Below are positions 1 to 37,682 of a DNA stretch of 37,682 nucleotides, piece by piece. Made by a program: the position numbers and the translations under genes. Origin of the DNA: Lachnospiraceae bacterium. Its GTDB lineage: Bacteria; Bacillota; Clostridia; Lachnospirales; Lachnospiraceae. Numbering within the stretch: the first letter of the stretch is position 1; each line of letters starts with the position of its first letter. The notes below the pieces were generated by a model, which was given only the letters and a program-made list of their open reading frames with translations, was not told the DNA's origin and made no database searches. Location: NCBI GenBank assembly GCA_024693925.1, contig JAILKH010000177.1:1-37682 (forward strand), given 5' to 3'.

Positions 1-2
1 CT

Positions 3-83
3 TACTTTACACCTTTTGCCGGTGTAAATATGCCAAAATATGCATATATTATGCCGGCAAATGAAAATGAAAAAGGTGTCTAA
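3..83 (+). CDS. C-terminal end of an unidentified protein (partial)
   Basis: An open frame enters from the left edge and ends at a TAA at 81-83, giving 26 residues (ending NENEKGV). It lies 26 bases before the next gene, in the same orientation, with no hairpin between, so the two may be co-transcribed. The fragment is too short for me to recognise a family. That it is coding rests on reading frame and position only. Confidence 0.5.
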   Translation, partial: YFTPFAGVNMPKYAYIMPANENEKGV

Positions 84-109
84 GCCCTGATAAAACAAGG
101 AAAAACGAT

Positions 110-595
110 ATGATTAAGATACTATTCATCTGCCACGGCAATATTTGCCGTTCACCTATGGCAGAATTTATGATGAAGGATTTGGTAAAAAAAGAAGGAG
201 TGGCTGACAGTTTTTATATAGCATCTGCGGCTACAAGCTCGGAGGAGGTATGGAACGGGATTGGAAATCCGGTATATCCTCCGGCGAAAGCAGAGCTTAG
301 TAAACATGGCATAGGAGGCTTTGAAAAAAAGCGTGCCGTACAGATTAAGAAAAGTGATTATGAAAAATATGACTATATTCTGTGTATGGAAAATATGAAC
401 GTTCGTAATACCTTGAGGATAATAGGTTCCGATCCTGCCGGAAAAGTCAGGCGTTTACTGGAATATTCCAAAAATCCCAGGGATATTTCGGATCCCTGGT
501 TTTCTGGCGATTTTACAACTGCATATAATGATATATGGGAAGGAATTGATGCATTTTATGAATACCTTATGTATAATGGATTATGCAGACAGTAA
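110..595 (+). CDS. Low-molecular-weight protein-tyrosine phosphatase
   Basis: This 161-residue cytoplasmic enzyme should remove phosphate from phosphotyrosine through a cysteinyl-phosphate intermediate. The N-terminal P-loop is seen as C8-HGNIC-R14-S (the CX5R signature), directly after a first beta strand (MIKILFI). The general-acid loop is DPW at residues 128-130. Length is normal for the family (about 150-160). The ATG has an AAGGAA ribosome site about 8 bases upstream. Bacterial members often oppose a tyrosine kinase of polysaccharide export, but no such kinase or polysaccharide operon is next to it, so the substrate is unknown. Family assignment is firm; physiological role is not. Confidence 0.93.
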   Translation: MIKILFICHGNICRSPMAEFMMKDLVKKEGVADSFYIASAATSSEEVWNGIGNPVYPPAKAELSKHGIGGFEKKRAVQIKKSDYEKYDYILCMENMNVRNTLRIIGSDPAGKVRRLLEYSKNPRDISDPWFSGDFTTAYNDIWEGIDAFYEYLMYNGLCRQ

Positions 596-663
596 TATGT
601 TAGGGTGTAGATGTGTAACAATAATATGATCCAGAGGGATGGATACGGAGGTGTGACAAGTGT

Positions 664-1416
664 ATGTACAGACTGGCCGGGATTGAGGACAGGGTTTTAC
701 AGAGAGTGGTTTCCAATGAAATGGCAGCAGGGTTTCTTAAAACCTTTGGAGTGCTTAAGGCCGAGAGGCATTTGAGTATTGGTGATTTTGAAAGAGGAAT
801 TATAAAATATCTTCTGGAAACCTATTCCGGGAATGATAAGTTGCATGATCTTAGCGAGGAAAGGCTTATCAAGGTCGGAAATAAGATAAGCAGAATGTAT
901 GATGAGATCCTTGATGATGAATTTGAATATACATTTGATGGATTAGGTGAATACTTATTGTTTATCTTTATTGAGCATGCCGGAGAAAATGCATATGATG
1001 TAAGAGAATCGGGATATTTTGACCTGAATGAAAACGTTGAGGAGAATTATTCGGATGTCCCTATGTTTGCTTCTTCGAGCTTAAGTATTAAAGATGAATT
1101 GTATTTAAGGCAATTATTTGAAGAACAGTACAGAGTCATTGCCGGGGAGGAACCTGAATATGCCGCCGAAATCGGAATGGAAGCGTTTATTGATGCGCTT
1201 ATAAAAGCGGGATCTGTTTTCTGGCATATGGGTTTTAATGATGATAATGCGGAGTCATTTATTTTTTGGAATGATGATTTCTTGTTATACGATGAGCCGG
1301 GAGAGGCAGATGATTTGGGAGAATCGGGTGATATACCGGAGATTGTTGAAGAAGGTGGAGAATTTTGTTCAGAATCAGGTTCGGTCAGATTTCGGATAGT
1401 TCCCGAAATTAAATAA
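664..1416 (+). CDS. Acidic hypothetical protein, unrecognised
   Basis: A 250-residue soluble protein that I do not recognise. There is no signal peptide or membrane segment. The composition is strongly acidic, with runs of Asp/Glu near residues 92-97 and from about 200 to the end. The first two thirds look helical. The C-terminal 40 residues are low-complexity Gly/Glu/Asp and end in a short hydrophobic strand. The start ATG is preceded by a GGAGG at about 647-651. It sits 68 bases after the tyrosine phosphatase and 55 bases before an oxidoreductase on the same strand, so a loose operon is possible. Codon use resembles its neighbours. It could be an adaptor or regulatory protein, but nothing in the sequence decides this. 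Confidence 0.8.
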   Translation: MYRLAGIEDRVLQRVVSNEMAAGFLKTFGVLKAERHLSIGDFERGIIKYLLETYSGNDKLHDLSEERLIKVGNKISRMYDEILDDEFEYTFDGLGEYLLFIFIEHAGENAYDVRESGYFDLNENVEENYSDVPMFASSSLSIKDELYLRQLFEEQYRVIAGEEPEYAAEIGMEAFIDALIKAGSVFWHMGFNDDNAESFIFWNDDFLLYDEPGEADDLGESGDIPEIVEEGGEFCSESGSVRFRIVPEIK

Positions 1417-1471
1417 TTAAATCATTAGTGTTTCAAGACCGAAAATAAATGGATTGGGAGGTGTTTAGGGT

Positions 1472-2449
1472 ATGAAAATGGCTATTTTGGGTGCGGGAGG
1501 TATTGCAGGCATAATGGCAACTACGATAGCGGGCATTGACAGTGTGGAGAGTTATGCTATCGGATCGAGAGATAAAAAGAAGGCTGAGGATTTTGCGAAT
1601 AAATACGGGTTTTCCAAATCATACGGCTCATATGAAGAGATGTTAGAGGATGATCAGATCGATCTTGTATACATAGCGGTTCCTCATTCTCATCATGAAA
1701 AATGGACATTGGCTGCTCTTAATGCCGGAAAAAATGTCCTTTGTGAAAAGCCGATGGCCGTTAACGAAACACAGGTCAGAAATATGTGCAGTCTTGCAAA
1801 GGAAAAAGGTTTGTTATTGGCGGAAGCTATATGGACAAGATATATGCCTTCCAGAAAGCTCATTGATGATATTGTCAAAAGCGGTATTATTGGCGAGGTC
1901 AAGACTGTTTCGGCAAATCTGGGATATAAGATAGATATGAATGAACGTATGATAAAGCCTGAATTAGCGGGAGGTTCATTGCTGGATCTGTCGGTTTATA
2001 CACTTAATTTTGCAAGTATGATCCTGGGAGATGATATTAAACGTATTACAGCAAGCTGTGTAATGACAGAGACTTTTGTGGACGGTCAGGATAATATAAT
2101 GATCGAGTATAATAACGGATGTATGGCGAGTTTGTTTGCCACAATGTATTCACTTACTGACAGAATGGGGCTGATCTGTGGAACTGAGGGTTTTGTTCAG
2201 GTTCAAAATATTAATAATCCGGAAAAGATCACAGTTTTTTCTCCTGACAGAAACGGACCTAAGATCATTAAGGAAATTATGGTTCCAAAACAGATAACGG
2301 GTTACGAATACGAGGTGATGGCTTGTGAAAAAGCAATAAAGGAAGGATTGACAGAATGTCCCGATATGCCGCATGAACAGACATTGGAGATAACCCGTCA
2401 AATGGATATTATCCGTAAGCAGTTTGGAATAAAGTATCCGTTTGAATAA
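1472..2449 (+). CDS. Gfo/Idh/MocA family oxidoreductase
   Basis: This 325-residue NAD(P)-dependent dehydrogenase probably acts on a sugar or cyclitol derivative in the cytoplasm. The N-terminal Rossmann strand carries GAGGIA at 7-12, and the family's EKP motif, with the catalytic-site lysine, is at residues 92-94. The C-terminal half is the alpha/beta substrate domain typical of the family (GGSLLDLSVY region). Overall it resembles the dimeric trans-1,2-dihydrobenzene-diol/glucose-fructose oxidoreductase branch, but substrate cannot be read from sequence. A GGGAGG site precedes the ATG. It is the last gene before a hairpin terminator at about 2487-2520, and no clear sugar-catabolic partner lies beside it. 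Confidence 0.9.
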   Translation: MKMAILGAGGIAGIMATTIAGIDSVESYAIGSRDKKKAEDFANKYGFSKSYGSYEEMLEDDQIDLVYIAVPHSHHEKWTLAALNAGKNVLCEKPMAVNETQVRNMCSLAKEKGLLLAEAIWTRYMPSRKLIDDIVKSGIIGEVKTVSANLGYKIDMNERMIKPELAGGSLLDLSVYTLNFASMILGDDIKRITASCVMTETFVDGQDNIMIEYNNGCMASLFATMYSLTDRMGLICGTEGFVQVQNINNPEKITVFSPDRNGPKIIKEIMVPKQITGYEYEVMACEKAIKEGLTECPDMPHEQTLEITRQMDIIRKQFGIKYPFE

Positions 2450-2486
2450 ATTTATTATAGTTAAATATGGGAAAAATAAATATAAT

Positions 2487-2520
2487 AATTCCGGTATTTT
2501 CATATATCGGAATTTTTATT
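2487..2520 (+). terminator. Rho-independent terminator after the oxidoreductase gene
   Basis: A seven-base stem AATTCCG (2487-2493) pairs with CGGAATT (2508-2514) and is followed by TTTATT. The stem is short and AT-rich, so it is a modest terminator, but its position 40 bases after the oxidoreductase stop fits. Confidence 0.55.
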
Positions 2521-2596
2521 TATACGAAAAATCATGTGATTCCATTTGTTAATAAATTATAATTACATTAATATTTCAAAAAATATAATAATTTAC

Positions 2597-2625
2597 AAGA
2601 CATTTGTCACAAAATAGGTTATAAT
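2597..2625 (+). promoter_or_regulatory. Sigma-A-type promoter for the sensor-MFS operon
   Basis: A perfect -10 box TATAAT lies at 2620-2625, with a 4/6 match -35 (AAGACA, 2597-2602) and 17-base spacing. It is 27 bases upstream of the proposed GTG start, leaving a short leader. An alternative TTGTCA (2604-2609) is too close to the -10 to be used with it. Confidence 0.5.
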
Positions 2626-2652
2626 TGACTGTAAATATTGCATATGTAAAGC

Positions 2653-5568
2653 GTGGATAATTTAGTGAAATTTGAACATAAAATAAAAAACAAATTCATG
2701 GGTAACCGTAAAAAATTCATTGATACAATTTTGTTTATTGTATTGGTGATTTTTGTATGTATGGTCATAATCAAGAGAGACGAATTGTTTTTGAAACCTC
2801 AATATGAATTTACAACCGTAAGTGAAGTGTTTGAGGGTCAAAATGATACGAATTATGTAGTAGATAACGGAAAAGAAATAATAAATGTAGTCACAATGGA
2901 TCATACCCTTATTAAACAGATAAAAGGTGGAAGTTATGATAAGTTCTATTATGCCCAGGGGGTTTGTGAAGGGGATGACGGTACATTATATATATCCGAT
3001 GAGTCATATAATGAAGAAGGGATAGTTGAGAACCGGGTTGTTGAATATAAGAGAGGAAAGTATAAATCTTTATTCAGTGTCGGTGAAAAAACTATTTATG
3101 AAATTCAGTATTATGATGGATCGGTATATTTTTTGTGCCGCGAAGATTACGGTTTGGGATTGTATAAGATGATTCCCGGAGAAGAGGCAAAGCTTATCCG
3201 TCAGATTTATATGGGGGATGTACTTAACGGGGCAAGTATAGATCTTGAGAGCGGCGTTGTTGCAATCGCAGTCAGAAGGGGAGCCGTAAGGATTCTGCCG
3301 AAGGAAGCTACAAGCTGGATAACGATAAAAAAAGACATGGACCATTTTATGCCTCAGGATGTTTCGGCAAGGGAGGGAAGAGTATATTTTTCCGAGATTT
3401 ACGGTTCGCGGGTTTGTTGTTTTGAACAAAGTTCTCCCGATGATTATGAAACTATCTATTCTAAAGATGGTATCAAGATCATGTATATAAATGCATATAA
3501 AAACGGAAAAGGTGTATTATGTTCCGATTATTCCAGTTATTATAACATTTCTTATGATGAAACCGGGAAAACAGATCATTATTATGAAAAGTCAGTAACG
3601 TATAAAGGATTTTGGAAAACTGTTATATTATGGCTTCTGGTTCTTGTCTCATTTGTGATCATATGCAGATTGATGAGGTATGTTATAGCAGCTTTGTTAA
3701 AGGTCCTGCATAAGGAATCTTCACTAAGAATGATCGTTGTTTTGATAGCGGTTGTAAGTGTTTCCGGTTTCATATCCTGGTCTTTGCTTTCCGAGGCTTA
3801 TAAGAATGAAGATGAATCCGATATAGCACAAATGAAAATATTTACTGATTTTGTGGTCAGTAAAATAGATCTTAATCTTTTGAAGAATATTGAGTGGGAA
3901 ACGGATTATGAAAGTTCATCTTATAATAATCTCAGGGATTCTCTTAATAAAATGATATTAAATGCATATTCGGAAGGTAAGGATTATTATTATGTATTTT
4001 ATGGGGTTAAGGACGGTAAGCTAAGATACCTTATGAATTATTATGATACGGTAACCTGTGGTGAACCTTACGGAAATGCGGATGTGGAATATTATATGGA
4101 TGTATATAATAACGGAACCACTTATGCGATAAAAAGTCGTGACGCAGACGGTACCTGGTTGTTTATTGTCTGCCCGGTATATGATGATACCGGTAAGAGA
4201 ATAGCAATTCTGGAAATAGGTACGGATTTAAGTTATAGGATACAGGAAAGAAGAACGGATACCATTAATATTCTTATTAAAGTTTTTTGTTCTTCGGCAG
4301 TTGTTTTGATGTTGATCATTGAGTCATTATTTCTGCTTTCGTTTTTTGAAAGAAGGAATAAGGATGAAAATGCAAAGAACAATCCTGTTCAAAGTATACC
4401 TTTAAGGACGATAACCTTATTATCATATGCTACTTCTACCATTCAGGATTCATTTATAACAATTCTTTCGTCAAAATTATATACCGGAAATCTTCCGCTT
4501 CCGGAAGGTGTAGCAATCGGTCTGCCGCTTTCGGTGGAACTCCTTATGATGTCGGCATTTGCGTTGGTTGGAGGCCGGATGACAGATAAGTTTGGGACAA
4601 AGAAGACATTATTTTCCGGTATCTTTATTGAAATTTCCGGTTTTCTGGTATGTGCGCTTTCGGGTAATTATATGGGACTGGTTATCGGAAATATACTTGT
4701 AGGTATAGGGATGGGTATAATTAATGTTACATGTAACATAATTGCGGCTATGTCGGAGGGCCTTAATTCAACTGCAGATGCTTTTGCGGATATAATGGCC
4801 GGGATTCTATCCGGATTGACAATAGGTGCCGGAATAGCGTCATTGTTATATCCTATCGGAGGTAGTAAGATGTCATATATTGTAGCTGCCTGTCTGATGG
4901 TTCCAACGATATTTCTTGTTAAAAATTCCATCAGTATTAAACCGGATGACAAGAAAGAAGCAGCCGGAAGTATTGGGTTTGTCAAATTTTTTCTTAATCT
5001 TAGAGTTTTAGGCTTTTTTGTATTGATACTTGTACCTTTTATGATATCTATTTCCTACAGAGAATATTTTTTGCCGATGTATATTACCGAAAACGGAATG
5101 GAGGAAGGCCGGGTTGGTCAGATTTTTCTTTTGAGCGGATTGATGGTTATCTATATTGGACCTTATATTTCCAATTATGTTATAAAAAGATTCGGAACCT
5201 TCTGGAGCGTGATCATTGCAAGTATTGCAATGGGACTTAACATGTGGATGTTTGTTATCAAACCAAGCGTAGTTACTGCGATTTTGGGAATTTTTATTCT
5301 TTCATCAATAACCTCGTTTGCTTATACCTGCCAGTATACATTTTTTGAACAGCTTCCGGACAGTTTTATGTATGGAGACAGTAAAGCCATGGGTGTATAT
5401 TCAATCTTTGAAAATTTCGGACAGACTGTTGGGCCTATGGCATATGGTGTTGTACTCGGGCTGGGTTACAGAGCGGGGTTATCAGTGATCGGTCTGATAT
5501 TGATCATATTTACTCTGACATATATATTGTTAATGAAATTCTTTAAACAATCGGGATTATTTAAATGA
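2653..5568 (+). CDS. MFS transporter fused to extracytoplasmic propeller-like and Cache-like sensor domains
   Basis: A 971-residue membrane protein in two halves. The sensory half has a TM at about 22-41, an outside region 50-315 rich in short beta repeats of propeller character (GTLYISD, GSVYFL, GRVYFSE), TMs at about 320-348 and 358-380, a Cache-like domain at about 385-530 and a TM at 538-564. The rest (580-971) is a 12-helix MFS transporter with motif A at GGRMTDKFGTKK (640-651). A usual MFS protein has about 400 residues, so this is a real fusion in one frame. The start is uncertain: the GTG at 2653 has no good ribosome site, and Met16 or Val5 are alternatives. It heads a tight run with an acetyltransferase, a SpoIIE phosphatase and a BMP lipoprotein. 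Transport triggered or gated by an external ligand is inference; the substrate is unknown. Confidence 0.85.
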   Translation: MDNLVKFEHKIKNKFMGNRKKFIDTILFIVLVIFVCMVIIKRDELFLKPQYEFTTVSEVFEGQNDTNYVVDNGKEIINVVTMDHTLIKQIKGGSYDKFYYAQGVCEGDDGTLYISDESYNEEGIVENRVVEYKRGKYKSLFSVGEKTIYEIQYYDGSVYFLCREDYGLGLYKMIPGEEAKLIRQIYMGDVLNGASIDLESGVVAIAVRRGAVRILPKEATSWITIKKDMDHFMPQDVSAREGRVYFSEIYGSRVCCFEQSSPDDYETIYSKDGIKIMYINAYKNGKGVLCSDYSSYYNISYDETGKTDHYYEKSVTYKGFWKTVILWLLVLVSFVIICRLMRYVIAALLKVLHKESSLRMIVVLIAVVSVSGFISWSLLSEAYKNEDESDIAQMKIFTDFVVSKIDLNLLKNIEWETDYESSSYNNLRDSLNKMILNAYSEGKDYYYVFYGVKDGKLRYLMNYYDTVTCGEPYGNADVEYYMDVYNNGTTYAIKSRDADGTWLFIVCPVYDDTGKRIAILEIGTDLSYRIQERRTDTINILIKVFCSSAVVLMLIIESLFLLSFFERRNKDENAKNNPVQSIPLRTITLLSYATSTIQDSFITILSSKLYTGNLPLPEGVAIGLPLSVELLMMSAFALVGGRMTDKFGTKKTLFSGIFIEISGFLVCALSGNYMGLVIGNILVGIGMGIINVTCNIIAAMSEGLNSTADAFADIMAGILSGLTIGAGIASLLYPIGGSKMSYIVAACLMVPTIFLVKNSISIKPDDKKEAAGSIGFVKFFLNLRVLGFFVLILVPFMISISYREYFLPMYITENGMEEGRVGQIFLLSGLMVIYIGPYISNYVIKRFGTFWSVIIASIAMGLNMWMFVIKPSVVTAILGIFILSSITSFAYTCQYTFFEQLPDSFMYGDSKAMGVYSIFENFGQTVGPMAYGVVLGLGYRAGLSVIGLILIIFTLTYILLMKFFKQSGLFK

Positions 5569-5583
5569 TATTGAGGTGCTATT

Positions 5584-6144
5584 GTGATAGAGTATGAGAA
5601 AATTAATGTTGAAGATAAAGAGGAAATAATAAGGTTATATGAGGGTTATTTAAATGAAGGTAAAAGTGTAGGGAATTTAATAAATTTATATTTTGAAAAA
5701 GGCCAATATTATGGGTATAAAGCTATAAACGATGATGATATGGTAGGGTGTTTTACCTTTGTAAAAGGTATAGAATTCACTTATCCTCAGCCTGAATTGG
5801 AAAAGGAATTATGTAAAGTGACCCGGGGAGAGCGGGTAGAAACCGTGGATACTTTGGTAGTGCTGCCAAAGTACAGGAGGGCCGGAATTGCTAAGGAATT
5901 GGCATTAAGAAATCTTGAAGGATTGCAAGAAAGAGGTACAAATATCTATGTTGTGGAGATATGGATATACCCTGACGGTTCAATTCCCGCAAGGAAGATT
6001 TATGAAAGTATGGGGGAGGTTGTATACAGTAAGAAGATTCCGGATTTTTACAAAGATTTGTATAAATATGGTTTAAAGTGTCCGATATGCGGTAAACTTT
6101 GTAAGTGCGGAGCTTTAGTAGAGGCAATAAAGATCGATCGATAA
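5584..6144 (+). CDS. GNAT family N-acetyltransferase with cysteine-rich C-terminal tail
   Basis: A 186-residue cytoplasmic acetyl-CoA-dependent transferase. The acetyl-CoA pyrophosphate loop is visible as RRAGIAKEL (98-106), preceded by the strand TLVVLPKY that GNAT proteins use to reach it. The start is a GTG with GAGGTG at 5573-5578. The gene begins 15 bases after the sensor-MFS stop and ends 10 bases before the phosphatase gene, so co-transcription is likely. The C-terminus is unusual: C166-PI-C169-GKL-C173-K-C175 looks like a small metal-binding knuckle added after the GNAT core. The acceptor could be a small molecule moved by the MFS protein or a protein lysine; sequence does not decide. 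Confidence 0.85.
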   Translation: MIEYEKINVEDKEEIIRLYEGYLNEGKSVGNLINLYFEKGQYYGYKAINDDDMVGCFTFVKGIEFTYPQPELEKELCKVTRGERVETVDTLVVLPKYRRAGIAKELALRNLEGLQERGTNIYVVEIWIYPDGSIPARKIYESMGEVVYSKKIPDFYKDLYKYGLKCPICGKLCKCGALVEAIKIDR

Positions 6145-6154
6145 GGAGGAAGAA

Positions 6155-7762
6155 ATGAGATCAAAAGGTTTGGAAAAAAGGATAGTGTTAACACTTGTTA
6201 TACTTATGCTGCTAATGGCAGTCATTATCCTTATTATAAGTACAAATTCGTTAAAAAACAATTATTATAAGCTGTATACGGAAAAAGCGCAGGATATCGT
6301 AAGAGTGATAGCGAGAGAGGTTGACGGAGACTGGATCGGTGAGTTCATTAATACTTATGATAAAGACAGTGAGGAATATGAACGAACAAAATATATGCTT
6401 GATACTATAAAGGATAGTTTTACCGGAATACAGTATTTATATATTTTTAAGCCGGAAGAAACCGGATTTACATATCTTTTGGAAGCGGTTTCCGGAAAGG
6501 ATGATCTTGCTAATATAAATCAGACCGGAGATTTTTATGAGTTTACTGAAAATGATTATAATAAAATAGTTGTTGATATAAAAGAACAAAAAGCTTCGGA
6601 TAGGATCATGAAAGGAGTCGATGTGGGTTATGGAGAGACAATTTCGGCATGGGCTCCAATCTTTGATTCCCAGGGCACCCTGGTAGCAATGGTAGAAGCT
6701 GATTATGTCCTTAGTGATCTTAAACCGGATATGGATAAGCATATGAAAAGGCTGACATATCTTCAGCTGACAAGTATTTTAATGGTGGTATTTTTAATGT
6801 TGGTTGCTATACGGAGAATAATAATTGAACCGGTTAATTACCTTAAGAAAACAGTTGATTCCTATGAACACGGTGTTCTTGATAATGATTTGTCTTACTT
6901 TAAGAATGATGATGAGATCAAATGGCTTGCTATATCCTTTAAAAGCATGACCGAAAGAATAGAGAAATACATTAAGGATCTTACGGAGGTAACTGCCGAA
7001 AAAGAACGTATAGGTGCTGAATTAAATGTTGCGACCCAGATTCAGGCAGATATGCTTCCCAGAATATTTCCGCCATTTCCGGATAAGAATGAATTTGAAC
7101 TTTTTGCAACCATGAATCCGGCAAAGGAAGTGGGTGGAGATTTCTATGATTTCTTTATGATCGATGATGACCATCTGGGACTGGTTATGGCAGATGTTTC
7201 CGGTAAGGGAGTTCCGGCAGCTTTGTTTATGGTAATAGCAAAGACGTTGATAAAGAACAGAGCGATTACAGGTAATTTCTCGGGTCCCGGTGAGGTGCTG
7301 GCTGATGCAAATAATCAGCTGTGTGAAGGTAATGATGCAGAATTGTTTGTTACAGTCTGGTTTGGTATACTTACCATTTCCACAGGACATATCACATTTG
7401 CAAGTGCAGGGCACGAATATCCGGCTTTTTACCGTTTGGAGGAAGGATTCAGACTTGAAAAAGATAAGCATGGAATGCCGCTGGCAACTCTTGAAGATCT
7501 TAGATTCAGAGAGAATGAAACACAGCTTAAAGAGGGTGAGATATTATATCTGTATACCGACGGAGTAACCGAGGCAACAAATGGGGCCAAAGAATTATTC
7601 GGTGAAGGCAGAATGATAAGCTCTTTACAGAAGCATCATGATAACGATATGGAGAATCTACTTAAGAATGTTAGAAAAGATATTGATGAATTTGTTGGAG
7701 ATGCTCCGCAGTTTGATGATATAACTATGCTTGGTATCAAATATAACGGTTCAAACAAATGA
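6155..7762 (+). CDS. Membrane Cache-HAMP-SpoIIE (PP2C-type) serine/threonine phosphatase
   Basis: A 535-residue receptor phosphatase. TM1 (9-30) and TM2 (202-219) flank an extracytoplasmic Cache-like domain (about 35-195); HAMP (about 217-270) and a short coiled linker lead to the SpoIIE/PP2C domain (285-530). Metal-binding and catalytic motifs are intact: EVGGDFYD (325-332), ADVSGKGVPAA (346-356), DGVTEA (469-474) and QFDDITML (519-526). The GGAGG site is optimal, 10 bases after the acetyltransferase stop. Relatives dephosphorylate anti-anti-sigma (STAS) proteins, but no STAS protein or anti-sigma kinase gene lies in the window, so the target is remote or different. The outer domain aligns by eye with the Cache region of the MFS fusion upstream, suggesting related ligands. 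Confidence 0.92.
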   Translation: MRSKGLEKRIVLTLVILMLLMAVIILIISTNSLKNNYYKLYTEKAQDIVRVIAREVDGDWIGEFINTYDKDSEEYERTKYMLDTIKDSFTGIQYLYIFKPEETGFTYLLEAVSGKDDLANINQTGDFYEFTENDYNKIVVDIKEQKASDRIMKGVDVGYGETISAWAPIFDSQGTLVAMVEADYVLSDLKPDMDKHMKRLTYLQLTSILMVVFLMLVAIRRIIIEPVNYLKKTVDSYEHGVLDNDLSYFKNDDEIKWLAISFKSMTERIEKYIKDLTEVTAEKERIGAELNVATQIQADMLPRIFPPFPDKNEFELFATMNPAKEVGGDFYDFFMIDDDHLGLVMADVSGKGVPAALFMVIAKTLIKNRAITGNFSGPGEVLADANNQLCEGNDAELFVTVWFGILTISTGHITFASAGHEYPAFYRLEEGFRLEKDKHGMPLATLEDLRFRENETQLKEGEILYLYTDGVTEATNGAKELFGEGRMISSLQKHHDNDMENLLKNVRKDIDEFVGDAPQFDDITMLGIKYNGSNK

Positions 7763-7774
7763 AAGGTTTGAAAG

Positions 7775-8890
7775 ATGAGGTTTGGAAAGACATTTGTTAC
7801 GATTATTATTTTTATTACTCTAATGACACTGGCCGGCTGCGGATACGATACGGAGTATGTGGAGGTGGTAAATGTATGGCCCGCGGAAGGGGAAGAATTC
7901 GATACTATTAAGGAAGAAGAGATTTCTGACGGCGATAAGTCTTCGGTAATCGTGGGGATGGTAACCGATGTGGGTGGAATAGATGATGAATCATTTAATC
8001 AAAGTGCCTGGGAAGGATTGCAGTCACTCTCAAGTGTAAACGGTATTAAAACCATATATAGGGAATCGGATTCTCCGGAGGATTTTAAAGAAAACTTTCA
8101 AAGTATTAAAGATGAAGGCAGTGAACTTTGTTGGGGAATTGGATTCGCCTGTGCGGATGTTCTTCTGGAAGAAGCAAAGAATAATCCCGGGGTGCATTAC
8201 GCAATAGTAGACAGTTCTTATGAGAATACGCCGGAAAATGTTACCGGTCTTGTTTTCAGAGCACAGGAGCCTTCCTTTGCAGTGGGATTTGTTGCTGCAT
8301 CGGTTACAAGAAGCAGCAAGATCGGTTTTGTTGGGGGTGTGAAAGGCGAGATCATAGATCAGTTTCAATACGGATATCAGGCAGGAGTTAAGTATGCTTC
8401 AACGTTATATGGTAAAAATGTAGAGGTTGTAGTTGAATATGCGGATAGCTTTGCGGATGCTGATAAGGGATATGAAATAGCTTCAAATATGTATGACCAA
8501 GGCTGTGATGTCGTTTATCATGCTGCAGGAGGTACGGGAACAGGGGTAATAGAAGCTGCGAAGGATCATAATCATTATGTTATCGGAGTAGACAGGGATC
8601 AGGCTTATCTGGCCCCTAAAAATGTTCTTACCAGTGCGCTTAAGAAGGTAGATGTAGCGGTTGAACTCGTTTCAAAATCTTATTTGGGCGGTGAAGATAT
8701 AGGGGGTAAAACACTGAGTTTTGGTATGACAGAAGGAGCGGTAGGTATATCCGAAGATCATTCCAATTACCGGGATGAGATTTATGATGCTGCCTTGCTG
8801 GTAGAAGATAAAATCAAGTCCGGTGAGATAGTACCTCCAAAATCAGAAAGCGAATATAAGGATTTTATTATGAGTATGAAGGAATTTTGA
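7775..8890 (+). CDS. BMP/PnrA/Med-family substrate-binding lipoprotein
   Basis: A 371-residue lipoprotein. The signal peptide ends in a lipobox LAG-C22, and a 35-residue acidic linker follows. The binding fold carries the family signature GMVTDVGGIDDESFNQSAW (about 61-79) and the AAGGTGTGV hinge segment. Known members (PnrA/TmpC, BmpA) bind purine nucleosides and feed an ABC importer; the B. subtilis relative Med is regulatory. No matching ABC ATPase or permease is nearby. It follows the phosphatase by 12 bases, so it probably acts as a ligand receptor for the Cache phosphatase or the sensor-MFS protein, or shares an importer encoded elsewhere. The family call is firm, the nucleoside ligand only likely, and the partner role is inference. 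Confidence 0.88.
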   Translation: MRFGKTFVTIIIFITLMTLAGCGYDTEYVEVVNVWPAEGEEFDTIKEEEISDGDKSSVIVGMVTDVGGIDDESFNQSAWEGLQSLSSVNGIKTIYRESDSPEDFKENFQSIKDEGSELCWGIGFACADVLLEEAKNNPGVHYAIVDSSYENTPENVTGLVFRAQEPSFAVGFVAASVTRSSKIGFVGGVKGEIIDQFQYGYQAGVKYASTLYGKNVEVVVEYADSFADADKGYEIASNMYDQGCDVVYHAAGGTGTGVIEAAKDHNHYVIGVDRDQAYLAPKNVLTSALKKVDVAVELVSKSYLGGEDIGGKTLSFGMTEGAVGISEDHSNYRDEIYDAALLVEDKIKSGEIVPPKSESEYKDFIMSMKEF

Positions 8891-8917
8891 TTATGGAAAA
8901 TTTTTAAAGGAGAAACC

Positions 8918-9943
8918 ATGAAAAAGATCATACGTGAAAGACCATCTTATTATTCGGAATATAAATGCACAGGGGATACAACCTGTATTGATAATTGCTG
9001 TAATTTATGGGTTCTTCCGATAGATAAGAAAACCTCGGATTATTATCTTGCCAAAGAAGGGGAGTTCGGAGAATATCTTCGCAAAAATATTTACGAGGAA
9101 AACGGTGGATGGTTCCTGAAAATATGTGATAACGGAAGATGCAGTTTTCTTACGGATAATGATCTCTGCAGTATAAGGCTTAAAGATTGTGAGGATTCGC
9201 AGCCTTTTATTTGCAAAGTATATCCCAGAGAAACCAATATAATGGTTGGGAATTACAGGCAGGACAGGCTTTTGATCGCCTGCAGCGAGGTGGCCAGATT
9301 GTTTTATGAGGATGACAGGGAACGGCTTGAGTTTATTAAAACCGAGGAAGAAGCCGAGGGAGAAGAAATTGATGATAATCTAAAAGAAAAGACATCTATG
9401 CTCCTTGCTTTTAGGGATGGTATGGTAGAAGGACTGCAGGCGGGAGTGTTTGATAAAAGTTTATTTGAGGCTTACGAATCAACGGAATCGTTGGAAAGCT
9501 TATTTGAAGATGTTAATTATTTTGAAGGTCATGAGCCTACCGAAACCGTAATGAACAATGTAAGAGCTTTGATCAAAGAAGCAGGAGAATTACGGAAACA
9601 GTTTTATGAAAAGGTTCCCAAAGCGAAAATGTGGATGCGTAAAACGGCGGCTTATTTTGCTCATAGACAATTATTGGATACTGTGCAGGATGGGAGTATA
9701 GACGGTCCTCTAATTTCTGTTTTCCGTTCGGTGCATATATTGGAGCTGATATGTCTTTCCATATTTAAAGAACGTGGAGTTTTTACGGTGGAAGATATGG
9801 TGATGAGTGCATATACATTCGGATTGACCTTTGAAATATCTATGTTTAATATCAATCTTATGAAAGAAGTCAGAAATAAGTCCAAGGATAAGGATTATCC
9901 GGATAATGAGAATTCAGAGTTAAGACCTTATTTGTATCCATAG
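8918..9943 (+). CDS. fliB: FliB-family flagellin lysine-N-methylase
   Basis: A 341-residue cysteine-rich protein of the FliB family, which methylates lysines of flagellin. The pattern agrees along the N-terminal half: C17 and C23 with the pair C27-C28 and W31, the segment EGEFGEYL (47-54), GRCSFL (73-78), LCSI (83-86), FICKVYPR (97-104) and ACSEVARL (121-128). About ten cysteines in the first 130 residues suggest a metal or Fe-S centre. It is somewhat shorter than many members. The site AAAGGAG precedes the ATG by about 7 bases, and the gene starts 27 bases after the BMP lipoprotein stop without a hairpin, so it may be the fifth gene of that operon. No flagellin gene is in the window. Some homologues may modify other proteins. 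Confidence 0.85.
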   Translation: MKKIIRERPSYYSEYKCTGDTTCIDNCCNLWVLPIDKKTSDYYLAKEGEFGEYLRKNIYEENGGWFLKICDNGRCSFLTDNDLCSIRLKDCEDSQPFICKVYPRETNIMVGNYRQDRLLIACSEVARLFYEDDRERLEFIKTEEEAEGEEIDDNLKEKTSMLLAFRDGMVEGLQAGVFDKSLFEAYESTESLESLFEDVNYFEGHEPTETVMNNVRALIKEAGELRKQFYEKVPKAKMWMRKTAAYFAHRQLLDTVQDGSIDGPLISVFRSVHILELICLSIFKERGVFTVEDMVMSAYTFGLTFEISMFNINLMKEVRNKSKDKDYPDNENSELRPYLYP

Positions 9944-9963
9944 CAGTATTGTTGTTATATAAT
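9932..9963 (+). promoter_or_regulatory. Possible promoter for the epimerase gene
   Basis: A perfect TATAAT occurs at 9958-9963 in the gap after fliB, 89 bases before the next start. The -35 is poor: TTGTAT (9932-9937) has a 20-base spacer, and TATCCA (9935-9940) has the right spacing but a weak match. Confidence 0.3.
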
Positions 9964-10051
9964 TAAGATAGTATGAAAGTAGATAAACGGTAAAATGAGT
10001 AGGGATTTTGCCGGTGAACAGACATAAGATGCTGGAGAAGGGGGAAGATGA

Positions 10052-10927
10052 ATGGTATATTCAATAGAGAATGAGGAGCTTGTTTGCAGAGTTGATCTTC
10101 ATGGAGCGGAGCTTATTTCTGTTAAGGATAAGGCTGAAAAAAAAGAGCATATGTGGAATGGAGATGCAAGATATTGGAATCGCATTTCTCCCGTATTATT
10201 TCCGTTTGTTGGAGCGCCAAAGGATAAAAAATATATTTATCAAGGTAAAAGTTATCCGATGTCTCAGCATGGGTTTGCAAGGGATATGGAGTTTTCTTTT
10301 AAAAGCAGTACAGAAAATGAAATTTGGATGCAGTTGAGAGAGAATAACAGTACTTTAGAGGTTTATCCTTTTAGTTTTTGTCTTGAGATCGGGTATAGGT
10401 TGTATAAAAGAAGTATTACCGTTATGTGGCATGTTATAAATAAAGATGATAAAGAAATGTATTTTTCAATAGGTGCTCATCCGGGATTTATGATAGACAG
10501 GGATAAAAATACATATTTTGAACTTTATGATCCTGAGGGTAAACCGGTATCTGAATTTGAGAACAGGATATTTGGCGAGGGTGGTTGTGTAACCGACAGA
10601 ACTGAAGTGATAAGTACGCCAGGAGGAAAGCTTCCGATAACCCGGTCTTTATTTGATGGGGATGCTCTTGTAGTGGAGAATGGTCAGATAGGATGTGTGA
10701 AGATCAAGGATGAGAGAATAAATGATCCCATAGTCACGGTAGAATTTACTTCTCCGCTTTTAGGTTTGTGGTCTCCTCCTCATAAAAATGCGCCTTTTGT
10801 GTGTATAGAACCCTGGTACGGAAGATGTGATGCCGAGTCTTTTGAAAAAGAGTTACAGGACAGAGAATATGAGCAGAGACTTAAAGCGGGTGGAGATTTT
10901 CGTGCGGAATATATAATATCTGTTTAA
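10052..10927 (+). CDS. Aldose 1-epimerase family protein (LacX/YeaD-like)
   Basis: A 291-residue cytoplasmic galactose-mutarotase-fold protein. The family's histidines appear in SQHGFARD (H73) and GAHPGF (H143), and the likely catalytic glutamate is E253 in CIEPWYGRCD. These motifs match the LacX-like branch, which probably interconverts anomers of a hexose or hexose phosphate. A GAAGGGGGAAG ribosome site lies just before the ATG; an overlapping ATG four bases earlier gives only a nine-codon frame and is rejected. It stands alone between fliB and the lactate dehydrogenase gene on the same strand. The exact sugar cannot be read from the sequence. Confidence 0.88.
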   Translation: MVYSIENEELVCRVDLHGAELISVKDKAEKKEHMWNGDARYWNRISPVLFPFVGAPKDKKYIYQGKSYPMSQHGFARDMEFSFKSSTENEIWMQLRENNSTLEVYPFSFCLEIGYRLYKRSITVMWHVINKDDKEMYFSIGAHPGFMIDRDKNTYFELYDPEGKPVSEFENRIFGEGGCVTDRTEVISTPGGKLPITRSLFDGDALVVENGQIGCVKIKDERINDPIVTVEFTSPLLGLWSPPHKNAPFVCIEPWYGRCDAESFEKELQDREYEQRLKAGGDFRAEYIISV

Positions 10928-10990
10928 GATTTTGGTGGTTTAAGTATGGTTTGTGAGAAGATCAACTGATTATAAAAGGAGAAAAAATAT

Positions 10991-11986
10991 ATGAGTGAAA
11001 AAATTAAAATAGCGTTTTTTGATGCAAAAGATTATGATATAGCATCTTTTGATGAAGTCAATAAGGAAGGTATGTATAAGATTAAGTATTATGATACTAA
11101 ATTGACGGAGGATACCGTCAGGCTTGCAAAAGGGTATGATGTTGTTTGCGTATTTGTAAATGATTCCGTAAATGAAAAGGTGATAAATTCTCTCGCTAAA
11201 AAGGGAGTAAAGCTTGTTGCGCTTCGATGTGCGGGATTTAATAATGTTGATGTTGAAAAGGCTGCGGGGAAAATAGGGGTTGTCCGTGTGCCGGCTTATT
11301 CTCCTTATGCGGTTGCAGAGCATGCTATGTCCCTGCTGCTTACATCAGTCAGAAGGATACATAAGGCATATATAAGAACAAAGGATTTTAATTTCAGTCT
11401 AAACGGTCTTATGGGGTTTGATCTGCATGGAAAAACGGTAGGTGTAGTAGGTACCGGAAAGATAGGCAGAGTTTTTATTGATATTTGCAAAGGTTTTGGA
11501 ATGAATGTTATTGCTTATGATAAATTTCCTGTAAAAGATGCTGATTATGAATATGTTGATCTTAAAGAAATATGGAAAAGGAGTGATATAATATCCTTCC
11601 ACTGCCCGCTTACGGAGGAAACTTATCATATGGTTGATGCCAAAAGTATTAAAAGTATGAAGAAGGGTGTTGTGCTGTTGAACACTTCAAGAGGAGCGCT
11701 TATAGATGCCGAAGCCTTGCTTGACGGAATAAGAAAACGTCATATAGGTGCAGCCTGCCTGGATGTTTATGAGGAAGAAGCAGATGTATTTTTTGAGGAC
11801 AGGTCCGGTCATATTATGGAAGATGATGTTTTGGCCAGACTTATATCAATGCCAAATGTGATAGTAACCTCTCATCAGGCATTTTTAACAAATGAAGCAC
11901 TTATAAATATTGCAAATACAACACTTTCAAACATTTCGGAGTATCTGAATACAGGAAAATGTGATAATGAGGTTACCGTAGGTTAA
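10991..11986 (+). CDS. ldhA: D-lactate dehydrogenase (NAD-dependent 2-hydroxyacid dehydrogenase)
   Basis: A 331-residue enzyme reducing pyruvate to D-lactate with NADH at the end of sugar fermentation. The nucleotide-binding motif GTGKIG is at 154-159, followed by an acidic residue after the next strand (YDKF, D177), as expected for NAD. The catalytic set is R234 (TSRGALID), a glutamate in the YEEEAD segment (260-265) and H295 (TSHQAFLT). The N-terminal FFDAKDYD and the segment LRCAGFNNVD are characteristic of the LdhA branch rather than phosphoglycerate dehydrogenase. The site AAAGGAG precedes the ATG. It converges with the FliM-motif gene, only 7 bases between stops, and no terminator is visible there. 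Confidence 0.92.
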   Translation: MSEKIKIAFFDAKDYDIASFDEVNKEGMYKIKYYDTKLTEDTVRLAKGYDVVCVFVNDSVNEKVINSLAKKGVKLVALRCAGFNNVDVEKAAGKIGVVRVPAYSPYAVAEHAMSLLLTSVRRIHKAYIRTKDFNFSLNGLMGFDLHGKTVGVVGTGKIGRVFIDICKGFGMNVIAYDKFPVKDADYEYVDLKEIWKRSDIISFHCPLTEETYHMVDAKSIKSMKKGVVLLNTSRGALIDAEALLDGIRKRHIGAACLDVYEEEADVFFEDRSGHIMEDDVLARLISMPNVIVTSHQAFLTNEALINIANTTLSNISEYLNTGKCDNEVTVG

Positions 11987-11993
11987 TGATATT

Positions 11994-12359
11994 TTATTTA
12001 TGTATTGAAAGAAGTTTGGAAATGAGAATATCTATATCATCCTGAGACATTACAGCCTGATTGTTTATCAGGTCCTGGTTAAGTTCGTCCAATTGACCAT
12101 ATTCCTTGTAAGTATTAAGAGCATCAATAAGAGCGTCAATTTCACTTTGGGATAAAACGGTATTGGCCTTTGGTTTATATGTGGGGCCCCCTTTTGCACT
12201 ATTTAGGGATTCTATAAGCTTATCAATTTCGCTTTGAGAAAGTACTGCCTGATTGTTTAAAACATCTTCTGATATGATCTCATCGTCAGAATATCCTCTT
12301 ATGGCTCTAAGAGCATCAACTAATGAATCCACTTCATTTTGAGATAATATTTTTTCCAT
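11994..12359 (-). CDS. Tandem FliM N-peptide repeat protein (four CheY-binding-like motifs)
   Basis: A 121-residue soluble acidic protein that is almost nothing but four copies of the motif found at the N-terminus of the flagellar switch proteins FliM and FliY (LSQxEIDxLLxA), where it binds phosphorylated CheY. The copies are LSQNEVDSLVDAL (5-17), LSQSEIDKLIESL (40-52), LSQSEIDALIDAL (69-81) and MSQDDIDILISKL (104-116). Offsets 5 to 69 and 40 to 104 are both exactly 64, and both second copies follow NNQAV, so a 64-residue two-motif unit was duplicated. The FliM middle and C-terminal domains are absent, and no stop-broken FliM remnant is seen. GAGGAG precedes the ATG by about 7 bases. A multivalent CheY-P binder or sink is inference. 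Confidence 0.85.
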   Translation of the reverse strand: MEKILSQNEVDSLVDALRAIRGYSDDEIISEDVLNNQAVLSQSEIDKLIESLNSAKGGPTYKPKANTVLSQSEIDALIDALNTYKEYGQLDELNQDLINNQAVMSQDDIDILISKLLSIHK

Positions 12360-12386
12360 ATTTTACTCCTCGGTCAATTACAGGAT

Positions 12387-12415
12387 ACTATAACATCGGA
12401 TCAGATAAATAACAG
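12387..12415 (-). promoter_or_regulatory. Extended -10 promoter for the FliM-motif gene
   Basis: Reading the minus strand, TGTTATAGT (12395 down to 12387) is an extended -10 box, with a weak -35 CTGTTA (12415-12410) at 17-base spacing. It lies 28 bases before the start codon, between the tRNA gene and the repeat-protein gene. The gene could also be read through from the tRNA promoter. Confidence 0.4.
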
Positions 12416-12432
12416 CCTAATAAAGAATATAA

Positions 12433-12502
12433 GCAGGATACGGGAGTCGAACCCGCCTATCCAGCTTGGGAAGCTGGCGCCCTACCGATAGACTAATCCT
12501 GC
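12433..12502 (-). tRNA. tRNA-Gly (anticodon CCC)
   Basis: The minus strand folds as a full cloverleaf of 70 bases. The acceptor GCAGGAT pairs with ATCCTGC, the D stem GTCT with GGGC, the anticodon stem CCAGC with GCTGG around loop TTCCCAA (anticodon CCC), and the T stem GCGGG with CCCGT around TTCGACT. CCA is not encoded. The anticodon reads GGG glycine codons. It is a single tRNA, not part of a cluster. Confidence 0.95.
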
Positions 12503-12511
12503 ATAATAAGG

Positions 12512-12540
12512 ATTATACCATATTATATAAGATATGTGTA
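12512..12540 (-). promoter_or_regulatory. tRNA-Gly promoter
   Basis: On the minus strand TACACA (12540-12535), a 17-base spacer and TATAAT (12517-12512) preceded by TGG (extended -10) lie 9 bases before the mature tRNA 5' end. Placement and match are good. Confidence 0.65.
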
Positions 12541-12572
12541 TAAATTTTTTAAACAATCAGAACATTAAACAA

Positions 12573-12601
12573 TTGTTTTTTAAGACGCTTTTTACTATAC
12601 T
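12573..12601 (+). promoter_or_regulatory. Promoter for the CYTH gene
   Basis: TTGTTT (12573-12578), a 17-base spacer and TATACT (12596-12601) form a good sigma-A-type promoter directed rightward. It leaves a leader of about 70 bases before the ATG at 12681. Confidence 0.5.
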
Positions 12602-12680
12602 ATTAAGGGCGTTTGAATTGGTTTATCGGATTGTAAAAGAATGGTTTTGGAATATCTTATGAAGAATTTGGGGAATACGT

Positions 12681-13217
12681 ATGGGCGTGGAGATAGAAAA
12701 GAAATATCTGGTTAAGAGAATCCCTTTTGATATGGAACAGTTTCAATTTCACGTTATCGAGCAGGGATATTTGAATATTTATCCGGCTATCAGGGTAAGG
12801 CGTGAAGATAATATATATTATATGACATATAAGGGAGATAAGATAGCTGAGGATGATAACAGTATAGGAAGAGTGGAATATAATCTTATGCTTGATAAGT
12901 CCTCATATGAACATATGCTTTTAAAAGCTGATGGAAACATCATAAGAAAAAAAAGGTATTTGATCCCGATTAATGAGGATGCATTTCCGGAGGATTTCAT
13001 TAAAAAAAGGCCTGAAATTGAACAAAAGATCAGGGCAGGAGAGGTTAAAATAGAGCTGGATGTTTTTGATGAGCCATTTAAGGGACGTATTATAGCGGAG
13101 GTGGAATTCCCAAATGAGGAGGCTGCTCAAAGATATAATAAAGCAGGGTGGTTTGATGAAGAGGTTACAGGCGATAAAAGATACAGTAATGCAAATATGA
13201 GTACCGAGAAAATATAA
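12681..13217 (+). CDS. CYTH domain protein (triphosphate tunnel metalloenzyme)
   Basis: A 178-residue cytoplasmic protein of the CYTH/triphosphate-tunnel family. The opening EIEKKYLV (4-11) is the ExExK signature that binds metal and triphosphate. Basic tunnel residues follow in IRVRR (37-41) and YKGD (50-53), and acidic strands appear in the later ELDVFDEPF and AEVEFPNEE segments. Bacterial members of this size are usually inorganic triphosphatases; some related proteins are adenylate cyclases or thiamine triphosphatases, so the substrate is open. The ribosome site is weak (GGGGAA). It is monocistronic or loosely linked with the exonuclease gene 95 bases on. Confidence 0.88.
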   Translation: MGVEIEKKYLVKRIPFDMEQFQFHVIEQGYLNIYPAIRVRREDNIYYMTYKGDKIAEDDNSIGRVEYNLMLDKSSYEHMLLKADGNIIRKKRYLIPINEDAFPEDFIKKRPEIEQKIRAGEVKIELDVFDEPFKGRIIAEVEFPNEEAAQRYNKAGWFDEEVTGDKRYSNANMSTEKI

Positions 13218-13312
13218 ATACATATCAGGTCACTGTATAGCGGAGTTTAATAAAAGGATAAAATAATAGAGATTTGTAAACAGCTGAGTTGTATCAAACA
13301 GAGGATTTAATT

Positions 13313-14065
13313 ATGAAAGCAATATCTTGGAATGTTAACGGGCTTAGAGCCTGTGTCGGAAAAAATTTCATGGAAGATTTTAAGAAGCTGGATGCGGATA
13401 TATTCTGCCTTCAGGAAACCAAGCTTCAAAAGGATCAGATAGTTATTGAACCGGACGGGTATTATCAGTATTGGAATTATGCGGATAAAAAGGGATACAG
13501 CGGGACGGCGGTTTTTACAAAAATCCGGCCTTTAAAAGTTTCTTATGGTATTGGTATTGACGAACATGATCATGAGGGAAGAGTCATAACTCTGGAGTTT
13601 GAGGATTATTATTTTATTACCGTATATACTCCCAATTCAAAACAACAGTTGGAAAGACTTGAATACCGTCAGCATTGGGAGGATGATTTCAGAAATTATG
13701 TCTGCAGATTAAATAAGGAAAAACCTGTTGTTTTTTGCGGGGATCTTAACGTAGCACATAAGGAAATAGATTTAAAAAATCCTAAGACAAATCACCATAA
13801 TGCCGGGTTTACGGATGAAGAAAGAAATAAGATGACGGAACTGCTGGATGCCGGTTTTATTGATACCTACAGATATTTTTATCCTGATGAGAAGGATATA
13901 TATTCCTGGTGGTCATACAGATTTAAAGCAAGAGAGAAAAATGCAGGATGGAGAATTGATTATTTTATTGTGTCTGAGGATTTCAGGGACAGGTTAAAAG
14001 ATGCAAAAATACATACGGATATTATGGGGTCCGATCATTGCCCCGTGGAATTGGTATATGAGTAA
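13313..14065 (+). CDS. xth: Exodeoxyribonuclease III (AP endonuclease)
   Basis: A 250-residue DNA repair nuclease that cuts at abasic sites and degrades 3' ends. All family blocks are present: SWNVNGLRA (N7), QETKL (E35), GDLNVAH (D144, N146), the YSWWSYR stretch near residue 203 and the closing GSDHCPV (D241, H242), which carries the catalytic histidine. I choose the ATG at 13313: the TTG at 13289 in the same frame lacks a ribosome site, while GAGGA lies about 7 bases before the ATG and the protein then begins at the usual MKAISWNVNG. It follows the CYTH gene on the same strand with no visible terminator. Confidence 0.95.
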   Translation: MKAISWNVNGLRACVGKNFMEDFKKLDADIFCLQETKLQKDQIVIEPDGYYQYWNYADKKGYSGTAVFTKIRPLKVSYGIGIDEHDHEGRVITLEFEDYYFITVYTPNSKQQLERLEYRQHWEDDFRNYVCRLNKEKPVVFCGDLNVAHKEIDLKNPKTNHHNAGFTDEERNKMTELLDAGFIDTYRYFYPDEKDIYSWWSYRFKAREKNAGWRIDYFIVSEDFRDRLKDAKIHTDIMGSDHCPVELVYE

Positions 14066-14186
14066 GGAAAATAAAGGTTATCTTTTATATCTGATCATTT
14101 GAGCATTAAATACAGAAAATATTAGTGTTGGATTGGCGTAAGTATGGAGAGGATCCTGTATTGCTTATACCGGTGGGAGAGTATAA

Positions 14187-15662
14187 ATGAGAGTTGGATT
14201 TGATAATGAAAAATATCTTAGAATGCAGTCGGAGCATATAAGAGAAAGAATAGATAAATTCGGAGATAAGTTATATCTGGAATTTGGAGGAAAGCTGTTT
14301 GATGATTATCATGCCTCCAGGGTATTGCCCGGGTTTGAACCTGACAGTAAGCTGCGAATGCTTATGAAGTTATCGGACCGGGCGGAAATTGTTATAGTGA
14401 TCAACTCCGGTGATATCGAGAAGAATAAAGTGCGGGGAGATCTTGGTATTACCTATGATGAGGATGTTGTCCGTCTTATTAAAGAATTTGAGAGTAGGGG
14501 ATTGTATGTCGGCAGCGTGGTTCTTACCCAGTTTGAGGGACAGACAGGGGCAATCTTATTTAAGAAAAGAATGGAGAAAAAGGGATATAAGGTATACAGA
14601 CATTATAGGATAGAAGGTTATCCGTCGAATGTTTCGCTTATAGCAAGTGATGATGGATTTGGGAAAAATGAATATATTGAAACTTCAAGACCCTTGGTAG
14701 TGGTTACGGCTCCGGGTCCGGGAAGTGGGAAAATGGCTACTTGCCTTTCGCAGCTTTATCATGAAAATAAAAGAGGGATCAAAGCCGGATATGCAAAATA
14801 TGAGACTTTTCCGATCTGGAATATTTCGCTAAAACATCCTGTAAATCTGGCATATGAAGCGGCTACGGCAGATCTTAATGATATAAATATGATAGATCCT
14901 TTTCATTTGGAGGCATACGGTGTCACTACGGTGAATTATAACCGGGATATAGAGATCTTTCCGGTTTTGAATGCGATATTTGAAGGAATTTATGGCCATA
15001 ATCCTTATAAATCACCAACGGATATGGGAGTGAATATGGCAGGAAATTGTATTATAGATGATAAAGTCTGCTGTGAAGCATCTCTTATGGAAATAATAAG
15101 GCGTTATTATGCTACTTTAAATGCGGTAGTTAATGATAAAGCCGGTGAGAATGAAGTTTTAAAGATAGAACTTATAATGAAACAGGCTAAGATAACGACG
15201 GATGATAGAAAGGTTACTGTGGCAGCCAATAAAAGAGCAGAGGATCTTTCGGTGCCTTGTGCGGCGATTGAATTGTCTGATGGCAGGATAATTACTTCCA
15301 AGACTTCCGATCTGTTGGGAGCTTCTGCGGCACTGCTGCTTAATTCCCTTAAGGAACTTGCGGGTATAGACCATGATCTTCATGTAATATCAAGAGAGGC
15401 AATAGAACCTATACAGACCTTAAAGACTAAATATCTGGGAGGCCATAATCCCAGATTGCATACGGACGAGGTCCTTATAGCGCTGGCTATGTCGGCTGTA
15501 AATGATAAAAATGCCAAAAAAGCTATGGATCAGCTTCCGAGACTGAAAGGTTGTCAGGTACATACTTCGGTAATGTTAACGGAGGTTGACAGGAATACTT
15601 TTAAACGGCTGGGTGTAGATCTTACCAGCGAACCGGTAACAAAGCCCAAAAGCAGGGAATAG
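14187..15662 (+). CDS. DUF1846 / UPF0371 family protein
   Basis: A 491-residue cytoplasmic protein of the DUF1846 (UPF0371) family, recognised from its full-length similarity: the start RVGFDNEKYLRMQSEHIRER, the segment LEFGGKLFDDYHASRVLPGF near 31-50, and the glycine-rich loop GPGSGK (177-182) followed by MATCLSQLYHE. Length matches the family (about 490-500). The loop resembles a nucleotide-binding P-loop, but the biochemical function is, as far as I know, not established. GGGAGAG lies 9 bases before the ATG. It is followed 49 bases later by a sugar nucleotidyltransferase gene on the same strand, a possible but unproven functional link. Confidence 0.9.
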   Translation: MRVGFDNEKYLRMQSEHIRERIDKFGDKLYLEFGGKLFDDYHASRVLPGFEPDSKLRMLMKLSDRAEIVIVINSGDIEKNKVRGDLGITYDEDVVRLIKEFESRGLYVGSVVLTQFEGQTGAILFKKRMEKKGYKVYRHYRIEGYPSNVSLIASDDGFGKNEYIETSRPLVVVTAPGPGSGKMATCLSQLYHENKRGIKAGYAKYETFPIWNISLKHPVNLAYEAATADLNDINMIDPFHLEAYGVTTVNYNRDIEIFPVLNAIFEGIYGHNPYKSPTDMGVNMAGNCIIDDKVCCEASLMEIIRRYYATLNAVVNDKAGENEVLKIELIMKQAKITTDDRKVTVAANKRAEDLSVPCAAIELSDGRIITSKTSDLLGASAALLLNSLKELAGIDHDLHVISREAIEPIQTLKTKYLGGHNPRLHTDEVLIALAMSAVNDKNAKKAMDQLPRLKGCQVHTSVMLTEVDRNTFKRLGVDLTSEPVTKPKSRE

Positions 15663-15711
15663 AGAAAGAAGATATTCGGAATAAATATTAAATACGGGAG
15701 TGATACAGATT

Positions 15712-16641
15712 ATGAATAAAGGAACAGATAAGCCGGTATTGGTAATAATGGCAGCAGGAATGGGTAGCAGATATGGTGGTCTTAAACAGATTGATCCTGT
15801 GGATGATGAAGGAAATAAAATCATAGATTTCTCAATTTATGATGCAATAAGGGCCGGCTTTTCAAAGGTTATATTTATTATCAAAAAAGAAAACGAGCAG
15901 GATTTCAGAAGCAGTATAGGCGATATGGTCAAGGATCATATAGAGGTTGAATATGTATTTCAGGAGTTGGATGATATCCCTGAGGGAAAGGTGATTCCCA
16001 AAGACAGGGTAAAGCCCTGGGGTACGGCGCATGCGGTTCTTAGCTGCAGAAAGGTAATAAACGGTCCGTTTGCCGTGATCAATGCAGATGATTTCTACGG
16101 AAAAGAAGCTTTTAAGATAATATATGATTTTTTGGAAAATACATCAGATACAGATATGTATAATTATGCCATGGTGGGTTATGAACTAAAGAATACATTG
16201 ACTGAAAACGGTTATGTATCCAGGGGAATCTGCAGTATTGATAAGGATGGATATCTGACGGATATTGTTGAAAGAGTCCATATAGAGAAGACTGCAGAAG
16301 GAGCAAAGTATACGGAGGATGATGGAAAGACATATACGGATATTGATGACAAGAGTATTGTATCGATGAATATGTGGGGATTTTCAAACAGCTTTATTAA
16401 TGAAAGTATGAATAGTTTTGAAGATTTTTTTGAGAAGAAGGTTCCGGTCAATCCCCTTAAGGCGGAGTGTTATCTTCCCGGAGTGGTGGATGAACTCCTT
16501 GCAGCAGGTAAAGCTACTGTTAAGGTTTTAAGATCAGGGGACAGATGGTTTGGTGTAACGTACAAGGAGGATAAGCCTTTTGTAAGAGAATCCATTCGGG
16601 AATTAAAAGCTAAAGGTGAATATCCGCAAAAATTATGGTAA
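15712..16641 (+). CDS. Sugar-phosphate nucleotidyltransferase family protein
   Basis: A 309-residue enzyme with the NTP-transferase fold, expected to join NTP and a sugar (or related) phosphate to give an NDP-sugar and pyrophosphate. The nucleotide-binding motif AAGMGSRYGGLKQ spans 14-26, WGTAHA is at 103-108 and the metal-binding NADDFYG at 124-130. The ATG at 15712 is preferred to the in-frame GTG at 15700, because that GTG forms part of the GGGAG ribosome site. The protein resembles a Firmicutes group whose substrate I cannot name. It converges with the SGNH gene, 10 bases between stops. Confidence 0.88.
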   Translation: MNKGTDKPVLVIMAAGMGSRYGGLKQIDPVDDEGNKIIDFSIYDAIRAGFSKVIFIIKKENEQDFRSSIGDMVKDHIEVEYVFQELDDIPEGKVIPKDRVKPWGTAHAVLSCRKVINGPFAVINADDFYGKEAFKIIYDFLENTSDTDMYNYAMVGYELKNTLTENGYVSRGICSIDKDGYLTDIVERVHIEKTAEGAKYTEDDGKTYTDIDDKSIVSMNMWGFSNSFINESMNSFEDFFEKKVPVNPLKAECYLPGVVDELLAAGKATVKVLRSGDRWFGVTYKEDKPFVRESIRELKAKGEYPQKLW

Positions 16642-16651
16642 GCGACAGTTT

Positions 16652-17698
16652 TCAGTGAAAACATTGTTCATAATTATATTCACATATAAAATTGTACAGA
16701 CCCAGAAGAATATCATAGTAATTGTCTTTGGTCAGTTCATGAGTGCCATCGTGCATTGACTGATACATGTAATGATTTATCTCGCCTTTATAATGGGAGT
16801 AGTCTCTGTAATTTGAAAGATCGGTTATAATGTCCTGATCATCCTGGAAAAAAAATAATCGTACATTATCACATTCGAGTAGTTTTTTATATTCTCGTTC
16901 CAGTGCACATATGGTCGCAGTTGCATTACCGCGAAGCAATACATCATCCCAAAAAAGGATACTGTAGGGAGGAGCATACAGATAATAAGTAATATCGGGA
17001 TTTGATCTTATCTGTTCCAGGAAAGGATCGGTGAAGGCATCTGCTGTTTCAAAAAAGACATCATAAGGCAATTCCGGATTTCTTGTGAGAAGTCTGGAAG
17101 ACATGTAAGCCAGACGGGCAGCGTATTTGGAATATTCATAGTCCTCGCTCCATACATAAGCATTTTCCGAACTGAAACCTTCCCGTATGTTGGTTATGAT
17201 AAATTTGGGAAGATAATCGAACAATACCGATTTATTAAATAAATAATGAACATCCCCCGGTCCTATGTCGGAAACATAATAATCCTCGATCGTTTGAGGA
17301 TAAGAGGAGGGAAGGTCGGTAAAAAGATAGGTATCAAGAGAGAATACTATATTTTTTGTTCCTTTATGATTTATAGATTCGTTTAAAACATGGCGATAAT
17401 CGTCATAATGAGCCCCCTGTAATGCAATTTTAACACATTTATTTCCGAATAAACCGTCTTCAAACCAGGTATTTTTATAATTTTCGCTCATAGAAGATCC
17501 TATGAGTACGGTATCGTAATCAAGGTTGCGAGCCAGTCCGATGGCGGAGGAACGTTCATCCGTTTCAACTGCGGCAAGTCCGAACCAGGGCTTGTGATAG
17601 CGTGAAAAGGGATCGATCACAATTATTAATACGGCGATCAGGATCAAAGTGATAATAGTATATTTCAGGATTTTCTGTACAAATATTTTTTCGTTCAT
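16652..17698 (-). CDS. SGNH/GDSL-like membrane-anchored protein partnering the MBOAT acyltransferase
   Basis: A 348-residue protein with one N-terminal membrane helix (about 10-29) and an outside domain. The nucleophile block is VLIGSSMSEN (64-73), and the C-terminal block DGTHELTKDNY (317-327) supplies the Asp-x-x-His pair; together they form an SGNH/GDSL-type layout. It starts 27 bases after the MBOAT gene on the minus strand. Pairs of an MBOAT protein and an SGNH partner (as in alginate or teichoic-acid modification) move acyl groups from the cytoplasm to an envelope polymer. The acceptor is unknown here. The second half diverges from families I know well, so the hydrolase or transferase label is moderate. 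Confidence 0.75.
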   Translation of the reverse strand: MNEKIFVQKILKYTIITLILIAVLIIVIDPFSRYHKPWFGLAAVETDERSSAIGLARNLDYDTVLIGSSMSENYKNTWFEDGLFGNKCVKIALQGAHYDDYRHVLNESINHKGTKNIVFSLDTYLFTDLPSSYPQTIEDYYVSDIGPGDVHYLFNKSVLFDYLPKFIITNIREGFSSENAYVWSEDYEYSKYAARLAYMSSRLLTRNPELPYDVFFETADAFTDPFLEQIRSNPDITYYLYAPPYSILFWDDVLLRGNATATICALEREYKKLLECDNVRLFFFQDDQDIITDLSNYRDYSHYKGEINHYMYQSMHDGTHELTKDNYYDILLGLYNFICEYNYEQCFH

Positions 17699-17725
17699 AG
17701 CTTTAATATGTTTTCCTTAATCTTA

Positions 17726-19198
17726 TTAGAAATTAGTATAAATAAATTCCGTAACATTTGATAGCGATAATATGGAAAGAACAAGAAGAATAACCGTAGT
17801 TGTAACAACTGATGAATTTAATTTTATTCCGGCTGTTATTTCCGAGGAGTTTTTACAATAAAAGCATATCATAATTGCACAAAGCAGGAAACCGACGGAG
17901 ATAATGCAGGCACTTAGATAAGGAGTTTTATCAAGGGCACTGAGAATAAGCCACTGGATAAATTGTAATTCATCGGGTGTGGTTTTTGCGGCAAACTCAA
18001 TATTTATAGGGATAAATTTAAAGGAAAAAAGCTGTCTGAAGAAGTCCAGCGCTTCGTTTAAGTCGGAAGAACGAAAGAACACCCATGTGATATTTATGAA
18101 GATAAACGTACCCAGGTGCCTTATTGTTTTTGGAATCTTCAGCATTTTATCCTTAAGAAGTTTGCTGAAGGTTATTCCGATGCCGTGAAGTATTCCCCAT
18201 ATAATAAAAGTAAAATCAGCACCATGCCACAGCCCGCTTAAAAAGAAGATTATGAACATATTTATATAAGTTCTGAGTTTTCCTTTCCTGTTTCCGCCCA
18301 AAGGAATATATACGTAATTGGTAAAAAATGATGTAAGTGTAATATGCCATTTTTTCCAAAAATCAGCTATCGATAATGCTTTATAAGGAGAAAGAAAGTT
18401 TTCCGAGGCTTTCAAATTTAACAATTGAAATATTCCCTTGGCCATATCGCAGTAACCGCTGAAATCAAAATAAATCTGTAGAGTATATGCCAACATTGTC
18501 AATAAAGCATTAGTGGTTCCCAGCTTATCTATATTTGAATATCCCCAGGTTACGTATTTTGACAGATGGTCTGCAACAAGAACCTTCTTGGCAAGTCCCA
18601 TCGTAAATATGATTATACCGCGGGCGATATTATTGTAATCCGTTTTTTTTCTGTCCGGATCATTGAATTGCGGGATTAAATCTTTGGCAAACATGATCGG
18701 GCCGACAGAAATTTTTGGGAAAAAAGATATAAACAGAGCATAATCAATAAAATTGTATTTTTTATCGGAATCTTTGAAGGTATCCGTAAGAAATGCTATC
18801 TGTGAAAATGTATAATAACTGATACCCAGAGGGATAAGTGTTTTTTGTACGGACAGTCCGGTTTTAAATACGGAATTAATTATACCATCGAAAAAACCCA
18901 GATATTTATAATAGATCAAGAGTCCCAGATTGAAAGCAATACCGATAAACAGCAGAGTTTTTTTTATTGTCGTATTGTGTGGATTTTTATATATACCAAG
19001 AGAAATAAGATAATTTAACAATATACTTAAGATAAGGATTAGAAGCATTTGAAAGCTGAAAAAAACATAGAAAGCAAGTGAAGCAACAAGAAGAAATATT
19101 TTGGCTGCTTCATAACGATTTTTGCTGTTTATGAAATGGTAGATAATAACTACCGTCGGTAAAAACAAAAAAATGAATTGGTACGAATTAAAAATCAT
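17726..19198 (-). CDS. MBOAT family O-acyltransferase (AlgI/DltB-like)
   Basis: A 490-residue polytopic membrane acyltransferase. The core signature is clear: YFDFSGYCDMAKG (243-255), FWKKWHITLTSFFTNYVYIP (280-299, with H285), PLGGNRKGK (299-307), then LSGLWHG (320-326) with the invariant H325, and H338 in ILHG. About ten or more hydrophobic helices flank these. Members transfer acyl (often acetyl) groups to alginate, teichoic acid or peptidoglycan. The start follows an AGGAAAG site. With the downstream SGNH-type partner it forms a two-gene minus-strand operon, divergent from ftsH. No polymer-synthesis genes are present, so the acceptor is undetermined. Confidence 0.93.
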   Translation of the reverse strand: MIFNSYQFIFLFLPTVVIIYHFINSKNRYEAAKIFLLVASLAFYVFFSFQMLLILILSILLNYLISLGIYKNPHNTTIKKTLLFIGIAFNLGLLIYYKYLGFFDGIINSVFKTGLSVQKTLIPLGISYYTFSQIAFLTDTFKDSDKKYNFIDYALFISFFPKISVGPIMFAKDLIPQFNDPDRKKTDYNNIARGIIIFTMGLAKKVLVADHLSKYVTWGYSNIDKLGTTNALLTMLAYTLQIYFDFSGYCDMAKGIFQLLNLKASENFLSPYKALSIADFWKKWHITLTSFFTNYVYIPLGGNRKGKLRTYINMFIIFFLSGLWHGADFTFIIWGILHGIGITFSKLLKDKMLKIPKTIRHLGTFIFINITWVFFRSSDLNEALDFFRQLFSFKFIPINIEFAAKTTPDELQFIQWLILSALDKTPYLSACIISVGFLLCAIMICFYCKNSSEITAGIKLNSSVVTTTVILLVLSILSLSNVTEFIYTNF

Positions 19199-19318
19199 AG
19201 GCTTTCCTGTCTGTGGATTTTAAATTTGAGGAACAAAATAATTATAATTGATAATAAGTGAATTCGCTATAGATATTTTAAAATGACGGATAATACAAAT
19301 TTTGTTCATAAATCTTCG

Positions 19319-19347
19319 TTGATTTATTGTAAAAGTGTCTATATAAT
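19319..19347 (+). promoter_or_regulatory. Promoter for ftsH
   Basis: TTGATT (19319-19324), a 17-base spacer and a perfect TATAAT (19342-19347) lie 59 bases before the preferred ftsH start, in the divergent gap between the MBOAT gene and ftsH. Confidence 0.65.
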
Positions 19348-19405
19348 TATATAAGTATTTTTACAGATTTTAATGTGCACATTTATAGAAAAGAGAGAAT
19401 GTTTA

Positions 19406-21589
19406 ATGGGAGAGAATGATAACAGCAATAAGGAAAACGGGGGAGATAATAAATCTCCGAAGAATAAACAAACACTTCTTATTATGGTGATAGCCTCACT
19501 TGTTACATTGCTTATGGTATCATATATGCACTCGTCGACTGCCGGAGGCGGTAATAAGAAGATTTCGTATGATGAATTTATTGAGAAGGTTGAAAGCGGT
19601 GAAGTTGCAGAGGTTGTTATAGATTCCGATTCGATCGAGATAATACCGAAGGGTGAAGAGGAAAAGCTCAGCGGCAAGAAGACCTATTATACAACACCGG
19701 TAGCAGATGATTCCTTAGCAGACAGACTGTTGGACGCAGGAGTGAAATTCGAACAAAGAGAGAGTTCATCATCGGATTATATTATATATATCATTGTATC
19801 GTATGTTTTGCCGATAGTCCTTGTCTGGGTGATTTTAAGCTTCCTTATGAAGCGGGTTACCAAGGGTGGCGGAATGATGGGAGTCGGAAAAAGTAATGCC
19901 AAGGTGTATGTTCAGAAAGAAACGGGGATTACTTTTAAAGATGTGGCAGGACAGGATGAAGCCAAGGAATCACTTCAGGAAGTGGTGGATTTTTTGCATA
20001 ATCCGGGGAAATACGTAAAGATAGGTGCAAAACTTCCTAAGGGAGCATTGCTGGTGGGCCCGCCCGGTACCGGTAAAACGCTGCTTGCAAAAGCAGTTGC
20101 CGGAGAGGCGCATGTTCCTTTTTTTTCACTTGCGGGTTCTGATTTTGTGGAAATGTACGTAGGCGTGGGAGCGTCAAGAGTAAGGGACTTATTTAAGGAT
20201 GCAAATAAGAATGCACCTTGTATCATTTTTATTGATGAGATAGATGCAATAGGTAAAAGCCGGGATTCCAGATTTGGAGGGGGAAATGATGAGCGCGAAC
20301 AAACTCTTAATCAGTTGCTCTCGGAGATGGATGGTTTTGATACCAGTAAGGGTATTTTGATACTCGCGGCAACTAACAGACCTGAGATACTTGATAAGGC
20401 CTTGTTGCGGCCGGGACGTTTTGACAGACGTATTATAGTAGATAAGCCGGATCTTAAGGGGCGCATAGATACATTGAAGGTTCACAGTAAGGAAGTATTG
20501 CTGGATGATACCGTGGATATGGAAGAAATTGGACTTGCTACGGCGGGTGCGGTAGGATCGGATCTGGCAAATATGGTTAATGAGGCAGCTATAAATGCCG
20601 TTAAGAACGGAAGGGAAGCCGTTAATCAGAAGGACCTTCTTGAAGCCATCGAAGTAGTTATGATGGGTAAGGAGAAAAAAGACCGGGTAATGAGCGCGGA
20701 AGAGAAGAAGATCGTATCGTTTCACGAAATTGGTCACGCTCTTGCAAGTGCACTCCAGAAAAATACAGATCCCATACAGAAGATCACTATTGTTCCCCGT
20801 ACTATGGGGGCTTTGGGATATGCCTGGTATGTTCCTGATGAAGAAAAGCATTTAAGGTCAAAGGTTGAACTTGAAGAAAGAATAGTTACCGCATTGGCCG
20901 GGCGTGCGGCAGAGGAGATCGTATTTGATTCGATAACAACAGGTGCGGCTAATGATATTGAACAGGCAACGGGAATTGCCAGAAATATGGTAACTCAGTA
21001 TGGAATGTCGGAAAAATTCGGATTAATACAGCTTGAGTCGGTTCAAGACAGGTATCTTAGCGGTAATAAGGTTATGGAGTGTTCCGATCTTACGGCAGCT
21101 GATGTCGATCGAGAGGTAATGAGGATAATTTCAAAATCCTATGAAGAGGCTAAACGTCTTCTTAATGGGAATCGTGAACTTATGAACGAGTTGGCGGGAT
21201 TTCTGCTTGAGAGGGAGAGTATTACCGGTAAGGAGTTCATGAAAATATTTAATCGCTATAAGGGTATAACGGATGATGGCTCGACGGAGGAAGGCAGTAA
21301 TGATAAGACAGCTGTTTTACGTTCGGAGAAAACGGGACTTTACAATACCGTGGAAAACGGGGCCGAAGCTGTTTATCTGGAGATATCCCCGCAGGGTTTA
21401 TATGCAACCAATATTGCCGATGGAACGGCAAGTGCCAAGATAAAGCAGATAAAAAGTGTAAAAACGACTGAAAATACAAATAAAAAGACTGTAAGAAGAA
21501 TATTTCTTAGCAGGAAAATTCCAAAAGCTAAAAATATAAGAAGAAAGCTTATGAAAAAAAGAATTTTTGGAAGGCTTAGAAGGAAGTAG
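19406..21589 (+). CDS. ftsH: ATP-dependent zinc metalloprotease FtsH, with long basic C-terminal tail
   Basis: A 727-residue membrane AAA+ protease that degrades membrane and regulatory proteins. Two membrane helices (23-40 and 124-148) flank a short outside domain. The AAA domain has Walker A GPPGTGKT (218-225), Walker B IIFIDEID (273-280), pore loop YVGVG (251-255) and the second region of homology near 317-341. The zinc site is HEIGH (440-444) with D517 as the likely third ligand. I prefer the ATG at 19406: the earlier ATG at 19373 lacks a ribosome site, while AGAGAGAA precedes this one. Residues after about 620 are unusual: an acidic stretch, then about 45 residues dense in Lys/Arg. The pore aromatic is Tyr instead of the commoner Phe. 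It may be a second FtsH beside a housekeeping copy elsewhere. Confidence 0.93.
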
Positions 21590-21592
21590 TAA

Positions 21593-21621
21593 AAGACAAA
21601 AGAATAAAGATTTGATATAAT
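21593..21621 (+). promoter_or_regulatory. Possible promoter of the sugar-sensor operon, abutting the ftsH terminator
   Basis: TGATATAAT (21613-21621) is an extended -10 box with a 4/6 match -35 (AAGACA, 21593-21598) at 17 bases. It touches the left arm of the hairpin at 21622-21652, so the start of transcription would fall inside that palindrome. Confidence 0.4.
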
Positions 21622-21660
21622 AGCAGAGTCCGGTGATGTTACGGACTCTGCTTAATTTTT
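21622..21660 (+). terminator. ftsH terminator
   Basis: A perfect 11-base stem AGCAGAGTCCG (21622-21632) pairs with CGGACTCTGCT (21642-21652) around a 9-base loop, then TAATTTTT. It lies 33 bases after the ftsH stop. The same palindrome could serve as an operator for the next operon. Confidence 0.85.
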
Positions 21661-21688
21661 ATAAAATAATAAAGAGAAACCCGAGATT

Positions 21689-22780
21689 ATGTTCATAAAA
21701 GTTTTAAATAAAAAAAACAAAGAAAATAAAGAAAGTAAATACACGATAGCTACAATTCTTTTGATGGTTCTTGTAATACTGACGGGGCTGCTGACAGTGG
21801 TCAGTATGATCTATTTCAGGATAAAAGTTAACAATGACTTAAATGAAGCGCTTGAACAGACCAAGGAATATGATCGTTATTATGCATTGGTGGTAAGGGA
21901 TACAGAGGATCCTTATTGGAGCGGGACCTATGAGAGTATGAAAGAGGAAGGTGAACAAACAGGGGTATATGTTGATAAAACCGGAAGTAATCTTTTGGGT
22001 GATTATTCAGAGGCGGAACATATGAATATGGCGATATCATCCGGGGTGGACGGGATCATATACGAGGCGGATGAATCGGTGGAGGCTACAGTACAGATAA
22101 ATAAAGCGATAGCGGCCGGAATTCCTGTGGTTACCGTTCGTGCGGATGCACCTGCAAGCGCACGAAGAAGTTTTGTGGGAGTAAGTTACTATAATTTGGG
22201 AATGGAATATGGGAAATTAATAATTGAGGCCTGTGAAGATACCGTAAACAAAATAAGTGAGGACAACGAAATTTTGGTGCTGGTATTAACGGATAAAAAC
22301 CTGCAGGATACGTCACAGAATGTGGTGGTGACTGCACTTAAGGAGACTGTACAGAAAAATAATGATATTGGTGCAGAGATAAAAGTGGACGTTGCCGATG
22401 TGGAAAACAGTGGTGATTTTACTGCAGAAGAATCGATAAGAGATCTGTTTCACGGACGTGATCTTCCGGAAATAATAGTGTGTCTTAATGAAACAAATAC
22501 ATCTATAGTTTATCAGACAATAGTTGAAAGAAATAAAGTCGGTGAGACGGTGATCTTTGGGTATGATGATTCTCCCTCCATATTGGATGCCATCAGAAAA
22601 GAAGTGATCCGGGCAACGATAACCGTAAACAGGCAGCAGATGGGCAAGGATTGTGTCGATGCATTGAATGAATATATAGAATATAAACGAGTGAGTGATT
22701 ACTATGGAGTTGATTACAATATAATCAATAAAGATAATGTTGGTTCATATGCGGAAAGTGAGGCGGTTTATGAAAGATAA
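21689..22780 (+). CDS. Membrane-anchored periplasmic-binding-protein-like sugar sensor (XylFII-like)
   Basis: A 363-residue protein with one uncleaved N-terminal membrane helix (about 20-43) and no lipobox, followed by an outside type-I sugar-binding fold (RYYALVVRDTEDPYWSGTYE near 62-81, IPVVTVRADAP near 150). Its stop overlaps the kinase gene start by 11 bases, so the two are translationally coupled. In clostridia the membrane-bound binding protein XylFII binds D-xylose and activates the kinase LytS. The same order here (anchored binding protein, kinase, AraC regulator, sugar ABC system) makes a sensor role likely. The ligand is not readable; the binding fold diverges strongly from the transporter-type binding proteins downstream. 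The ribosome site is weak. Confidence 0.85.
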   Translation: MFIKVLNKKNKENKESKYTIATILLMVLVILTGLLTVVSMIYFRIKVNNDLNEALEQTKEYDRYYALVVRDTEDPYWSGTYESMKEEGEQTGVYVDKTGSNLLGDYSEAEHMNMAISSGVDGIIYEADESVEATVQINKAIAAGIPVVTVRADAPASARRSFVGVSYYNLGMEYGKLIIEACEDTVNKISEDNEILVLVLTDKNLQDTSQNVVVTALKETVQKNNDIGAEIKVDVADVENSGDFTAEESIRDLFHGRDLPEIIVCLNETNTSIVYQTIVERNKVGETVIFGYDDSPSILDAIRKEVIRATITVNRQQMGKDCVDALNEYIEYKRVSDYYGVDYNIINKDNVGSYAESEAVYER

Positions 22781-24260
22781 TCGTTTTTTTAATAAACTGT
22801 CGATACAGTCACGTCTGACGGTATTGTTTTTGATCACAATCGCAATGATCTTTCTGGTAAATGTTTACGTATACGTAAATATAAACCACATTATAGAAAG
22901 GATAGAGGCTCTTTATTCAAGTAATGTAAGTCTTAATGAACTTTCGGATACGCTTGAGGATATACAGGAGGATATGACACAGTACCTTAAGACAAAAAGT
23001 ACCGGGTCTTTGGAAAATTATTATAAGAATGCTCAGAAATATACGGAACAGATAGAAAACCTAAGTATAAGCACACACAGCAGTGAACTGAATTATGCCA
23101 AAAGATGCATTACCCAAATGTCATATTCATATCTTGAAGCCGCAGATGAGGCCGTGAATGCAAAGAGAGGAAGAAATGTTTCCAAATATGTTGAAGGATA
23201 TGATGAATGCAGCCGTATATTCGGATATCTGAACAGCTATATTTACAGTCTTAATAATGAGCAGTTTAAAGAGAGTACAGGTAATTATGAGGGTCTTATT
23301 GAGTCATTAAAATATGCGGAGTTTTTCTGTCTTACCATTCTGGTTTTGGTAGCTGTCTGTAATATCCTTCTTATTATCCTGGCAACTAAATCCATAACAG
23401 GACCTTTGAGTTCTCTTGCAAAGCGTGCCAATGAGGTTTCGGAAGGAAATCTGGAAGGAGAGCCTCTTAGTGTTGAGACCCAGGATGAAGTTGGGGTTGT
23501 TACGAAGGCATTTAATCAGATGGTAATAAGCTTGCGGGACTACATTGATAAGGTTCGTGATAATATGGAAAAAGAAAGTGCAATGAAAGAGAAGGAGCTT
23601 AGGATAAATGCTTCTCTTAAAGAGGCGCAGCTTAAATATCTTCAGGCTCAGATCAATCCGCATTTTTTGTTTAATACATTAAATGCCGGTGCACAGCTTG
23701 CTATGCTTGAGGGTGCAGACAGAACCAATTCCTATATACAGAAAATGGCGGATTTTTTCAGATATAATATAAAGAAAAATCATGAGTTTGTAACAATAGC
23801 GGATGAGATCGAGCTTATCGATAATTATATTTATATTCTTAATGTACGGTTTTCGGGAGATATTCATTTTGTAAAATCAATAGATGAGGATCTTACCCAA
23901 ATAGAAATCCCGAGCATGACGTTACAGCCCATTGTTGAAAATGCCGTTAATTACGGAATAAGGAATATAGACTGGGAGGGAATTATTACATTATCGTTAT
24001 ACAGGGAAGGAAGCCGAGCATGCATTTCCGTAAAGGATAATGGAGTTGGAATGTCAAAGGAGAAGATAGAAAGGGTATTATCGGATGAATTACAGGCTTC
24101 TTCCTTATCAGATGATTCCAATGGTATTGGATTAACAAATGTAATCTCCAGATTGGATCTTTATTTTAATGTAGATAATATCTTTAATATATATTCGGGG
24201 GGAGAAAATATGGGTACAGAGGTTATTATAAAGGTGCCCATTGCTGCCAAGGTAACATAG
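22770..24260 (+). CDS. LytS/YesM-type sensor histidine kinase
   Basis: A 496-residue membrane kinase. TM1 (16-36) and TM2 (186-208) enclose a helical outside domain (about 37-185) likely to contact the binding protein encoded just before. A HAMP domain (about 207-260) and coiled linker lead to the His_kinase motif QINPHFLFNTL (294-304, H298 phosphorylated) and an ATP-binding domain with PIVENAVNYGI and DNGVGMS. I choose the ATG at 22770, with GTGAGG six bases upstream; the ATG at 22737 would add 11 basic residues and lacks a site. The overlap with the previous gene suggests equal production. The partner is the AraC-type regulator that follows. Confidence 0.93.
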   Translation: MKDNRFFNKLSIQSRLTVLFLITIAMIFLVNVYVYVNINHIIERIEALYSSNVSLNELSDTLEDIQEDMTQYLKTKSTGSLENYYKNAQKYTEQIENLSISTHSSELNYAKRCITQMSYSYLEAADEAVNAKRGRNVSKYVEGYDECSRIFGYLNSYIYSLNNEQFKESTGNYEGLIESLKYAEFFCLTILVLVAVCNILLIILATKSITGPLSSLAKRANEVSEGNLEGEPLSVETQDEVGVVTKAFNQMVISLRDYIDKVRDNMEKESAMKEKELRINASLKEAQLKYLQAQINPHFLFNTLNAGAQLAMLEGADRTNSYIQKMADFFRYNIKKNHEFVTIADEIELIDNYIYILNVRFSGDIHFVKSIDEDLTQIEIPSMTLQPIVENAVNYGIRNIDWEGIITLSLYREGSRACISVKDNGVGMSKEKIERVLSDELQASSLSDDSNGIGLTNVISRLDLYFNVDNIFNIYSGGENMGTEVIIKVPIAAKVT

Positions 24261-24342
24261 GACAGAGTTTAAAATAAATTACAGGCATCAGGATTTTAGT
24301 GTGGATACTTATCCTGGAACGTTGCCGGAAAGAGGAAAATCC

Positions 24343-25944
24343 ATGTATAAAATATTATTGGCGGATGATGAAGGGATAGTAATTGATTCTTTGAAATTTA
24401 TAATTGAAAAAAATTTTCCTGACAGTTGTCTTATTGAATCCGCAAAAACCGGACGAAAGGTAATTGAAACGGCAGAGAGTTTCAGACCGGATATTGCTTT
24501 TATGGATATTCAGATGCCCGGTATTAACGGTATCGATGCAATGAAGGAGATACGTGAAGCCAATAAGTCGATCATATTTGTTGTAATGTCAGCTTATGAT
24601 AAGTTTGATTATGCAAAAGAGGCAATTAATCTCGGAGTTCTCGATTATTTGAATAAACCGGTGGATCAGGGTAAGATAGTTGAAACACTTAAACGTGCCA
24701 TGAAATTAATTGATGAAGAAAAAGAAAGACGGAGCCAGGATCTTCTGATCAAGGAAAAGCTTGAAACGGTTATTCCCATAATTGAGAATAATATGATATA
24801 TACAGCTTTATTTCAGGATGATTATGATGAGGAAATAGAAAATTTTAAAAACCTGTTATCTATCAATAAGACATATGGATTTATAATTGTTTTGGAATGG
24901 GGAGATAATCAGACCGATAATCATCTGACAAATGTTGTGGGAACAGGGATTAAGATGCAATCATATTATAAGGAAATGCGGGAGGTTATCAAAGGATTTT
25001 ATGAGTGTGTTATAAGTTCGATGATGGCAAACAGGGTAATAATATATGTTCCTTATGAAAGCGAAAGCCTTGATTATACTGAAAGAATAGCAATAATAGA
25101 AAAAACAAGGACAATGATCCGCAAGCTTTCACAGTATGTTGAGGTAAAATTCAGAGCAGGGATCGGTTCGATAGTGAAATTGGAAGATTGTGCAAGGTCT
25201 TATGAAGAAGCTCAAAGGGCACTGAGAAAAAGTGACGGAACAGTAGCGCATGTAGAGGATCTTCCGATTATGGTAAGCTATGAGGCTAATTATCCAATAG
25301 CCGAGGAAAGACGTTTGTTTGATATGACCGAGAAGGGAAATGAAAATGAGGCACTTATTGCCGCAAATTGTTTTTTTGGATGGATGGCAGAGAATTACGC
25401 GGATCATATCGGGGATATTAAATTAAAAGTTTTAGAGTTCGTTTTATGGGCGGAACATCTGGCTATTAATGAAGGAGGTATGGAATATCATTTTCTTTCA
25501 AGACAGGAATATCTGCCATCACTTTTGGAATTGAATACCCTGGATGAAATACAGCAATGGTTTGTAAATAAAATTGGCGCTGCCTGCAGGGATGTTGTGC
25601 AAAGTAAAGAAAAACAATCATCTTCAAGTGTTGAAAGAGCAAAGACCTATATTTCCGAAAATTACAGTAAAGATATTTCGTTGGATGAGGTTTCAAGGGA
25701 AGTAGATATAAGTCCTTATTATTTCAGCAAGCTGTTTAAAGAGGAAACGGGAGAGAACTTTATAGAGTATCTTACTTCCGTAAGAATAAATAAAGCAAAA
25801 CAACTTATAACGGGTTCAGATATGTCTATGAAGGAAATCTGTACTTCTGTCGGATATTCCGATCCTAATTATTTTAGCAGAATATTTAAGAAAAATGTTG
25901 GTTTGACTCCTACTGAGTATAAAGAGAAAGACAATGCAAAATAG
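24343..25944 (+). CDS. YesN-type response regulator with AraC DNA-binding domain
   Basis: A 533-residue transcription regulator. The receiver domain (1-120) has the acidic pair D8-D9, phospho-acceptor D55 in FMDIQMPG and the lysine in NKPVD. The middle 300 residues are a poorly conserved helical/beta linker usual in YesN proteins. The C-terminal 100 residues hold two AraC helix-turn-helix units (SLDEVSREVDISPYYFSKLF and MKEICTSVGYSDPNYFSRIF). The ATG at 24343 is preferred over an upstream GTG at 24301 because AGAGGA precedes it and the receiver strand starts there. It probably activates the binding-protein and ABC genes downstream in response to external sugar. Confidence 0.93.
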   Translation: MYKILLADDEGIVIDSLKFIIEKNFPDSCLIESAKTGRKVIETAESFRPDIAFMDIQMPGINGIDAMKEIREANKSIIFVVMSAYDKFDYAKEAINLGVLDYLNKPVDQGKIVETLKRAMKLIDEEKERRSQDLLIKEKLETVIPIIENNMIYTALFQDDYDEEIENFKNLLSINKTYGFIIVLEWGDNQTDNHLTNVVGTGIKMQSYYKEMREVIKGFYECVISSMMANRVIIYVPYESESLDYTERIAIIEKTRTMIRKLSQYVEVKFRAGIGSIVKLEDCARSYEEAQRALRKSDGTVAHVEDLPIMVSYEANYPIAEERRLFDMTEKGNENEALIAANCFFGWMAENYADHIGDIKLKVLEFVLWAEHLAINEGGMEYHFLSRQEYLPSLLELNTLDEIQQWFVNKIGAACRDVVQSKEKQSSSSVERAKTYISENYSKDISLDEVSREVDISPYYFSKLFKEETGENFIEYLTSVRINKAKQLITGSDMSMKEICTSVGYSDPNYFSRIFKKNVGLTPTEYKEKDNAK

Positions 25945-27016
25945 AAAAAAAAAGATGATAAAGTCAAAAAAAATAATAGGATTAAAAAAAATAATAATCT
26001 GTATATTAACGGTTTTTGCTGTTTTACAACTTACAGGATGTGTAGGGGAGGAGGACGGTAAAAAAGATACCGTGGAAGAAAACAGCGGAAAAATTCGTAT
26101 AGGAATGAGTTTTGATTCTTTTGTTATAGAACGATGGCAAAGAGACAGGGATATATTTGTTGCAACAGCCAGAGAATTGGGGGCAGAGGTAAATGTACAG
26201 TCCGCAAACGGTGAGGTGGAGGAACAGATATCACAGATACAATATTTTATAGATAAGGGAATGGATATTATTGTAGTTGTACCGATAGATGCCGAGGCAT
26301 TAACGGACGTTATTGTTAAAGCCAAAAAAGAGGGAATACCTGTTGTATGCTATGATCGTATAGTAAAAAATGCCAATGCGGATCTATATGTTTCGTTTGA
26401 TAATGAAATGGTAGGCGATATAATGGGGAGATCATTGTATGGGATTATAGGGAAAAACAAAAATGTGATAGAGATATGCGGTCCGGAATCGGATTATAAT
26501 GTCGAACAGGTTGCTAACGGTTTTGCTTCTCAGACAAGAAAAAATGCAGGCCATATAGTCGGTATGTGTCATTGCGATGGATGGAGATCGGAAGTTGCAT
26601 ATCAGTATATAAGCGATAATAAAGAAATAGTAAAAAAATGTGACGGAATAATGTGCGGTAATGATGCTTTGGCGGGGGTTGTAATAAAGGCGCTTTCAGA
26701 GATGAGGCTTGCAGGTAAGATAGTAGTTGTGGGACAGGATGCCGACCTTGATGCCTGCCAGAGAATAGTAGAAGGAACACAGGAAATGACGGTGTATAAA
26801 CCGGTTGAGAAACAAGCAAGAGTGGCAGCGGAATATGCCGTAAGACTGGCAAATAAAGAGGAAGTAAAAACTGCTACATTTTTTAATGACGGGACTTATG
26901 ATATTCCGTTTATAAAGCTTCAACCGGTTGCGGTATATAAAAATAATATGGATGAAATTATAATTAACGGAGGGTATCATTTGAAAGAGGATGTATATAT
27001 AAATGTCACAGAGTAA
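25934..27016 (+). CDS. Sugar-binding lipoprotein (XylF/ChvE-like) coupled to the sensor operon
   Basis: A 360-residue lipoprotein with a very basic N-terminus and lipobox LTG-C36. The binding fold shows the ChvE/XylF pattern: the start RIGMSFDSFVIERWQRDRD (with the sugar-stacking tryptophan), an SQIQYFIDKGMDIIVV helix, VCYDRIV, and VVGQDADLDACQRIV. The gene overlaps the regulator gene by 11 bases, so it is made with the sensor proteins rather than with the transporter. It differs clearly from the ChvE pair at 27221 and 35796. It may be a receptor that competes with or hands sugar to the anchored sensor, or an alternative binding protein for the same permease. Confidence 0.88.
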   Translation: MQNRKKKMIKSKKIIGLKKIIICILTVFAVLQLTGCVGEEDGKKDTVEENSGKIRIGMSFDSFVIERWQRDRDIFVATARELGAEVNVQSANGEVEEQISQIQYFIDKGMDIIVVVPIDAEALTDVIVKAKKEGIPVVCYDRIVKNANADLYVSFDNEMVGDIMGRSLYGIIGKNKNVIEICGPESDYNVEQVANGFASQTRKNAGHIVGMCHCDGWRSEVAYQYISDNKEIVKKCDGIMCGNDALAGVVIKALSEMRLAGKIVVVGQDADLDACQRIVEGTQEMTVYKPVEKQARVAAEYAVRLANKEEVKTATFFNDGTYDIPFIKLQPVAVYKNNMDEIIINGGYHLKEDVYINVTE

Positions 27017-27058
27017 GCTTAATATAGCATTTACTTGGTAATGTGCTAGTATGTGAAC

Positions 27059-27076
27059 AAAAAAATGCTATTATGT
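27059..27076 (+). promoter_or_regulatory. Upstream element shared with the second chvE copy
   Basis: Seven A, T, three bases (GCT), then ATTATGT. The same block with AGC in the middle lies at 35592-35609, upstream of the second binding-protein gene. It is 145 bases before the start here and about 190 bases there. Shared ancestry or a common regulator would explain it. Confidence 0.4.
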
Positions 27077-27141
27077 TAAAAAAATGAACGATTTATGAAC
27101 AAAAAATTTAAGTAGTTAACAATTTTTTACTATTTGTTTCG

Positions 27142-27150
27142 TGTTATAGT
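27142..27150 (+). promoter_or_regulatory. Extended -10 promoter of the binding-protein/ABC operon
   Basis: TGTTATAGT matches an extended -10 box 71 bases before the chvE-like ATG. No good -35 box is present at 17 bases, which fits a promoter that needs an activator such as the AraC-type regulator encoded upstream. Confidence 0.5.
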
Positions 27151-27168
27151 TTCAAATGTAACAAGTAA

Positions 27169-27189
27169 CGACTTAAGTGATATAAGTCG
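27169..27189 (+). promoter_or_regulatory. Inverted repeat in the leader of the chvE-like gene
   Basis: CGACTTA (27169-27175) and TAAGTCG (27183-27189) form a perfect 7+7 palindrome with a 7-base centre, about 19 bases after the -10 box. It could be a repressor operator or a 5' RNA hairpin protecting a highly expressed message. An optimal GGGAGG follows. Confidence 0.45.
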
Positions 27190-27220
27190 AACGAAAATTT
27201 CAAAGGGAGGAAATTAAGAA

Positions 27221-28399
27221 ATGAAGAAAAAATTACTTGGCGCAGTTCTCAGCGTAGCTATGGTTGCTACATTACTTGCCGGATGTGGCGGAAGCACAGC
27301 AGAAGCACCTGCAGCAGCACCTGCAGCACCTGCAGCAGAAGCAGCACCTGCAGAGGAAAAGGCTGAAGAGGAAGCACCTGCTGAAGAAGCAGAAGAAGCT
27401 CCCGCAGAAGAAGCTGCTGCTGGCGGCGGTCTTGTTGGTGTAGCAATGCCTACAAAGGATCTTCAGAGATGGAATCAGGATGGTTCTAACATGGAAGCTG
27501 AACTTAAGGCAGCCGGCTACGAAGTAGACCTTCAGTTTGCATCAAATGATGTTTCGACTCAGGTTTCACAGATTGAGAACATGATCAACGGCGGATGCCA
27601 GTGTCTGGTAGTTGCAGCTATCGACTCTGAGTCACTCGGAGATGTTCTTGCTAAGGCTAAAGAAGCTAACATTCCTGTTATCTCTTATGACCGTCTTATC
27701 ATGAACACAGATGCAATTACATATTACGCAACATTCGACAACTACAAAGTTGGTACCGTTCAGGGTGAGTATGTTAGAGATACCCTTGATCTTGACAATG
27801 CTGACGGACCTTTCAACATTGAGTTTACAGCAGGTGATCCCGGTGACAACAATGCTGGTTTCTTCTTCAATGGTGCATATGATGTTCTTAAGCAGTACAT
27901 TGATGACGGCAAGCTTGTAGTTAAGTCAGGTCAGAAGACATTTGAAGAAGTTGCTACAGCAGCATGGGCAACAGAAACAGCTCAGTCAAGAGCAGAGAAC
28001 ATTCTTTCATCATTCTACACAAGCGAGAATCTTGATGTATGGCTTTGCTCAAACGATTCTACAGCACTTGGTGTTGAGAACGCACTTGCAGCTAACTACA
28101 CAGGTGAGTATCCTATCGTAACAGGTCAGGACTGTGATGTAGCTAACGTTAAGAATATGCTTGCAGGTAAGCAGGCAATGTCAGTATTCAAGGATACACG
28201 TACTCTTGCTTCAAAGACTGTTGAAATGGTAGATGCAGTTATGAAGGGTACAGAAGCTCCTATTAACGATACAGAGACATATGACAACGGAACAGGTGTT
28301 ATTCCTTCGTTCCTTTGCGATCCTGTATTTGCAGATGCTAATAACTACAAGGAGATCCTTATTGATTCAGGTTACTATGCTGAGTCTGATCTTCAGTAA
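27221..28399 (+). CDS. chvE: ChvE-like multiple-monosaccharide-binding lipoprotein (first copy)
   Basis: A 392-residue surface lipoprotein that delivers monosaccharides to the ABC importer encoded next. The lipobox is LAG-C22. Residues about 27-70 are a low-complexity Ala/Pro/Glu linker. The binding domain begins LVGVAMPTKDLQRWNQDG and contains VISYDRLIMN, the calcium/hinge segment AGDPGDNNA and TGQDCDVANVKNML. Codon use stands out: AAC, GAC, TAC and CTT predominate, unlike neighbouring genes that prefer AAT, GAT and TAT, so this is probably one of the cell's most expressed proteins. It has its own promoter and a downstream hairpin separating it from the ATPase gene. A paralogue lies at 35796. 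Confidence 0.95.
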   Translation: MKKKLLGAVLSVAMVATLLAGCGGSTAEAPAAAPAAPAAEAAPAEEKAEEEAPAEEAEEAPAEEAAAGGGLVGVAMPTKDLQRWNQDGSNMEAELKAAGYEVDLQFASNDVSTQVSQIENMINGGCQCLVVAAIDSESLGDVLAKAKEANIPVISYDRLIMNTDAITYYATFDNYKVGTVQGEYVRDTLDLDNADGPFNIEFTAGDPGDNNAGFFFNGAYDVLKQYIDDGKLVVKSGQKTFEEVATAAWATETAQSRAENILSSFYTSENLDVWLCSNDSTALGVENALAANYTGEYPIVTGQDCDVANVKNMLAGKQAMSVFKDTRTLASKTVEMVDAVMKGTEAPINDTETYDNGTGVIPSFLCDPVFADANNYKEILIDSGYYAESDLQ

Positions 28400-28430
28400 T
28401 ACTTAAGCATAACAGAATTAAGACTTAAAT

Positions 28431-28462
28431 CATACAGGCGGGTATAAATTCCCGCCTGTATG
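28431..28462 (+). promoter_or_regulatory. Intercistronic mRNA hairpin between chvE and the ATPase gene
   Basis: A perfect 12-base stem CATACAGGCGGG (28431-28442) pairs with CCCGCCTGTATG (28451-28462), loop 8. No T-run follows, so it is a poor terminator. Such hairpins after binding-protein genes are known to stabilise the upstream message and lower expression of the ABC genes. Confidence 0.7.
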
Positions 28463-28497
28463 TGTAAGTAAATAAAAAATATTGGGAGGGATCGACT

Positions 28498-30036
28498 TTG
28501 GCAAATTTAATACTGGAAATGAAAAACATTACCAAAACCTTTCCGGGTGTAAAAGCGCTTGACAATGTCAATCTCAAGGTGGAGGAAGGTGAAATCCACG
28601 CACTCGTAGGAGAAAACGGTGCTGGAAAGTCCACCCTGATGAACGTTCTCAGCGGTATTTACCCTTATGGAACGTACGAAGGTGATATCGTTTACAAAGG
28701 TGAAGTGTGTAAGTTTAATAAGATTAAAGATTCTGAGTCAAGAGGCATCGTAATCATTCATCAGGAACTTGCACTTATTCCCTATATGACGATTGGTGAG
28801 AACATGTATTTGGGAAATGAGCGCGGTAAGAGCGCATCAATTGATTGGAATGAGACTTATGGTGAGGCTGACAAATATCTTAAAATGGTTGGACTTGAAG
28901 ATAGTTCCAGAACCTTGGTTAAGGATATCGGTACCGGTAAGCAACAGATGGTAGAAATTGCAAAAGCATTGGCTAAGCATGCGAAACTGTTGATACTGGA
29001 TGAACCGACGTCTTCACTTAACGAATCTGATTCCAAAGCGCTTCTGGATTTGCTTTTGGATTTTAAGAAGCAAGGCATGACTTCGATTATCATATCTCAT
29101 AAGCTTAATGAAGTTGCGTATGTATCAGATAAGATTACGGTCATTCGTGACGGTTCTACTATAGAAACCATAGATTGTAAGGCTGAAGAGATTTCAGAGG
29201 ATAGAATAATAAAAGGCATGGTTGGTCGTGAATTGACCGATCGTTTTCCTAAGAGAAAAGATGTTAAGATTGGTGATATCAGTCTTGAAGTTAAGAATTG
29301 GACTGTTCATCATCCCCAGTATGTTGAGAGAAAGGTTGTTAATGACGTTTCTATGAATGTACGAAAGGGTGAGGTTGTAGGTATTTACGGACTTATGGGT
29401 GCAGGTCGTACGGAACTTGCAATGAGTATTTTCGGTAAGTCATATGGTACCAACATTACCGGTACAATGACTATTGACGGGAAAGAGGTATCGATCAACA
29501 CCATAAAAGATGCCATTGATCATAAGATCGCGTATGTTACCGAAGATAGAAAAGGTAATGGTCTGGTACTTACAAATCCTATTAAGATAAATACAACGTT
29601 AGCTAATTTAAAGTCTGTAAGTAATAATGGAATCATTGATAAGGATAAGGAATATCAGGTAGCAGTCGAATATAAGGACAAGCTTAAGACTAAAACTCCT
29701 TCTGTTGAACAGAATGTAGGAAATCTTTCCGGTGGTAATCAACAGAAAGTACTTCTTGCAAAATGGATGTTTGCAGATCCTGATATACTTATTTTGGATG
29801 AACCTACAAGAGGTATAGATGTAGGTGCAAAATATGAGATTTATTGTATTATAAATGATCTGGTAGCAGCCGGAAAGTCAGTTATAATGATATCTTCGGA
29901 ACTTCCTGAGGTACTGGGTATGAGTGACAGGATTTATATAATGAATGCAAGCCGTATGGTAGGCGAGCTCAGTAGCGAGGAAGCTACACAGGAAATAATT
30001 ATGAGTAGCATTCTTAAATCAGGAAGGGGTGACTAA
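28498..30036 (+). CDS. mmsA: Sugar ABC transporter ATPase with two ABC domains (MmsA/GguA-like)
   Basis: A 512-residue cytoplasmic ATPase powering monosaccharide import. Domain 1 has Walker [10 protein letters not shown] (38-46), [14 protein letters not shown] and [12 protein letters not shown]. Domain 2 has the degenerate Walker [11 protein letters not shown] usual in this family, the signature LSGGNQQKV and [20 protein letters not shown]. The start is a TTG at 28498, set by GGGAGGG at 28484-28490, seven bases upstream; the next in-frame ATG is eight codons inside. TTG together with the upstream hairpin should keep expression well below that of the binding protein. The permease gene begins two bases after its stop. 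Confidence 0.96.
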
Positions 30037-30038
30037 TA

Positions 30039-31238
30039 ATGGAAAAATCAAATATAACTATGACTTTGAAGAAGTATACCATGACAATCGCCCTTGTAGT
30101 TGTTATCATTTTCTTCAGTATTATGACAAAAGGAGCTATTCTTTTGCCGCAGAATATCAATAACCTGTTTTCGCAGAATGCATATGTATTTGTGTTGGCG
30201 GTAGGTATGTTGTTATGTATATTGACAGGTGGTAACATTGACCTTGCAGTTGGTTCCGTAGTATGTTTTGCCGGTGCTGTGGGCGGTAAGCTTATGGATA
30301 ATAATGTGCCGGTATGGTTATCGGTTGTTGTTATGCTTCTGGTTGGAACTTTGATCGGTGTATGGCAGGGATTTTGGATAGCATACATTAAGGTTCCTCC
30401 TTTTATTGCAACACTTTCGGGTATGTACGCATTCCGAGGACTTTCAAATGTTGTCCTTAACGGTATGGTTGTTACTCTTGATGATCCTAAATTTATTAAT
30501 GTCTTTGGTGGTGGTGCCAATTGTTATGTGAAGGATTTCTTAAGGGGGGCAACGGAAGTTGTAGATGCTAATCAGTCAGGACAGATGAATCTGACCTGTA
30601 TGGTAGCAGGTATCATAGCGGTAATAATATTCATCATATCGGTAGTAAAGGGTCGTATGAATGCAACCAAGAGAGGCTATGAGACAACCCCTCTTGTATC
30701 CGAGGTCATTAAGGATGGAATTATAAGCGTTGTTGTATTGTGGGTTGCTTACAAACTCGCTATGTACAAAGGTATTCCTACATCCTTTATATGGATTCTT
30801 TTAGTTGTTCTCATATATGGTTACGTAACAACTAAGACAAGGATCGGCCGTCATTTGTATGCTGTCGGCGGTAATGCGAAAGCTGCAGGGCTTTCAGGTA
30901 TAAATACAAAATATATATATTTCTTTGCATATATTAATATGGGATTTTTGGCAGGCCTTGCCGGAATTCTGACGGTTGCCAGAGCTACATCTGCTCAGCC
31001 TACATATGGTCAGGGTTATGAGATGGATGCAATCGGAGCTTGTTTCATCGGTGGTGCTTCTGCATACGGTGGAATAGGTACGGTTCCCGGTGTTATAATC
31101 GGTGCACTTCTTACCGGTGTAATCAACCAGGGTATGTCGATCATGGGTATTAATGCCAATTATCAGAAGGTCGTTAAAGGTATGGTGCTTTTGATCGCAG
31201 TTATCTTTGATGTTGTATCCAAAAATGAAAAGAAATAA
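30039..31238 (+). CDS. mmsB: Sugar ABC transporter permease, first of two (MmsB/GguB-like)
   Basis: A 399-residue membrane protein of the BPD_transp_2 family (RbsC/XylH type) with about ten hydrophobic helices. Family landmarks are GGNIDLAVGSVVCF, the segment PPFIATLSGMYAFRGL, and TKTRIGRHLYAVGGNAKAAGLSGI, the coupling loop that touches the ATPase. The site AGGAAGGGG overlaps the ATPase stop region, so translation is coupled. It is followed after 21 bases by a second, related permease gene. Relatives generally have one permease that is thought to dimerise; here the two products may form a heterodimer. Confidence 0.95.
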   Translation: MEKSNITMTLKKYTMTIALVVVIIFFSIMTKGAILLPQNINNLFSQNAYVFVLAVGMLLCILTGGNIDLAVGSVVCFAGAVGGKLMDNNVPVWLSVVVMLLVGTLIGVWQGFWIAYIKVPPFIATLSGMYAFRGLSNVVLNGMVVTLDDPKFINVFGGGANCYVKDFLRGATEVVDANQSGQMNLTCMVAGIIAVIIFIISVVKGRMNATKRGYETTPLVSEVIKDGIISVVVLWVAYKLAMYKGIPTSFIWILLVVLIYGYVTTKTRIGRHLYAVGGNAKAAGLSGINTKYIYFFAYINMGFLAGLAGILTVARATSAQPTYGQGYEMDAIGACFIGGASAYGGIGTVPGVIIGALLTGVINQGMSIMGINANYQKVVKGMVLLIAVIFDVVSKNEKK

Positions 31239-31259
31239 TTAAGGAGGAAAGGTGATAAT

Positions 31260-32423
31260 ATGAACAAAGTAGGAAAAGTCTTAAAAGAACATACAATGCA
31301 GATTATCCTGGTCCTCGTAGTTATCTTCTTCAACGCAATGACCAAGGGTAAAATGATGATGCCGGCTAATTTTTCGGCACTTATTAATCAGAATGCATAT
31401 GTATACATTTTGGCAACAGGTATGTTGATGTGTATGCTTATTAAAGGTAACATTGATCTTTCGGTAGGATCGGTTGTTTGTTTTGTGGATGCTGTTGGTG
31501 CTGTTCTTATGGTTAAGAAGGGTGTGCCTGTATTCCTGGCTATGTTGGTTATGTTGATTGTCGGATTAGCGATCGGCTGTGTTATGGGTTGGATAATAGC
31601 TTATATAAATATTCCGCCATGGATTGCTACGCTGGGTGGTTTCCTTGCATTCCGTGGTTTGGGTACAGCAGTTCTTTCGGGTAATTCCGTCAGCGTTGAC
31701 AAAGCTTATACAAACATATTCAATAATGCGATTCCGGCGTTGTTTACTATTCCCATGGGTAAGAATACAATGAATGGATTATGCTTACTGGTTGGTATAG
31801 CAGCTTGCGTGATTTTGGTTTATACGCAGGTTAAGTCAAGAGCAACGAAGATTAAAAAGGGTTACGAAGCAGAAAGTCAGACTGCTCTTATTGTAAGATG
31901 TATAATCCTTTGCGCAGTAATATTATTGTTTACATATAAGCTGGGAATAGATAAGGGTATTCCTCTTACGTTGGTTTGGGTTGCTGTGGTAGCTCTGATA
32001 TATGATTTTATTACATCAAAAACAGTAATAGGAAGATACTTCTATACCATGGGTGGTAATGTTGAGGCAACCAGGTTGTCGGGTATCGATACCAAAAAGA
32101 TATTATTCCTTGCTTATTTAAATATGCAGTTCCTTACGGTTATAGCTGCATGGATGACAATGGCAAGACTTACTTCTGCTAATCCTAATGCAGGTAATAA
32201 CTTCGAGCTTGATGCTATTTCGGCTTGTATCGTAGGTGGTGTTTCGGCATACGGTGGATCCGGATCGGTATTTGGTATGGTTGTCGGTGCGACTCTTATC
32301 GGTGTTATAAATCTTGGTATGAGTCTTATGGGTATTGATCCTAACTGGCAGAAAGTCGTTAAAGGTATAGTTCTTCTGGCGGCTGTTGTATTTGAAATAT
32401 TTAATAATAGAAAAAAGGCATAA
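31260..32423 (+). CDS. mmsB: Sugar ABC transporter permease, second of two (MmsB/GguB-like)
   Basis: A 387-residue paralogue of the preceding permease, similar from end to end (KGNIDLSVGSVVCF, PPWIATLGGFLAFRGL, SKTVIGRYFYTMGGNVEATRLSGI), with the same number of predicted helices. The coupling-loop residues differ (KAAGLSGI versus EATRLSGI), so the copies have diverged functionally. It has its own optimal AAGGAGG site. It is the last gene of the importer operon, followed by a hairpin at 32474-32511. Tandem duplication of one ancestral permease gene is the simplest history. Confidence 0.95.
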   Translation: MNKVGKVLKEHTMQIILVLVVIFFNAMTKGKMMMPANFSALINQNAYVYILATGMLMCMLIKGNIDLSVGSVVCFVDAVGAVLMVKKGVPVFLAMLVMLIVGLAIGCVMGWIIAYINIPPWIATLGGFLAFRGLGTAVLSGNSVSVDKAYTNIFNNAIPALFTIPMGKNTMNGLCLLVGIAACVILVYTQVKSRATKIKKGYEAESQTALIVRCIILCAVILLFTYKLGIDKGIPLTLVWVAVVALIYDFITSKTVIGRYFYTMGGNVEATRLSGIDTKKILFLAYLNMQFLTVIAAWMTMARLTSANPNAGNNFELDAISACIVGGVSAYGGSGSVFGMVVGATLIGVINLGMSLMGIDPNWQKVVKGIVLLAAVVFEIFNNRKKA

Positions 32424-32473
32424 TAGGAAAATATCACTCATTTAAATAAGGGTATTATTTTGCCAAGTTGATG

Positions 32474-32515
32474 GGGACGGCTATTCGGTTTATATGATCG
32501 GTAGCCGTCTCTTGA
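32474..32515 (+). terminator. Hairpin ending the sugar importer operon
   Basis: GGGACGGCTA (32474-32483) pairs with TAGCCGTCTC (32502-32511), with one G-T pair, around an 18-base loop that can pair further (TCGGT/ATCGG). The following T-run is poor (TTGATAGTT), so termination may be partial. Confidence 0.6.
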
Positions 32516-32573
32516 TAGTTAGAAATTTTCTTTAGTAGAGTTCTGATCAAACAGATTGTGATTAATTGATTAC

Positions 32574-32602
32574 TTTACTTAAGAATGTATTTAATATATT
32601 AT
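32574..32602 (+). promoter_or_regulatory. Promoter for the small membrane protein-uvrC operon
   Basis: TTTACT (32574-32579), a 17-base spacer and TATTAT (32597-32602) lie 47 bases before the ATG at 32649. The region is very AT-rich, so the match is suggestive. Confidence 0.4.
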
Positions 32603-32648
32603 ATTATAGAATTATAAAAGCACTTGAAGTAAAGATATAGGAGGAGTT

Positions 32649-32966
32649 ATGGAAATATTGGGATTGTCAGACATGACCTGGATCAGTATGATCGCTTGTA
32701 TAGCCTGTCTGGGATTTGGTTTATATATGGTAAAAACAGGTAAGCCCGGATTTGTGAGAAGTATTAATGATAATGCCAGGTATAAAGATAAGAAACAATA
32801 TGCGTTGAGAGGAGGCAGGCTTCTTTTATACCTTTCCGGAGCTTGTCTGGTTATGACGGGATTGTCATTTGTGAGTCCTGTGATCTCGAATATAATCGGC
32901 ATAGTTTCAATATGTGTATTTGGATTTTTTTGGAAGAAGATGAGTGATGAATACGGCCCTGTTTAA
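32649..32966 (+). CDS. Small membrane protein (DUF3784-like layout), unrecognised
   Basis: A 105-residue protein with hydrophobic helices at about 10-28, 56-76 and 78-96. A basic loop lies between the first two, with the pattern [13 protein letters not shown]. That layout (helix, GK-rich loop, [17 protein letters not shown]) recalls the DUF3784 group of small Firmicutes membrane proteins, but the resemblance is weak and I do not assign a function. An optimal AGGAGG site precedes the ATG. Its last 20 bases overlap the start of uvrC, so the two genes are translationally coupled. Confidence 0.75.
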
Positions 32967-34983
32967 TATTGAAGAAGAACTGAAAAAATTACCCGCAAAG
33001 CCCGGAGTCTATATAATGCATGATGAAAATGATAATATTATTTATGTGGGAAAGGCGGTCATTCTTAGGAATCGTGTCCGGTCATATTTTAGGGACAGTA
33101 ATAAGAAAACATTAAAAATAAGAACAATGGTTTCTAAGATTTCATGGTTTGAATATGTTGTTACCGATTCCGAGTTGGAAGCGTTGGTTCTCGAAAATAA
33201 TCTTATAAAAGAAAATCAGCCTAAATACAATACACTTCTGAAAGATGATAAAACATATCCCTATATAAAAGTTACAACTAATGAGGATTATCCCAGAATT
33301 TATATGACAAGAAAGGTTCGTAAAGATAATGCAAAATATTATGGACCATACACTTCTGCGAATGCTGTAAAAGACACCATAGAATTGTTGTGTAAATTAT
33401 ATAAGATAAGAACCTGTACATATAAATATTCTGAAGCGGAGAATTATACGATAAAGAATAACTTGAATGAGATTAATGATGACATGATCATAAAGTTGGG
33501 GGAAACGGATGAGGATATAAATATAAATAATTTGCCGGAAGTAAATAATGATCATAAAGAAGGGAGAATTGGTGAAAAAACAGGAAGAGCCTGTTTGTAT
33601 TATCATATTAATCAGTGCCTGGCGCCTTGTCTTGGAAATATAAGTAAAGAGAAATATCATGAGTCGATAAAAGGTGCATTGGATTTTTTAAATGGTAATT
33701 ATAAACCGCTTATAAACGAACTGGTCAATAAGATGAATATGCAGTCTGAAAATCTTGAATTTGAAGAAGCAGCTGTAACAAGGGATCTTATAGAGAGTAT
33801 AAAGGCTGTTGCCCAGAAACAAAAAATTACGGATACGGGTGGAGAAGATAAAGATATTGTTGCTATGGCCCGGGAGGGTGCTTCGGTAATAATCCAGGTT
33901 TTCTTTGTCAGAAGCGGTAAGATAATAGGCCGGGAACATTATTATATGAAACATACCGAGGATACGTCGGATTCGGAGATCGTCAGAAATTTTGTTATGC
34001 AGTTTTATGCCGGGACACCGTATATTCCAAAGGAAATTATTATTCCGCTTGAAACTGAGGATATGGAATTGGCCGCAAGTTGGCTTGGTGAAAAAAGGGG
34101 GAGTAAAGTAAGACTTACGGTACCGGTAAAGGGGAAAAAAGAAAAGCTTATAGAGCTGGCGGAAAGAAATGCGCAAATATTATTACAGCAGGATCTTGAT
34201 AAGATTAAACGTAATAAGGCCAGAACCGAAGGCGCAGTAACCGAGATCGGGAAATTGCTTGATATAGATAATATAAGCAGAATGGAAGCGTATGATATTT
34301 CAAATATAAGCGGATATGATTCGGTAGGATCTATGGTAGTATATGAAAACGGCCGTCCCAAAAAGAATGATTATCGTAAGTTCAGGATAAAAACCGTGGA
34401 AGGGTCCAATGATTATGCAAGTATGTATGAGGTGCTAAGCAGAAGATTTCAACATGGTATTATGGAAATGCAACAGAAAAATAAGGCTGACGAAGGAGAT
34501 GAAAAATCTCCTCATGATCTGATATACGTAAAAGAAAATTTTTCCAGATTTCCGGATCTTATTATGATGGATGGCGGAAAGGGACAGGTAAATATTGCAT
34601 TGGAAGTTCTTGATTCTATTGGATTAAATATTCCGGTATGCGGTATGGTAAAAGATGATAATCATAGGACAAGAGGTCTATATTTTGATAATAAGGAGAT
34701 TCCGATTTCAAGGAATTCCGAAGCATTTAAGCTTATTACGCGGATACAGGACGAAGCACATAGATTTGCAATAGAATTTCATAGATCTTTAAGAGGTAAG
34801 GGTCAGGTACATTCTATATTGGACGATATAGAAGGCATAGGGAAAAAAAGACGTATTGCTTTGATGAAGTATTTTGATTCTATTGAAGATGTAAAGAGTG
34901 CAGATGTTGAAACGTTGATAAAAGTACCGTCTATGGATCAACGATCCGCACAGAGTGTATATAATTATTTTCATAAAGAATAA
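32947..34983 (+). CDS. uvrC: UvrABC nucleotide-excision repair subunit C
   Basis: A 678-residue endonuclease making both incisions around DNA lesions. The GIY-YIG nuclease is at the N-terminus (KPGVYIM at 18-24, IIYVGKA at 31-37, RNRVRSYF at 41-48). A cysteine block [13 protein letters not shown] (216-228), a UVR segment ([11 protein letters not shown]), an RNase H-like nuclease half with [10 protein letters not shown] and a C-terminal helix-hairpin-helix complete it. It is longer than the usual 590-630 because residues about 161-212, between KIRTC and the cysteine block, are an Asn/Asp/Glu-rich insertion. I prefer the ATG at 32947 to the GTG three bases earlier; both overlap the preceding gene. 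Confidence 0.96.
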
Positions 34984-35011
34984 TGATAATGACCGGTATC
35001 AGGGATAAGGA

Positions 35012-35494
35012 TCACTTTATAAAGCTGTGTCGAAATTGTAGCGGAGTCATTCCTGTTATGGTTTTAAACAGGTTTATAAAGTGATTCGTGTTATCTATAC
35101 CTACTATTTCCCCTATTTCATGGATTTTATTATCGGTTGAGAGTAACAGATCTTTTGCATTTTGGATCCGGACTCTGTTTAAAAATTTTATCGGACTTAT
35201 ATCATAGGCTTTATTAAAGTCCTTACATATCTTGAATTTGCTTTTCTTAAATTTTTCCTCCAATGTATTTAAGGTAATATCTGACTTATAATCGGTCTTT
35301 AAATAATCATATATTTCTTTTATATAATCCGGGCAAAGTAAGGTGTTATTATAATGATTTTTATACGCATTTTGTTCACGCCGTCTTTGAGAAATTATAT
35401 AAGAGATTATACTTTCGTTTAAAAGCGGATCGTTGACTTTGATCGAGATAGGAACAGAATCTTCGGTAAAATGTATAGAAATATTTTTTATCAT
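35012..35494 (-). CDS. Short AraC-family transcriptional regulator
   Basis: A 160-residue protein whose last 100 residues (about 58-157) form the two helix-turn-helix units of AraC regulators; the second is IHEIGEIVGIDNTNHFINLF. The sensor half is minimal (about 55 residues), much shorter than the usual 150 or more, and no receiver or cupin domain is seen. AAGGGGG precedes the ATG. It faces away from the second chvE-like gene across a 301-base gap, the classical position of a local regulator. The HTH core is divergent from consensus (IDNTNHF instead of the usual YF). It converges with uvrC, 28 bases between ends. Confidence 0.85.
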   Translation of the reverse strand: MIKNISIHFTEDSVPISIKVNDPLLNESIISYIISQRRREQNAYKNHYNNTLLCPDYIKEIYDYLKTDYKSDITLNTLEEKFKKSKFKICKDFNKAYDISPIKFLNRVRIQNAKDLLLSTDNKIHEIGEIVGIDNTNHFINLFKTITGMTPLQFRHSFIK

Positions 35495-35795
35495 TTTTGC
35501 CCCCTTTGAAAATGATTAACTTACTTAATATTTAGAACCATTACTTAATTTAATAATACAATTTTAGTTAAAATACTGCAAGATATCAAGGAAAAAAATA
35601 GCATTATGTATAAAATGCAACGAATAAAACTATGCATTTTACCGAATTAACAATTTTTGCAATAAACAAAGATGATTGGCAAGAAAAAATGATGACATGT
35701 TTAAAAAAATATCCTATATTAATTATAGTAAAAATTAATCATATTTAAGTAATAAACTGATAATATTAAATGATATTATCGGAAAAGGAGGCAAA
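35495..35795. promoter_or_regulatory. Divergent regulatory gap between the AraC regulator and the second chvE-like gene
   Basis: These 301 bases hold no gene. They contain three copies of TTAAGTAA or its complement (35521-35528, 35541-35548, 35745-35752). There is a palindrome AAAATGC/GCATTTT (35612-35618 and 35634-35640). The A7-T-AGC-ATTATGT element at 35592-35609 is shared with the first chvE copy. A candidate rightward promoter is TTAAAA (35701-35706), 17 bases, TATAGT (35724-35729). An 8+8 palindrome lies just before the ribosome site. Confidence 0.6.
35759..35780 (+). promoter_or_regulatory. Inverted repeat before the second chvE-like gene
   Basis: GATAATAT (35759-35766) and ATATTATC (35773-35780) are a perfect 8+8 palindrome around 6 bases, ending just before the AAAGGAGG ribosome site. 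It may be an operator or an RNA hairpin that affects translation. The first chvE copy also has a palindrome in its leader, but of different sequence. Confidence 0.45.
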
Positions 35796-36986
35796 ATGAA
35801 AAGTAAATTTGTAAAAACAATGGTATGTGCAGGTATGATCGGCGCATTGCTTTCGGGCTGCGGTTCATCGCAGACCGTCGAAGAAGCTATTCCTGCAGCA
35901 CCGGGTTCACAGGCGGTTACGGAAACGGCAGCCCCTGAAACAGATGAAAAAACAGAGGAAGAGGAAACTGAAACGACAGAAGCCGCTGGAGAGGATTCAG
36001 CCTCGGCTACAGGTGGTCTTGTAGGTGTAGCCATGCCCACAAAAGATCTTCAGAGATGGAACCAGGATGGAACAAATATAGAAGCTCAGCTTAAGGAAGC
36101 AGGATATGAAGTTGATCTTCAGTATGCGTCTAACGATGTTCAGACTCAGGTTTCTCAGATCGAAAATATGATAAATAACGGATGTAAGTGTCTTGTAATA
36201 TCTGCAATTGATTCGGAATCACTTGGAGATGTACTTGCAAAAGCAAAGGAAGCAGGGATTTATGTAATCGCTTATGACAGACTTATAATGAATACAGATG
36301 CTTTGAGTTATTATGCTACCTTTGATAATTATAAGGTAGGAACGGTTCAGGGACAGTATGTAGTAGATCAGCTTGATCTTGATAATGCTGAGGGTCCTTT
36401 CAGTATTGAAATGACAGCGGGAGATCCCGGTGATAATAATGCCATAGTATATTATGACGGAGCTATGGATGTGCTTAAGCCTTATGTTGAATCCGGTAAA
36501 CTTGTGTTTAAGTCCGGTCAGGACTCTTTTGAGGATGTAGCGACAGCTTCATGGTCAACCGAGAATGCGCAATCAAGAGCAGAGAATATTTTGTCATCTT
36601 TTTATACAAGTGAGCCTTTAGATGTTTGGTTATGTTCAAATGATTCCACTGCTTTAGGAGTTGAGAATGCCCTTGCCGCAAATTATACACTTGATTATCC
36701 TATAATAACGGGTCAGGATTGTGATGTTGCCAATACTAAAAATATGATAGCCGGTAAGCAGTCCATGTCGGTTTTTAAGGACACACGTCAGCTTGCATCC
36801 AAGACAGTTGAAATGGTTGATGCTGTAATGCAGGGAAAGGAAGCGGAAGTTAATGATACCTCATCATATGATAATGGTACAGGAGTTATCCCTTCATATC
36901 TTTGCGAGCCTGTATTTGCCGATTCTACTAATTATAAGGAATTACTTATTGATTCCGGATATTACTCGGAAGATGATCTTAAATAA
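35796..36986 (+). CDS. chvE: ChvE-like multiple-monosaccharide-binding lipoprotein (second copy)
   Basis: A 396-residue lipoprotein with lipobox LSG-C22, an acidic Glu/Thr-rich linker to about residue 68, and a binding domain nearly parallel to that at 27221 (GGLVGVAMPTKDLQRWNQDG, SNDVQTQVSQIENMIN, AGDPGDNNA, TGQDCDVAN). By eye well over two thirds of the mature residues agree, with differences scattered. Codon use is ordinary (AAT, GAT, TAT), unlike the first copy, so it is probably much less expressed or differently induced. No ATPase or permease follows; a strong terminator comes 32 bases after the stop. It likely serves the importer at 28498-32423 with a different sugar preference under the divergent AraC regulator. 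Confidence 0.94.
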   Translation: MKSKFVKTMVCAGMIGALLSGCGSSQTVEEAIPAAPGSQAVTETAAPETDEKTEEEETETTEAAGEDSASATGGLVGVAMPTKDLQRWNQDGTNIEAQLKEAGYEVDLQYASNDVQTQVSQIENMINNGCKCLVISAIDSESLGDVLAKAKEAGIYVIAYDRLIMNTDALSYYATFDNYKVGTVQGQYVVDQLDLDNAEGPFSIEMTAGDPGDNNAIVYYDGAMDVLKPYVESGKLVFKSGQDSFEDVATASWSTENAQSRAENILSSFYTSEPLDVWLCSNDSTALGVENALAANYTLDYPIITGQDCDVANTKNMIAGKQSMSVFKDTRQLASKTVEMVDAVMQGKEAEVNDTSSYDNGTGVIPSYLCEPVFADSTNYKELLIDSGYYSEDDLK

Positions 36987-37018
36987 ATATATATCTTAAT
37001 AAACTCTCTTTGAATAGG

Positions 37019-37058
37019 GCGGACGTCAGAGCTGTAAGCTGCTGATGTCCGCTTTTTT
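37019..37058 (+). terminator. Strong terminator after the second chvE-like gene
   Basis: GCGGACGTCAG (37019-37029) pairs with CTGATGTCCGC (37042-37052), one G-T pair, loop 12, followed by six T and soon a longer T-run. This is the clearest rho-independent terminator in the window. Confidence 0.9.
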
Positions 37059-37148
37059 GTAATTTTTTTTTTGGAAAAATAAAATTTAAGGTAATGACCC
37101 CATTTTTTTAAAAATTGGGTACGTAATATATAACAGAAGGGTAAAAAC

Positions 37149-37175
37149 CTGACAGGAGCTTAGAATAAATATAAA
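37149..37175 (+). promoter_or_regulatory. Possible promoter for the repeat-protein gene
   Basis: CTGACA (37149-37154) and TATAAA (37170-37175) are separated by 15 bases, shorter than ideal. They lie 32 bases before the ATG at 37207. Upstream, ACCCCATTT/AAATTGGGT (37097-37120) can form a hairpin of unknown role. Confidence 0.3.
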
Positions 37176-37206
37176 AGACAGTACAGTTTAAAGGAGGAAA
37201 CAGAAT

Positions 37207-37682
37207 ATGATCAAAAAGGAATTTGTTAAGAAAAGTACAGCGTTGGTAGTTACAGGAGCTTTATCAATAGCAATGACAGCAACGGTCTTTGCCGCACCGG
37301 TCGGAAACTTCGGCAGCTCAAATAATATGAGAAGTAATTCTTCGCAGGGAATGCAAAGACAAATGTCATCCGGCAGCAGGATGCAAGGCGGTATTCAGGG
37401 GATGAAGAGAGGAACTTCTTTCTCAAATCAGAAAAGCTCTGATGGAGAACAGCCTTCATTTGAGAACGAAAATATGCCTCAGATGGCAGAGGGAGAACAG
37501 CCTTCATTTGAGAACGGAAATATGCCTCAGATGACAGATGGAGAACAGCCTTCATTTGAGAACGGAAATATGCCTCAGATGACAGAAGGGGAACAGCCCT
37601 CATTCGAGAACGGAAATATGCCTCAGATGACAGAGGGAGGACAGCCTTCATTTGAGAACGGAAATATGCCTCAGATGACAGA
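37207..37682 (+). CDS. Secreted repeat protein with Met/Glu-rich 16-residue repeats (partial, runs off the window)
   Basis: The first 158 codons of a longer gene with no stop before the window edge. An AAGGAGG site lies 9 bases before the ATG. A signal peptide (about 1-30, ending VFA-AP) is followed by a Ser/Gly/Met/Gln-rich segment (NMRSNSSQGMQRQM and similar). From residue 80 come near-identical units GEQPSFENGNMPQM(T/A)(D/E). No cysteine or LPXTG-like anchor is seen yet. Such Met-rich, proline-spaced stalks occur in Lachnospiraceae surface proteins, where a binding domain may follow, but the rest is outside the window and the function is unknown. A minus-strand frame over the repeats is an artefact of repeat periodicity. 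Confidence 0.85.
   Translation, partial: MIKKEFVKKSTALVVTGALSIAMTATVFAAPVGNFGSSNNMRSNSSQGMQRQMSSGSRMQGGIQGMKRGTSFSNQKSSDGEQPSFENENMPQMAEGEQPSFENGNMPQMTDGEQPSFENGNMPQMTEGEQPSFENGNMPQMTEGGQPSFENGNMPQMT
37444..37682 (+). repeat. Five in-frame 48-bp tandem repeats
   Basis: Units begin at 37444, 37492, 37540, 37588 and 37636, each exactly 48 bases (16 codons). The last lacks only its final base at the window edge, so the array may continue. Unit 1 differs most (Glu for Gly in the middle, Ala for Thr near the end); units 2-5 differ mainly at silent sites and in the closing Asp/Glu. This near identity suggests recent expansion and copy-number change. Confidence 0.95.

Follow-up and report, generated by a model that had tools for sequence, protein, structure and literature searches.

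The window, by which is meant the whole stretch of 37,682 nucleotides analysed here, carries on its reverse strand a short gene (P0001) whose product contains four copies of a FliM-type motif, LSQxE[IV]DxL[IV]xxL (Table 1). The original prediction had given the ORF, its strand and length, and the four motif positions (residues 5, 40, 69 and 104), all of which were borne out by re-reading and scoring of the sequence.

Table 1. Features of the four-motif gene, its upstream region and other parts of the window
Feature	Residues	Coordinates	Strand	Basis or remark
P0001, four-motif protein, 121 aa	1-121	11994..12359 (stop codon included)	-	ORF, homologues and selection
Motif 1, LSQNEVDSLVDAL	5-17	12309..12347	-	pattern and matrix score
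Motif 2, LSQSEIDKLIESL	40-52	12204..12242	-	pattern and matrix score
Motif 3, LSQSEIDALIDAL	69-81	12117..12155	-	pattern and matrix score
Motif 4, MSQDDIDILISKL	104-116	12012..12050	-	pattern and matrix score; lowest-scoring copy
Ribosome-binding-like GAGGAG		12366..12371	-	by eye; 6 bases before ATG
tRNA-Gly (CCC)		12432..12502	-	directly upstream of P0001, same strand
Promoter-like TACACA-17-TATAAT		12512-12540	-	above tRNA-Gly; promoter-like sites at chance level (4 found, 3.3 expected)
FliB-type flagellin lysine-N-methylase		8918-9943	+	NF038110, 110 bits (cut-off 85)
MFS-fusion gene, 971 aa		2653-5568	+	PF07690
HAMP/SpoIIE phosphatase		6155-7762
Sugar-binding lipoprotein-like gene		27221-28399	+	by eye
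Sugar-binding lipoprotein-like gene		35796-36986	+	by eye
Related binding protein		25934-27016		by eye
Tandem array, 48-bp units x5		37444-37682		93% matches

The start codons of the listed homologues are likewise preceded by purine-rich letters resembling a ribosome-binding site (such as GAGGAG or AAGGAG), as judged by eye. No sigma-28 signal was detected in 12 upstream regions, where the best scores against a B. subtilis-type consensus (7–9 of 12) were matched or bettered by 29–100% of shuffles; sigma-A-like -10 boxes were seen by eye in several relatives and left unscored. Flagellar or chemotaxis neighbours were not recognised by eye in the homologue flanks viewed. The four-motif gene stands alone, the neighbours of its relatives look metabolic or unrelated, and no operon or synteny with chemotaxis genes was seen in these flanks, the only recurring neighbour being a 2-hydroxyacid dehydrogenase gene (window, L021, L022 and L025).

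Within the window, one motility gene was recognised near P0001, the FliB-like gene lying 2 kb away. The MFS-fusion gene encodes a long N-terminal part without a Pfam match joined to the transporter domain, and lies near the HAMP/SpoIIE phosphatase gene. The two sugar-binding lipoprotein-like genes are very similar to each other and flank ABC transporter genes, and the tandem array extends past the end of the window.

Motifs, linkers and profile matches

When scored with a matrix of the N-terminal FliM peptides of the same genus, only three of which are distinct, the four sites of P0001 reach 29.5, 25.5, 21.5 and 13.5. Over 5000 shuffled versions of the protein, the fourth-ranking site was always at or below 8.1 bits, and the top site reached up to 21.5. 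The NCBIfam model of FliM, TIGR01397, matches P0001 in three stretches (E = 5.8e-6), the best of which covers model positions 2–27 of 320. The 25.7 bits obtained are far below the whole-protein cut-off of 219.6, and by this profile the CheC-like middle domain and the C-terminal SpoA domain of FliM are absent from P0001. The FliY model (NF005995) scored 14.1 bits against a cut-off of 218; Pfam gave no match to the CheC and SpoA domains of FliY, and none of its 16 matches to P0001 was at cut-off. NF003146 (E 7e-4) and the Pfam families FIVAR and STPPase_N (about 0.003, under cut-off) were judged to be weak helical matches. A PDB sequence search gave a best E of 0.1; chains of fewer than 20 residues were excluded from it, so complexes with the FliM peptide could not appear.

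By these comparisons P0001 is closer to FliM than to any other family searched. The original prediction had proposed a search with an HMM of the FliM N-terminal peptide, and the clearest profile match is to the N-terminal end of the FliM model; the better match to an unrelated helical family that it had named as counter-evidence did not turn up, the three candidates just listed being weak. A chance match was ruled out by the TIGR01397 match, the shuffle control and the conservation described below.

As in the N-terminus of FliM, the motifs of P0001 have the EID form and end in LxxAL or a close variant. Unlike FliM, which has a single N-terminal copy followed by the middle and SpoA domains, P0001 is a free chain with four copies and neither domain. 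FliY likewise carries one N-terminal LSQxEI motif, but in the EIN form and together with its CheC and SpoA domains. The protein is acidic (pI 4.2) and has neither Cys nor Trp. An AlphaFold2 model based on ten rows places helices at the motifs but does not pack them into a compact fold (pLDDT 53.7, pTM 0.21), and P0001 is thus predicted to be without a folded domain and unpacked, as is the FliM N-terminus.

The original prediction had described a protein of four motifs and nothing else. This holds in that no known domain is present, but not for the linkers, as the motif cores occupy only 52 of the 121 residues, six linker residues are invariant in the alignment (Y23, D32, L34, Q37, Y87 and Q101) and linker lengths are fixed. 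The distance from motif 1 to motif 2, and from motif 3 to motif 4, is 35 residues in 11/11 complete proteins, and that from motif 2 to motif 3 is 29–33. Judged from the alignment, the linkers are constrained and their length is fixed within each two-motif unit. Since the two halves of P0001 are identical at 24/53 positions and share the 35-residue spacing, it appears to have arisen by duplication of a unit of two motifs.

The exactness of this spacing, compared with the looser central one, suggests that geometry matters. Together with the invariant linker residues and the four sites per chain, it is what might be expected of a scaffold on which more than one CheY, or CheY along with other proteins made of a single receiver domain, are gathered, for example so that CheY-P stays close to a phosphatase or a receptor array. 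The host genome has 50 receiver-domain matches, a few of them in ORFs of 121–135 residues, and a second protein family (see below) joins two motifs to a domain, both of which suit a scaffold. A scaffold is nonetheless considered unlikely, as P0001 shows no recognisable membrane anchor or further binding domain, and no partner came to light.

Distribution and selection

The original prediction had suggested searching Lachnospiraceae genomes, and homologues were duly found. The four-motif gene occurs in 10/37 genomes of the genus (G000, G009, G016, G019, G021, G023, G024, G032, G035 and G036), being split across two contigs in both G021 and G024. Among 397 sampled Lachnospiraceae genomes it was found in the host's own genome and in a single genome from a different genus (G195); L026 and L028, both additional ruminant contigs, carry it as well. 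A class-wide sample of 391 genomes, partly overlapping the 397, added no further carriers; its matches in G507 and G700 proved to be unrelated proteins that lack the motif. No match to the four-motif protein was found in phages or plasmids, and none of 237 pattern matches in viral contigs was confirmed as such a protein, so that a mobile or phage gene was ruled out.

All four motifs are kept in each of the 11 complete homologues (44/44 motifs), which comprise the ten proteins of alignment A1 and L059; the split genes of G021 and G024 were left out of both the alignment and the count. In the ten aligned proteins, L at motif position 13 and D at position 7 are each present in 40/40 repeats, the count for D being partly built in as the motif-count pattern requires it, whereas position 13 was free. 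Mean pairwise identity among these proteins reaches 77% over the motif columns and 45% over the linkers.

For a test of selection, 12 pairs were chosen from the 45. The pN/pS ratio was 0.01–0.18 in seven closer pairs and 0.22–0.45 in the five distant pairs. Most pairs are close to saturation at synonymous sites, so that their ratios err on the high side, and the two unsaturated pairs gave 0.01 and 0.13. From these ratios the four-motif gene is under purifying selection, and conservation and selection together ruled out a spurious ORF. In two close pairs the motifs show no more conservation than the linkers (pN/pS of motifs against linkers, 0.30 vs 0.06 in L025-L013 and 0.08 vs 0.05 in L022-L023). 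Strong selection on the linkers of close pairs, exceeding that on the motifs in these two, would be expected if the repeats folded, or assembled with one another, as a bundle of helices that has nothing to do with CheY, in which case the resemblance to FliM would come from ancestry or convergence without a function in common; the fixed spacing and the linker conservation agree with such a bundle. Family-wide, however, conservation peaks at the FliM-motif positions, the AlphaFold2 model (of ten rows only) shows no packing, and the two-motif proteins described below track FliM, all of which make a bundle very unlikely.

Mapped on a FliM tree built from 30 genomes of the genus, the presence of the gene in nine carriers requires 4 changes, compared with a mean of 7.9 for shuffled labels (2/500 shuffles were as low), indicating that the gene is clustered but patchy. 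In this genus, most members of which are flagellated, 27/37 genomes gave no match to the gene; some of these 27 are incomplete. FliM was above cut-off in 10/11 genomes with the four-motif gene, the exception being G021 (82% complete), although FliM is in any case present in 34/37 genomes of the genus. The FliM of G195 (LSQSEIDALLGAL) was missed by the FliM pattern and stands outside both the FliM tree and the 32 genus FliM rows considered below.

Other proteins with several FliM-type motifs

The family-wide search matched 29 genomes and gave 29 loci besides that of the window (L059-L087), which were read on both strands. Four motifs were present in L059, two in each of L060, L065, L069, L072 and L073, and one in six FliM-like ORFs; the rest have at most a degenerate motif or none, many in unassigned ORFs of about 1000 residues.

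The two-motif proteins belong to a second Lachnospiraceae family (alignment A3), with the form LSQxEIDTLxxFL, 22–26 residues, LxQxSIDKLI and then a domain of about 100 residues. Its members (L060, L065, L069, L072, L073, L093 and L099-L118) occur in 20/397 Lachnospiraceae genomes from 18 genera. Two of these members, L117 and L118, are partial and were left out of the alignment. Like P0001 they are encoded by free-standing genes and carry FliM-type motifs, and in five contexts viewed by eye the genes lie outside flagellar operons. They differ in the second motif (SID, not EID), in the spacing and in the additional domain. The domain (about residues 85-190) is confidently predicted, with block means of pLDDT from 78 to 98, and has no fold match in the PDB at E<=0.001 (best E 0.38). 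FliM (E<=1e-20) is present in 206/397 genomes but in 19/20 of those with the two-motif family, the exception being G452 (75% complete). The hypergeometric probability of at least 19 such co-occurrences is P=2.7e-5 if genomes are independent, which is not quite so. Free-standing FliM motifs thus appear to be tied to flagellated genomes.

Two further arrangements were encountered. In G052 (L017 / L127) a CheC-like protein, open at the end of the stretch, has two tandem C-terminal LSQEEIEKLM motifs, and its gene lies directly downstream of a FliM-like gene. In Sulfidibacter corallicola a protein of 900 aa (L029:6001-8703, + strand) contains at least 22 FliM-like motifs (22–24 by three patterns). 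It resembles P0001 in having many motifs per chain and in coming from a genome with a normal FliM, but its motifs are mostly LDQAAIDA(L/M)L, its linkers are rich in Ala, Pro and Gln, it has a motif-free C-terminal stretch and the organism is distant, so the likeness is probably convergent. The original prediction had the motif occurring once, at the N-terminus, in FliM and FliY; multiple copies per chain are not confined to P0001, being present also in the two-motif family and the proteins of G052 and S. corallicola.

Candidate partners and the level of free CheY-P

The flagellar operon of the host runs in the order FliM, FliY, CheY, further export genes, FlhF-like and FlhG-like, with FliM named by TIGR01397, FliY by its CheC domain, CheY by its receiver domain and the others read from sequence. 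The FliM peptide of the genus is LSQNEIDSLLxAL in 32/32 rows (30 genomes, the host's own being counted three times). At the corresponding place FliY reads EIN in 31/31 rows and FliM reads EID in 32/32, and the repeats of P0001 have the FliM form, not that of FliY.

FlhG, a MinD-like ATPase that controls flagellar number and C-ring assembly, was overlooked in the original prediction and, by analogy, is a real alternative to CheY as the partner of these motifs. P0001 might then compete with the FliY N-terminus for FlhG and so tune flagellar assembly or number. In the available part of PMC12327844, FliY of Geobacillus is reported to bind FlhG, its N-terminal 36 residues being necessary and sufficient, and in that of PMC12826062 FlhG is described as binding the FliM N-terminus in monotrichous bacteria. 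The FlhG-like gene of the host operon (L088:181-1077) starts with MDQAEHLR, matching the DQAxxLR signature of the latter source. The same excerpts state that FlhG of B. subtilis binds FliY, not FliM; as D at position 7 and L at position 13 mark the repeats as FliM-like, and FliY of the genus has N at position 7 throughout, CheY is favoured over FlhG, though not decisively, and binding to FlhG appears improbable.

The N-terminal FliM peptide, LSQXEIDALL, is the CheY-P site and is disordered until CheY-P binds, according to the part of PMC6700473 available. Its EIDALL helix sits in the alpha4-alpha5 groove of CheY, and FliY also binds CheY-P (both from excerpts of PMC9126983). In E. coli, free cytoplasmic FliM binds CheY-P, which alone would lower CW bias, but motor remodelling compensates; with extra FliM, CheY-P titration and uptake into the motor nearly cancel (PMC7064772, in the portion available). 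P0001 has neither the middle nor the C-terminal domain of FliM and therefore should be unable to join the motor. We consider it an evenly balanced proposition that P0001, standing free of the motor, offers four sites for CheY-P and so acts as a buffer or competitor, its binding being read from the motifs. P0001 would have arisen by duplication of a two-motif unit, which may itself descend from the N-terminal peptide of FliM or have come to resemble it by convergence. The protein would most likely compete with FliM and FliY for cytoplasmic CheY-P, with the switching signal lowered, delayed or smoothed as a result and without the motor remodelling that offsets extra whole FliM in E. coli. That P0001 binds CheY-P, acts as a sink or buffer and shifts the signal in this direction is deduced from the family. 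The CheY-P interpretation, already put forward in the original prediction, is plausible and has gained partial support from the comparisons made here.

Free CheY-P is also lowered by the CheY-P phosphatases CheC, CheX and CheZ and by phosphate-sink CheY1 proteins. P0001 would share this outcome, but has neither a catalytic nor a receiver domain. Besides FliY, at least two CheC-like ORFs are present in the host, and CheC matches were found in 37/37 genus genomes, which ruled out a replacement for a missing phosphatase.

The size of the possible effect was gauged with an equilibrium model that assumes a fixed total of CheY-P and a motor curve with K 3.1 µM and a Hill coefficient of 10.3, the Kd of FliM being set equal to K. 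Concentrations of 4.1 µM CheY-P and 2 µM FliM were taken from the available part of PMC7064772. With a site Kd of 3.1 µM, CW bias fell from 0.50 to 0.20 at 0.25 µM protein and to 0.06 at 0.5 µM. The Kd of the FliM-N peptide for activated CheY is reported as only 27 µM in PMC9126983 (seen in excerpt), which weighs against a sink; at this value CW bias fell from 0.50 to 0.36 at 0.5 µM protein and to 0.11 at 2 µM, and 2–5 µM would be needed for a strong effect.

Further points bear on a CheY-P sink from both sides. It is favoured by the match to TIGR01397 through the FliM N-terminus only, with the shuffle control passed; by the retention of every motif in the complete homologues, in the EID form and in columns better conserved than the linkers; by the lack of a compact predicted fold; by a host operon that includes FliM, FliY and CheY; and by the occurrence of the two-motif family alongside FliM. 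On the other hand, four sites per chain bring no gain in affinity for monomeric CheY, and with a phosphatase acting on free CheY-P only, a sink would change the dynamics rather than the steady level. A loose sink needs no fixed 35-residue spacing, and such spacing would suit a two-site unit with structure better than a simple flexible sink. Also unfavourable are the lack of a sigma-28 signal in the 12 upstream regions and of flagellar or chemotaxis neighbours by eye, the failure to find the gene in most genomes of the genus (some incomplete), and the two pairs in which motifs are no better conserved than linkers.

A more specific proposal, to which somewhat less than an even chance is given, is that P0001 is a dedicated switch decoy, a motor-free tetravalent FliM-N protein that sets free CheY-P or filters its fluctuations. 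It would then be one of a larger set of FliM-motif proteins, free-standing and so far undescribed, with which Lachnospiraceae would regulate motility through competition for CheY-P or by gathering it. The original prediction had known of no described protein of this kind, and among the matches listed from the open-access literature there is likewise no description of a free-standing protein with multiple copies of the FliM peptide.

The setting of the free CheY-P level is central to flagellar switching. If the proposal is true, a natural protein that only binds CheY would separate titration from uptake into the motor and make control of the set point directly testable, and the FliM peptide would be a portable, multivalent module outside the motor. 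The carriers of the four-motif protein are some of the swimming bacteria of the ruminant gut, in which the switching signal may be soaked up or competed for by this protein.
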